From contig CAMDSO010000018.1 in the NCBI GenBank assembly GCA_945906935.1, positions 1 to 47,235 on the forward strand: DNA of 47,235 nucleotides, in the 5' to 3' direction. Positions 1 to 47,235 of this stretch are shown here, piece after piece. The notes under the pieces were generated by a model. That model did no database searches. It worked only from the letters and a program-made list of their open reading frames with translations, and was not told the origin of the DNA. Within the stretch, counting starts at the first letter, position 1; each line of letters opens with the position of its first letter. A program made the translations under genes and the position numbers. Source of the stretch: Bordetella parapertussis (GTDB taxonomy: Bacteria; Pseudomonadota; Gammaproteobacteria; Burkholderiales; SG8-41).

Positions 1-608
1 GAATCGAACATGAAATGTACTTCGCCCGCCATCAGCGCCATGGTCGCCTGCGCCGCGCCTTTGTACGGCACGTGCACCACGTCGATGTTAGCGCGGGTCT
101 TAAAGAGCGCGCCGGCCAGATGGTGGGGTGAGCCGTTGCCGACTGAAGCGAAACTGAGCTTGCCCGGATTGGCGCGTGCATAGGCGACGAGTTCGCGCAC
201 ACTGTTGACTGGCAGTGTCAGCGCGGTGACGAGATAGTTTGGCGTGCGTGCCATCAGCCCGATCTGGGCGAAATCTTTTAACGGGTCGTAGGGTAGTTTT
301 GTGAACAGGCTCGAATTGATGCCGTGTGAGGCCTTTTGTGTGACGAACAGCGTGTAGCCGTCGGGTGTCGCGCGTGCCACCAGTTCGGCGCCGATATTGG
401 TCGCACCACCGGGCCGGTTTTCCACTATGAATGGCTGGCCGAGGGCATCGGTGAATGCCTTGGCAAAAATGCGCGTGATGGTGTCGCCGTTGCTGCCCGG
501 CGGGTAGGGATAGATGATGCGTGCAGCGCGGTTCGGATAATCGCTCTGCGCACAGGCAAGGCCGCAGCAGAGGGCGGTTAGCAGGAATAGTCTGGTCGCG
601 ATGATCAT
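1..608 (-). CDS. Bug/TctC-family TTT substrate-binding protein (partial, C-terminus beyond left edge)
   Basis: Periplasmic solute receptor of a tripartite tricarboxylate transporter. Only the first 202 codons lie in the window. Reading from the ATG at 608, a signal peptide (basic MIIATR, hydrophobic core, likely cleavage after ACAQ) is followed by the first ligand loop PPGSNGD at about residues 36-42, an ENRPGG segment, and the family motif VPYKG near residue 180. The missing part should be about 120 residues. The gene lies 87 bp downstream of the GlcG-like gene on the same strand, so co-transcription is possible. Substrate unknown; family members bind carboxylates or amino acids. Confidence 0.9.
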   Translation of the reverse strand, partial: MIIATRLFLLTALCCGLACAQSDYPNRAARIIYPYPPGSNGDTITRIFAKAFTDALGQPFIVENRPGGATNIGAELVARATPDGYTLFVTQKASHGINSSLFTKLPYDPLKDFAQIGLMARTPNYLVTALTLPVNSVRELVAYARANPGKLSFASVGNGSPHHLAGALFKTRANIDVVHVPYKGAAQATMALMAGEVHFMFD

Positions 609-695
609 GTGAGCTTTGCGGGATAAGGTGGTTGGCGGGTTAAGTGCGGTCGCGGCCCGGCAGCGTAAACTGTCGGGCCGCCTACACCAGCCGTT

Positions 696-1196
696 TTATT
701 TGAGCAGATCGGCAACCTTGTCGATGCCGGCCTTGACGCAGGCTTCGTCCTTGTCGCCACCAGGCGCGCCCGACGCGCCGATCCCGCCAATCACCTCGTC
801 GCCGACCTTGATCGGCAGCGCGCCCTGATTGGCGATCACATTGTTAAGATGAATCAGCGCGAAGGTCGGATCGTTCTTTAGGCGCGTGACGATCTCGCCC
901 GACGGCACACGAAAGGTGCGTGCGGTATAGGCTTTGCGCATACTGTTCTCGACCGTATGCGGGCCGGTGTTGTCGCCGCGCACCTGCAGGATGATTTCGC
1001 CGCTGCGTCCGACCACCGTCACCGAGACTGCGTAGCCGTTGGCTTTGCACGCCGCCATGGTGGTTTCGGCCATGGCCAGTGCAATGCCGGACGACAGGTT
1101 TTTTTGTTGCAGCAGTTGCGCGCTTACCGGTGCGGCCAGCGCGAAAAGGCCGAGGCTGGCGATCGCCAGAGCGGTCGTGCGGATGATCGATAACAT
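696..1196 (-). CDS. GlcG/HbpS-family (DUF336) secreted protein
   Basis: A 166-residue protein with a clear signal peptide (MLSIIRTTALAIASLG, cleavage probably after VSAQ) and a single GlcG/HbpS-type domain. Visible family features are the N-terminal helix with ALAMAETTMAACKANGY, the strand VSVTVVGRSGEIILQ, the RKAYTART segment and the glycine-rich end VIGGIGASGAPGGDKDEAC. HbpS members bind haem and GlcG members are of unknown function in glycolate loci; which applies here cannot be told. The start is supported by a GGGGGAGA ribosome site just before the ATG. It is probably exported to the periplasm. Confidence 0.85.
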   Translation of the reverse strand: MLSIIRTTALAIASLGLFALAAPVSAQLLQQKNLSSGIALAMAETTMAACKANGYAVSVTVVGRSGEIILQVRGDNTGPHTVENSMRKAYTARTFRVPSGEIVTRLKNDPTFALIHLNNVIANQGALPIKVGDEVIGGIGASGAPGGDKDEACVKAGIDKVADLLK

Positions 1197-1302
1197 AATT
1201 GTCTCCCCCTTTTTTATGCCCGCCGGCTGGCGGACGGTGGAGACAGACTATATAACAGAACTACGGTTCGTCGCGCCGATGCGCTATGGGCTTACAGCGC
1301 GA

Positions 1303-1785
1303 TCAAAGGAAGGTCTCATCGACGTCGTCGAACCCTGCCAGATGGCGACGCCCGGCAAATTTGTAGCCGCGTTTGCGACTGCGCGGATATTCACAGATAT
1401 CGACCGCCTTGCGCGTGCCGCCCAGCAGGTAAACCAGGTCTTCCTTATGGGGATTGGTCATGCCATGCGGCAGCGACTGCGCGGTGAACCCCATGAAATC
1501 GCCGGGGCCGACTTTGATTTTGCGTTTACCGATTTCGGCGAGGCCATGACCCGACAGGATGTAGACGAACTCCTCGTCGCAATAGTGGGTGTGGAACTCG
1601 GTGGTGTCGTCGCCTTGTTTGATGCGCACCAGATGCACGCCCATCTCCGTCATGCCGACCGCATCACCGAGCGATTTGTTCAGACGCAGTACGTTCTTGT
1701 TGACGAAATGACGGCGACGTTCGATTGCCATGCGCTTGATTGCCGCGGCGGTGAGTAGCGGAAACGGTTTGGCTTTTTTGGGCAT
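1303..1785 (-). CDS. Small cupin-domain protein
   Basis: A 160-residue single-domain cupin. Motif 1 is visible as FHTHYCDEEFVYILSGHG (two His and a Glu for metal) and motif 2 as PGDFMGFTAQSLPHG (final His ligand). No signal peptide, so cytoplasmic. The basic N-terminus (MPKKAKPF, then a KRMAIERRRH stretch) resembles cupins annotated as uncharacterised metal-binding proteins in Burkholderiales. The reaction is unknown; small cupins of this layout include isomerases and dioxygenases acting on small organic acids. It stands divergently from the muconolactone-isomerase-like gene at 1888, with a 102-bp gap that could hold both promoters. Confidence 0.8.
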   Translation of the reverse strand: MPKKAKPFPLLTAAAIKRMAIERRRHFVNKNVLRLNKSLGDAVGMTEMGVHLVRIKQGDDTTEFHTHYCDEEFVYILSGHGLAEIGKRKIKVGPGDFMGFTAQSLPHGMTNPHKEDLVYLLGGTRKAVDICEYPRSRKRGYKFAGRRHLAGFDDVDETFL

Positions 1786-1887
1786 ATTGGGCGTCCTTGT
1801 TGTGAAGGGTTAGCTTGGCATCATACATTTTGGCGGCGTGCGTGGTGCCGGTCTAGAATAGCCCCACCTTTTTTTCAGGAGTCCAAC

Positions 1888-2199
1888 ATGCAATTCATGG
1901 TGCGTATCGTGGTTCATCTGCCGGGTGACTGGCCAAAAGAAAAAGTCGAGGAACTCGCCGCCCGCGAAACTGCGCGTGGTATGCAATGCATAGAGGAAGG
2001 CAAGCTGCGGCGCATATTCCGTATCGTCGGCCAGCGCGCCAATTTTAGTATCTGGGAGGCGGCGACTCTGGAGGAGCTGCATGCGACACTCCTCTCTCTG
2101 CCGATGCATCCGTTTTTTGAGCTCGAAGTCACGCCTATCATCGAACACAGCACGACGCAGGCGTGGAATGCAGCCCACAGCGCCATGCCACCGTTCTGA
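1888..2199 (+). CDS. Muconolactone delta-isomerase-like protein
   Basis: A 103-residue protein matching the muconolactone isomerase (CatC) fold. It opens with the strand MQFMVRIVVHLPGDWP, has the helix with ARETARGMQCIEEGKL, then RRIFRIVGQRANFSIWEA, and ends with the LPMHPFFELEVTPI strand typical of the family. CatC converts muconolactone to 3-oxoadipate enol-lactone in the catechol ortho pathway, but no other cat or pca gene is here, so the substrate may differ. The start is supported by CAGGAG about 10 bp upstream. The stop overlaps the GAGG ribosome site of the next gene, so the two are very likely co-translated. Confidence 0.82.
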   Translation: MQFMVRIVVHLPGDWPKEKVEELAARETARGMQCIEEGKLRRIFRIVGQRANFSIWEAATLEELHATLLSLPMHPFFELEVTPIIEHSTTQAWNAAHSAMPPF

Positions 2200-2207
2200 G
2201 GCGGTTT

Positions 2208-2738
2208 ATGCGGCTGCTTAAAAATATTGTGTTGGCCGGCGTCCTGCTCGGCCTCCTCGCGGGGGCCGCAGAAGCACGCGTACCCACCGGCTGGCCGTTT
2301 CTCGAATATAACGAAGCGGTGCGGGTGGCCAAGCAGAAGAACAAACCGCTGTTTGTTTATTATGGTTTTGAGGCCTGCCCGTATTGCGTGTATTTGAACA
2401 ACAACACGCTGTCCTACACGGCGCTGCGCACGCGTTACACCGAGCATTATGTGCTGGCATATTTTGATATCCGCGGTAAACCCGGCGATATCATGACGCT
2501 GCCAAACGGCGAGAAGCTGCCGCGCGGTCAGGCCATTCGCAAGCTCAAGGGTAGCCCGGTGCCAGCGTGGGCTTTTTTCGCCGCCGATGGTCGCGAGATA
2601 CTCATGCGGCGTGGCTCAAACACCGGTATCGATTCGTTTATGCAATATGATCAGTACGTCAGAAGTGGCAGTTGGCCGCAGACCACCTTCGAAGAATTTC
2701 TCCTGCAGAATGGAGTGCGCGAAACCAAAGCCGAATAA
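2208..2738 (+). CDS. Exported thioredoxin-like protein with CPYC motif
   Basis: A 176-residue thioredoxin-fold protein with a signal peptide (MRLLKNIVLAGVLLGLLAG, cleavage near AEA). The redox motif is CPYC in the segment YYGFEACPYCVYLNNN, and the loop GSPVPAWAFF supplies the cis-proline opposite the active site. This layout resembles SoxW and other periplasmic thiol:disulfide proteins. The start at 2208 is chosen over an in-frame ATG at 2163 because it gives a clean signal peptide and follows GAGG, which overlaps the preceding stop. A role in disulfide exchange in the periplasm is inferred; the partner is unknown. Confidence 0.82.
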   Translation: MRLLKNIVLAGVLLGLLAGAAEARVPTGWPFLEYNEAVRVAKQKNKPLFVYYGFEACPYCVYLNNNTLSYTALRTRYTEHYVLAYFDIRGKPGDIMTLPNGEKLPRGQAIRKLKGSPVPAWAFFAADGREILMRRGSNTGIDSFMQYDQYVRSGSWPQTTFEEFLLQNGVRETKAE

Positions 2739-2835
2739 GCGGTTCAGGCACGGTGATGCAAAAGAAGTTGCCGGTGCGAGCAGGTAGGACGCGCGGTAAG
2801 ATGCGGCCCCGGATCAATCACCTAAAGAGCAGGCC

Positions 2836-3633
2836 ATGGATTTCAATCTTAAGGGACGCACCGCCTTCATCACCGGTGCAAGTCGCGGTATCGGCAAGGC
2901 GATTGCAGAGGCGCTGGCCGCCGAGGGGGCCAATCTCGGCTTGTTTGGCCGTGATCTCGAACGCTGCGAACAGGTGGCGAAAGAGCTGCGCGCAAAATAC
3001 ACCGCCATCCGCATTGCGGTGGTGCCACTCGATTTGGAGCAGGGCACGGCGGCGATCAAGCCGGCGGTCGAGCAGGGTGTGAAAGAACTTGGTGCCATCG
3101 ATATTCTGGTTAATTGCGCAGGTGGGGCTTATCGCGGCCGTCTCACTGAAATTCCGGATGAGTTGTGGGAAGACTATTTCGCCGTCAAGCCGCTGGGTTT
3201 GATTCGCATGACGCGCGAAGCATTACCGTACCTGAAAAAATCGCCACAGGCGCGCATCATCAACATCTCCGGCACGCGCGGGCGCGAACCAGGCGGCGTG
3301 TCGGTGATGTCAGGGCCGATCAATCTCGGCACGCTGTCGATTACCAAGGCGCTGGCCAATGAGTTCGGGCCTTATGGCATCACCGTCAATGCGATCTGCC
3401 CGGGTTCGACCGACACCGGTCGTTGGACCGAGCTCATCGAAATTACCGCTCGGGAGAAAAAGCTGTCGCTTGAAGCAGCGACCAAACATCTGGTCGCCGA
3501 TGTGCCGATGGGACGCGTCGTGGTACCGGAAGACATTGCGGGTCTCGCGGTTTATCTGGCCTCAGAGCAGGCCGGCATGATCACCGGCACTGCGATTAAT
3601 GTGGATGGCGGCAGAACCCGCGGGATTCCCTGA
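2836..3633 (+). CDS. SDR-family protein without the usual catalytic tyrosine
   Basis: A 265-residue short-chain dehydrogenase/reductase fold. The dinucleotide motif TGASRGIG is at residues 14-21, NCAGG corresponds to the structural NNAG, and the C-terminal DGGRTRG is typical of the FabG-like group. The usual YxxxK is not present: the aligned segment reads GTLSITK, so the Tyr position is Leu while the Lys remains. Some divergent SDRs share a G-x-N-x-x-x-x-x-x-T-K arrangement like the GPINLGTLSITK seen here. It therefore probably binds NAD(P) but may use another mechanism or substrate. The Bug gene begins 9 bp after its stop, suggesting one operon. Confidence 0.85.
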   Translation: MDFNLKGRTAFITGASRGIGKAIAEALAAEGANLGLFGRDLERCEQVAKELRAKYTAIRIAVVPLDLEQGTAAIKPAVEQGVKELGAIDILVNCAGGAYRGRLTEIPDELWEDYFAVKPLGLIRMTREALPYLKKSPQARIINISGTRGREPGGVSVMSGPINLGTLSITKALANEFGPYGITVNAICPGSTDTGRWTELIEITAREKKLSLEAATKHLVADVPMGRVVVPEDIAGLAVYLASEQAGMITGTAINVDGGRTRGIP

Positions 3634-3642
3634 CCGCTACCG

Positions 3643-4704
3643 ATGCGCCATTGTTTTTCAGTTGCGCCTGCGCAATTTGTCCGACGTTGTCGCCCGGCAG
3701 GCGCGCAGCGTATTGCGGGGTGCCGAGGGGTATGGGCAGCCAGTGTCTCGTTGTGGGCCCCGGCGTTGCTTGCATTTTTGTTGGCGGCATCCTGCACATA
3801 CGCGCAGGACTACCCGACCAAAACCATCCGCCTGATCGTCCCTCTCGCCCCTGGCGGCGGCAACGATACCGCCGCCCGCGTGGTTGGTCACAAACTCGGC
3901 GAAGCCCTCGGCCAGCAGGTGGTTGTTGATAACCGTCCGGGCGGCGGTAGTGTGATTGCTTCTGAAATGGCGGCTCGCGCGCCGGCCGACGGCCATACGC
4001 TGTATTTGTTCAGCACCAATGTCACGGTGGCGCCGGCGCTGCATAAAAAACTATCGTTCGATACGCTCAAGGATTTTGCGCCGATCACGCGCCTGACCAT
4101 CGCGCCGGGTGCGCTGATCGTGCATCCGTCCTTGCCAGTGAAGACGGTGAGAGACGTGATTGCGCTTGCAAAAACCAAGCCGGGAGAAATCACCTTCGCT
4201 TCAGCCGGACTTGGCAGTGGCTCGCATCTCGGTGGCGAGCTCTTCAATATGCTGGCCGGCGTGTCGCTGCTGCATGTGCCTTACAAAGGCAGCGCGCTGG
4301 CGACGGCCTCGGTGCTCGGTGGCGAAACCTCGGTGGCGTTCACCAATCCGATCGGTGCGCTGCCGCATATCAAGGCGGGGCGTTTACGTATGATCGCGGT
4401 GACCACGGCGCAGCGCTGGCCGCTGTTGCCGGGGCTGCCGACGGTTGCGGAATCCGGTGTGCCCGGTTATGAAATCATGATCTGGAACGGACTGGCGGCG
4501 CCGGCGGCGACACCGCGTCCGGTGCTCGAACGTTTGCATCGCGAGCTGATGCGCGTACTGGCGATGCCCGGGCTCAATGAAGTGCTGGCCGCCGACGGAT
4601 CGCGCACTTACGCAGAAACAGCGCAGGCTTTCGCCGCGTTTATAAAATATGAAGTCGAAAAGTGGATCAAAGTAATTGCGCAGGCGCGTTTGTCAGCGAC
4701 GTAG
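3643..4704 (+). CDS. Bug/TctC-family TTT substrate-binding protein
   Basis: Ligand loop PLAPGGGNDTAARVV, NRPGGGS and VPYKGSALATASVLGGE identify the family. The open frame gives 353 residues, about 30 more than usual, because of a long arginine-rich lead (MRHCFSVAPAQFVRRCRPAG) before the hydrophobic core ALLAFLLAASC. A later start (for example TTG at 3751) would give a normal signal peptide but lacks a clear ribosome site, so the start is uncertain. It follows the SDR gene closely and precedes a GST gene, suggesting a small catabolic cassette with its own receptor. Confidence 0.87.
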   Translation: MRHCFSVAPAQFVRRCRPAGAQRIAGCRGVWAASVSLWAPALLAFLLAASCTYAQDYPTKTIRLIVPLAPGGGNDTAARVVGHKLGEALGQQVVVDNRPGGGSVIASEMAARAPADGHTLYLFSTNVTVAPALHKKLSFDTLKDFAPITRLTIAPGALIVHPSLPVKTVRDVIALAKTKPGEITFASAGLGSGSHLGGELFNMLAGVSLLHVPYKGSALATASVLGGETSVAFTNPIGALPHIKAGRLRMIAVTTAQRWPLLPGLPTVAESGVPGYEIMIWNGLAAPAATPRPVLERLHRELMRVLAMPGLNEVLAADGSRTYAETAQAFAAFIKYEVEKWIKVIAQARLSAT

Positions 4705-4773
4705 GAAAATCTCTTCTTCTCCCTTCAATGGGGCGAAGGAGTTTCGTTATGGATAAAGTTTGAGGAGAGAGCG

Positions 4774-5388
4774 ATGAAATTATTCGGCACCCCCGGCAGT
4801 CCCTATGTGCGCAAGGCGCGGCTCGCGCTCGAAGAAAAAGGTATCGCCTATGAATATGTGCTCGCACCGCGCGAAACGCGGGCGACACTGGTGGTGCCGC
4901 TCAATCCGCTGGGCAAGATCCCGGTCTTACAGCGTGACGACGGCAAGGCGGTGTTCGATTCGCCTGTGATCGTGGAGTACGTCGACGGTTTAAAGCCCGA
5001 GCCGCGCCTGATTCCGCAGGACTTCGAAAGCCGTATCGCCGTCAAGGGCTGGGAGGCGCTCGGCGATGGTGTGGCCGAGGCGACGGTATTGATCACGCAC
5101 GACTGGCGCAAGCCCGAAGAAAAACGCGAGTCTGAGAAATGGTATGAAGCCCAGCGCGCGAAGATTCACCGTGGACTTGCCATGATGGAGCGTGCGATGG
5201 GGGACGGTCAGTTTTGCTTTGGCAGTTCGTTTACGCTGGCCGATATCGCCGCCGGATACGCGCTTGGTTATCTGGTGTCCGGTATTCCCGATTTCGACTG
5301 GCGTGAGGCGAATCCGCGTTTGTCGCGGCACTATGACGTGCTGGTGCAACGTCCGGCCTTCCGCAACACTGATCCAGACGCCAAATAG
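4774..5388 (+). CDS. Glutathione S-transferase family protein
   Basis: A 204-residue cytosolic GST-like protein. The N-terminal thioredoxin-fold domain starts MKLFGTPGSPYVRKARL, with a Ser/Tyr rather than Cys at the usual catalytic position. It includes the cis-Pro loop GKIPVL and the glutathione gamma-glutamyl contact DSPVIVEYVD. The C-terminal helical domain has the conserved SSFTLADIAAGYALGY (N-capping box and hydrophobic staple). The ribosome site GAGGAGAG lies just upstream. GSTs of this type in Burkholderiales often sit in aromatic-degradation loci. The substrate is unknown. It converges with the Bug gene ending at 5418. Confidence 0.88.
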   Translation: MKLFGTPGSPYVRKARLALEEKGIAYEYVLAPRETRATLVVPLNPLGKIPVLQRDDGKAVFDSPVIVEYVDGLKPEPRLIPQDFESRIAVKGWEALGDGVAEATVLITHDWRKPEEKRESEKWYEAQRAKIHRGLAMMERAMGDGQFCFGSSFTLADIAAGYALGYLVSGIPDFDWREANPRLSRHYDVLVQRPAFRNTDPDAK

Positions 5389-5399
5389 TCGCCAGCGCG

Positions 5400-5421
5400 G
5401 TAACCGGATTGCTACGGTTAC
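5400..5421. terminator. Hairpin between convergent genes
   Basis: A perfect 7-bp inverted repeat, GTAACCG / CGGTTAC, with an 8-base loop, lies between the GST stop (5388) and the Bug stop (5418), slightly overlapping the latter. There is no T-run, so it is only a candidate terminator. Confidence 0.45.
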
Positions 5422-6404
5422 TGCTCTGGTTTGATGGCGGAGTCCTGAATGACCTTGCTCCAGCGCTGCATTTCGGCCTTGAGAAAGGTGGCGAATTCTT
5501 GCGGTGAACTACCGACTGGCTCTGCGCCATCGAGATTGAAGCGTTGCACGACGTCCGGCAGCTTGAGGGTGTTCGCCACCGCGGTGGCCAGTTTTGTGAC
5601 AATCGCTGGCGGTGTTCCTGCGGGGACCATCATGCCCTGAAAAGCCTCGGCGTGATAACCGGGCAGGCTCTCGGCGACGGTGGCCACCTCCGGCATGCTT
5701 GGATGCCGCTTTGCGCTGGTAACGGCGAGGGCGCGCAGCTTGCCGCTTTTGACATGCGGTGCCGCCGAGATGGTGGTGGTGAAGAGCATGGTGATGCGCC
5801 CGCCGATCACATCGGTGACGGCAGCGGGGATGCCCTTATAAGGCACGTGGATCATGCGTATGCCAGCCATGCGTTGGAAGAGTTCCGCCGACAGGTGCGG
5901 CGCCGAGCCGCTGCCAGGGCTCGCGTAGGTCAATTCACCCGGTTTGGCTTTGGCGAGTGCGATCAGGTCACGCACCGTGCCGGCTGCCGCCGAGGGCGTG
6001 ATGACGATGACGTTGGGCTGGGTGTTCAACTGCGTGACGGGTACGAAATCGCGTATCGGATCGTAGGGCAGCTTCGGATACAAACCCGGATTGATGGCGA
6101 AGGTCGTGGTGATCATCAGGATGGTGTAGCCGTCGGCTGCTGCCTTGGCGGCGATTTCAGTGCCGACGATGGTGGCCGCTCCCGGACGCGAATCGACGAC
6201 GATGTTCTGACCCCATTGCTCGGTCAGTTTATGGCCGAGAAGACGCGCCGTGATGTCGAGACCGCCGCCCGGTGCAAACGGCACGATCAAACGCAGCGGT
6301 CGCTCGGGATAACGCGCGGCATCTTGCGCGAATGCGGCAGGCGCTGCCGCGAGCAGCGCAGCAGCAAGCGCGCACTGAAGAGGTTTCAAAGACAAGCGCA
6401 GCAT
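5418..6404 (-). CDS. Bug/TctC-family TTT substrate-binding protein
   Basis: A 328-residue receptor with a signal peptide ending AAPAAFAQ, ligand loop FAPGGGLDITARLLG, NVIVIT hinge segment and VPYKGIPAAVTDVIGGR. The frame is open much farther upstream, into the opine-dehydrogenase-like gene, but the ATG at 6404 is the only start that gives an export signal. It begins 13 bp after the stop of that gene. It is the last gene of a leftward operon with a hydrolase, an MBL-fold enzyme and an opine-DH-like enzyme. Together with the Bug gene at 9829 this brackets the enzymes with two receptors. Confidence 0.92.
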   Translation of the reverse strand: MLRLSLKPLQCALAAALLAAAPAAFAQDAARYPERPLRLIVPFAPGGGLDITARLLGHKLTEQWGQNIVVDSRPGAATIVGTEIAAKAAADGYTILMITTTFAINPGLYPKLPYDPIRDFVPVTQLNTQPNVIVITPSAAAGTVRDLIALAKAKPGELTYASPGSGSAPHLSAELFQRMAGIRMIHVPYKGIPAAVTDVIGGRITMLFTTTISAAPHVKSGKLRALAVTSAKRHPSMPEVATVAESLPGYHAEAFQGMMVPAGTPPAIVTKLATAVANTLKLPDVVQRFNLDGAEPVGSSPQEFATFLKAEMQRWSKVIQDSAIKPEQ

Positions 6405-6417
6405 GAGGGCCGCCACG

Positions 6418-7530
6418 TCAGACGCCGAGCGCGCGCTGCACGACTGCGGCCGGTGCGCCGGCGAGATCCATATCGGCCAGCGTGGGCCCGCATTGCCACG
6501 CATCGATGCCCAGCAGCACGCCGAGAATTTCAGCGAAGGCGCGATGCAGCGGCACCGGGATGCCTGCCTGTTCAGCGAGTTGCACGCAGGGCACGATGGC
6601 ATAGGGCAGGTCCACCGCCTCCCATTCGCGCCAGATATCGGGTTGGAAAGGCGGAAACGATTTGTAAACCGGGTTTTGCATCGCTTCGTAAAACGTATTG
6701 CTCTTGAAGCCGTAATACTGTTCGATCGCCTTGGCCATCGGCGTATGCGTGACGCCGTAGGCTTCGCAAACGCGTTTGCGTTCGGCATCGAGCGCGTCGC
6801 CGAGCACGCCAGCGGCCGGCACCACGCACTCTTGATAGAAGCCGGTTTTTTTGCCGTCGAGTTTGGCGCGCTCCATCATACCGACGTTCGGCAGCACCAT
6901 CGCCGGATGGACGATGAGGTTGAGGTTTTCGAGTCCAGTCTGCAATACTGAGGTGGCAGCTGTGAGACCGGGAAAAACCGGCGTCAGCGCCGCCAGTGCC
7001 TCAGCGGCGCGTGCCGCCGGCACGGTGGCAATCTGAATGCCACGGCGCAGGCCCTTCGGGGTGACCACGGTGCCGTTGATGCGCGCGGCATGCGTTGGTG
7101 CTGGTGCTTCGGTGACGAGCACGTCTTCGCGGTCGGCCTGCCGCAGCAGCGGCGTGAGGCGTGCCGCCGGCCAGTAGCCGTGGCTTTGCACATGCACGAC
7201 GGCGCCGCGCGCGAATTCGGGAATCATCGCGCTGAAGCGTTTTTCGAGCTGGTGCATGTCGACTTCGATTAGCACGACTTGCGCATCCTGTAAGGCTTCT
7301 GCGGTGCTGTCGCAAATACGCTCGACGGCGGCGAAGCCGGTTTTTTTCGAAATCAGGTGCTGCGCATCACCTTCGACCGTAAAGCCGCCGGCAGCGCGAA
7401 TCGCCGGCAGTTGCTCGCGTTGGTCTTCAAATACGGTAAAGCGCACCTGATGGCCGCACAGCGTGAGGTCGGCTGCGCAAACAGCGCCGATGGCGCGCGG
7501 GGTGTTGCCGATGACAGCGACTCTGGACAT
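6418..7530 (-). CDS. NAD/NADP octopine/nopaline dehydrogenase family protein
   Basis: A 370-residue two-domain dehydrogenase. The N-terminal Rossmann domain starts MSRVAVIGNTPRAIGAVCAA, a variant of the GxGxxG/A motif. The C-terminal opine-DH domain carries GLENLNLIVHPAMVLPNVG, whose histidine is expected in the catalytic centre, and QYYGFKSNTFYEAM. Opine dehydrogenases reductively couple amino acids with 2-oxo acids, or split such products; the substrate here is unknown. The gene lies between the MBL-fold gene (34-bp gap) and a Bug gene (13-bp gap) in one operon. A ketopantoate-reductase-like function is a less likely alternative. Confidence 0.85.
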   Translation of the reverse strand: MSRVAVIGNTPRAIGAVCAADLTLCGHQVRFTVFEDQREQLPAIRAAGGFTVEGDAQHLISKKTGFAAVERICDSTAEALQDAQVVLIEVDMHQLEKRFSAMIPEFARGAVVHVQSHGYWPAARLTPLLRQADREDVLVTEAPAPTHAARINGTVVTPKGLRRGIQIATVPAARAAEALAALTPVFPGLTAATSVLQTGLENLNLIVHPAMVLPNVGMMERAKLDGKKTGFYQECVVPAAGVLGDALDAERKRVCEAYGVTHTPMAKAIEQYYGFKSNTFYEAMQNPVYKSFPPFQPDIWREWEAVDLPYAIVPCVQLAEQAGIPVPLHRAFAEILGVLLGIDAWQCGPTLADMDLAGAPAAVVQRALGV

Positions 7531-7564
7531 GGTTAGGTGATCTTTTTCGAATGAATTAGGGGGT

Positions 7565-8521
7565 TTATTTGTAAATCGTATCCACCGCGGAGATTACCCG
7601 GACCGGCTGGTCCCACGCCGGATACTTCGCTTTCAATTCCTCGACGAGCAGCTTGCCGCTGGCCTCTGCGGTTTTGCCTTCTCGCTTCAATGCCAGGGTG
7701 CGTGTCTGCAGCGTGCTCAAGAGCTCGTAATTGGCACTGAGGATAGAATCGTCGGCGAGGTCGCCATGCGAGCCGATTACATGCATGGGCTTCAGGCGTT
7801 CGAGCATTTCAAGGCTGGTGAGCCACGAGCGCATGCTCGATTGCGGCATCGCAAAGGCCGGGGAGATTTCTTTCATCGCCAGGTCGCCAGGGAACAGTAC
7901 GCGGTCTTCCTCGATGTAAAACGCGGTGTCGCCCGGTGTGTGCGCCGGCCCGACATACATCAGGCGCACGCGCCCACCACCGAGGTCGACCGTTTTTTCG
8001 CGCTCGAAAATTTCGTCGGCTTTGCGGAACGTTGCGCCCTTCAGAATCTCGGCGCGTTCCGGCGAGCGCTTGGAGAAGATGTTGACCCAATACATGCCAG
8101 ATTCGGCGACGTCATTTTGCTCGGCCGCGGCGCGGATAATCTTCGCCTGCGGGAAGGCCAGTTCGCCGGTGGTGTGTTCGGGGTGCAGGTGGGTGGTAAC
8201 GACATAGACCCCGGTGTTGTTGCTGACCTTGGCCATTTCGCGAGCAACCGCCTCGCCGCTCAAGCGCCCCATGCCCGGGTCGATGATCATAGTCGCCTTG
8301 CTGCCAACGATGATGCCGACGTTCGGCACCCCCGGCACCGACTCGCTGCGGATGGCGTACAGATGGGGGGAGACCTTGACCGTCACGCCTTCCTTCACCG
8401 CCGGCCACTCTTTGTCGCCCTTCGGCGAGTGTGTGGTGTTGAAAACCTGTGCCGTGGCGGTGGTCACCAGCGTGACGAGCAATGCGAATACCGCCAGTTT
8501 CAACATCTGCTTCACGGCCAT
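7565..8521 (-). CDS. Exported MBL-fold metallo-hydrolase
   Basis: A 318-residue metallo-beta-lactamase-fold protein with a signal peptide (LKLAVFALLVTLVTTATAQ). The metal-site motif is HLHPEH at residues 111-116, where the usual HxHxDH has Glu for Asp. Further ligands are seen in GPAHTPGDTAFY (His), LFPGDLA (Asp) and VIGSHGD (His). It is probably periplasmic. The family hydrolyses esters, lactones, amides or thioesters; I cannot choose among these. The start is 23 bp from the stop of the upstream alpha/beta hydrolase gene, so they are one transcription unit. Confidence 0.87.
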   Translation of the reverse strand: MAVKQMLKLAVFALLVTLVTTATAQVFNTTHSPKGDKEWPAVKEGVTVKVSPHLYAIRSESVPGVPNVGIIVGSKATMIIDPGMGRLSGEAVAREMAKVSNNTGVYVVTTHLHPEHTTGELAFPQAKIIRAAAEQNDVAESGMYWVNIFSKRSPERAEILKGATFRKADEIFEREKTVDLGGGRVRLMYVGPAHTPGDTAFYIEEDRVLFPGDLAMKEISPAFAMPQSSMRSWLTSLEMLERLKPMHVIGSHGDLADDSILSANYELLSTLQTRTLALKREGKTAEASGKLLVEELKAKYPAWDQPVRVISAVDTIYK

Positions 8522-8544
8522 CCCCCCATCTTGTAATGACGCGA

Positions 8545-9738
8545 TTAGTGGCCTGCTTTGAGTACCTCGGCCACCCAGTCGGCCATGTAGGCCATGCCGA
8601 TGGTGACGTTATCCACCTGGCAGTGGTGATAGCCGCCTTCTTCGCGCTTGAAGATCTTCATGTGCTTGTTGGTTGAGCCGCTGGCGTTGATCATGTTTTG
8701 CGCATGTTCGAACGGTGCCTGCTGATCGCCTTCGCCGTGCACCAGCAGATACGGGCAGCGCATTTTCTGGATCACACCGTCCAACTTGAAGCCCTCGAGT
8801 TTCTTGAAGGCTTCTTCCTTGGTGTTGACGCCGAACACCCACAGGAGATGTTGCCAGGGCACCGACAGTGAAAGAACTTCACCGCGTTCGATGCGCGCCA
8901 GGCGTTGCTGCCACTTGGTGTGGTAATCCCACTCCGGACCCCATGAGATACAGCAGGCAAAACGCTGATCCATCGAGGCCGCGCGCGGCGCGTAATAACC
9001 GCCGAGCGAAAGCGCCATGATGCCGATGCGTTTTGGATCGAATTCCGCGCGCGTGGCGAGAAAATCGTAGGCGGCACCCGCGTGGCGTTCGGTTTCATGA
9101 TGCAGCATGAGGTTGCGGAAGCGGATCGCTTCGCCGTTGCCGGGGCCGTCGAGCAGCAGCACCGAGATGCCACGCTTGACCATTTCCGGAATGCCGCGGA
9201 AGTACTGGATTTCTTTGGTGACATCAAAGCCGTCGAGGAACAGCATGATCGGGCCTTTTTTGCCCGGCTGTTGTTCGGCGTGCACGATGATGCCCGGCAG
9301 GCTGGTGCCTTCGTAGGGGATTTCGACGTGTTCGAGGCGCAGCGCCTTGTTGAGTTCCGCACCCCTGCGGAAGGCGTCGACGCCGCGCTTGTAAGCAGCC
9401 TGGGTTTCGGCGGTCTTCGGTTGCGAGAAGCGTTCGCCGACGTGATAGTAATGCGAGGCACGCAGCAGATAAGCGGAGGCGGTGATGTTGCGGCCTTTGG
9501 CCGCCTCGGCGTGGCCGATGTGCTCGATGCGTTCGGCTTCACCCGCCCATTCGTTGAACCAGGCGATGTCGTCGCCGACGTGGTTCTTCAAACGCAGTCC
9601 GATGCGGTTGATTTCATCAATCTCGGCGCCGCCCCAGGGCGCGCCGCCTAGCGCGAGTAACACGCCGTGCGACCAGCGGTAGTTGTCGGGGAAATAGCTA
9701 AAGGCGAGTTCGCCCTCGGGCAGGGGTGAAACGGGCAT
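8545..9738 (-). CDS. Alpha/beta hydrolase, DHPON-hydrolase/FrsA-like
   Basis: A 397-residue hydrolase with a long helical N-terminal part (about residues 1-135) before the alpha/beta core. The core shows MLFLDGFDVTKE (oxyanion strand), VLLLDGPGNGEAIR, the nucleophile elbow ALSLGG with Ser244 (first Gly of GxSxG replaced by Ala), the acid in LVHGEGDQQAPFEHA, and the catalytic His in GGYHHCQVDN. This layout matches esterase-like enzymes related to 2,6-dihydroxypseudooxynicotine hydrolase, which cleaves a C-C bond. The actual substrate is unknown. It is likely cytoplasmic and heads the enzyme part of the leftward operon. Confidence 0.85.
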   Translation of the reverse strand: MPVSPLPEGELAFSYFPDNYRWSHGVLLALGGAPWGGAEIDEINRIGLRLKNHVGDDIAWFNEWAGEAERIEHIGHAEAAKGRNITASAYLLRASHYYHVGERFSQPKTAETQAAYKRGVDAFRRGAELNKALRLEHVEIPYEGTSLPGIIVHAEQQPGKKGPIMLFLDGFDVTKEIQYFRGIPEMVKRGISVLLLDGPGNGEAIRFRNLMLHHETERHAGAAYDFLATRAEFDPKRIGIMALSLGGYYAPRAASMDQRFACCISWGPEWDYHTKWQQRLARIERGEVLSLSVPWQHLLWVFGVNTKEEAFKKLEGFKLDGVIQKMRCPYLLVHGEGDQQAPFEHAQNMINASGSTNKHMKIFKREEGGYHHCQVDNVTIGMAYMADWVAEVLKAGH

Positions 9739-9791
9739 GATGACGTCCTCTGTTGATTTATGAATTGCAGATGAAGTGTTTGGGCCCTACT

Positions 9792-9815
9792 CCTTCCCCC
9801 GTTTACGAGGGAAGG
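9792..9815. repeat. REP-like hairpin
   Basis: CCTTCCC and GGGAAGG form a perfect 7-bp stem around a 10-base loop, followed by TTGGGATG. It sits between the Bug stop (9829) and the hydrolase start (9738). It resembles C-rich/G-rich dispersed intergenic hairpins common in Proteobacteria, and two possible relatives lie at 22046 and 23409. It could attenuate transcription between receptor and enzymes. Confidence 0.5.
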
Positions 9816-9828
9816 TTGGGATGCGGAA

Positions 9829-10806
9829 TTACAGCTGCGGAATGCCGGACTCGACAATGATCTTGCGGAATTTCTCGACGTCGCGTTTGACAATGGCACG
9901 GAATTCCTCCGGCGTATTGCCCACCGCCTGCAGACCGAGCGCGCGCAGGCGTTCTTTGACATCGTTGGTATGCAGCGCAGCGACTAACGCTTTGTGCGCG
10001 GCGCGCACGATCGGATCGGGCGTTTTGGCCGGCAGGAACAAGCCGGTCCAATACTGAATGTCGTAACCGGTCACACCTTGTTCGGCCAGTGTCGGCACAT
10101 CGGGCAGCACCGGTGAGCGCGTTGCGCTGGTAATGCCGTAGGCCTTCATGCGCCCGGTCTGCAAATGGTTTTGCGTGGCCAGCGGGGTCAGCATGGAAAT
10201 CGACGCCTCGCCTGACACGACGGCGAGTTCTGACGGCGCGCTGCCCTTGTAATGGATGTTGGTCATCTTGATGCCGAGCTGTTTCCACAGTGCGTCGCCG
10301 GCGAGTTCACCGGTAGCGCCCGGAATCGCGATATTGAGACCGCCAGCGCGCGTTTTCGCGTGAGCCGCCAGATCCTGGATGGTGGTGCCCGGCAGCTTGG
10401 CATTGGCGGCTACCACCATACCGGTAGTCGACAGCTGCGAGACCGGAATGAAATCATTGACCGGATCGTAGGGCAGTGATTTGTAGAGCGTTGCGTTGAC
10501 CGCGTGCGTGCCGCTGTTGCCGATGATAAAAGTGTGGCCGTCAGGCGGCGACTTGGAACCGATTTCCATGCCGATGATCGCGTTGTTGCTTGGCCGGTTG
10601 TCGACGATGATCGAGACCCCCAGCACCTCGGACATCTTGGGCACGATCAGACGCGCCTGTACATCCGACGGGCCCGCCGGCGCAGAGCCGACGATCATGC
10701 GCACCGGTCGGCCGGACGAAGATTGTGCATGGGCAGCGACACAGCAGAAAGCCGCGGCGGCACAGGCTGCCGCGGAGACGAGTCGGAACGGGAGGGTAGT
10801 ATTCAT
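9829..10806 (-). CDS. Bug/TctC-family TTT substrate-binding protein
   Basis: A 325-residue receptor. The chosen ATG at 10806 gives a signal peptide (MNTTLPFRLVSAAACAAAAF, cleavage after AHAQ); the frame is open upstream but without an export signal. The first ligand loop is GSAPAGPSDVQARLI, and the second reads IHYKGSAPSEL rather than VPYKG, a small departure in the pocket. It lies upstream of the hydrolase gene on the same strand across a hairpin-containing 90-bp gap. It stands divergently from the Bug gene at 11027, with 220 bp between that can hold both promoters. Confidence 0.92.
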   Translation of the reverse strand: MNTTLPFRLVSAAACAAAAFCCVAAHAQSSSGRPVRMIVGSAPAGPSDVQARLIVPKMSEVLGVSIIVDNRPSNNAIIGMEIGSKSPPDGHTFIIGNSGTHAVNATLYKSLPYDPVNDFIPVSQLSTTGMVVAANAKLPGTTIQDLAAHAKTRAGGLNIAIPGATGELAGDALWKQLGIKMTNIHYKGSAPSELAVVSGEASISMLTPLATQNHLQTGRMKAYGITSATRSPVLPDVPTLAEQGVTGYDIQYWTGLFLPAKTPDPIVRAAHKALVAALHTNDVKERLRALGLQAVGNTPEEFRAIVKRDVEKFRKIIVESGIPQL

Positions 10807-11026
10807 GGGTGCGAGTATATGCCAAGTCGCGGTGTCCCGATTTGATTGGGGATCATCAACGGCGTGTATGTTTGCGGCAGATACGGGAAACCCATTCCCC
10901 GGTTTATTTGCGTAAGCGACGGTAGTATCCTCGGCGCCTTTGCCGTGGGCTGCTGTCATTGCCGCGGGGTCAATTGGCAACCCCTGCTGTTACAGACACC
11001 ACAATGATTTCTGAAAGAAAAAATTG

Positions 11027-11995
11027 ATGAAGCTTTTGTATTGCATACGCGGGTCACTCATCGCCACGGTTGCGGTGTGCGGACTTGCGCAGGCCGACGT
11101 CTGGCCGTCGAAACCCATCCGCCTGATATCCCCGTTCGTGCCCGGTGGTGGCGCTTCCCTGGTGGCGCGGCTGGTGGCGGGGGATCTTGGCGAAGCCCTG
11201 GGGCAGTCTATCGTGGTTGATAATCGCGCTGGCGGCGGCGGGGTGATCGGCACCGAGATTGCCGCACGTTCGCGCGCCGACGGTTATACCCTGCTGATGG
11301 CCACCGCGAGTAACGTGGCGGTACGCCCCTTGATCGACAAGGTGCCGTTTGATCCACAGAAGGATTTTGCCGCCATCATCCAGACCACCACGGTGCCGCT
11401 GGTGTTATGCGTGCACCCCTCGGTGGCGACCCGCTCGGTGGGTGAATTCATTGCGCTGGGCCGCAATCGCGAATCGCGGCTGAATTTCGCATCCTCCGGC
11501 GAAGGTACCATCAGCCATCTCGCCGGCGAGTTGTTCAAACTTTCGGCTGGTGTGACGATGGCGCATGTGCCCTATAAAGGCGGCGGCCAGGCCATCATTG
11601 ATGTGATCGCCGGACATGTGCAGGTGGGCTTCATCAATATTCTGGAGGCGTCCGCGCAAATCAAAGCCGAACGCCTGCGTGCGCTGGCGGTGACGACTGC
11701 GCAGCGTTCGCCGGTGTTGCCCAACGTGCCGACGGTGGCGGAGTCTGGTCTGACGGGTTACGAAGTCACGCAGTGGAGCGGCCTGCTCGCGCCTGCCGGC
11801 ACGCCACCCGCCATCATTGCGCGGTTGAATTCGGAAATCGACAAGATCATGCAAAAGCCGCTCGTGCGCGAACGGTTGGTTGCTGATGGCGCCACGCCTG
11901 GCGGTGGCTCACCGGAAAAATTCGCCACTTTCATCAAGGCCGACATTGCGAAATGGTCGAAGGTCGTAAAGAGCGCGGGGCTGGCGCGGCAGTAA
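11027..11995 (+). CDS. Bug/TctC-family TTT substrate-binding protein
   Basis: A 322-residue receptor with signal peptide MKLLYCIRGSLIATVAVCGLA. The first ligand loop reads FVPGGGASLVARLV: the Asp that most of its relatives carry two residues before the AR pair is Ser here, which may alter ligand choice. VPYKGGGQAIIDVIAGH is normal. A TTG codon directly precedes the ATG in frame; ATG is preferred. It converges with the Bug gene ending at 12012, only 16 bp away. No enzyme gene is attached to it. Confidence 0.92.
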   Translation: MKLLYCIRGSLIATVAVCGLAQADVWPSKPIRLISPFVPGGGASLVARLVAGDLGEALGQSIVVDNRAGGGGVIGTEIAARSRADGYTLLMATASNVAVRPLIDKVPFDPQKDFAAIIQTTTVPLVLCVHPSVATRSVGEFIALGRNRESRLNFASSGEGTISHLAGELFKLSAGVTMAHVPYKGGGQAIIDVIAGHVQVGFINILEASAQIKAERLRALAVTTAQRSPVLPNVPTVAESGLTGYEVTQWSGLLAPAGTPPAIIARLNSEIDKIMQKPLVRERLVADGATPGGGSPEKFATFIKADIAKWSKVVKSAGLARQ

Positions 11996-12011
11996 CCCGG
12001 CCCCGGTTGTC

Positions 12012-12986
12012 TTATTTGGCCAGTCCCAGCTCGGTCATGATGACTTTGGTGTCGTTGTATTCGACCTCGAGGTATTTGGCGAAGTCTTTGCTGCGCATAA
12101 ACTGCGTATCCCAGTCGCGGTTCTCCGCTTCCTTTTTCCATTCGGCGCTGGCCGCCATTTTCGCCAGCACCTCTTCCCAGTAGGCGACGGCGTTGGCCGG
12201 CATGTTCTTTGGGCCAAAGATTGCGCGCCAGCTTTCCAGTGAAGCGTTGATGCCTTGTTCCTGCAGCGTCGGCACCTGGGCGAGCTGGCCCGATAAGCGA
12301 CGTGGTGCCGCCACCGCCAGCATGCGCGCACCGCCGGCCTGCACCTGCGGCAGCGCCGAACCCACCGAGGACACCACCAGATCAAGATGGCCGCCGGCCA
12401 GTGCGGTCATGGAATCGGCATTGGTCTTGAAGATCGCGATCTTGAGCTTCTTCACCTCGACGCCGCCCGCGCGCAGGGCGAGTGCCAGCGTTAGATGATT
12501 GGGGCCGCCGCGCGCAACGGTGCCGATGGCGAGTGCCGTCGGATCGGCCTTCAGCTTGTCGATCACATCGCGCATGGTTTTGAACGGCGCACCGGCGCGC
12601 ACTGAAATCGCGCTGTGTTCGTTGAGCAGCAGTACAACCGGCGTCAGGTCGAGATAGCTGGTTTGCGTGATGCCGGCGAGCTGGTTGCCGAACAAGGTCG
12701 GATTGGCGAGCAGCAGGTAATGCGGGTTGGCTGCAAATGAATTCAGATAAACCACGGCGATGGTTTGGTTGCCGCCGGGTTTGTTCATCACATTGATCGG
12801 TGTGGGCGCCTGTTTTGCGTCCTGCAACAGTTTCTGGATGACGCGCGCGACCTGATCGTTGCTGCCGCCGGCATCCGAGGAGGTGATGATTTCAATCGCG
12901 CGCTCGGGTTTCCACGCCTGCGCCCAGCTGTTGAATGCAAAGAACAGGCCGGCGCACAGTAGCAATGCATTGCGGATGGTTTTCAT
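12012..12986 (-). CDS. Divergent Bug/TctC-like substrate-binding protein
   Basis: A 324-residue exported protein (signal MKTIRNALLLCAGLFFAFNS, cleavage after WAQ). It keeps the receptor fold and the loop AGGSNDQVARVIQ, but the second loop lacks YKG: the aligned part reads IAIFKTNADSMTALAGGH. NKPGGNQTIAV replaces NRPGAGG. It belongs to a more distant branch of the TTT receptor family and may bind a different ligand class. The start at 12986 is supported by AGGAGAAACC directly upstream; an in-frame start nine codons earlier is less likely. It lies 15 bp from the ModA-like gene end zone, same strand. Confidence 0.85.
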   Translation of the reverse strand: MKTIRNALLLCAGLFFAFNSWAQAWKPERAIEIITSSDAGGSNDQVARVIQKLLQDAKQAPTPINVMNKPGGNQTIAVVYLNSFAANPHYLLLANPTLFGNQLAGITQTSYLDLTPVVLLLNEHSAISVRAGAPFKTMRDVIDKLKADPTALAIGTVARGGPNHLTLALALRAGGVEVKKLKIAIFKTNADSMTALAGGHLDLVVSSVGSALPQVQAGGARMLAVAAPRRLSGQLAQVPTLQEQGINASLESWRAIFGPKNMPANAVAYWEEVLAKMAASAEWKKEAENRDWDTQFMRSKDFAKYLEVEYNDTKVIMTELGLAK

Positions 12987-13028
12987 GGTTTCTCCTGGGC
13001 GGGTTTGCTGCATCCTTGTTGTTCGCTG

Positions 13029-13724
13029 TTAGGCTGCTTCCATGCCAGTGGCGCAAAAGGCGGCCAGCGCTGCCGGTGATACCAGAAAATCCACCAGCGC
13101 TTGCGCCGCCGCCGCGTGTGGCGCGTCGCTAAACGGCGCGGCCGCCATCACCGTCCAGACTTGAATCTCGTCTGGAAAGGCGCCGACGATATCGACCCCG
13201 GCCACCGCCATCAGTTCGGGAATCTGCTGTATCGCCAGTTCAACCGTACCGGCGGCGAGAAATTCGCCAACCAGTCCGCCGTCGGGAATGGTGGCTTTGG
13301 CGCGCACGGCGTCACCGATGCCAAGGCGGTCGATCAAACCGGCGAAATAAATACCGCTGGCGCCAAGGCGGGTGTAGACGATCGAAGGGGCGGCCAGCAG
13401 CGTGCGTTTAAACGCTTCAACCGTGCTGATATCGAGCCGCGCGGCGCCGGCGCGCACCGCCACGCCCGCACCGGAACGCGCCAGAGTGCGCATGCCGTCC
13501 GTGATGCCTTGTTGTGCCAGCGCTGCCAGCACGGGGGCGGTGAGGATGGCGACATCGCCGCGTTCCCCCGCCGCTATGCGCGTGGCCAGTGCGTTGGCGG
13601 TATCAAAGCTCACATCGAGCGTGTGGCCGCTCTCGCGTTCGAATTGCGGACCGAGCTGTGTCAGCGCGCCGTGTACTCCGTTAGAGGATAAAACCCTGAG
13701 TTTGCTGCCGTGTGCCTGAGTCAT
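13029..13724 (-). CDS. ModA-like substrate-binding protein without signal peptide
   Basis: A 231-residue type II periplasmic-binding-protein fold of the molybdate-binding (ModA) superfamily. Features are LRVLSSNGVHGALTQLGPQF at the N-terminus, GERGDVAILTAPVLAALA, the GASGIYFAGLIDRLGI segment and IQQIPELMAVAGVDIVGAFP. It starts directly with the first strand, so no export signal is present and it is probably cytoplasmic, possibly a ligand sensor. Most of the gene lies in a duplicated segment whose other copy (18677-19142) is broken. The last 20 or so residues differ between copies although clearly homologous. It stands divergently from a truncated acyl-CoA dehydrogenase start. Confidence 0.82.
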   Translation of the reverse strand: MTQAHGSKLRVLSSNGVHGALTQLGPQFERESGHTLDVSFDTANALATRIAAGERGDVAILTAPVLAALAQQGITDGMRTLARSGAGVAVRAGAARLDISTVEAFKRTLLAAPSIVYTRLGASGIYFAGLIDRLGIGDAVRAKATIPDGGLVGEFLAAGTVELAIQQIPELMAVAGVDIVGAFPDEIQVWTVMAAAPFSDAPHAAAAQALVDFLVSPAALAAFCATGMEAA

Positions 13725-13775
13725 GTCAAAATCCGCAACGAGTTTTGTAAGCGTGCAAGCTTAACCGATTTGCGC

Positions 13776-13794
13776 GGTGTGCTTGCGGCACACC
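13776..13794. promoter_or_regulatory. Inverted repeat, possible operator (copy A)
   Basis: GGTGTGC and GCACACC form a perfect 7-bp inverted repeat around TTGCG, midway in the divergent gap between the ModA-like gene and the acyl-CoA dehydrogenase start. The second copy at 19194 retains six of the seven pairs. A binding site for a local regulator is possible; none is encoded nearby. Confidence 0.4.
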
Positions 13795-13841
13795 GGCCGC
13801 ACAAGGCATCATCCGTACATAACGAAAAACCGGGGAGCGCC

Positions 13842-13891
13842 ATGGAATTCCGTCTCAATGAAGAACAGCGCTCGTGGCAGATGATTGCGCG
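13842..13891 (+). pseudogene. Truncated acyl-CoA dehydrogenase start
   Basis: The first 17 codons (MEFRLNEEQRSWQMIAR) are the same as the start of the full gene at 19260 apart from Ser for Ala. The homology then stops abruptly and the frame continues into a Bug remnant, ending at 13955. The upstream sequence and ribosome site GGGGAG are kept, so a short chimeric peptide could still be made, but no dehydrogenase is encoded. Confidence 0.9.
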
Positions 13892-14055
13892 GTTGAATGC
13901 GGAGGTCGAACGGGTTTTGGAAAAAGCTATTCATATGCGAATGTCTTGCCGCTGATAGCGCCACACTTGGCGGGGTCCCAGAGCAACGATTTGATTAGTG
14001 TATTCGTGACGATATTTTGAAGTGAAGCAAGGTGGCGAGGATCGCGTGTCTTATT
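13884..14055 (+). pseudogene. Decayed 3' end of a Bug/TctC gene
   Basis: The reading IARLNAEVERVLEKA is a typical Bug C-terminal helix. After one frameshift near 13938, the frame gives ECLAADSATLGGVPEQRFD, a stop (TAG), then CIRDDILK, a stop (TGA) and SKVARIA. This aligns with the end of intact Bug proteins, for example VADGATPGGGSPEKF and the KADIAKWSKVVK segment of the gene at 11027. The TGA stands where Trp is expected. The 5' two-thirds of the gene are absent, replaced by the acyl-CoA dehydrogenase start. Confidence 0.8.
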
Positions 14056-14200
14056 TGGAGGGAAGTTGTTAAGTAGTGCGCAGATCTGCAGCGGCGTTAG
14101 ATCGTAGATGTGGCGATTTTTTCGATGGTAGATGGCGTCGTCCACGCTTGGTATTTAGTTTAAAATTTCAAAAAAATAACTAATCGAAGAGGAGAACAGC
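14056..14200. other. AT-rich leader, no gene seen
   Basis: The stretch between the Bug remnant and the lyase gene is clearly richer in A and T than its surroundings, especially at 14151-14185 (poly-A and TTTAAAATTT). It probably holds the promoter of the lyase cassette, but I could not assign convincing -35/-10 elements. Confidence 0.4.
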
Positions 14201-15358
14201 GTGAGCGGCTATCCGGAAATTATTCATACTGAAGAAGGCATGCGAGACGGCTTGCAGATCGAGAGCGCGGATATTCCAGTCGCTGCCAAGATACAGTTGC
14301 TCGATGCTTTGTCCGAAACCGGTTTGCGTGAAATTGTCGTCGGCTCTTTTGTCAGTCCGAAGTGGACGCCGCAGATGGCTAATGTCGATGAGTTGGTGCG
14401 AGGCTTTCATCCTAAGCCCGGTGTGCGCTACACCTATATTTCGCTGAATGAACAGGGCTATGAACGGGCACGAAAATATACGCCGCCGCTGAGCCCGCCA
14501 GCGCAGGAGTTCGCTCTGCGCTACGACCTTTGTGATGTATTCTCACAGCGCAACAATAACCGCACCCAGGCGCAACTGGTGGCGAGCTGGCCTAGCCAAG
14601 TGGAAAAAGCGGTCGCTGCCGGAGTCAAAGAGGGGGCGATTTCGCTTGCCAGCAACGCCTGGGGGTCGAACTGGACCGGCGAGTTTTCACTAGAGCAACG
14701 GATGCTGGTGCTTGATCGCATGCATCAGCTGTGGACAGCTGCTGGTATTGCTGTGACGCGTATCAACTTTGCCGACGCCATGAGCTGGGCGTTGCCACAC
14801 CAAGTGGAGCAGCAGCTGGAGGCGGTCAAGAAGCGCTGGCCGCAGATCAATGATTTCAATTTGCACCTGCACAACGGGCGGGGCACCGCACTCGCTTCTG
14901 TCTATGCCGCATTGCGCGTGTTGGAGGGAGGCGACAAGCTGAGGCTGCAAACGGCGATTGGCGGTATGGCCGGTTGTCCGTATTGCGGCAATGGTCGTGC
15001 AGCGATGATGATTGCCACCGAAGACCTGATGCATATGCTCGAAGAGATGGGTATTTATACCGGTGTTGATCTCTACAAGCTGGTCGAGGCGGTTTGGCTG
15101 GCAGAAGAGATCGTCGGCCATTCGCTTTATGGTTTTGTCTCAAAGGCAGGGCCGAGGCCGCGCTTTGAGCGTCTCTATCCGATGGATATGCCGCGTATCG
15201 AGACGCTGGAAGAAGCGAAGCATTTCATTCGCGGCCCGCGCGCGTATGCCGGTTCCCCTTCGCCGTGGAAAGCACCAATTACGAGCTATCAAAGGCCTGA
15301 TTCGATGCCCGCCAAAGAGGCTGGCGGCGAGAACGGCCGCGACCAATCGGCTTCATAG
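14201..15358 (+). CDS. HMG-CoA-lyase-like (HMGL/DRE-TIM) protein
   Basis: A 385-residue TIM-barrel lyase. The first metal ligand lies in EEGMRDGLQ (Asp16), the His pair in LHLHNGRG (222 and 224), and the active-site loop GMAGCPYCGNG holds Cys259, as in 3-hydroxy-3-methylglutaryl-CoA lyase. Such enzymes split a 3-hydroxy-acyl-CoA into acetyl-CoA and a keto acid. The start is GTG, preceded by GAGGAGAACA. About 70 extra C-terminal residues follow the barrel. It heads the cassette lyase-Bug-CaiB-Bug, so a hydroxylated dicarboxylate activated by the CoA-transferase is a reasonable guess for the substrate. Confidence 0.87.
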   Translation: MSGYPEIIHTEEGMRDGLQIESADIPVAAKIQLLDALSETGLREIVVGSFVSPKWTPQMANVDELVRGFHPKPGVRYTYISLNEQGYERARKYTPPLSPPAQEFALRYDLCDVFSQRNNNRTQAQLVASWPSQVEKAVAAGVKEGAISLASNAWGSNWTGEFSLEQRMLVLDRMHQLWTAAGIAVTRINFADAMSWALPHQVEQQLEAVKKRWPQINDFNLHLHNGRGTALASVYAALRVLEGGDKLRLQTAIGGMAGCPYCGNGRAAMMIATEDLMHMLEEMGIYTGVDLYKLVEAVWLAEEIVGHSLYGFVSKAGPRPRFERLYPMDMPRIETLEEAKHFIRGPRAYAGSPSPWKAPITSYQRPDSMPAKEAGGENGRDQSAS

Positions 15359-15363
15359 AAATT

Positions 15364-16347
15364 GTGGCGCTAAAAAGAGCGTTTACCTGTATCACGTTGG
15401 TGACGATATTTGCCGGGCATGCGATAGCGCAGCAGAAGCCCATGCAGGAGTATCCGTCGCGCGCGATCCGCATGGTCGTTCCCTACCCGGCGGGCAGCTC
15501 GATTGATTTTTCAGGGCATGTTCTCGGCCAGAAAATCGGCGCTGTCTATGGCCAGAATTTTTTCATTGAGAATCGTTCGGGTGCGGCGGGTGCGATTGGC
15601 GCCGATCTCGTTGCCAAAGCCGCACCGGATGGCTATACGATGCTGCTGACCTCATCCAGCCATACGATATTGCCCAGTGTCGCCAGGAGTCTGCCCTACG
15701 ATACTGTTAAGGATTTCTCGCCTGTCACGCTGGCCGCGCGAAGCGTCGGGTCAGTTCTGATTGTGCATCCCAGCGTACCCGCACGCACGGTAGGGGAATT
15801 CATCGCGGTGGCAAAAGCCCGTCCGTATGCGCTTAACTATGGTTCCGGTGGGGTCGGTAACCTCATGCATTTTGCGGCCGAACTCTTCAACGCCGCCGCC
15901 GCTACGCAGACCACCCACGTGCCGTACAAGGGCAGTGCGCAGGTCATCGTTGATCTGGCCGGAGGACGCATTGACATGGCGCTTATGTCGGCGGTCTCGG
16001 CAATCGGGCATATTCGTTCTGGCAAGGTGCGCGCACTTGGCCTCACCGCTGCGCAGCGCTGGGACCGGCTGGCCGATGTGCCGACGATGGAGGAGGCAGG
16101 CGTGCGCGACTGCGTTTATGCGGCTTGGTATGGATTATGGTTTCCGGCGGGCACACCGCTTGAATATGTGAACAGGTTTCACGCTGAAACAGTGAGGGCT
16201 CTCGAAGACCCCGCGATCCGCCGCAAATTTACCGATGAAGGCCTGGTGCCATCGGCTGCAGCACCACTCGAATTTGCGCGCATCATTAACTCCGATATCG
16301 ATTTTCACCGCCGCCTGGTTGCACGCATAGGATTACAAAAGCAATGA
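15364..16347 (+). CDS. Bug/TctC-family TTT substrate-binding protein
   Basis: A 327-residue receptor starting at GTG, 5 bp after the lyase stop. Signal peptide KRAFTCITLVTIFAGHAIA; loop YPAGSSIDFSGHVLG; VPYKGSAQVIVDLAGGR. It is a close paralogue of the receptor at 17668: both have DF-x-GH-x-LGQK in the first loop, a WYG-x-WFPA segment, and end RRLV-x-RIGL. The pair flanks the CaiB gene, so the two receptors may bind related ligands used by this cassette. Confidence 0.93.
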   Translation: MALKRAFTCITLVTIFAGHAIAQQKPMQEYPSRAIRMVVPYPAGSSIDFSGHVLGQKIGAVYGQNFFIENRSGAAGAIGADLVAKAAPDGYTMLLTSSSHTILPSVARSLPYDTVKDFSPVTLAARSVGSVLIVHPSVPARTVGEFIAVAKARPYALNYGSGGVGNLMHFAAELFNAAAATQTTHVPYKGSAQVIVDLAGGRIDMALMSAVSAIGHIRSGKVRALGLTAAQRWDRLADVPTMEEAGVRDCVYAAWYGLWFPAGTPLEYVNRFHAETVRALEDPAIRRKFTDEGLVPSAAAPLEFARIINSDIDFHRRLVARIGLQKQ

Positions 16348-16412
16348 TATGCCCTCTGCCATCGTGTTGCGCGGGGCATTTCCATTAATCAAACTGACAC
16401 AGGGGGAAAGCA

Positions 16413-17636
16413 ATGCCACGCCCGTTAGACGGAATCACCATTCTTGAAATTGGTCACCAACTGGCAGGCCCTTTCTGCGGCATGCTTCTGGGTGATCTGG
16501 GGGCTGATGTCATCAAGATCGAACGGCCGGTCGCCGGCGATCATGTGCGTGTGTTCCCACCGCTGATCAACGGGCAGAGCGCCAACTTTGCGACCTTGAA
16601 CCGTAATAAACGCAGCATCGTGATTGACTTGAAGCAGCCCGATGGCGTGGGCATTGTAAAAAAGCTGATCGCAAAAAGCGGTGCGCTGATTGAGAACAAC
16701 CGCCCCGGTGCCCTTGCCAGGCTGGGTCTCGGCCCCGAGGATGCTCGCGCGATCAATCCGGAGATTGTTTATGTATCGCTTTCGGGCTTCGGGCAGAGCG
16801 GCCCCTACAGCAAACGCGCGGGCGTTAATTTTATCGTTGAGGCGTTTGCGGGTTCGTTGTCGCTCACTGGTGAAGCCGGTGACGTACCGATGCATCCGGG
16901 TATCCAGACCGGCGATATTATGGGCGGTATGTTCGGCACCTACGCCGTGCTCTCTGGCCTGATTAATGCGATGCGGCATAAAGAAGGGCAGGCAATGGAT
17001 GTATCGCTGGTGGATTCGTTGTTGTCGACCGCCGTCTGGGAGACCACTGAATACCTCAATACCGGCAAGGTGCCGACCCCGCTTGGCCACCGACATCGCA
17101 TGAGTACGCCGTCGCAGTTTTTCGAGGCGGGCGATGGCCGCCATGTCGCGATCAGTGCGACCAACGACAATCTCTTCGCACGATTTCTGACGGTACTTGG
17201 TCTCGAGGGCCACATCGCGGATCCCCGTTTTAAAACCCATGTCTTGCGCAAAGAAAACGAAGATTACATGTTGTCGCTGGTCGCACCGGTGATACGCGGT
17301 CGTACAGCGAAAGAATTGGAGTCTCAACTGGTTGCTGTCGGTATACCATGCGCTCTTTATAACAATATGCAACAGGTCTTCGACGACCCGCATATTAAGG
17401 CGCGTGGTCTTGCGGTGGAGATTGAACATCCGGTCATCGGTAAATTGCGTACGGTTCGCAATCCTGTTTTGGCGGATCGCAACGGCCCGGCGATCACGCG
17501 CGCAGGTCCTCTCCTGGGAGAACACTCGGGGGATATTCTGCGAGAGCTGGGTTATGAGGAAGACAGCATCTCCAGTTTCAGGACACGGAAAGTCGTGCAC
17601 TTCGAAGAAAATAGACGCGAGCCCGAGCATCGCTGA
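16413..17636 (+). CDS. CaiB/BaiF (family III) CoA-transferase
   Basis: A 407-residue CoA-transferase of the formyl-CoA transferase type. The N-terminus PLDGITILEIGHQLAGPFCG and GDLGADVIKIERP are family signatures. The catalytic aspartate is Asp168 in HPGIQTGDIMGGMFG. The length is normal for the family and the protein is cytoplasmic. It moves CoA from a donor such as succinyl-CoA to a carboxylic acid, here presumably the acid taken up through the adjacent Bug receptors and later split by the lyase encoded two genes upstream. The start has AGGGGGAAAG upstream. Confidence 0.93.
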   Translation: MPRPLDGITILEIGHQLAGPFCGMLLGDLGADVIKIERPVAGDHVRVFPPLINGQSANFATLNRNKRSIVIDLKQPDGVGIVKKLIAKSGALIENNRPGALARLGLGPEDARAINPEIVYVSLSGFGQSGPYSKRAGVNFIVEAFAGSLSLTGEAGDVPMHPGIQTGDIMGGMFGTYAVLSGLINAMRHKEGQAMDVSLVDSLLSTAVWETTEYLNTGKVPTPLGHRHRMSTPSQFFEAGDGRHVAISATNDNLFARFLTVLGLEGHIADPRFKTHVLRKENEDYMLSLVAPVIRGRTAKELESQLVAVGIPCALYNNMQQVFDDPHIKARGLAVEIEHPVIGKLRTVRNPVLADRNGPAITRAGPLLGEHSGDILRELGYEEDSISSFRTRKVVHFEENRREPEHR

Positions 17637-17667
17637 GCAACCACTGGTCATAAAAGGGTAATGACCC

Positions 17668-18657
17668 ATGACAATGACGAAATTGAAAAAAAACTGCTGC
17701 CTCGCCGCCTTGTGTTGCAGTATTTCTACTGTCTGTTTCGCCCAGCAGTTGGCTAAAGAATATCCATCACGTCCGGTGCGTCTGGTGGTGCCGTTTGCCG
17801 CCGGGGGACCGATGGATTTTATTGGTCATAACCTTGGTCAGAAATTGTCGCAGGCGATGGGGCAGAATTTTTTCGTCGATAACAGAACTGGTGGTGGTGG
17901 CGCGATTGGAGCGGATACGGTGGCAAAAGCGCTGCCGGATGGCCATACCGTACTGTTGTCGTCGAATAGTCACACTACTCTGCCGAGTCTGGTTAAAACG
18001 CTACCCTACGATGCAGTACGCGATTTCTCGCCAGTGACGCAGTTGATGCGCAGTGTTGGATTTCTATTGGTGGTGCATCCCAGTGTTCCGGTCAGGAATA
18101 CCAAAGAATTAATCGCGCTGGCGAAATCGAATCCCGGTAAATTAAGCTATGGTTCGGCAGGCGTCGGCAACACGATGCACTTTGCGGCTGAATCATTTAG
18201 TGCCGCGGCGGGCGTGCAGCTTACTCACATTCCATACAAAGGCGTTGCCCAGGCCACCGTTGATCTGTTGGCAGGCCGTATCGACCTGTGCTTTGCCTCG
18301 GCTCGTTCCGGGCTTGCCCATGTGCGCGCGAATAAACTGCATGCGCTGGCGATCACCGCGCCGTCGCGCTGGGGCGAGTTGCCAGAGGTGCCGACCATGG
18401 ATGAGGCGGGGGTCAAAGGGCATACTAACTTTGCCTGGTATGGCTTCTGGTTTCCCGCGCGCGTGCCCCAGGAGTTGATCGGTCGCTTGCACAGCGAGAG
18501 CGTGCGCGCGCTTGAAGATGATGTTTTGAAGCGCAGGTTTGCAGAGGAAGGTTTTGTCGTCATTGCGTCAACGCCGCGGGAATTCGCACAGACGATTGCC
18601 ACCGATATGGAGGGTAACCGCCGTCTGGTTCAACGGATAGGCTTGACGCCGCAGTAG
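17668..18657 (+). CDS. Bug/TctC-family TTT substrate-binding protein
   Basis: A 329-residue receptor with signal peptide LKKNCCLAALCCSISTVCFA, loop FAAGGPMDFIGHNLG, and IPYKGVAQATVDLLAGR. It closes the lyase cassette, 31 bp after the CaiB stop, and is more similar to the receptor at 15364 than to any other in the window. Its stop lies 19 bp from the end of the broken ModA-like copy, so the cassette boundary coincides with the duplication. Confidence 0.93.
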   Translation: MTMTKLKKNCCLAALCCSISTVCFAQQLAKEYPSRPVRLVVPFAAGGPMDFIGHNLGQKLSQAMGQNFFVDNRTGGGGAIGADTVAKALPDGHTVLLSSNSHTTLPSLVKTLPYDAVRDFSPVTQLMRSVGFLLVVHPSVPVRNTKELIALAKSNPGKLSYGSAGVGNTMHFAAESFSAAAGVQLTHIPYKGVAQATVDLLAGRIDLCFASARSGLAHVRANKLHALAITAPSRWGELPEVPTMDEAGVKGHTNFAWYGFWFPARVPQELIGRLHSESVRALEDDVLKRRFAEEGFVVIASTPREFAQTIATDMEGNRRLVQRIGLTPQ

Positions 18658-18676
18658 GTCGATGTCGCGCCCCGGC

Positions 18677-19142
18677 TTATACGGTCGCTTTCATTCCTTG
18701 CGCTTGATACAGAGCAAGGGCTGACGGAGAAGCGAGAAGCTCCACCAGCGCTTGCGCCGCCGCGTGCGGCGCGGCGCTGAACGGGGCAGCTGCCATCACC
18801 GTCCAGACCTGAATCTCATCTGGAAAGGCGCCGACGATATCGACGCCCGCCACCGCCATCAGTTCGGGAATCTGCTGTATCGCCAGTTCAACCGTGCCGG
18901 CGGCGAGAAATTCGCCGACCAGTCCGCCGACGGGAATGGTGGCTTAGGCGCGCACGGCGTCACCGATGCCGAGACGGTTGATCAAACCGGCGAAATAAAT
19001 ACCGCTGGCGCCAAGGCGTGTGTAGACGATCGAAGGGGCGGCCAGCAGCGTGCGTTTAAACGCTTCAACCGAGCTGTGTCAGCGCGCCGTGTACTCCGTT
19101 AGAGGATAAAACCCTGAGTTTGCTGCCGTGTGCCTGAGTCAT
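18677..19142 (-). pseudogene. Broken ModA-like gene (duplication copy B)
   Basis: This is the second copy of the gene at 13029. Compared with it, 230 bp are missing at the junction 19068-19071, where both ends share ACCG, which shifts the frame. A Lys codon has become a stop (AVRA-stop-ATIP, near 18946). The start codon and first codons at 19142 are intact and the last 60 codons are open. The C-terminal end (ELLASPSALALYQAQGMKATV) differs from that of copy A. No functional protein is expected. Confidence 0.93.
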
Positions 19143-19309
19143 GTCAAAATCCGCAACGAGTTTTGCAAGCGTGCAAGCTTAACCGATTTGCGCGGTGTGC
19201 TTGCGGCACACAGGCCGCACAAGGCATCATCCGTGCATAACGAAAAACCGGGGAGCCCCATGGAATTCCGTCTCAATGAAGAACAGCGCGCGTGGCAGAT
19301 GATTGCGCG
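18741..19309. repeat. Segmental duplication, copy B
   Basis: Direct repeat of 13090-13891, lacking 230 bp and three bases of a GCC run. It ends at the point where copy A turns into the Bug remnant. This copy keeps the full acyl-CoA dehydrogenase gene. Confidence 0.95.
19194..19212. promoter_or_regulatory. Inverted repeat, possible operator (copy B)
   Basis: GTGTGC-TTGCG-GCACAC, the counterpart of 13776-13794, with the outermost pair lost (final C to A). It lies 48 bp upstream of the acyl-CoA dehydrogenase start. Confidence 0.4.
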
Positions 19310-20444
19310 CAAATTTGCTGAAGATGAAATCCGCAAGATTTCTGTTGCACGCGACGCGATCGAAGATCCGCGTGCAACGTTCGACTGGGAAATTATCCGC
19401 AAGGGCTCGCAGCTTGGTCTGCGCACGCTGGGTGTGCCGAAGGTGTGGGGCGGCCCCGAAGTCGATTTCACCACGCAGGCGGTCGTCATGGCCGAACTCG
19501 CGCGCGGCGACAGCGCGATTGCAAAAACATTCAGCCAGTGCTGGAAGTGGTGTCACCTCATCATGGATCGCTGCACGCCCGAGCAGCAGGAGCGTTATCT
19601 CAAGCCCTTCATTGCCGATCACGCGTTTGTGTTGGGTGGTGGCATCACCGAACCGAATGCCGGATCGGACAACCGGCTGCCCCCGCTTGATGCGCCGAAA
19701 AGTGGTCTGCGTTTGAGTGGCGTGTCGGACGGCGATGGCTGGCGGCTCAACGGTGAAAAATGTTTTATTGCCAATGCCAACATCGCCAAGCTCATCTTCG
19801 TCTTCACCCGTACCAACACGGACGTCGCGGTGCGTCAGGGCACCACCATCTTCGCCGTGCAGATGCCGCATGAGGGCGTGAGGGTCGGCAAGGTTTTCAA
19901 CAAGGACGGCTGGCGCTTTTATCAGAATGCCGAACTCATTTTCGAAAACACACGTGTTGCACAGTCCGACATGATGGGCAAACTGCATGGCGCGATGAGC
20001 CACCATGGCGGCAAGAACGCCAAATTCGCCGAGCTGGAGTATTCGGCCAATGCCGTCGGCGTGTGTGATGCGGCGGTTGAAATGGCGATGCGCCATGCGC
20101 GCCGTGAAAAGCGCGGCGGCCGGCCGCTGGCTGATCAGCAGACCGTGCAGTTACAGTTGTCGGAGATGAATATGGTGACCGAGGCCTTGCGCTCGTTCAT
20201 GCTGCGCGTGGCGACCGAATCGGATGACGAGGACGCCGAACACTTCGCACACAGCCATTTTCTGATGAACTTCGCGACCGAGGCGATCCAGCGCGTGTGC
20301 AATCTCAACCAGGTGATCCACGGTTATGCCGACGGTCGCGCCAGTGCCGCCGCCGACAAGCTGGTGCGCGACGCCATTATCTGGACCCACATTGCTGGCG
20401 ATGCGGTGCAGAAAATGAAAGCCGTGAGTTTCTTGCTGAAGTAA
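19260..20444 (+). CDS. Atypical acyl-CoA dehydrogenase
   Basis: A 394-residue protein of the acyl-CoA dehydrogenase fold. The N-terminal helical domain has GLRTLGVPKVWGG and MAELARGDSAIAKTF; the middle domain has GGITEPNAGSDNR and WRLNGEKCFIANA, the flavin/substrate loops. The C-terminal domain lacks the YEGT-type catalytic glutamate motif: the end reads LVRDAIIWTHIAGDAVQKMK. It is paralogous to the gene at 22123. The family oxidises acyl-CoA with FAD, but these two may do something else. The start at 19260 rests on the GGGGAG site; the frame is open upstream into duplicated non-coding DNA. Confidence 0.85.
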   Translation: MEFRLNEEQRAWQMIARKFAEDEIRKISVARDAIEDPRATFDWEIIRKGSQLGLRTLGVPKVWGGPEVDFTTQAVVMAELARGDSAIAKTFSQCWKWCHLIMDRCTPEQQERYLKPFIADHAFVLGGGITEPNAGSDNRLPPLDAPKSGLRLSGVSDGDGWRLNGEKCFIANANIAKLIFVFTRTNTDVAVRQGTTIFAVQMPHEGVRVGKVFNKDGWRFYQNAELIFENTRVAQSDMMGKLHGAMSHHGGKNAKFAELEYSANAVGVCDAAVEMAMRHARREKRGGRPLADQQTVQLQLSEMNMVTEALRSFMLRVATESDDEDAEHFAHSHFLMNFATEAIQRVCNLNQVIHGYADGRASAAADKLVRDAIIWTHIAGDAVQKMKAVSFLLK

Positions 20445-20470
20445 GCGCGCTTAGTCACGCTTGAAAAAAC

Positions 20471-20510
20471 GCGGCCCCCGCGACACATGGATGTGAGGGT
20501 CGCCTTTTTT
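20471..20510 (+). terminator. Rho-independent terminator
   Basis: GCGGCCC and GGGTCGC pair (one G-U) around a loop that itself contains CACAT/ATGTG, followed by CCTTTTTT. It sits 27 bp after the acyl-CoA dehydrogenase stop. An A-run on the upstream side (GAAAAAAC) would let it serve the lipoprotein remnant from the other side too. Confidence 0.75.
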
Positions 20511-20527
20511 ATGCTGGCTTGAAGCGG

Positions 20528-20747
20528 TTATTCGCTTTTGCCGCCGACTGATTTGGCTGCGGCCTTGGCGGCTTGCATCGCCCTGTTTTTATCCTCTTCG
20601 TGGACTGCGGCGGCTGGCGCAGCGGGGTCTTCGGCTTTCGGTCCTTCCGGCACGGCTAGTGGCGCGGGTTTCGGCGCTTCTTTGCTGCAGGCGCTCAACA
20701 ACAGAACGGCAAGGCTGGCGATAGCGATGGAGAGTCAGAGTTTTATT
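20528..20747 (-). pseudogene. Small lipoprotein gene lacking a start (remnant)
   Basis: One frame reads LSIAIASLAVLLLSACSKE, a good lipoprotein signal with lipobox LSAC. It continues as a Pro/Ala-rich tail with EDKNRAMQAAKAAAKS to the stop at 20528. No ATG, GTG or TTG precedes the signal in this frame; a TGA stands just before it. The upstream codons AAT AAA ACT CTG ACT CTC (NKTLTL) in the neighbouring frame look like a former MKTLTL start, disrupted by a lost base and an altered initiation codon. It is either decayed or carries a sequence error. Confidence 0.6.
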
Positions 20748-20929
20748 TATTTGCCTGAAGATTAAGCGGCGGTTTTTAGGCACTTTTGCAGGACAGGCGC
20801 ATTGAGCACGCTTTGATTCCGCATGCTCATCTTAGCTACCGCTAGATCGCGGGGCGAACCGCGCCTTGGTGGTCCGTTGCGGTCCGTTTCCCCAGATGCT
20901 AATTGCTTGTCTGTCGCAGGCCGCGCGAT
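20748..20929. other. Intergenic, nothing recognised
   Basis: Apart from a short direct repeat of GGTCCGTT near 20870-20890 I see no gene, hairpin with T-run, or RNA structure here. Confidence 0.4.
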
Positions 20930-21913
20930 TTATTGTTGCTGAACGGGGATGCCGGCTTCCTTGATCACACGTGCCCATTTGTCATGCTCGGCACGGACGA
21001 ATTTCGCGAACTCTGCCGGCGATGCGCTGGTGTTGGCATCAAGTTCAACATTGGCGAGCTTCGCTGTGACTTCGGGTAGCCGCATCATTTTGACGAACTC
21101 TTCATGCAGTCGCGTGATGATTTCCGGTTTGGTGCCCGTCGGCGCAAACAAGCCGTACCAAGTGATGACGACGAGTTCCGGCATGCCAGCTTCGGCGGCG
21201 GTCGGCACTTTCGGTAGCATGGCGACGCGTTCGTTGGCCATTACCGCCAGAGCGCGTATGCGTCCGGCATTGACCAGCGGGATGGTTGCCGGCACGGTGG
21301 AGGTCACCATGTCGACTTCGCCGGAGAGCATGGCGTTCATGGCGATCGCCGCGCCCTTGTAAGGAACATGCAAGATATTAATCTTCGACTGCGTCTTGAA
21401 TAATTCACTGCCAAGCTGGCTGCCCGACCCCAGTCCGCCAGAGCCGAAATTCAAGGTGCCGGGTTTGGCTTTCGCAAGTTTGATCAGTTCGTTGAGGCTT
21501 TTCGCCGGCACCGAAGGGTGCACCACCATTACGTTGGGCACCGTTGCCAGTAGAGTGATCGGTATGAAATCGCGAAAGGTGTCATAACCGAGTTTGGAAT
21601 ACAGGCTGGGACTGATCGCAATCGACGGGCTGGTCAGCAGCAGCGTGTAACCATCCGGCGGTGTTTTGGCGACAATTTCGGCAGCGACATTGCCGCCGGC
21701 ACCGGATTTGAAATCGGGTACGATCGATTGTCCGAGCGGTTCGCGCAAACGATCCGCGACCATCAGTGCCAGCACATAAGCCGCTCCGGTAGGAAAGGCC
21801 ACCACCAGACGGATGTTTTTTTCGGGATATTTTTGTGCGGATGCAACAGGCACCAGGGTAACGAGCGCGAGCAAAAAAAACACGGCGTGACAGATCGATT
21901 TTTTGACGGTCAT
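20930..21913 (-). CDS. Bug/TctC-family TTT substrate-binding protein with altered ligand loop
   Basis: A 327-residue receptor. The start at 21913 has GGAGGAATC upstream and gives the signal peptide KKSICHAVFFLLALVTLVPV. The family is shown by VPYKGAAIAMNAMLSGE and the usual domain layout. The first loop reads FPTGAAYVLALMVADRL: the Asp and the Arg of the common GG-x-x-D-x-x-AR are missing, and VPDFKSGAGG replaces VDNRPGAGG. It should therefore bind a different or less charged ligand. It is divergent from the acyl-CoA dehydrogenase at 22123. Confidence 0.92.
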   Translation of the reverse strand: MTVKKSICHAVFFLLALVTLVPVASAQKYPEKNIRLVVAFPTGAAYVLALMVADRLREPLGQSIVPDFKSGAGGNVAAEIVAKTPPDGYTLLLTSPSIAISPSLYSKLGYDTFRDFIPITLLATVPNVMVVHPSVPAKSLNELIKLAKAKPGTLNFGSGGLGSGSQLGSELFKTQSKINILHVPYKGAAIAMNAMLSGEVDMVTSTVPATIPLVNAGRIRALAVMANERVAMLPKVPTAAEAGMPELVVITWYGLFAPTGTKPEIITRLHEEFVKMMRLPEVTAKLANVELDANTSASPAEFAKFVRAEHDKWARVIKEAGIPVQQQ

Positions 21914-22045
21914 GATTCCTCCTGCCAATGATTTTAACCGCGCAGGCAGTCTTTGACACGGCGCGGCGTGCATATCATCATCGGGGCGGGGAATGGTTGC
22001 GATGATTTCCCAATCTGGATTAAACAAAACGCTCGATTTTTTGCC

Positions 22046-22068
22046 GCCCCTTCCCAGAGGGAGAGGGC
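22046..22068. repeat. REP-like imperfect hairpin
   Basis: GCCCCTTCCC and GGGAGAGGGC pair at eight of ten positions around AGA. It is of the same C-rich/G-rich type as 9792-9815 and 23409-23445, and lies in the divergent gap upstream of the acyl-CoA dehydrogenase. Confidence 0.45.
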
Positions 22069-22080
22069 GAGAAGCGGCTA

Positions 22081-22098
22081 CATACGCTGTAGCGTATG
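22081..22098. promoter_or_regulatory. Perfect palindrome, possible operator
   Basis: CATACGCT-GT-AGCGTATG is a perfect 8-bp inverted repeat, 24 bp before the acyl-CoA dehydrogenase start and 168 bp before the divergent Bug start. Its length and symmetry suit a dimeric repressor of the TetR or GntR type, but no regulator gene is nearby. Confidence 0.5.
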
Positions 22099-22122
22099 CA
22101 AGAATATTCGGCGGAGGCAGTA

Positions 22123-23334
22123 ATGGATTTTGCATTGAACAAAGCACAACGCGAATGGCAGGTGAAGGCGCGCCGCTTCGCCGAGGAAGAGATACGCCCG
22201 CTGTCACTCGCGCGCGAGCAGATTGCCGATCCGGCCGCGACCTGGGATTGGGACATCATCAAGAGGGGTTCGCAGCTTGGTTTTCGCACACTGGGCGTGC
22301 CCAAAGACTGGGGGGGGCCGGGTGCCGATCTCGTTACGCAGTGCGTGGTGATGGCCGAGCTGGCGCGTGGCGACAGTGCGATCTCCAAGGCTTTCAGTCA
22401 GAACTGGAAGTGGAGTCAGTTGATTGCGGTGGTTTGCACGCCCGATCAGCAGCAGCGTTTTCTCAAACCCTTCATCGCCGATGACACCTATATGCTGGGC
22501 GGTGCGCGCACCGAACCCAACGTTGGCTCCGACCATCGCATGACGCCCAACAGCGACCCAAAAACCGGATTTCGTCTGAAGGCCGAGCGCGACGGCGATC
22601 ACTGGATATTGAACGGTGAAAAAACCTTCATCGCTAACGGCAGTGTCGGCAAACTTTTTTTTGTCAGTGCACGCACCGACTTCACCAAACCGGTTACCGA
22701 AGGGTCGACCGAGTTCATCGTGCCAACCGATACGCCGGGCTTTCGCATCGGTAAAAAATTCAATAAGGCGGGCTGGCGTTTTTATCAGAACGCCGAGCTG
22801 ATTTTTGAAAACGCCCGCATACCGCACAGCAATATCGTTGGTGCAGTGAACGGCGGCTGGCAGGCGCGCACCAGCGATCCGTCGCAGTTCAATGATCTGG
22901 AACTGGCAGCCAATGCGGTGGGTGTCTGCGATGCGGCGCTTGAAGAAGTGATGGCCCTTGTGAAGAGGCCGGGGCGCGGCGGCATGCCGCTGGCGGCACA
23001 GCAGCGCGTGCAGTTGAAGCTCGCTGAAATGAATATGCTGACCGAGTCGCTGCGCGCTTACATCATGCGCACCGCCTGGGAGCGCGACCTTGCCTGCGCC
23101 GGCGACAAGGTGCAGGCGGCCTCCGCCAATGCCGGACTCGTGATGGTCTATTCGCAGGAGGTGATACAGCGGGTGACGGCGCTGAACCGCGCGATCTTCG
23201 CGCTGGCGCCGGTGGCTTCACGTGGTGCGATGAACGCCTCGGCCGACAAACTCGAACGCGATGCGTTTATCTGGACGCATCTGGCGGGTGATTCGCTATC
23301 CCGCATCAAGACGATCAAGAAGATGCTGCGTTAG
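22123..23334 (+). CDS. Atypical acyl-CoA dehydrogenase (paralogue of 19260)
   Basis: A 403-residue protein aligned along its full length with the gene at 19260: MDFALNKAQREWQVKARRFA at the start, GFRTLGVPKDWGGPG, TEPNVGSDHR, GWRFYQNAELIFENARIP and the end ERDAFIWTHLAGDSLSRIK. As in its paralogue, the usual catalytic EGT motif is not found. The start at 22123 follows GGAGG; an in-frame ATG at 22096 would lie inside the palindrome and is disfavoured. Cytoplasmic flavoprotein; substrate unknown. Confidence 0.86.
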   Translation: MDFALNKAQREWQVKARRFAEEEIRPLSLAREQIADPAATWDWDIIKRGSQLGFRTLGVPKDWGGPGADLVTQCVVMAELARGDSAISKAFSQNWKWSQLIAVVCTPDQQQRFLKPFIADDTYMLGGARTEPNVGSDHRMTPNSDPKTGFRLKAERDGDHWILNGEKTFIANGSVGKLFFVSARTDFTKPVTEGSTEFIVPTDTPGFRIGKKFNKAGWRFYQNAELIFENARIPHSNIVGAVNGGWQARTSDPSQFNDLELAANAVGVCDAALEEVMALVKRPGRGGMPLAAQQRVQLKLAEMNMLTESLRAYIMRTAWERDLACAGDKVQAASANAGLVMVYSQEVIQRVTALNRAIFALAPVASRGAMNASADKLERDAFIWTHLAGDSLSRIKTIKKMLR

Positions 23335-23408
23335 TAGCGCGTATCTTTTGCCGTTGCCCTATTTTTGGGGATTAAGGCGCGGCGGGGCGATCTGGCACCA
23401 ATGATGTT

Positions 23409-23445
23409 CACCCTCTCCCTGGATGGGCGAGGCGGGGTGAGGGTG
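23409..23445. repeat. REP-like hairpin between convergent genes
   Basis: CACCCTC and GAGGGTG form a 7-bp stem around a 23-base G-rich interior. It sits between the ends of the acyl-CoA dehydrogenase and the MmgE/PrpD gene and resembles dispersed CACCCTCTCCC-type repeats of Proteobacteria. Confidence 0.5.
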
Positions 23446-23469
23446 GTGTATTGGATATGCCGGAAGACG

Positions 23470-24864
23470 TTACGATTCTTTCAGGCGGTGCTGATTTATT
23501 GGCATGCACGTCAGTGCAAACAGTTCCCCCATCTCCGTCAGCGTATCGAGATTCCATAATCGCTTGAGTAGCGCATCGCATTGCGATTGCGGCATTTGAT
23601 CACCCACGAGTTCGCGGAATTTCTCCTCGATCTCCGCGTCCGGCATCGGATTACGCGGGTGGCCGCGGTGGTGTTCCACACGAATGTCTTTACGCGTGCC
23701 GTTACGCAGCGTCATCGTCAGGTCGCAGAGCATGGCCTCGGGTTCGCGTTGGTTGGCCTCTTCGGAAACCTCGCATTTGATGCGGCTGACGAGTGCCAAC
23801 AGCGTTTCATCGTGCAGATACGGGTCGTCAAAATAGTTGACGTCGATACGCCCGTATTTGAGCGCGACGCCGGTGACGTACGGCATGCTGTGATCCGCCG
23901 TTTCGCGGTTGGCAGGGCGCCATTTGTCGGGGTCGCCAGCCATCATCTCGATTGCCGTATGCAGGGTGCGGACCTCGATCGATTCGATCTCGTTGACGTC
24001 GTTGAAGAGGGCGCGCGCTTCGAGTGCCGCCTGCACCACTGATTGCGAGTACTGGCCGAGCGGATAACGCTTGATCAAACAATCCATGATGCGAAACGGG
24101 GTGTCCTTGCCGCCGAAAGGGGCGAGTTCAAGCGCGCCGTGGGTGACCGCTTTGAAATAACCGCCGCGGCCTTCGAACACCGGCGAGGGTCCGGTCATGC
24201 CGCGTTGTGCCATCTGTGCGGCGAAGATCGCATTGCGGCTGGAGTTGGCATAGGCGCAGCCCTTCCACATTGAGACATTGCCGATGCGTGTTTGATACAG
24301 CGCGACGTTGGCGGCAACCGTGAGGTTGAGCGCATGGGTGATTTTTTCGACGGGCAGTTTCAGCAGACGCGCCACACCCAGCACGCTGGCCATGGCGCCG
24401 ATGGTGACGTGGTCGAAACCCATGGGTTTAAAGTTGATGGTGTCGCACATGCGGCAGAACATTTCATAGGCGATCACTGTGGCGAGGATCAATTCGCGGC
24501 CGTTGGCGCCACCGAGTTCCGCCGCCGACAGCAGGGCGGCGATGCTGTCACTCGGATGCCCGGCTTCGCGGCCGGTGTAGCCGTCGTTGAAATCAAGGTA
24601 GCGGATCATCGAGCCGTTGGCGAAAGCGGCCAGGTCTGCGCTGCTGCGATCACCGCTGCAGAGGATGGTCGCCGGTTGCGTGCTGGTGACGGTGGCGGCT
24701 TGCTCGCGCGCGATGCGTACCGGTTCGCTGTTGTAGCCGCCAATGGCGCAGCCGAGTGTATCGACAATCAGGCGTTTGGCCTGATGCACTACCGCCGCGG
24801 GCAGGTCTTCGTAGCGGAGCGCGGCCGCCCAGGCGGCCAGTTGGTCTGCGAGATGTGTCATCAT
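23470..24864 (-). CDS. MmgE/PrpD family protein
   Basis: A 464-residue protein of the 2-methylcitrate dehydratase / iminodisuccinate epimerase / cis-aconitate decarboxylase family. Family segments are LIVDTLGCAIGGYNSEPV, FANGSMIRYLDFNDGYTG, GREAGHPSDSIAALLSAAE, SMWKGCAYANSSRNAIFAA and KRYPLGQYSQSVVQAAL, in the expected order and at normal length. The reaction is unknown but acts on small tricarboxylates or related acids in known members. The start is the first of two adjacent ATGs at 24864, chosen over an upstream TTG-type extension. It is divergent from the Bug gene at 24967. Confidence 0.9.
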   Translation of the reverse strand: MMTHLADQLAAWAAALRYEDLPAAVVHQAKRLIVDTLGCAIGGYNSEPVRIAREQAATVTSTQPATILCSGDRSSADLAAFANGSMIRYLDFNDGYTGREAGHPSDSIAALLSAAELGGANGRELILATVIAYEMFCRMCDTINFKPMGFDHVTIGAMASVLGVARLLKLPVEKITHALNLTVAANVALYQTRIGNVSMWKGCAYANSSRNAIFAAQMAQRGMTGPSPVFEGRGGYFKAVTHGALELAPFGGKDTPFRIMDCLIKRYPLGQYSQSVVQAALEARALFNDVNEIESIEVRTLHTAIEMMAGDPDKWRPANRETADHSMPYVTGVALKYGRIDVNYFDDPYLHDETLLALVSRIKCEVSEEANQREPEAMLCDLTMTLRNGTRKDIRVEHHRGHPRNPMPDAEIEEKFRELVGDQMPQSQCDALLKRLWNLDTLTEMGELFALTCMPINQHRLKES

Positions 24865-24966
24865 GGTCCCTGTAGTCAAGGCTGGCAAGTTTACGCGAGG
24901 TGGCGTTGCTTGAGGCGCCGCAGGCGGGCCTGATACAGCGCAAATTAAAAAAATCTCGGAGGGGAT

Positions 24967-25923
24967 ATGAAAAACTGTCTGTCACTGGTGATGCTGTCGA
25001 TGCTGTGCGCAGGCACTGTTTGCGCGCAGCCCTATCCGGCCAAGCCGATTCGCATCGTGGTGACCAGTTTTGGTTCGGGGCCGGATCTGATGGCGCGTTT
25101 GATCGGACGCCGTTTGACGGAGGCGTGGGGTCAGCAGGTGATCGTTGATGCAAGGGTTGGTGCCACCGGCCGCATTGCCGCCGAACATGTGGCGCGTGCG
25201 CCCGCCGATGGCTACACGCTGATGATGGTGACTTCGCAGTTTGCGATCGGCTCGGCGCTCTACGAAAAACTCACCTTTGATCCGATCAAGGATTTTTCGC
25301 CGGTGGCCTTGATGGCCTCGACACCGTTTGTGCTGGTGGTGCATCCGTCGGTGCCGGCGAAATCGGTGAAAGAACTGATCGCGCTGGCGAAGGCACGCCC
25401 CGGACAGTTGCAGGGCGGCACATCGGGCGCGGGTTCACCCGCTGGGCTGGCACTGCAGCGTTTGAAGTCGCTCGCCGGCCTCAACATCATAGACATTCCT
25501 TTCAAAACCATTGTGCAGGCGTATACCGATACGGCCGCCGGCCAGATTCATTTCACGTTCTCCGTCGTGCCTGCGGTACTGCCGGCGGTGCGTGCCGGGC
25601 GTTTGCGCGGTCTTGCGGTAACCAGCCTTAAGCGCACACCGCTCGCACCGGAACTGCCGACCATCGCCGAGACGATCCCGGGTTATGAGGTGATCGGCTG
25701 GTACGGGCTAGTGGCGCCGGCACGCACGCCAGCCGAGATCATCACCAAACTGAACACGGAGATCGGCGTTGCGATGCGTTCGGCCGAAGTGTTGGAACGC
25801 CTTGAAACGCTGGGTGCGGAATTGTCGCCGCCGGCGAATGCGCAGGCTTTCGGCGCTTACCTTGCCGCGCAGATTGAGCAGAGCCGGCAATTGATCAAGG
25901 AGTCGGGGGCGGTGCCGGATTAG
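24967..25923 (+). CDS. Bug/TctC-family TTT substrate-binding protein
   Basis: A 318-residue receptor with signal peptide KNCLSLVMLSMLCAGTVCAQ, loop SFGSGPDLMARLIG and second loop IPFKTIVQAYTDTAAGQ, where YKG has become FKT. It is closest to the receptor at 28524, sharing ALAKARPGQL and APELPTIAETIPGYE-x-x-GWYGL. A strong site GGAGGGG precedes the ATG. It is followed by the ModA-like gene at 25982 on the same strand (58 bp), a receptor-receptor pair. Confidence 0.93.
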   Translation: MKNCLSLVMLSMLCAGTVCAQPYPAKPIRIVVTSFGSGPDLMARLIGRRLTEAWGQQVIVDARVGATGRIAAEHVARAPADGYTLMMVTSQFAIGSALYEKLTFDPIKDFSPVALMASTPFVLVVHPSVPAKSVKELIALAKARPGQLQGGTSGAGSPAGLALQRLKSLAGLNIIDIPFKTIVQAYTDTAAGQIHFTFSVVPAVLPAVRAGRLRGLAVTSLKRTPLAPELPTIAETIPGYEVIGWYGLVAPARTPAEIITKLNTEIGVAMRSAEVLERLETLGAELSPPANAQAFGAYLAAQIEQSRQLIKESGAVPD

Positions 25924-25981
25924 ACCCAGTGTGGCAGTGATACACTCGCCGCACACTTACAACGCAACCCACGGAGTCCGT

Positions 25982-26656
25982 ATGAATCTCACCGTCATGC
26001 AATCAGCCGCCTTTAAAGAGGCTTATGAAGCGCTGTTGCCCGCATTCGAACAGGCCAGCGGTTACAAGGTCACCACGCTGTGGACGCCGAGTGTCGATAT
26101 GATGAGCCGCTTGAAGGGCGGTGAAGTGGTCGATCTCGTCATCATGTCGGCCGCGGCGATTGATGAATTGATTCAGCACGGCAAACTCGCCGCACGTATC
26201 GATCTGGCGAAATCCGGCGTGGCGGTGGCGGTGCGCGCCGGTGCGCCGCAACCCGACATTAGTTCCGGGGATGCCTTGAAGCGCGCATTAATAGCCGCCA
26301 AATCGGTGTGCTATTCGACTGGTCCGAGCGGGATTTATCTCGCCGGCCTCTTCGAAAAAATGGGTATCGCCGAACAAATCAAAGCCAAGCAGGTGGTGGT
26401 CAAGGGCGAACCGGCCGGCGCGGTGGTGGCGCGCGGTGAAGCCGAGATCGGCTTTCAGCAAATGAGCGAACTGTTGCCGGTGGCCGGTATCGATATCGTC
26501 GGCCCGTTGTCGGATGACGTTCAGCGCATCACCGTGTTCTCCGCTGGCGTGCACGCGCAGGCCCCGCAGGCCGCGGCGGCGCAGGCCTTGATCCGTCATC
26601 TGACGGCTGCGGCGGCGGCACCGGTGATTACGCAATCGGGGATGCAGCCGGTCTAG
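25982..26656 (+). CDS. ModA-like substrate-binding protein without signal peptide
   Basis: A 224-residue binding-protein fold related to the gene at 13029: MNLTVMQSAAFKEAYEALLP, GGEVVDLVIMSAAAIDELI, the GPSGIYLAGLFEKMGIAEQI segment and IGFQQMSELLPVAGIDIVGP. The start ATG has GGAGTCC upstream and leads straight into the first strand, so there is no export signal. The upstream open frame (17 codons) contains no signal either. It may be a cytoplasmic sensor or enzyme rather than a transporter subunit. It follows a Bug gene and converges with a GMC oxidoreductase gene. Confidence 0.82.
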   Translation: MNLTVMQSAAFKEAYEALLPAFEQASGYKVTTLWTPSVDMMSRLKGGEVVDLVIMSAAAIDELIQHGKLAARIDLAKSGVAVAVRAGAPQPDISSGDALKRALIAAKSVCYSTGPSGIYLAGLFEKMGIAEQIKAKQVVVKGEPAGAVVARGEAEIGFQQMSELLPVAGIDIVGPLSDDVQRITVFSAGVHAQAPQAAAAQALIRHLTAAAAAPVITQSGMQPV

Positions 26657-26705
26657 TGTTGGGTCATTATCAGCAGAGTTAAGGCCGCCGCCCGCCGCCC
26701 GCCGC

Positions 26706-28391
26706 TCATCCGCCGGCGTTGATGGTGGCAGCGATTTTTTCCGCCAGCATGAGGGTCGGGATGTTGGTGTTGCCGCGCATCAGCGTCGGCATGATCGACG
26801 CGTCGCAGACGCGCAGGCCGCTCACACCATAGACCCGCCCTGACGGATCCACCACCGCGCCGCGATCATCAGCCGCCCCCATGCGGCAGGTGCCGGCGGT
26901 GTGAAATTTACCGGCGATGTTGTGGCGCACGAGATCCGCCAGTGCATCGTGGTCTGCCGCCAGTGTTTGTAAATTGACCCGATCGCCGGTGAGTGTGGCG
27001 AGGACGACGTCGCTGAGGACGGGCGCCACATCAAGCAGGCGTGCGATCCAGCGGCTGTAACGCTCGTTGGCGGCATTGGCCTCGTTGAGTTTGCGCAGAC
27101 GGTCGGAGAAGCGGATCGGAAACGGCGTGCCGCACAGTTGTTTGATGCCGTCCCACGCAAACAGATCAGCGACCCGGCGAAAGCCGTCCATGAAACGCAG
27201 CAGGTCGCGTTCGTCATCAAGAAAGTTGAATTCGATCAGCGGCGCGGCGGCCGGATGCGCTGCGCTGAGTGTGACGCGTCCACGCGAGGCCGGTTTGAGC
27301 AGCGTCGGGGCGAGATTGGCGATTTGCTGGCCCAGGTCATTCCATGACGTCTTGCTTTGAATGTTGATGTAGGCGTCACCCCCGGGACAACCTTCGATGC
27401 CCGATGAATAGCGGAAGCAGGTGGTGAGGTGGGTGCGCAGCGTGTCGGCTTGTCGTGCCGGCTTGCGCAGATGGGCGCCGATGAAGAGGATGGGATGGTT
27501 CTGCAGGTTGGCACCGACGCCAGGGCGATCAGCTACGACCTCAATACCAAGTGTTTGCAGATCGGCCGCCGCACCGATGCCGGCGCGCATCAGCAGCAGC
27601 GGTGAAAAGATCGCGCCGGCGCTGAGGATGACCTCGCTGGCGTGGAAGGTTTGCGTCGTCCCTTGCACGACCGCACTCACCCCGGTGACGCGGTGGCCGT
27701 CGAACAGTGGTCCGTTGACCGTGGCGTCACAGATGATGTGCAGGTTGGGCCGCCGGCGTACCTCGGCGGTCAGATAATCGAGACCGCTGGAGCCGCGCCG
27801 TTGCGGCGTATTGGACAGCGGCACTGAACAATAGCCGTCACGAAAATCGCTGTTCATGTCGGCTATGAATGGAATCTGCTGCGCCTCGGCATAGGCTTCG
27901 ATGGCGCGTGACAGCGGCGGCCATTGTTGGCGTGGAATCCGGCGGATCGGAATCGGCCCCGTGTCGCCGTGTGCGTCGGTGTTGAAATCGAGATCGTGTT
28001 CGAGCGCGCGGAAGTGGGGCAGCACGTCCTCCCATCCCCAGCCGTGTGCGCCCAATCGTACCCACTCGGCGTAGTCATCGGGCGCGCCGCGCAGGGCCGC
28101 CATCGCCATCACCGAGCCGCCGCCGCCCATGATGCGGCCCTGCGACAAACCGGTCGCCGGTGAATTGGCACGGGTGCGCCAGTGTGCGCGCAAGCCCGGC
28201 CACATATAAGACTTGTTGTAGTAGGAGGCCGGATAGATGTCGAGGATGTCGGCCGGTTCGCGCCCGGGCGGTGTGTCGGCACCAGCTTCGAGCAAGAGCA
28301 CGCTCTGGTTTGCACGCTCGGACAGACGCGCGGCGAGCACGCAACCAGCGGCGCCGGCGCCGCAGATGATGAAATCGAAATGGGCGGACAT
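26706..28391 (-). CDS. GMC-family flavin oxidoreductase (choline-dehydrogenase-like)
   Basis: A 561-residue FAD enzyme. The nucleotide-binding start is FDFIICGAGAAGCVLAARL...LLLEAG. The first GMC signature reads GRIMGGGGSVMAMAALRG, where the usual SS-x-x-NG is altered, and the active-site His is in KFHTAGTCRMGAADD with the partner Asn in MRGNTNIPTLMLAEK near the end. Length is normal. No signal peptide, so probably cytoplasmic. Family members oxidise primary or secondary alcohols. The substrate is unknown; the neighbourhood of carboxylate receptors suggests an alcohol on the way to a carboxylic acid. Confidence 0.9.
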   Translation of the reverse strand: MSAHFDFIICGAGAAGCVLAARLSERANQSVLLLEAGADTPPGREPADILDIYPASYYNKSYMWPGLRAHWRTRANSPATGLSQGRIMGGGGSVMAMAALRGAPDDYAEWVRLGAHGWGWEDVLPHFRALEHDLDFNTDAHGDTGPIPIRRIPRQQWPPLSRAIEAYAEAQQIPFIADMNSDFRDGYCSVPLSNTPQRRGSSGLDYLTAEVRRRPNLHIICDATVNGPLFDGHRVTGVSAVVQGTTQTFHASEVILSAGAIFSPLLLMRAGIGAAADLQTLGIEVVADRPGVGANLQNHPILFIGAHLRKPARQADTLRTHLTTCFRYSSGIEGCPGGDAYINIQSKTSWNDLGQQIANLAPTLLKPASRGRVTLSAAHPAAAPLIEFNFLDDERDLLRFMDGFRRVADLFAWDGIKQLCGTPFPIRFSDRLRKLNEANAANERYSRWIARLLDVAPVLSDVVLATLTGDRVNLQTLAADHDALADLVRHNIAGKFHTAGTCRMGAADDRGAVVDPSGRVYGVSGLRVCDASIMPTLMRGNTNIPTLMLAEKIAATINAGG

Positions 28392-28523
28392 GCGACTGTC
28401 TCCTGCCTGCTGTGGGTGAACCCGGCTGATGCTACCGCAGGCCTACAGTGGGCTCAAGGCGGCAATAAACCTCGGCACCGGTATGACGAAGATATAATGA
28501 TTCAAATAGCGGAGGAGAACGCG

Positions 28524-29483
28524 ATGATCAGGAGGCAGTTCTTGTGGACGGCGGCCGCATGCGTGTTGGCGCAGGTTGCTTGGTGCGCTGATTACCCGTC
28601 GCGTCCGGTGCGCATCGTCGTGCCGAATACCGCGGGCTCGGGTGCTGATGTGGTGGCGCGTCTGGTGGCCAACCAGTTGACCCAGACTTTGGGGCAGCAG
28701 ATGGTGATCGACAACCGCGCAGGTGCGAGCGGTGGTATCGGCACCGAGATTGTTGCGCGCGCAGTGCCCGATGGACACACCCTGCTCATGATCACCTCTC
28801 AGCAGGCCAACAACGCCGCACTCAGCAGCAGACTGCCCTACGATCTGGTGAAGGATTTTTCGCACGTCAGTCTGCTCGCCTCAACACCGCTGATCCTGGT
28901 GGTTAATCCGTCACTGCCAGCGAACAACATGCGTGAACTGGTGGCGCTGGCGAAGGCGCGTCCCGGTCAGTTGAATTACGGCACTCCGGGTGCCGGCACT
29001 GCCGGGCATCTGGCCACCGAGCTGCTGCGCAGCATGGCCGGCATCGAGATCGTGCACGTGCCCTACAAGGGCACGACACCGGCGCTCACCGACACCATGG
29101 CAGGGCAGTTGCAGCTGACCGTGCTGGTGGCCTCCGCGGTGATGCCTTCATTGAAGGGCGGCAAGATCCGCGCGCTGGGCGTGACCAGTGCGAAACGCTC
29201 GCAACTGGCACCCGAATTACCGGCGATCGCCGAGACCATTCCGGGTTACGAGTGGAGCGGCTGGTACGGCTTGGCGGCACCCGCCGCTACGCCACGCGAA
29301 ATTATCGCCAGACTCAACGCCGAACAGTTGCAGATGTTAAAGAGCGCCGAGTTTCGCGAGCGGCTCGCCGAACTCGGCGCCGACACGCTGGGCAGCACGC
29401 CGCAGGAATACACCGACCATATCCGCCGCCAGATTGAAAAAATGCGCCTGGCGGTGAAGGTCTCCGGATTGCGCGTCGAGTGA
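28524..29483 (+). CDS. Bug/TctC-family TTT substrate-binding protein
   Basis: A 319-residue receptor starting at an ATG after GGAGGAG; signal MIRRQFLWTAAACVLAQVAW, with an RRQFL stretch. Loop NTAGSGADVVARLVA, VPYKGTTPALTDTMAGQ. The frame is open far upstream into the divergent GMC gene region, but that part has no export signal. Its stop overlaps the GTG start of the next Bug gene by four bases (GTGA), so the two receptors are translationally coupled. Confidence 0.93.
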   Translation: MIRRQFLWTAAACVLAQVAWCADYPSRPVRIVVPNTAGSGADVVARLVANQLTQTLGQQMVIDNRAGASGGIGTEIVARAVPDGHTLLMITSQQANNAALSSRLPYDLVKDFSHVSLLASTPLILVVNPSLPANNMRELVALAKARPGQLNYGTPGAGTAGHLATELLRSMAGIEIVHVPYKGTTPALTDTMAGQLQLTVLVASAVMPSLKGGKIRALGVTSAKRSQLAPELPAIAETIPGYEWSGWYGLAAPAATPREIIARLNAEQLQMLKSAEFRERLAELGADTLGSTPQEYTDHIRRQIEKMRLAVKVSGLRVE

Positions 29484-30415
29484 AGCGCGCCCTCGGTTTG
29501 ATCATGATGGTCGCGGCCGGCGCGCTGCATGCGCAGAATTTTCCCAATCGTTTAATCCGTGTTGTGACCACCGAAGTCGGCGGCGCCTCGGATCTCGCTA
29601 CGCGTATCCTGGCGCAGGCGTTGTCGGTGAATCTGGGGCAGTCGGCGATCGTTGAGAATCGCGGCATCATCGGTGTAGAAATTGTCTCGCAGGCAACAGC
29701 TGACGGCCACGTGCTGCTGCATTACACCAGCCCGCTATGGGTCATTCCTTTGTTCCGCGCCAACACGCCATGGGACCCGTTGCGCGATTTCGTGCCGATT
29801 GCGTTGACGGTCAACTCCCCTAATCTGCTTGCCGTGCATCCCTCTTTACCGGTGAAAACGGTGCCACAACTCGTCGCGCTGGCAAAGGCCCGCCCGAGCG
29901 CGCTCAATTACGCGACAAGCTCAAGCGGTTCGGGCAATCATCTCGCCGCCGAACTGTTCAAATCGATGACAGGCACGAAGATTGAACGCATTGCCTTTAA
30001 AGGCGCTGGTGCGGCGGTCAATGCGGTGATGGGTGGACAGATCGACCTTATGTTTCCAACGGCGGGTTCGGTTACGCAGATCATCAAGCAGGGGCGGCTG
30101 CGTGCATTGGCGGTGACCAGTCTTGAACCGTCGGCGATCGTACCGGGGCTGCCGACGATGGCGCAGGCGGGGGTGCCCGGATATGAGTCCCAATCGCGCA
30201 CCGCGCTGTTCGCGCCGGCAAAGACCCCGCCGGCAGTGATTGCACGCATACACGCTGAAGTCACGCGCGCTCTTAATCAGGCGGAAGTCAGGGAACGTTT
30301 GTTTGCCGCCGGGCTTGAAGTGATCGCCAGCACGCCGCAGGAAGCGGTCGCCGTCATCAAGAGTGAAATGGCCCGCATGGGCAAACTAATCGATGACGCT
30401 GGCTTGCGCGAATAG
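29480..30415 (+). CDS. Bug/TctC-family TTT substrate-binding protein, shortened loop
   Basis: A 311-residue receptor beginning with GTG inside the preceding stop. Signal MKRALGLIMMVAAGALHAQ is short but complete. First loop TEVGGASDLATRILA; the second conserved loop is shortened: VENRGIIGVEIV where relatives have VDNRPGAGGVIGTEIV, so four or five residues of the glycine-rich turn are missing. IAFKGAGAAVNAVMGGQ replaces VPYKG. It is a distinct subtype made together with its neighbour. Confidence 0.9.
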   Translation: MKRALGLIMMVAAGALHAQNFPNRLIRVVTTEVGGASDLATRILAQALSVNLGQSAIVENRGIIGVEIVSQATADGHVLLHYTSPLWVIPLFRANTPWDPLRDFVPIALTVNSPNLLAVHPSLPVKTVPQLVALAKARPSALNYATSSSGSGNHLAAELFKSMTGTKIERIAFKGAGAAVNAVMGGQIDLMFPTAGSVTQIIKQGRLRALAVTSLEPSAIVPGLPTMAQAGVPGYESQSRTALFAPAKTPPAVIARIHAEVTRALNQAEVRERLFAAGLEVIASTPQEAVAVIKSEMARMGKLIDDAGLRE

Positions 30416-30424
30416 CACTGTCGC

Positions 30425-31387
30425 TTACTGAATAGTGATGCTGGCGTCCTTGATCGCTTTCACCCATTTCGCGCGTTCGGTTTTCATATGAGCGGTGAAT
30501 TGCGTCGGTGTACTGCCGACCGCATCGGTACCGTCGGCCGCTAGCCGTGCCAGTACATCCGGCGCTTTCAACACTGTGGCGATACCCTGTTGCACGCGTT
30601 CAACCACCGCTTTGGGCGTGCCGGCCGGGGCCAGCACGCCGTGCCATTGCGTCACCACAAAGCCGGGTAAGCCGGATTCAGCCATCGTTGGCACCTCGGG
30701 CAGCATCGGGGTACGCTGCGTCGTAGTCACCGCCAGCGGACGCAGATACTTTGAACGAAACAGACCGGCCATCGAGGCTGTGCTTGAGATCGTCAATTGG
30801 GTACGGCCGGAGATCAAGTCTGGAAAGCCTGCGCCGATCCCCTTGTAGGGTATATGCACCAGCTTGATGCCCGTCATCGAGGACATCAGTTCCGTCGAGA
30901 GTTGCTGTAGTGATGCAACGCCCGATGAGCCGTACGTCAGTTTCCCCGGGCTGGCCCTGGCATAGGCGAGAAAATCCGCGAGCGTGCCTGGTAGCGACGG
31001 ATGTACGGCCAGCACATAAGGCGAAGCGGACACTTGCGTCACCGCTGCAAAATCGCGCACCACATCGTAAGGCGCCTTGTTGAGTTCCGGATAAATCAGC
31101 GCCGTCACGCTCATGATGACGAAGGTATAGCCGTCGGGCGCGGCGCGCGCGGTGACTTCCATGGCAATGGCGCCGCTCGCGCCGGGGCGGTTATCGACCA
31201 CCACCGAGGTCTTGAGGTTTTCCGACAGAGCCGGTGTGATGGAGCGGGCGATGACATCGAGTCCGCCACCCGGCGCGATCGGGCACAGCATGCGGATTGG
31301 CCGCGTCGGATAGGTTTGCGCACTTGCGGCGCTGGCAAGTGTGGCGAATATCAGTGCTGCGGCTAAAAAAATTCTCATCTGCTGCAT
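30425..31387 (-). CDS. Bug/TctC-family TTT substrate-binding protein
   Basis: A 320-residue receptor. The ATG at 31387 is preferred over those at 31402 and 31378 because GGAGG lies 8 bases upstream. Signal QQMRIFLAAALIFATLASAA; loop IAPGGGLDVIARSIT; IPYKGIGAGFPDLISGR. It converges with the coupled pair, 9 bp from their end, and lies downstream of the Bug gene at 31508 (120 bp, same strand). Confidence 0.93.
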   Translation of the reverse strand: MQQMRIFLAAALIFATLASAASAQTYPTRPIRMLCPIAPGGGLDVIARSITPALSENLKTSVVVDNRPGASGAIAMEVTARAAPDGYTFVIMSVTALIYPELNKAPYDVVRDFAAVTQVSASPYVLAVHPSLPGTLADFLAYARASPGKLTYGSSGVASLQQLSTELMSSMTGIKLVHIPYKGIGAGFPDLISGRTQLTISSTASMAGLFRSKYLRPLAVTTTQRTPMLPEVPTMAESGLPGFVVTQWHGVLAPAGTPKAVVERVQQGIATVLKAPDVLARLAADGTDAVGSTPTQFTAHMKTERAKWVKAIKDASITIQ

Positions 31388-31507
31388 GGGTGTAGCCTCC
31401 ATCGGTTGCCGGTGATCTGGTTATGCACCCGAGTATAAGCGCTGATGTCAACGCGGTGAATATCGTGTTGCGCCTCGCACCTGCTGGCGATGTTGCAAGG
31501 CGCGTCT

Positions 31508-32494
31508 TTATTCCGGTTTGATGCCGGCCTGTCGCGCCAGCTTGATGGTTAACGCTACTTGTTCTGCGATCAGCTTGTCGAAGGCCGCCGGTGTATTTGG
31601 CGCCGCCTCAGCGCCCATCGACAGCAGCCGTTGCTGGATCTCAGGCTGATTTAGTACGCGGGTAATTTCATGGTTCAGGCGCTCGATGATGGGGCGCGGT
31701 GTTTTTGCCGGTGCCAGCAGACCCGACCACGAATCCCATTGATAACCGGGTAAACCGGATTCGGCAAGGGTCGGCACCTCTGCGTAGACGGCGACGCGTT
31801 TTTTTGCCGTTACCGCAATCGCGCGGATTTTACCGTCGCGTACCAATGAAACTGCACTCGCCAGCGGTGACATGAAGAAGTGCAAACGTCCGCTGATGAG
31901 ATCGGTCAGCGCTTCGGGAATGCCGCGATAAGGCACGTGCACGGTATCGATCGCGGTGGTGTGTTTGAACATCTCGGCGGCGAAATGTGCGCCGCTACCG
32001 GTGCCGCCGGAACCATAGTTGAGCTGCCCCGGTTTGGCTTTAGCCAGGGTGATCAAATCCTGAGCGGTTTTCACGCTGAGTGTGGCCGGCACCACCAGTA
32101 CATAACAGGCGGTCGAGGTCAGCGTAACGCCGGCGAAATCGCGCACCGTGTCGTATGGGAGGTTCGCCCGCACCGCGGGAATTGCCACGTGTGATGACGA
32201 AACAAACAGCAGCGTGTGTCCATCCGCATTGGCATCGGCGACGATTTTTGCAGCGACCACGCCGCCCGCTCCCGGCCGGTTATCGACGATGATCTGTTGT
32301 CCGAGTGCTTCATAAAGGCGCGGCTGGAGCAGTCGCGCGGTGATGTCCGGCTGACCACCGGGGGTGAAGCCGACCACCATGCGCACCGGCCGTGAGGGGA
32401 AGGTTGCGCCGACTGCTTCAGCCGGCAGTGTGATTGTGGCGAGCAGCAGGCCCAGGTTTGCAGTCTGAAGAAAAGGCAATAAAAGACGGTTCAT
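31508..32494 (-). CDS. Bug/TctC-family TTT substrate-binding protein
   Basis: A 328-residue receptor with signal NRLLLPFLQTANLGLLLATI, loop FTPGGQPDITARLLQ and VPYRGIPEALTDLISGR (Arg for Lys in the YKG motif). It is the last of four receptor genes in a row between the GMC gene and the pilin gene, with no enzyme among them. Confidence 0.92.
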   Translation of the reverse strand: MNRLLLPFLQTANLGLLLATITLPAEAVGATFPSRPVRMVVGFTPGGQPDITARLLQPRLYEALGQQIIVDNRPGAGGVVAAKIVADANADGHTLLFVSSSHVAIPAVRANLPYDTVRDFAGVTLTSTACYVLVVPATLSVKTAQDLITLAKAKPGQLNYGSGGTGSGAHFAAEMFKHTTAIDTVHVPYRGIPEALTDLISGRLHFFMSPLASAVSLVRDGKIRAIAVTAKKRVAVYAEVPTLAESGLPGYQWDSWSGLLAPAKTPRPIIERLNHEITRVLNQPEIQQRLLSMGAEAAPNTPAAFDKLIAEQVALTIKLARQAGIKPE

Positions 32495-32616
32495 GGCGAG
32501 GGATGGCGGCTGACCGACAAATGATTTGAAGCCGTGATTGTGCCTGAATTCGCGGTCTACGCAGGCGGAAGGCTTCGGCTATCATGCGCGCTAACAACAG
32601 TGCGGGGCAGGGCGCG

Positions 32617-33129
32617 ATGGCGCGGGCAACAAAAAACACGAATTGCAGCGGCTTTACGCTGGTCGAGATGATGGTGGTGATCGTCGTCATCGGCGTGCTT
32701 GCGTTGATGGCGGTGCCGAATTTTCAGGACACCATCGTGCGCAATGAAATCAAGGAGGCGCTGCCGCTGGCCGATATCGCCAAACAACCCGTGGCGCTGG
32801 CATGGGCGGTGGCGCAGGCCCTGCCGCGTGACAACGCCGAGGCGTTGCTGCCGGTGGCCGAGAAAATCGTCAGCAATCAGATCAGCTCGGTCGCGATCAA
32901 GGACGGTGCCGTCAACATCACTTTTGGTAACCGCTGCAACGGTATTATTAAAGGCAAGGTGCTGACACTGCGTCCGGCAGTGGTGGAAGACGCGCCCGTG
33001 GTGCCGGTGGCATGGGTGTGCGGTAGCGCCGAGGCGCCGGACAAGATGGTCGTCAAGGGTGTCAACGCAACCAATATTCCCGACACGTTTTTACCGTTTA
33101 ACTGCCGCGCGAGGCTGCAGAAAAAATAG
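32617..33129 (+). CDS. Type IV pilin-like protein
   Basis: A 170-residue protein with a type IV prepilin leader: MARATKNTNCSG followed by FTLVEMMVVIVVIGVLALMA, giving cleavage between G and F with Glu at mature position 5 and one hydrophobic helix. The rest is a globular C-terminal domain with two cysteines (CNGIIKG and WVCGSAEAP) plus one near the end (FNCRARLQKK). A start at 32584 is also possible; 32617 gives a shorter leader and has GGGGCAGGG upstream. It stands alone without other pilus genes, so it could be a minor or accessory pilin. Confidence 0.85.
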   Translation: MARATKNTNCSGFTLVEMMVVIVVIGVLALMAVPNFQDTIVRNEIKEALPLADIAKQPVALAWAVAQALPRDNAEALLPVAEKIVSNQISSVAIKDGAVNITFGNRCNGIIKGKVLTLRPAVVEDAPVVPVAWVCGSAEAPDKMVVKGVNATNIPDTFLPFNCRARLQKK

Positions 33130-33140
33130 TGTGAAAGTAA

Positions 33141-33169
33141 CGGGGCGTCCGATGCTTTGTGACGCCCCG
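33141..33169. terminator. Hairpin between convergent genes
   Basis: CGGGGCGTC and GACGCCCCG form a perfect 9-bp stem around an 11-base loop, between the ends of the pilin and lectin-like genes. No T-run follows, so termination is likely but not certain. Confidence 0.6.
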
Positions 33170-33195
33170 CCAGGCGTGCTGCTATTGCGTAATTG

Positions 33196-33867
33196 TTATT
33201 TCGCCGCGAAGCAGTAAAAGAGTCCCGCACCGCCGGAGCTTTTCAAAGCATCCTGACTGCAACCGCCACGCGAGGCGTGCGATGAATTCCATGAGCGTGC
33301 GATCGGGTCATCGGTGAGGCCGACGCGGTCGGTATGGCCCAGTTGTATCGAGCCCTCGCTGCCGCTCTTGGTGTAATTGCCGCAGGTCATGTCACTACCC
33401 GCCGGATAGGCGCGACCGTGCCAGTCGGAGCCGGTGAGTGCATCGTGGGCATTGGGTGTGTCGCCGCGGCCGTTGACCATGGCGGCTTTTTCAGTCAGCA
33501 AGGTTTGCTTGGTCAGATTGGCGATCGGGCCGTGCAGTTCCTCGACGTTGTAGGCGATGATCGCGCCTTTTGCATTGGTCCACGGGCCGCTGCCGATACG
33601 GTCGCGTGCGTTGATCGCTGTCACGCCATTGGCCGGTTGCTGGCTTAGATAAGCGCGCCAGCTGCGATTGCCGGCGCCGACGGCCGCGGCGAGTTTCTGA
33701 CAATGTGCGTCGGCACCCGCGAGACCGCCCAGATCGGCGCCCTTGCCGCTACCGCTGCTGGTGACGAAGAAGGTCATGTTGTTCTCAGTGCTGGTGGCAC
33801 AGCCGCCGATCGCCGCAAGTGCGAGTACGGCGACTCCTGTCCAGGTTTTGTAATGATCGCTTTTCAT
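33196..33867 (-). CDS. Lectin/endostatin-like lipoprotein (DUF1554-type)
   Basis: A 223-residue exported protein. The N-terminus ends in a lipobox (LAAIGGC), so it is probably anchored to a membrane. The mature part starts MTFFVTSSGSGKGADLGGL, followed by GADAHCQKLAAAVGAGN and RSWRAYLSQQPANGVTAI. Six cysteines, including the final FYCFAAK, suggest disulfides. This pattern matches proteins annotated as lectins or collagen-endostatin-like domains in Burkholderiales. The ligand is unknown. The start has GAGGAATC upstream. It converges with the pilin gene across a strong hairpin. Confidence 0.72.
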   Translation of the reverse strand: MKSDHYKTWTGVAVLALAAIGGCATSTENNMTFFVTSSGSGKGADLGGLAGADAHCQKLAAAVGAGNRSWRAYLSQQPANGVTAINARDRIGSGPWTNAKGAIIAYNVEELHGPIANLTKQTLLTEKAAMVNGRGDTPNAHDALTGSDWHGRAYPAGSDMTCGNYTKSGSEGSIQLGHTDRVGLTDDPIARSWNSSHASRGGCSQDALKSSGGAGLFYCFAAK

Positions 33868-34099
33868 TGATGATTCCTCATTGGTTGAACTGCATCATGG
33901 CAACGCTAACACGGGTCCCACTGCGGGACAAATGAAACGATCGTTGTAATCTGCGGATGATTACTTGATGCGGTGGTTCAAGCCGACAAGCGGGCTATTG
34001 TGCATCACGCCGGCTAGCCATTTGTGGCGCAGATTCTTGGGTGATGCTTTTGCACTGCAAATAATATCGAGGGCCCGTTTATTGCACGGCCCCTTGCCT

Positions 34100-35323
34100 C
34101 TATTTACCTTCTGTTTTTTCGCTCAGTCGATCAACTTGCCACAACGCCGGAAACCATTTGATCCATAGTGCGGCAATCAGCAGTGTGCCCGCACCACCGA
34201 TGACCACTGAAGCGACACTGCCCAGCCAGGCGGCCACCGCGCCAGACTCGAACTGCCCGAGATGGTTCGAGGTGCCGGTGAATATGGAGTTGACCGCAGC
34301 GACGCGGCCGCGCATGCCGTCTGGGGTTTGCAGTTGAACCAGCGAAGTGCGGATGACCACGCTGACCATGTCGGCGGCCCCCAGCACCATCAAAGCGACG
34401 AACGATAAGGGGAAGGAACGCGATACACCAAAGACGATGGTCGCCAGCCCAAAGGCGGCGACCGAGGCAAACATGGTGCGCCCGATATGGCGCTCGAGCG
34501 GCAGGCGCACCATCAGCAGCGAAATCAAGACGGCACCGATGGCCGGTGCGGTGCGCAGCAGGCCCAGTCCGGTCGGTCCGGCGTCGAGGATGTCGCGTGC
34601 GTAGATGGGGAGCAAGGCGGTGGCGCCGCCCAACAGGATGGCGAACAAATCGAGTGAGATCGCGCCGAGTATGACCGGCCGGCTGCGGATAAAAGCAATG
34701 CCACCAAACAGCGAAGCCAGCGTCATGGGTTCGCGCGACGGCAGGGCGGTTTGGGCCAGGCGGATGCTGGACAAAAATGCGCCGGCGCCAAAGAAGCAGA
34801 GTGCAGCGGCCGCATAAGCGGCGACCGGACCGATCAGATAAATCAGGCCGCCCAGTGCAGGCCCGGCGATGATGGCGGCTTTGCGTACACCAGAATTCCA
34901 TGCGATGCATTGCGGCAGCTCGCTGCGTTCCACCAGCGTCGGCATGAGGGCGCGCAGCGCCGGCTGTTGAAACGCATGTGAAGCGCCGAAGGCGGCGGTG
35001 CAGGCGTAGAGCAGTTCAGCGCCCGCGATGCCGCTGAAACTGCCGCCCGCCAGCACCGCAGTGGCGCCGAATTTGACGTATTGGCAGACGGTGGTGATGC
35101 GCCGCCGGTCAAAGTTGTCGGCAACATGACCAGCGACGAGGGCGAGCAGAAACTGTGGCAGGAATTGCGCGAGTCCGATCAGGCCCAGGCTCAACGCGCT
35201 GTGGGTCAGATCGTAGATCTGCCAGCCGACAGCGACGAGGAAAATTTCCTGACCAACGGCGAGCAAGACCTCGGCGATCCAGTAACGCGTGAACGCGGTA
35301 TTGCCCGGCGGCCTGTATCCCAT
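34100..35323 (-). CDS. MFS transporter, EntS-like (MFS_3)
   Basis: A 407-residue membrane protein with about twelve hydrophobic segments. Segment RYWIAEVLLAVGQEIFLVAV starts the first, and AGHVADNFDRRRITTV is the family's cytoplasmic loop between helices 2 and 3. Its order of helices and the QTPDGMRGRVAAVNSIF loop resemble exporters of the enterobactin-exporter (EntS) group. The substrate is unknown. The ATG at 35323 follows the TRAP-receptor stop by 9 bp, so the two are in one operon. Confidence 0.85.
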   Translation of the reverse strand: MGYRPPGNTAFTRYWIAEVLLAVGQEIFLVAVGWQIYDLTHSALSLGLIGLAQFLPQFLLALVAGHVADNFDRRRITTVCQYVKFGATAVLAGGSFSGIAGAELLYACTAAFGASHAFQQPALRALMPTLVERSELPQCIAWNSGVRKAAIIAGPALGGLIYLIGPVAAYAAAALCFFGAGAFLSSIRLAQTALPSREPMTLASLFGGIAFIRSRPVILGAISLDLFAILLGGATALLPIYARDILDAGPTGLGLLRTAPAIGAVLISLLMVRLPLERHIGRTMFASVAAFGLATIVFGVSRSFPLSFVALMVLGAADMVSVVIRTSLVQLQTPDGMRGRVAAVNSIFTGTSNHLGQFESGAVAAWLGSVASVVIGGAGTLLIAALWIKWFPALWQVDRLSEKTEGK

Positions 35324-35332
35324 CAAACGCGG

Positions 35333-36250
35333 TCAACCATGCAAGGCGGCATACGCATCCGGAAAGCGCGTGCGCGCTTCGTCATGCAGCGGTTTAACTG
35401 CGGCGACAAATCCGGCGCGCTCTTCCGCGGTCAGGCGGATCACCGTGCCGCCGGCGTTAATGATGGCTTGTTCGGCGATTGCTTCTTCGCGCACCGCCAG
35501 CTCGCGCTGCAGTATGACGGCTGCGCGAACGGCCGCCAGCATGGCGTCCTGTAATTCCGCCGGCCAGCTCTCGAACGAGGCGCGATGACAGTAAATGCCG
35601 CGCGATAAATAGCTGTGACCGGTGAGAGTGTGAAATTTGTGTACGCGATGCACGCCGTAATCAACCGTGTTGGCGAGCGGGTTCTCCTGTGCGTCGAGGC
35701 TGCCGGCACTGATTTGTTCAATCGCCGGTTTGAGATCCATGATGCGCGGCTCTGCGCCGAGCAGTTCATAGGTGCGTGCATGCATCCGGCTGGGCAGCGA
35801 ACGGATCGACAGGCCTTGCATGTCTTCCGGCCGGCGCAACGGGCGCAGACGATTGGACACGTGACGGTAACCGTTCTCGAAATAGCCGCGCATTTTGTAA
35901 GTGGGTACACCTTGTTCGATCACACGGCTCATATAGGCACCGAATGCGCCGTCCATCGCCGCGCGCGCGGCGTCGAGGCTGTTGAACAGAAAGGGCAGGT
36001 CGGCGAACTCGAGTTCGGGCACGCGCTCGGTCAGATAACTGGTCGATTGATAGGCCAGCGTAAGCAGGCCGCGTTCGCTCATCCACAGCACTTCTTCGCC
36101 CTTGTAGCCGAAGTCCATAATGTTCCAGACGTAGCGGATATCAAGCGCAACGCCAAAATGTTGTAGCAGCCGTTCGCCGATGAATTTCAGCGCGCGGCTA
36201 TGCGTGGTGGTCGGCGGCCCGTAGCCGCCCATGACAATTTGTGTGGTCAT
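35333..36250 (-). CDS. DctP-type TRAP substrate-binding protein without signal peptide
   Basis: A 305-residue protein matching TRAP receptors: MGGYGPPTTTHSRALKFIGE at the start, LPFLFNSLDAARAAMDG, the conserved IRSLPSRMHARTYELLGAEP (with the ligand-binding Arg region) and AQENPLANTVDYGVHRVHKF. Normally these are exported, but the coding region starts directly at the mature fold, and upstream DNA holds the amidohydrolase end with no in-frame signal. DctQ and DctM subunits are absent. It may act in the cytoplasm or be disabled for transport. It is in an operon with the amidohydrolase and MFS genes. Confidence 0.82.
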   Translation of the reverse strand: MTTQIVMGGYGPPTTTHSRALKFIGERLLQHFGVALDIRYVWNIMDFGYKGEEVLWMSERGLLTLAYQSTSYLTERVPELEFADLPFLFNSLDAARAAMDGAFGAYMSRVIEQGVPTYKMRGYFENGYRHVSNRLRPLRRPEDMQGLSIRSLPSRMHARTYELLGAEPRIMDLKPAIEQISAGSLDAQENPLANTVDYGVHRVHKFHTLTGHSYLSRGIYCHRASFESWPAELQDAMLAAVRAAVILQRELAVREEAIAEQAIINAGGTVIRLTAEERAGFVAAVKPLHDEARTRFPDAYAALHG

Positions 36251-36292
36251 CGTGGTGTTCCGTGTCAGGCGGGTTTCTCAGGGGCAGGCACT

Positions 36293-37222
36293 TTATTCCA
36301 GACCGTAGAGGAATTGGGCGTTTTTCCATGCCACTTTTTCAGCAGTGCCGGGCGTCAGATTGGCGAGCAGGCCGCTGCGTATGCTGCGTGCGGTAGTCTC
36401 GTAATCAGCCCAGTTGGAGACGTCGTCGATGCCGGCGATAAAGCGCTCTGGATAGTCTTCGATCAGGCGCTTCCAATCACCGTTCAGACGGCTGGCGTCG
36501 AAAATCATCCGCTGCATCATGCGCGGTTTGAGCTGCGGCGGGCTGCGATAAGACAAGTCGCAAAAAATATTCGGATTGTTTTGCAGCACTTCACGAATCT
36601 CGGCGGGTGGGGCGAGCACGCCGCAATGAGAAAGGATCAGCCGCGCTTCGCGATTGGAGGCCGCCAGCGACAGCAGTTCGCGCGCGGTGTCACCACTCCA
36701 CTCGGCGTGTACGTTGAGCGGTCGCTGATATTTGCCGGCCAGGTCGAATAACGCTTTGAGCGTCGGCGCGTCGCCGCGTATCTTGTGATAGACGCGCTCG
36801 TTTGCCGCGCTATTGAGTGTGTTGACGTGGATTTCACCGATCGCCCGCGCGCCACGCTCGCGCAAATCGGTTTCGATCGCTGTTAGGCGCGCTTTGAACG
36901 CCGGACTGTCGGCGTTCTCAAGGGCCGCCACACCGCCATCCTGTTTGAGCGAAAGCCACTGCGTTTGCCCGGTCGTGCGGATATAGCGCGGACCAAGTGC
37001 CGTGGCGACTTCTTCGTTGCGCTGTGGCCCACCGAGCGCAGCGGCGCCGCCTGCGGCGCGTATGCCATGGCGGTCCATCGCCTGCAGTAATTCGGCGGTG
37101 TCCATGTAAGGCATGACGTGGAAATGCGCGTCAATCAAAGGCAGCACTGGTTCGGCGCTGAGCGCGCCGCCACTATATACGCCGCAGACAAGAATAGCGG
37201 CGTGTAAAAGTTTGTTGCGCAT
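36293..37222 (-). CDS. Exported amidohydrolase (amidohydrolase_2 type)
   Basis: A 309-residue metal-dependent hydrolase with a signal peptide (RNKLLHAAILVCGVYSGGAL). The first metal site DAHFH is at 31-35, further histidines occur in IGEIHVNTLNS, PLNVHAEWSG and LILSHCGVLAPP, and the last Asp in FIAGIDDVSNWAD. These fit the TIM-barrel metal centre of decarboxylase/lactonase-type amidohydrolases. It is probably periplasmic. It may process the ligand of the TRAP receptor encoded 42 bp downstream, but that is only context. Confidence 0.84.
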   Translation of the reverse strand: MRNKLLHAAILVCGVYSGGALSAEPVLPLIDAHFHVMPYMDTAELLQAMDRHGIRAAGGAAALGGPQRNEEVATALGPRYIRTTGQTQWLSLKQDGGVAALENADSPAFKARLTAIETDLRERGARAIGEIHVNTLNSAANERVYHKIRGDAPTLKALFDLAGKYQRPLNVHAEWSGDTARELLSLAASNREARLILSHCGVLAPPAEIREVLQNNPNIFCDLSYRSPPQLKPRMMQRMIFDASRLNGDWKRLIEDYPERFIAGIDDVSNWADYETTARSIRSGLLANLTPGTAEKVAWKNAQFLYGLE

Positions 37223-37259
37223 ACGGGTTTACCGCTTTCGCTAAAGACTGCTGTAAAAA

Positions 37260-37697
37260 TCAGTGTGCGGCGAGGATGTCCTGCAGCCCGCGCATGGCGA
37301 GGTAATAGCCAAAGAGGCCAAAGCCGGTGACCACGCCGCGAGTAGCGCGCGCGACCTCGGAGTCGCGACCGCGTCGCGCCGGGTTTGAAATATGCAGCTC
37401 GATCACCGGGAATTTGACCTGTGCGATCGCCGCTACCAGCGCCGGATAACCGGTGGTATAGCCGGCCGGATTAATGATCGCCGCAGCGATATCGCCGGCA
37501 TCAAAGGCGGCGTAAAACTTGTTGATGACCTCACCCTCAATGTTGGAGTGGAAGATCTCGACGTCATAGCCCAGTTCCTTCGCATAGCGGCGGATATGTT
37601 CGTCGTACTCCGGCAGCAGCATCTTGCCGAATACTTCGATCTGCGATTTGCCGCGCATATTCATGCCGGCGCCGTGAATTACCAGGAGTTTTGGCAT
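37260..37697 (-). CDS. Type II 3-dehydroquinate dehydratase-like (AroQ-like) protein
   Basis: A 145-residue protein aligned with AroQ over its whole length: VIHGAGMNMRG for ILNGPNLNLLG, FHSNIEGEVINK for QSNHEGELID, IINPAGYTTGYPAL for INPGAYTHTSVAL, and ELHISNPARR keeping the active-site His-x-SN. The lid segment reads GKSQIEVFG where true enzymes have R-x-P-x-x-YG, so the catalytic Tyr is Phe and the Arg is missing. It may be a paralogue with another substrate rather than a shikimate enzyme. It is upstream of the amidohydrolase gene, 37 bp away. Confidence 0.82.
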   Translation of the reverse strand: MPKLLVIHGAGMNMRGKSQIEVFGKMLLPEYDEHIRRYAKELGYDVEIFHSNIEGEVINKFYAAFDAGDIAAAIINPAGYTTGYPALVAAIAQVKFPVIELHISNPARRGRDSEVARATRGVVTGFGLFGYYLAMRGLQDILAAH

Positions 37698-37919
37698 GGC
37701 CAGTCCTTTGTGCGATGAGTTGTTTTAGAAGGGAGGGTGTCGAGCCGCCGAGTTTACAGAAGCGCGCCCGCCAGCGCGATGTTTTCACCCGTCCTTGTGC
37801 GTGTCTGTGGGTTCACCACCGCAGGTGCAGTTAACACCGGCACAACCGGCGAACGCACAGCTTCGCATGCGATTAGAATAACGGCTCGCATTTTTAAAAC
37901 CATTTTCGGAGAGAACACT

Positions 37920-38801
37920 ATGAAGCATCGCGTTGGGATCGTAGGTGTCGGTTTGATGGGTGGCTGGCTGGCGCGGCATCTGCTGGCGGCGGGTTATTCG
38001 GTGATTGCACATGACCTTGATCCGGCCAAGGTCGATGCGCTGGTGGAGGCTGGGGCCAAAAAAGCCGCCGCGCCTGATCAAATCGCAGCACAGGTTGATG
38101 TCATCATCCTCTCGTTGCCTACTTCGAAAATCGTCGACGACGTGGTGCGTAATTCGCTGAAACTGTTTGAGACCGGACGCAAGGGGCTCATTCTGCTGGA
38201 CGCCTCGACCGCCGACCCGATGCAATCCAAGGCGCTCGCCGCCGAACTCGAGGCGAAGGGCGTGGAGATGGCCGATTGCACCATCAGCGGCACCAGTGCG
38301 ATGGCCAAAGTCAAAGACACGGTCTTCATGTTCGGCGGCAAAAAAGAAATTTACGACGCGGTCGTTCCGCTGTTTGAAGCGATGGGTCGCGAATGGGTTT
38401 ACATGGGCGCGCATGGCAACGGCGCGACTATCAAGCTGGTCGTCAACCTCGTGCTTGCGTTGAACCGCATGGCGCTGGCCGAAGGCCTGACGCTGGCGAA
38501 GAAGGCCGGTCTTGATGCGGCACAGACGCTGGAGGTGTTGAAAAAATCCGCCGCCGGTTCGAAGTGTATGGACCAGAAGGGCAAATACATGGTCGAGGAG
38601 AACTACCTGCCGCCGATCGGCCACCTTGGGATTCATTACAAGGATGTGCGCCTGATGCTGGCCCTCGGTGCCAGTCTCGACTGTCCGCTGCCGCTGCTGG
38701 CGATCAACGCGCAGGCGCTGGCTTCGCAGATGTCGAAAGGACGTGGCGACTGGGACAGCTCGGCGGTCATGCAGTTCTACAAGGAACTAGCCAACCTTTA
38801 G
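37920..38801 (+). CDS. 3-hydroxyisobutyrate-dehydrogenase-family oxidoreductase
   Basis: A 293-residue NAD(P)-dependent beta-hydroxyacid dehydrogenase. The Rossmann motif is VGIVGVGLMGGWLARHLL, the substrate loop is DCTISGTSAMAKVKD (family: D-x-PVSGG-x-x-GA), and the catalytic Lys is in GNGATIKLVVNLVLA. The substrate loop differs from the usual PVSGG, which implies an unusual substrate. The start at 37920 has GGAGAGAA upstream; the frame is open earlier but without a domain. It is divergent from the AroQ-like gene. Confidence 0.9.
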   Translation: MKHRVGIVGVGLMGGWLARHLLAAGYSVIAHDLDPAKVDALVEAGAKKAAAPDQIAAQVDVIILSLPTSKIVDDVVRNSLKLFETGRKGLILLDASTADPMQSKALAAELEAKGVEMADCTISGTSAMAKVKDTVFMFGGKKEIYDAVVPLFEAMGREWVYMGAHGNGATIKLVVNLVLALNRMALAEGLTLAKKAGLDAAQTLEVLKKSAAGSKCMDQKGKYMVEENYLPPIGHLGIHYKDVRLMLALGASLDCPLPLLAINAQALASQMSKGRGDWDSSAVMQFYKELANL

Positions 38802-38912
38802 GTCGTTGCAGGCCAGCGGCTGGCGCTGCTTTTTAAACGCGCCAGCTGCCGGCTTTGTTTCACTTCACTGTAATTATCGCCGCCCATCGCGGCTCGAACG
38901 GATAATTTCCTG

Positions 38913-39563
38913 ATGGGGCTACTCAAGTCATTCCTTGGTTTTCATTTGAAACCACGCCCCGTTTTGGAGGTTGAAGCGAGCGACGCATTGCCTACGCGTG
39001 AACGGCGGATTCTTGACTGGGTGGATCAAGGCATGCCAGTTCCGCCGCCCCACGTTGTCAAACAGGCGGTAGTGCTGGCTTACGCCCAACGCTTCGGCAC
39101 CACTACGCTAGTGGAGACAGGCACTTATTTCGGCGCGATGGTCGAGGCCATGCACGACCACTTCGAACATATTTATTCAATCGAGCTCAGCGAGGCTTTG
39201 TTTGCCCGCGCGCAGGCGCGTTTTCACGGACTGTCCGGCATCACACTGATTCAGGGCGACAGCGCGCGCGAGATCGCGAGGGTGCTACCGCAATTGAAGG
39301 TGCCGACCTTGTTCTGGCTCGACGGTCATTGGTCGGACGGCGTGACTGCGCACGGTGATACGAATACGCCGGTGCGCGAGGAACTCGCAGCCATCCTGGC
39401 CGCCCCTGATTTGTCGCATGTCATTTTGATTGATGACGCACGTGAATTCGGCGTTGATCTCTCTTATCCGACGATTGAAGAGCTGCGCCAAATGGTGGCT
39501 GCGCAGCGACCGCATCTGCGGCTGTCGGTAGACGCGGACATCATACGTATCTATCCAGCTTGA
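38913..39563 (+). CDS. Class I SAM-dependent methyltransferase-like protein
   Basis: A 216-residue protein with a methyltransferase-type Rossmann core: TLVETGTYFGAMVEAM (motif I, E-T-G-x-x-x-G), IYSIELSEALFARA (motif II acid), ITLIQGDSAREIARVL, and TLFWLDGHWSDG. This resembles the Methyltransf_24 group. The target is unknown. It follows the dehydrogenase gene by 112 bp and may have its own promoter. The 255 bp after it, to the next gene, hold no feature I can support; a 51-codon reverse frame there (from 39785) looks incidental. Confidence 0.72.
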   Translation: MGLLKSFLGFHLKPRPVLEVEASDALPTRERRILDWVDQGMPVPPPHVVKQAVVLAYAQRFGTTTLVETGTYFGAMVEAMHDHFEHIYSIELSEALFARAQARFHGLSGITLIQGDSAREIARVLPQLKVPTLFWLDGHWSDGVTAHGDTNTPVREELAAILAAPDLSHVILIDDAREFGVDLSYPTIEELRQMVAAQRPHLRLSVDADIIRIYPA

Positions 39564-39818
39564 TTCTCCTACGCGCGGTAATTTGACCGGCCGCTCTGCG
39601 GAGTGGTGAGTGCCTGGATACGGCGCGTTTTAGACTGGCGGTGGACTCATGTCAGCCCGGTCTGAAAGATGTCGTCTGTTGCAGAAAATAAAACATTCGC
39701 CGTAACGCCTATCGCCGTTTCGATACTCGGCCATGATATGAGTCAAGTGTGCATCGACTGCGTTTGTTAAAATCGTCGGTGCCATGCAAACACCTTTCAG
39801 TATCGATCCGAAGCCGCG

Positions 39819-41048
39819 ATGAGCACGGCGCCCCGTGCCGTCCCGGGAGCCAGTTTGTCGCGTCATGCTGCGACCACCGTCTCGCTGGTTTTTCTGTGTA
39901 ATTGCGTCAATGCGTTGTCGGTTGGCGGCATTGCGCTGTTTCTGCCGCTGATACGCGGTGACCTGAACATCAGCTTTACGCAAGCCGGGATGTTGTCGGT
40001 GGCGGCTACCGCGACCTATGCGCTTGGCCAGATTCCGGCAGGTTTTCTGACCGACCGTTTCGGACCGAAGCGGCTCTTCTTTATCGGTGTGATCGGTTCG
40101 ACGGCATTCATGTTGCAATTCGGCATGGTCGGCAGTTTTGAGCAAGCGCTGGTCAACCAGATGCTCACGGGCACCTTCCGCGCATTTATGTTCGCGCCGG
40201 GGCTGACCTTGCTGGCGTCCTGGTTTCCACCCGAGCGGCGGGCGACTGCGATGGGTCTCTACATCGCTGGTAATTTCACCGGCAACATTATCCTCTCGCT
40301 GATCGGCCCGCTAATGGTGGCCTCGCATACCTGGCGTTTTCCATTCATGGTGTTTTCGCTGGCCGGCATCGCGACAGCGGTATTGTTTTTGATTTTCGGC
40401 AAAGAGCCGGTGCGCCACGCCTCGCGTGATCCGATCAAGCTGCATGATCTCCTGGAGTTGCGGCGCCACCCTATCATCTGGTTGACGAGCGCGCTGCAAA
40501 TCATTCGCATGGGGCCGGTGGTTGGTATCAGTTTCTGGCTGCCGTCGTTTCTGGTGGCTGATCGCGGACTCACCTTGCAAACAGCCGGTCTGGTGGCGGC
40601 GATGGGCGCAGCACTCAGTGCACCTTCGAATGCTTTGGGCGGTTACGTTTCCGATCGTCTGAATAATCCGCCGCTGGTGATCGGTGGCGCCCTGGCCATC
40701 CTCGCCACCACCGCCTTCCTGCTGGTGCAAATCCAGTCACTGCCGTTGCTGCTAGTAGTGATTGCGGTCAATTCGATTTTCGCGCAGTTTTATTTCGGCC
40801 CGCTGTTCCTCGTGCCGGTCGAGGTGCTCGGGCAGCGTACCGCGGGTATTGTTACCGGTTTTTGCAATTTGTTTGCAAACATTGGCTCGGTGGCGTTTGC
40901 TTATGCGCTGGGTGTGATCAAGGATCGCACCGGTTCGTTTGCATGGGGTTTTGGTGTCATCTGCATAGCCTGCGTGATCGGTGTCGGCTTGAGCTTCGTA
41001 CTGGCGGGTATGCGCCACCGCGCGCTCGATGCCAAAGCAACCGCCTGA
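39819..41048 (+). CDS. MFS transporter (organic anion type)
   Basis: A 409-residue protein with about twelve membrane segments; first helices from VSLVFLCNCVNALSVGGIAL, then PAGFLTDRFGPKRLFFIG (the MFS loop 2-3 motif G-x-x-x-D-R-x-G-x-R) and SWFPPERRATAMGLY, which recurs in the anion:cation symporter and nitrate/oxalate-type groups. The substrate is probably a carboxylate, by family. It precedes the Bug-selenoprotein pair on the same strand with a 107-bp gap, so it may be part of that unit. Confidence 0.87.
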   Translation: MSTAPRAVPGASLSRHAATTVSLVFLCNCVNALSVGGIALFLPLIRGDLNISFTQAGMLSVAATATYALGQIPAGFLTDRFGPKRLFFIGVIGSTAFMLQFGMVGSFEQALVNQMLTGTFRAFMFAPGLTLLASWFPPERRATAMGLYIAGNFTGNIILSLIGPLMVASHTWRFPFMVFSLAGIATAVLFLIFGKEPVRHASRDPIKLHDLLELRRHPIIWLTSALQIIRMGPVVGISFWLPSFLVADRGLTLQTAGLVAAMGAALSAPSNALGGYVSDRLNNPPLVIGGALAILATTAFLLVQIQSLPLLLVVIAVNSIFAQFYFGPLFLVPVEVLGQRTAGIVTGFCNLFANIGSVAFAYALGVIKDRTGSFAWGFGVICIACVIGVGLSFVLAGMRHRALDAKATA

Positions 41049-41155
41049 TCAGTCTTTACAACGAGGCGCTGCTGGTTTAAGTTCGAACGATCCATGCAAG
41101 CACTTCGTACGCTGCAACAAGACGGCAAGCAACGTGACATTCAGCAGGAGGAATA

Positions 41156-42127
41156 ATGAAGCAGTGGCAACCGTGTGCCCGTCTTGTGGCGGTGATGTTG
41201 CTCGTCTGTACGTGGCCGGTAGCTGCGCAGACGTATCCGGCGAAGGTCGTGCGTTATCTCGTCAATGACGGTGCCGGCAGCGGTGGAGATATCGTCGGTC
41301 GTGTGGTGGCGGCGGGGCTCGCAGAAGCCTTCGGGCAGCAGGTGATTGTCGATAACCGGCCGGGTGCCGGTGGACGCATTGGTGCAGAAATAGTCGCGAA
41401 AGGCGCGATCGACGGTTATACGCTGCTGCACATGAGCTCCAACCTCACCGCCAACGAGAGCCTCTACAAAAACAATCCGTATGACCTGATCAATGATTTC
41501 GCACCAATCACGCAGATTGCGCTCGCCCCTTTCGTCGTCATCGTGCATCCGTCGATGCCGGTGAAAAACATCGCAGATCTGACTGCGCTGGCACGCGCCA
41601 AGCCGGACGCGATCAACTATGCCTCGGCCGGCACCGGCTCGCGTTCCTTCGTTGATACCGCGATTTACGCCGGCATGGTCAAAGTGAAAATGGTACACGT
41701 GCCGTTCAAGGGTGGCGGCGAGGCATTGACCTCGGTGCTCTCGGGCGAAACGCCGCTGATGTTCGCGCCGGTGGCGACTGCGTTGTCCTATATCCGCGCT
41801 AACCGCGTGCGCGCCATTGCCGTGACCACCGCAAACCGTTTGCCGCTGCTGTCCGAACTGCCGACGGTTGCTGAATCGGGTGTGAAGGGATATGCCTCGG
41901 CGCACTGGTTTGGTTTGCTGATGGCGGCAAAGACGCCGAAGGAGATTACGGCCACCGTGCAGCGTGCGGTGGTGAGTGCGCTGGGCAAGCCAGACATCAT
42001 CAAGCGTATCAATGATCTGGGCTGCATACCGGTGGGTAACACGCCGGAAGAGTTCGGCGCTTTTCTCAAGACCGACGTCAAGGTGCTCGCCGCGGTGTTT
42101 AAGGCGAACGGCGTCACGGCGAATTGA
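41156..42127 (+). CDS. Bug/TctC-family receptor upstream of the selenoprotein
   Basis: A 323-residue receptor with signal KQWQPCARLVAVMLLVCTWP, loop NDGAGSGGDIVGRVVA, NRPGAGG, and VPFKGGGEALTSVLSGE (Phe for Tyr). A strong site AGGAGGA precedes the ATG. The selenoprotein gene starts 54 bp after its stop on the same strand, so the two very likely share a transcript. This suggests that the receptor supplies the substrate handled by that protein. Confidence 0.93.
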   Translation: MKQWQPCARLVAVMLLVCTWPVAAQTYPAKVVRYLVNDGAGSGGDIVGRVVAAGLAEAFGQQVIVDNRPGAGGRIGAEIVAKGAIDGYTLLHMSSNLTANESLYKNNPYDLINDFAPITQIALAPFVVIVHPSMPVKNIADLTALARAKPDAINYASAGTGSRSFVDTAIYAGMVKVKMVHVPFKGGGEALTSVLSGETPLMFAPVATALSYIRANRVRAIAVTTANRLPLLSELPTVAESGVKGYASAHWFGLLMAAKTPKEITATVQRAVVSALGKPDIIKRINDLGCIPVGNTPEEFGAFLKTDVKVLAAVFKANGVTAN

Positions 42128-42181
42128 AAAACATCCAAACTAACATCGAGCCCGGCAGTGCTCTGAATCGGAGAACAATCC

Positions 42182-43924
42182 ATGCCGCAACAGGAAAATG
42201 ACGGTTATTACGAAGTGTTGTGGCCGCGCTCGCCGCGTCAGCAGAAGGTGCGTGCGCTGGCCAAACGCCCGGATACTCTGAACGGTAAGACCATCGCCCA
42301 GGTTTGGGACTATCTTTTCAAGGGCGACCAGATTTTTGCGCTGCTCGAAGAAGGGCTGAAGCAACGCTATCCCGATGTGAAATTCGTCAGCTGGAAGGAG
42401 TTCGGCAGTAGTGCCGGCAAGGATGAGCGCGAGGTCGTCGCCGCGCTGCCCAAACGTTTCAAAGAGCTGGGGGTGGATGCCGTCATCTCCGGCATGGGGT
42501 GTTGAGGGAGTTGCACGCCCGCCGTGTTGCGGGCCAGCACCACCTGTGAGGCAGCCGGCTTTCCCTCGGCCTCGTTGATTTGCGATGGCTTCTCGAAACT
42601 CGCCGCCGCCGCCTCGGTCGGTCTTGGCATGCCCAATATTCCGATTGCCACGGTACCCGGCCATCCGGGTGTGCAAAGCGCCGAAGAGCTGCGTAAAAAT
42701 ATACTCGAACATACTCTGGATCGCGTGATCCAGAACCTTACGGTCAATCCGGCAGTGGCCGGCGACGATGCCGAGCCCGGTGCGCGCGATATCATTTTCA
42801 AAGGCGGCTTTGAGGCGGTGAACCGCTATTTTGTTGAACACGAATATTCCGACGGTCTGCCCGTCGTGCCGCCGACCCGTGCGAAGGTCGAGGCCTTTCT
42901 GCGCTACACCGATCGCGATCCTGAGGAGTCTCTGGGTCGCGTGCTGCCCGACAATCGCGCAGCCACTATCTGGAGCATTGCCGTCAACGGTGTGATGGCC
43001 GGCTGTCGCCCGGAGTACATGCCAGTGCTGGTGGCGCTGGTCGAGGCGATGGTTGATCCGAAATACGGTGTTGAACACAGCGGCAACACACCTGGCGGCG
43101 AGACGCTGATCGTGCTTAACGGTTCGATCATCAAGGAGCTGGGGTTTAACTACACCCAGGGCGTGATGCGCGACGGCTTTCAGCCCAACACCGCGGTGGG
43201 ACGCTTCTGGCGCCTGTATCTGAGGAATATTGCCGGTTTTCTATTGCACAAAAACGATAAGGCTACCTACGGTAACAATTACCGCATTGTTGTCGCTGAA
43301 AATGAAGACGTGCTGCGTGAGATTGCGTGGGAGTCGAACGCCACCGAATGGGGTTATGCGACAGGCGAGAATACGGTGTCGATCGCGCGCTATACCGGTG
43401 GCAATCTGCTGTGTTCTGCTTCCGGCAGCACGCCGGAAGAAATCATGGAATATCTCGCCGACGGTATGATCCGGCAAATTTCATGGCAGCTCGATTTTGT
43501 ACTCGGGCCGCATGGCGGCACGCTGCGCCCCATGTTGTTCCTGAGCCCGATCCTTGCGCAGACCATCGCCCGTGGCGGCTGGAAAAAAGCGGACGTCAAA
43601 AAATACCTGTTCGATCACGCCCGCATTCCCGCGTGGCAGTTCGAACGCATGTTGCGCGTGTGGACGAGTATGCCGGTGTGGGATCTCACCGACGCCGCCA
43701 AGAAGGGCGAGGTGCCGCCGGTGTTTCACGAATCAGACGACCCTGAGCGTCTGGTGCCGTTGGTGTGGAAGCCGGAGGACTATATGGTGGCCGTCACCGG
43801 TGATCTCACGCGCAACAACGCTTATGCCTTCGCCCACAACGGTGATCTCGGTTATACGGTCGGCAAAAAAGTCACGCTGCCGAAAAACTGGAGTGCGCTG
43901 CTGGCGGAGGAAAAAAAGCGTTAG
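42182..43924 (+). CDS. UGSC-family selenoprotein with large C-terminal domain (UGA = Sec108)
   Basis: One frame runs from the ATG at 42182 to the stop at 43924, interrupted only by a TGA at 42503. The context reads SGMGC-U-GSCTPAVL, exactly the U-G-S-C motif that names the UGSC (seleno)protein family, preceded by the family-like LNGKTIAQVWDYLFKGD and followed by GFPSASLICDGFSKLA and LGMPNIPIATVPGHPG. Read through, the product is 580 residues. The UGSC domain covers about residues 30-195, and an unassigned domain of about 385 residues follows (YSDGLPVVPPTRAKVEAF, EHSGNTPGGETLIVLNGS, ENTVSIARYTGG). Sec108 and Cys111 would form a U-x-x-C redox pair. No signal peptide. GGAGA lies 7 bases upstream. 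Ordinary gene calls would give two proteins. Confidence 0.92.
42503..42540 (+). promoter_or_regulatory. Sec codon and bacterial SECIS-like hairpin
   Basis: The UGA is at 42503-42505. Directly downstream, GCCCGC (42517-42522) and GCGGGC (42529-42534) pair perfectly around the loop CGTGTT. TGC (42512) and GCA (42537) extend the stem beyond a 2x2 internal loop. The apical loop begins 17 bases after the UGA and has G at its second position, as the published bacterial SECIS model requires. It should recruit SelB with Sec-tRNA. Confidence 0.85.
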
Positions 43925-43943
43925 AGCAGGTCTCGAATCACTG

Positions 43944-44534
43944 TTACGGATTGCCCGTATGCACCTGCAGTGAGGCGGCCAGCTCGTCGTCGTATTGACC
44001 ATCGAGCAGCACGTACATCAGGCGCACTTTTTTCCCCGAGCGATTACTCCATGCGTGATGAGTGCCGCGCTGGATGACAACGTCCCCCTGCTTCAGCAAT
44101 ACATCCTGATCGTCGAGCAGCATGACGAGTTCGCCTTCGAGAATGATGACATAGTCGATGGTTTCCGTGCGGTGCATCATCGGGTGGCGACCGCCGCGCC
44201 CCCACGTTGATGCCTGTTCGTTCCCGCTGGCCTTGAAAATCTCGCGTGCGTGTTCGGGGGGGACACTGAGCAGTTCTGTGCTTTCCGGCTCAAGTTCGGC
44301 GATACGAATCACCGTGCCATTTCTGGGCGGCTGTATGGTGCGCGGTTCCAGCGTAGGGTCGGCTTCATTTGCCGAGATCGTCACCGGCGTAGCGCTTGTT
44401 TTCCAAATTTCAGTCGAGCGGTGTCCTGGCCGCAATGGATTAGTGGTGAGGCGTGGCGTCAGACCATCTGCAACGACAATCGCTTTGCCGTTGCTATCGT
44501 GACCTGTGACCACGCGGCGGACAAATCCTGTCAT
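43944..44534 (-). CDS. Cupin-domain protein
   Basis: A 196-residue protein whose C-terminal half is a cupin: GRHPMMHRTETIDYVIILEG (motif 1 with spaced His/Glu) and LKQGDVVIQRGTHHAWSNRS (motif 2). The N-terminal half (MTGFVRRVVTGHDSNGKAIV) matches a common layout of cupins linked to aromatic or dicarboxylate loci in Burkholderiales. No signal peptide. It converges with the selenoprotein gene, 19 bp away, and the Bug gene at 44561 lies 26 bp upstream on the same strand, so cupin and Bug form an operon. Reaction unknown. Confidence 0.85.
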   Translation of the reverse strand: MTGFVRRVVTGHDSNGKAIVVADGLTPRLTTNPLRPGHRSTEIWKTSATPVTISANEADPTLEPRTIQPPRNGTVIRIAELEPESTELLSVPPEHAREIFKASGNEQASTWGRGGRHPMMHRTETIDYVIILEGELVMLLDDQDVLLKQGDVVIQRGTHHAWSNRSGKKVRLMYVLLDGQYDDELAASLQVHTGNP

Positions 44535-44560
44535 AACGCTCTCCCTTAAGACTATAAAAA

Positions 44561-45541
44561 TTATTCGCGCTCAATACCGGCGAGGCGTACTAGTTCTGCG
44601 GCGCGGCGGATGGCGCCGCCTATAAACAAGCGGAATTCCGCCGGTGTGTTACCCACCGGTTCGAGGCCGAGCGCATGCAGCCGTTCGCGTACCTGTGGAT
44701 TGGCGAGTGCGGTGCGCATCTCGCGCTGCAGTCGTGCGACGAGTGCTGGTGGTGTGCGTGGCGGGGCAAGCACACCATACCAGCTCGGGTCCATCTCCAT
44801 ACCTGTCACCCCCGATTCAAGCAGCGTCGGCCCCTCGGGCAGGATGGCGCTACGCGTTGCATTATTGTAGGCGATTGCGTGCAGCCGGCCGCTACGGATT
44901 TGTGGCAGAACGGTGGCGGAGTTGCCGAACATGAATTGAATTTCTCCGCCGATCAGGGCATTCATCAGCGGGCCACCACCCTTATACGGCACGTGCACCA
45001 TCGAAGTTCCGGCGCGTACGTTGAGGAGCGCGCCAGCCAAATGCAGCACGTTGCCTATGCCTGACGAGCCATAAGAGAACCTGGCTCCAGGCTTCTTCGC
45101 GAGCGCGATCAATTCCTGTGCGCTCTTGGCAGGAGATGCCGGATGGACCACCAGTAACAAGCCCTCTGAAGTGCAGAGGTTGGTGACTGGCGAGAAATCG
45201 TTCAATGGATCAAAAGGCAGTGTCCGATAGATCGCCGGATTTACTGCAAACGATGCGGAAGTAATCAGCAGGGTGTAACTGTCCGGCGCGCCTTTGGCGA
45301 TCAGGTTGGCACCGATGATGCCATTAGCGCCGGGGCGGTTGTCAAGCACGAATGACTGGCCCATTTGCGCCGTCAGTTGCTGGCCGAGGACCCGTGCTAC
45401 AGAGTCGGGTGCGCCAGCGGGCGCAAAGCCCAGTACCAGGCGCACCGGTCTCTGCGGGTAGGCGGTCGTCGTTTCCGTCGACGCGGCGAAGGAAAACCAC
45501 GGCACTATGCCGATGATTAATACGACGCAGGCGTTGCGCAT
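44561..45541 (-). CDS. Bug/TctC-family TTT substrate-binding protein
   Basis: A 326-residue receptor, signal MRNACVVLIIGIVPWFSFAA, loop FAPAGAPDSVARVLG, VPYKGGGPLMNALIGGE. The ATG at 45541 directly follows a GTG; GGAAAG lies upstream. The frame is open 31 codons farther, but that extension is the remnant of the cupin gene upstream, not a real N-terminus. In an operon with the cupin at 43944. Confidence 0.92.
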   Translation of the reverse strand: MRNACVVLIIGIVPWFSFAASTETTTAYPQRPVRLVLGFAPAGAPDSVARVLGQQLTAQMGQSFVLDNRPGANGIIGANLIAKGAPDSYTLLITSASFAVNPAIYRTLPFDPLNDFSPVTNLCTSEGLLLVVHPASPAKSAQELIALAKKPGARFSYGSSGIGNVLHLAGALLNVRAGTSMVHVPYKGGGPLMNALIGGEIQFMFGNSATVLPQIRSGRLHAIAYNNATRSAILPEGPTLLESGVTGMEMDPSWYGVLAPPRTPPALVARLQREMRTALANPQVRERLHALGLEPVGNTPAEFRLFIGGAIRRAAELVRLAGIERE

Positions 45542-45574
45542 CACGATGTTTACTTTCCGGCCGCTTCTTTTTCC

Positions 45575-45999
45575 AACGGCGTATTGCCGCTGGGGTCCGC
45601 GGCTGGTTAGATACAGCACTGCGCCCTCGCTCATGGTTTTGCCAAAATGCGCTTGATTGGCCGGTTCGGTGAAGAATCTGCCGGCCGGATGGGCGTGTGC
45701 TTGCTCTCATCCTATTTCTCGCCATAACCGATGTAGTGCACGCCAGACACCACCATGCCGTGCCGGTGAACCGGGTGTTTGTGCGCGAGAGCCTTGGCGT
45801 TGGGCGGCCATTTCACCCAATACAGATAAGGGCCGGCCTTGGACGGATGCCCCATCAGATAGGCATTCTCACGTCCGCTCGCTGATTTTTCCCATTTCAT
45901 TTCTTCGGGTTTGAGCAAAGTCACGCCCAGTGGCAGGCCGTCGGCGGCGTGCGCGTTGATGCATAACAGTGCAGCCGCAAGCAGCAGGATGCGCCTCAT
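45575..45999 (-). pseudogene. Broken exported cupin gene
   Basis: A start with GGAGGAGAACC upstream gives a signal peptide (RRILLLAAALLCINAHAA) and a cupin first half up to VVSGVHYIGYGEK, then TAG at 45712. Beyond it the homology continues as DESK, then in a shifted frame PAGRFFTEPANQAHFGK, then back in the first frame at an A5 run as TMSEGAVLYLTSRGPQRQYA. So one nonsense codon and two compensating single-base shifts interrupt a gene of about 140 codons. The 95-residue open part lacks the second cupin motif. A sequencing error can explain the A5 shift but hardly all three. Confidence 0.75.
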
Positions 46000-46175
46000 G
46001 GTTCTCCTCCGTTTATTGTATCGGCGCTATGGCTGCACCGCTGCCGTCATTCTAGGCTGGGTGGTCTCATGCCGCCAAATTGGCGCGTTTATGAAAGGCG
46101 CTGCAGCGTCCCTGGCTGCAGTTCAGTGCTGGTTCGATGGCTCTTTCAGAGGCGGCACACTAGAATGAGCACCTC

Positions 46176-46508
46176 ATGTCTTTTATCGAAATCAGCGTGC
46201 TGGTGGTTTTCTCGGCCTTGGGCTGGCTGTGGCTCGACAGTCTCAAGGCGCGCGAGATTGCGGTGACCGCAGCGCGCAATGCCTGTGCGGCTGACGGCTA
46301 CCTGCTGCTTGATGACACCGTGGCTATTGCGTCGCTGAAACCGGCGCGAAATGACGAGGGTCGGCTGCTCCTGCAACGCAGCTATGATTTCGAATATAGC
46401 GATACTGGCGACAACCGAATTGGCGGCGGCATTTTGCTGCTGGGCCACCGTGTGATCATGCTGAACATCGGTTCGCGCGAGGGCGGCAACGTCTATACGT
46501 TGCATTGA
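46176..46508 (+). CDS. DUF3301-family membrane-associated protein
   Basis: A 110-residue protein with an N-terminal hydrophobic helix (FIEISVLVVFSALGWLWLDS) and a short soluble domain containing RNACAADGYLLLDDTVAI and RSYDFEYSDTGDNRIGGGI, the DUF3301 pattern found across Beta- and Gammaproteobacteria. Function unknown. It looks like a housekeeping gene and may mark the end of the accessory region. It converges with the next gene, 24 bp away. Confidence 0.85.
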   Translation: MSFIEISVLVVFSALGWLWLDSLKAREIAVTAARNACAADGYLLLDDTVAIASLKPARNDEGRLLLQRSYDFEYSDTGDNRIGGGILLLGHRVIMLNIGSREGGNVYTLH

Positions 46509-46532
46509 TTGGGCGCCGCAGTGGCGGCGTTT

Positions 46533-47048
46533 TCAGTGCAGACGTGTTTTTGCCGCAGGGGTGGTGTCGATTGGCGCCGCCACCGGCACACCCGCCGGTG
46601 CGAGCAGCCATTTGGCGTCGGTCTGCAAGCGCTCGAGCAGCACGCCGACCTGTTGCGCCAGATGATGCGCGAAACGCAGCTTCACATTGCTGCCGTTGGC
46701 GGTGCCCAGATCGACCGAGATACCGTGTTCAAACGGCGTGATGTTCAACTTGACGACGAGCACCGGTGCCTCTCCCAACGGAAAGCTGCTGCCCGGTTGA
46801 AAAGTGTCATCGAGTTTGGTTTGTTGCGCGACGGCTTGTTGTTCGAATTCGTGGACGGTTTGCGCCACCTGCGGTGGAAACTTGGTTGCGACTGCGCGGG
46901 CCGCCAGCGTGCGATTGGTGGCGAGCAGGCGTGCAGTCACCGGGCGTGTCAGCCAGAAACGGAATTCCAGGCCTTCGTCGGTGCTGACGCGCAGCAGGAT
47001 GCGGTCTTCGGCTGGCACGTAGCCGCCATTGAGTTGTTTGAGTCCCAT
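46533..47048 (-). CDS. Conserved hypothetical protein
   Basis: A 171-residue soluble protein I cannot assign. It starts MGLKQLNGGYVPAEDRILLR, has FRFWLTRPVTARLLATNRTL, and a central part with EFEQQAVAQQTKLDDTF. The last 20 residues are Pro/Ala-rich. No signal peptide, membrane segment or catalytic motif is visible. The convergent partner is the DUF3301 gene. Confidence 0.7.
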   Translation of the reverse strand: MGLKQLNGGYVPAEDRILLRVSTDEGLEFRFWLTRPVTARLLATNRTLAARAVATKFPPQVAQTVHEFEQQAVAQQTKLDDTFQPGSSFPLGEAPVLVVKLNITPFEHGISVDLGTANGSNVKLRFAHHLAQQVGVLLERLQTDAKWLLAPAGVPVAAPIDTTPAAKTRLH

Positions 47049-47118
47049 GCGCTCATTTTACCGTGTGATCGCCTGCACCGTGGCGCGCGAATCCGCAGTC
47101 GTATGCATGCGGTGTTCG

Positions 47119-47235
47119 TTATGCAATGGCCCGCGTTACCGAACGCGTGTTGCCGAAGCACGGTATGTAGACCGTATGCGCGCCGGCGCCGCCGGCAACA
47201 ATGATGGCGATATCTTGCGGTGTGTGAGCGATCGT
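47119..47235 (-). CDS. C-terminal end of an unidentified protein (partial)
   Basis: The last 38 codons of a gene that begins beyond the right edge: TPQDIAIIVAGGAGAHTVYI, then PCFGNTRSVTRAIA and a TAA at 47119. The pattern P-x-D-x-x-x-x-V-x-G faintly resembles the segment KPEDYMVAVTGDL near the end of the selenoprotein at 42182, so it could be a relative of that C-terminal domain. This is a weak match and the family is unknown. Confidence 0.6.
   Translation of the reverse strand, partial: TIAHTPQDIAIIVAGGAGAHTVYIPCFGNTRSVTRAIA

Follow-up and report, generated by a model that had tools for sequence, protein, structure and literature searches.

How is the TGA codon at positions 42503-42505 of the window (the whole stretch of 47,235 nucleotides analysed here) read, and what might the protein do that results if translation continues through it? 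The preliminary description had proposed that 42182-43924 form one frame with this TGA as the sole internal stop, and translation yielded exactly that, 580 residues followed by TAG. The codon lies in the context GMGC-U-GSCTPAV. The ORF list also agreed that mechanical calling breaks the gene into a 107-residue piece and a GTG-started 466-residue piece. The read-through frame is thus confirmed as an observation. The features of the gene are as follows.

42182-43924, plus strand: predicted fused UGSC selenoprotein gene, 580 aa, selenocysteine (Sec) at residue 108, stop TAG; Pfam PF24696, 103.2 bits
42503-42505, plus strand: UGA codon, Sec reading suggested by comparison (TGA in 81 of 82 spanning alignments and 22 of 22 copies in the genome)
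42212-42742, plus strand: UGSC domain, residues 11-187, predicted flavodoxin/Rossmann-like alpha/beta fold
42517-42534, plus strand: bSECIS-like hairpin GCCCGC-CGUGUU-GCGGGC, beginning 14 nt past the U of UGA, with frozen codon choice
42794-43921, plus strand: C-terminal partner domain, residues 205-580, without a Pfam or NCBIfam match

Family membership and conservation of the UGA codon

As the preliminary description had anticipated, the read-through protein matched the Pfam UGSC model, covering model positions 1-171 of 172 with residues 11-187 (E 2.3e-29; gathering cut-off 25 bits). Either half of the frame alone also matched this model. Against the NCBIfam UGSC equivalog NF041046 the window protein scored 50 bits, under the 125-bit cut-off.

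Codon 108 was TGA in 81 of the 82 tblastn alignments that span it among the loci compared, four of them from the source genome itself (G000). The sole exception has Gly (GGC) at this codon within an open frame (L094). This exception, at L094:1367-3025, is a second paralogue from Lachnospiraceae in which GASG replaces UGSC, and the same locus holds a Sec copy; it is likely a non-redox member. Two separate genes with an unconserved codon, which the preliminary description had named as evidence against its reading, were not seen among the 82 spanning alignments. A homologue with Cys in place of Sec, also suggested there as a check, was found in the distant relative L123, which reads ALSDCGSCTSC (CGSC). 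Within the source genome we found 22 UGSC matches, and TGA was the first codon of the motif in all 22.

Two further observations concern the homologues. At G686:C6:12789-13246 (L125) a UGSC match falls into two pieces and the frame read contains more stops. Some metagenome-assembled genome names are apparently misplaced: for example, a copy 90% identical to that of the window is labelled Chitinophaga pinensis (L029), unlike most other homologue matches, which are labelled Betaproteobacteria or Burkholderiales.

A conserved hairpin downstream of the UGA

A bacterial SECIS (bSECIS) is a hairpin lying just 3' of the UGA with G-U within its apical loop. The hairpin in the window has this form, with six pairs and the loop CGUGUU. 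We examined its conservation in 67 sequences (the window and 66 others), comprising only alignments of at least 57% identity that span codon 108. L086, L088, L092 and L096, which gave no alignment across the codon, and L094 (41% identity) were left out, and L077 was retained despite three stops in its alignment. A1 and A2 comprised 48 and 39 chosen sequences, respectively.

Codon bias was assessed over the 266 columns of the 67 aligned copies in which the residue is conserved and synonymous codons are available. The six strongest departures all lie next to the TGA, at residues 107, 113, 114, 116, 117 and 119. Leu116 is TTG in 64 of 66 copies (usual share 12%), Ser119 is AGT in 56 of 66 (8%), Arg117 is CGG in 67 of 67 (16%) and Cys107 is TGT in 59 of 62 (16%); Pro113 is CCC in 65 of 67 (30%) and Ala114 is GCC in 67 of 67 (37%). 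The hairpin itself spans codons 112-118, with codons 107 and 119 lying close by on either side. At its outermost position 61 copies have G-C, four have A-U and two a mismatch; 65 paired copies at this position were reached by none of 10,000 shuffles, which take no account of the relatedness of the sequences. Four of the other five pairs are invariant, which makes them uninformative on their own, and the fifth is C-G in 65 copies and U-G in two.

The same kind of structure recurs among the paralogues of the source genome. A stem of at least five pairs with GU in the loop followed the UGA in 20 of 22 copies versus 6.9% of 7,783 positions used as controls within those genes, and a six-pair stem was reached in 18 of 22 versus 3.0%, by limits that were chosen after the hairpins had been seen. 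Between UGSC subfamilies the stem sequence and its distance vary and the GU loop is constant. C48 has a strong hairpin with a loop lacking GU, and C143 a weak one of only three pairs. Overall, in the 67 copies the codons directly 3' of the TGA are frozen into a GU-loop hairpin of bacterial SECIS form.

Sec machinery and the reading of UGA

The source genome (4.64 Mb in 259 contigs, 97.5% complete, 3.3% contamination) carries selD (421.8 bits) and, together on one contig, selA (604.6 bits), selB (427.8 bits) and tRNA-Sec (75.5 bits). ARAGORN confirmed the tRNA-SeC, with anticodon tca. All four genes that the preliminary description had named as a check are thus present. The selD gene (G000:C29:9419-10345, L018) is itself a candidate selenoprotein gene, with an in-frame TGA and the motif GGGUGCK.

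Together, the Pfam match, the sel genes with tRNA-Sec and the Cys homologue all favour the original proposal, and the identification of the window gene as a UGSC selenoprotein is, on this comparative evidence, well supported. We regard recoding of the UGA at 42503 as Sec as almost certain. Both pieces of the gene are valid mechanical ORFs, as they would be if the TGA were a true stop between two genes or had arisen through gene breakage or a sequencing error. Such a reading is however highly improbable given TGA in 81 of 82 alignments and in all 22 paralogues, the frozen hairpin codons, the Sec machinery and the Cys homologue. The 22 UGSC genes terminate in TGA (15), TAG (4) or TAA (3), and since 15 of them end in TGA, UGA is otherwise a normal stop; a genome-wide reassignment of UGA to another amino acid, which would also leave the window gene open across its in-frame UGA, can be dismissed as having a vanishingly small probability in a genome with these terminal codons and Sec machinery. 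With Sec as the preferred reading, SelB and Sec-tRNA would be recruited by the bSECIS hairpin that directly follows the UGA, and the stop would by that recruitment be read as Sec108.

Expansion of the UGSC family in one lineage

The preliminary description dealt with one copy; beyond this, the same genome holds the set of 22 UGSC copies and their partner domain. The Sec position and the Gly that follows it are invariant across the 22. The motif is U-x-x-C in 20 and ends in Ser in the other two (UGSS and UGTS). The closest pair of genes shares 72% identity, and the copies are therefore not strain duplicates. With 259 contigs and an estimated 3.3% contamination, a stray contig may be among those that carry them.

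UGSC genes were found in all 74 genomes searched of the same family, with one to at least 40 copies per genome (median 11) where up to 40 candidates per genome were scored. The total was at least 1,081 matches, 20 of the 74 genomes had 20 or more, and two had at least 40 each. Every one of the approximately 150 matches listed among the 1,081 contained one TGA. Across the order and the phylum, where up to eight candidates per genome were scored, matches were sparser. Order-wide, UGSC was matched in 45 of 399 genomes and exceeded the cut-off in 42, of which 13 belong to the family of the source genome; some genomes of three other families (f3, f6 and f12) had at least eight. In the phylum-wide spread, six of 397 genomes had a match (the source genome included) and five were over the cut-off; the 15 matches recorded comprised 12 with TGA and three with no stop. 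Within the numbers scored per genome, the expansion is thus characteristic of this lineage together with a small number of relatives. A literature search found no published report of it.

A partner domain in or beside the UGSC genes

The C-terminal part of the window protein belongs to a partner domain of about 350 residues (about 375 in the window protein) with the conserved motifs DGLPxxPPT, MAGC, NGP, GR and AENE. Searches with the Pfam and NCBIfam models gave no convincing named-family match for it. In the source genome 13 UGSC genes are fused to this domain and nine stand alone, and all nine adjoin a partner-domain gene; the domain search located a partner for 22 of 22. The residues D224, P227, A267, A273, G274, P281, G314, G340, R341, N349, E373, W383, G391 and G540 are kept in all 22 copies, and C275 in 19.

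The pairing extends to other genomes. At five chosen UGSC loci elsewhere, one of them in the same genus, the partner lay in or beside the gene in every case. Per-genome counts of UGSC and partner domains correlated with r 0.98 over 62 same-family genomes, the 12 of 74 whose counts are lower bounds being excluded. Totals over the 62 were 778 partner and 694 UGSC domains, with equal counts in 19 genomes and counts within two of each other in 53. This excess of partners, together with an orphan partner-domain gene in the source genome (G000:C23:32937-33953, L119) with no UGSC motif nearby, indicates that the pairing is not strict. The gene upstream of this orphan resembles, by eye, a PEP mutase/isocitrate-lyase-type enzyme.

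Gene neighbourhood

Three features flank the window gene.

41156-42127, plus strand: Bug/TctC substrate-binding receptor gene, 54 nt upstream on the same strand; PF03401, 197.8 bits
43944-44534, minus strand: cupin-domain gene, a convergent neighbour and candidate unit member only; PF07883, 35.9 bits
47125-47232, minus strand: 3' end of a second partner domain, crossing the window edge where the window overlaps contig C241

Contig C241 (L102) overlaps the right end of the window at 97.6% over 591 nt and carries a complete fused UGSC gene; the distance between this gene and the one in the window is therefore probably no more than a few kb. Around UGSC genes generally we found genes for Bug receptors, MmgE/PrpD, amidohydrolase, enolase-type, SDR, CoA-transferase and hydratase proteins. 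These neighbours are compatible with catabolism, and the presence nearby of catabolic enzymes and Bug receptors gives a hint that the substrates may be small organic acids. Bug enrichment beside UGSC genes was not clear, at nine of 22 units versus 28 of 120 other genes at the same loci. Bug/TctC genes are very numerous in the source genome, with at least 150 matches (all 150 scored of 630 candidates); those in the window include 5442-6248, 20951-21763, 41156-42127 and 44561-45634. Because they are so common, a link between Bug and UGSC genes is weak evidence.

A gene follows downstream in 61 orthologous loci, and in eight of these the one directly after UGSC on the same strand encodes a thioredoxin-reductase-like flavoprotein (CAHC), starting 0 to about 75 nt past the end of the matched UGSC stretch. 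One of the eight flavoproteins was scanned and reached 261.5 bits against TIGR01292, below the cut-off of 343.45. The reductase-like gene is not beside the UGSC gene of the window.

Proposed function of the UGSC proteins

Each of the 22 diverged proteins combines a UGSC domain with a partner domain, in one chain or in two. We propose that each would act as a substrate-specific reductase in the manner of the selenoprotein B found in D-proline and glycine reductases. In this scheme the substrate would be held by the partner domain and attacked by the selenolate of Sec108. Cys111 of the U-x-x-C pair would then resolve the selenide, after which the pair would be restored by a thioredoxin-reductase-like flavoprotein dependent on NAD(P)H. 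The resolution step is not universal, because Ser replaces the second Cys in two of the 22 copies. We judge such a reductase mechanism somewhat likelier than its alternatives combined, and the same moderate confidence applies to recoding, two-component build and substrate-specific reduction taken together.

Profile searches give weak matches to these reductases. At E<=0.01, GrdB was matched by six of the 22 proteins (best E 1.4e-5), PrdB by six (best 4.4e-5), GrdF by four (best 6.5e-6), GrdH by two and TIGR01918 by one. The window protein reached 23 of the 300 bits of the curated PrdB cut-off (E 4.4e-5), and a PrdB/GrdB-type match was far under its cut-off (16.9 of 602.2 bits). No protein of the 22 matched Pfam GRDB (PF07355) at E 0.01. 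The sole GRDB match in the genome is a short stretch of 46.9 bits with no stop at G000:C228:921-1274 (L118). Membership of the PrdB/GrdB class is recognised by a pyruvoyl-type partner, PrdA or GrdE. The UGSC proteins are like PrdB and GrdB/GrdF in these weak profile matches, in the U-x-x-C listed for PrdB and in their two-component build, but differ in lying far under the family cut-offs and in having a partner without a convincing named family.

The proteins could instead serve in general thiol-redox chemistry or peroxide defence and not be substrate-specific catabolic reductases. The U-x-x-C of 20 of 22 copies agrees with such a role, and in the 2008 survey UGSC is grouped with the selenoproteins that have a Trx fold and a redox motif (PMC2398784); we consider this role unlikely, though the strongest competitor. 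It is distinctly improbable that UGSC proteins share descent with PrdB/GrdB and now act as a non-catalytic carrier, sensor or selenium store. Non-redox members do seem to exist, as in the Lachnospiraceae GASG paralogue beside its Sec copy (L094), but the Sec position and following Gly are invariant in the 22 copies. Returning to the reductase proposal, the PrdB and Cloacibacillus systems suggest that many reductases, each with its own substrate, may work in parallel in one genome. More tentatively, and with slightly less than even confidence, this betaproteobacterial family may possess a large modular class of selenoenzymes, with up to tens of UGSC/partner reductases per cell acting on different small molecules.

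Comparison with known systems

The UGSC-containing selenoprotein family (PF24696; NF041046) was reported from GOS metagenomes in 2008, and the table of that survey lists 255 Sec and 21 Cys forms (PMC2398784). The proteins described here are like that family as tabulated in having the U-G-S-C motif, a Pfam match over the cut-off and Sec far more often than Cys, but differ in that the window protein lies under the NCBIfam cut-off and 22 copies occur in one genome. The legend to Figure S1A of the same survey describes UGSC fused to an uncharacterised conserved domain, Unknown_1 (PMC2398784); since that fusion was published in 2008, the fused form is not new. Judged by its description, the partner domain is likely Unknown_1. 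Unlike the UGSC/Unknown_1 fusion, the partner in the source genome also occurs as a separate neighbouring gene. The window gene is a member of a known family, probably in a fused form already known; the family and a fusion were described before, and the surprise is the copy number and the constant partner in the source genome, for which the literature search found no earlier report. Because gene calling that is blind to Sec breaks every UGSC gene in two at its UGA, members of the class readily escape notice. Concrete starting points for finding the role of the family are offered by its partner domain and by the reductase-like neighbour.

For PrdB of C. sticklandii, it has been proposed that Sec attacks a substrate carbon and that a PrdB Cys resolves the selenoether, and electrons for glycine reduction in this species pass via thioredoxin reductase (PMC3091704). 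Cloacibacillus porcorum has eight grdB paralogues, predicted selenoproteins, with one operon tied to fluoroacetate reduction (PMC10838667). The UGSC system resembles this fluoroacetate reductase (FarB/FarE), as described there, in its paralogous predicted Sec proteins, which would serve different substrates, and in a transporter gene in the operon; it differs in that the C. porcorum system belongs to the GrdB/GrdE family, comes from an anaerobe and has fewer copies. The selenoprotein-richest bacteria reported are mostly anaerobes, with 57 genes and, in one Methylomirabilota metagenome-assembled genome, 63 (PMC13188914). Here two genomes each owe 40 genes or more to a single uncharacterised family. 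If the modular class of reductases suggested above is real, the UGSC proteins would represent an undescribed catabolic branch, and one family would by itself bring selenoprotein counts close to the largest selenoproteomes known in bacteria.
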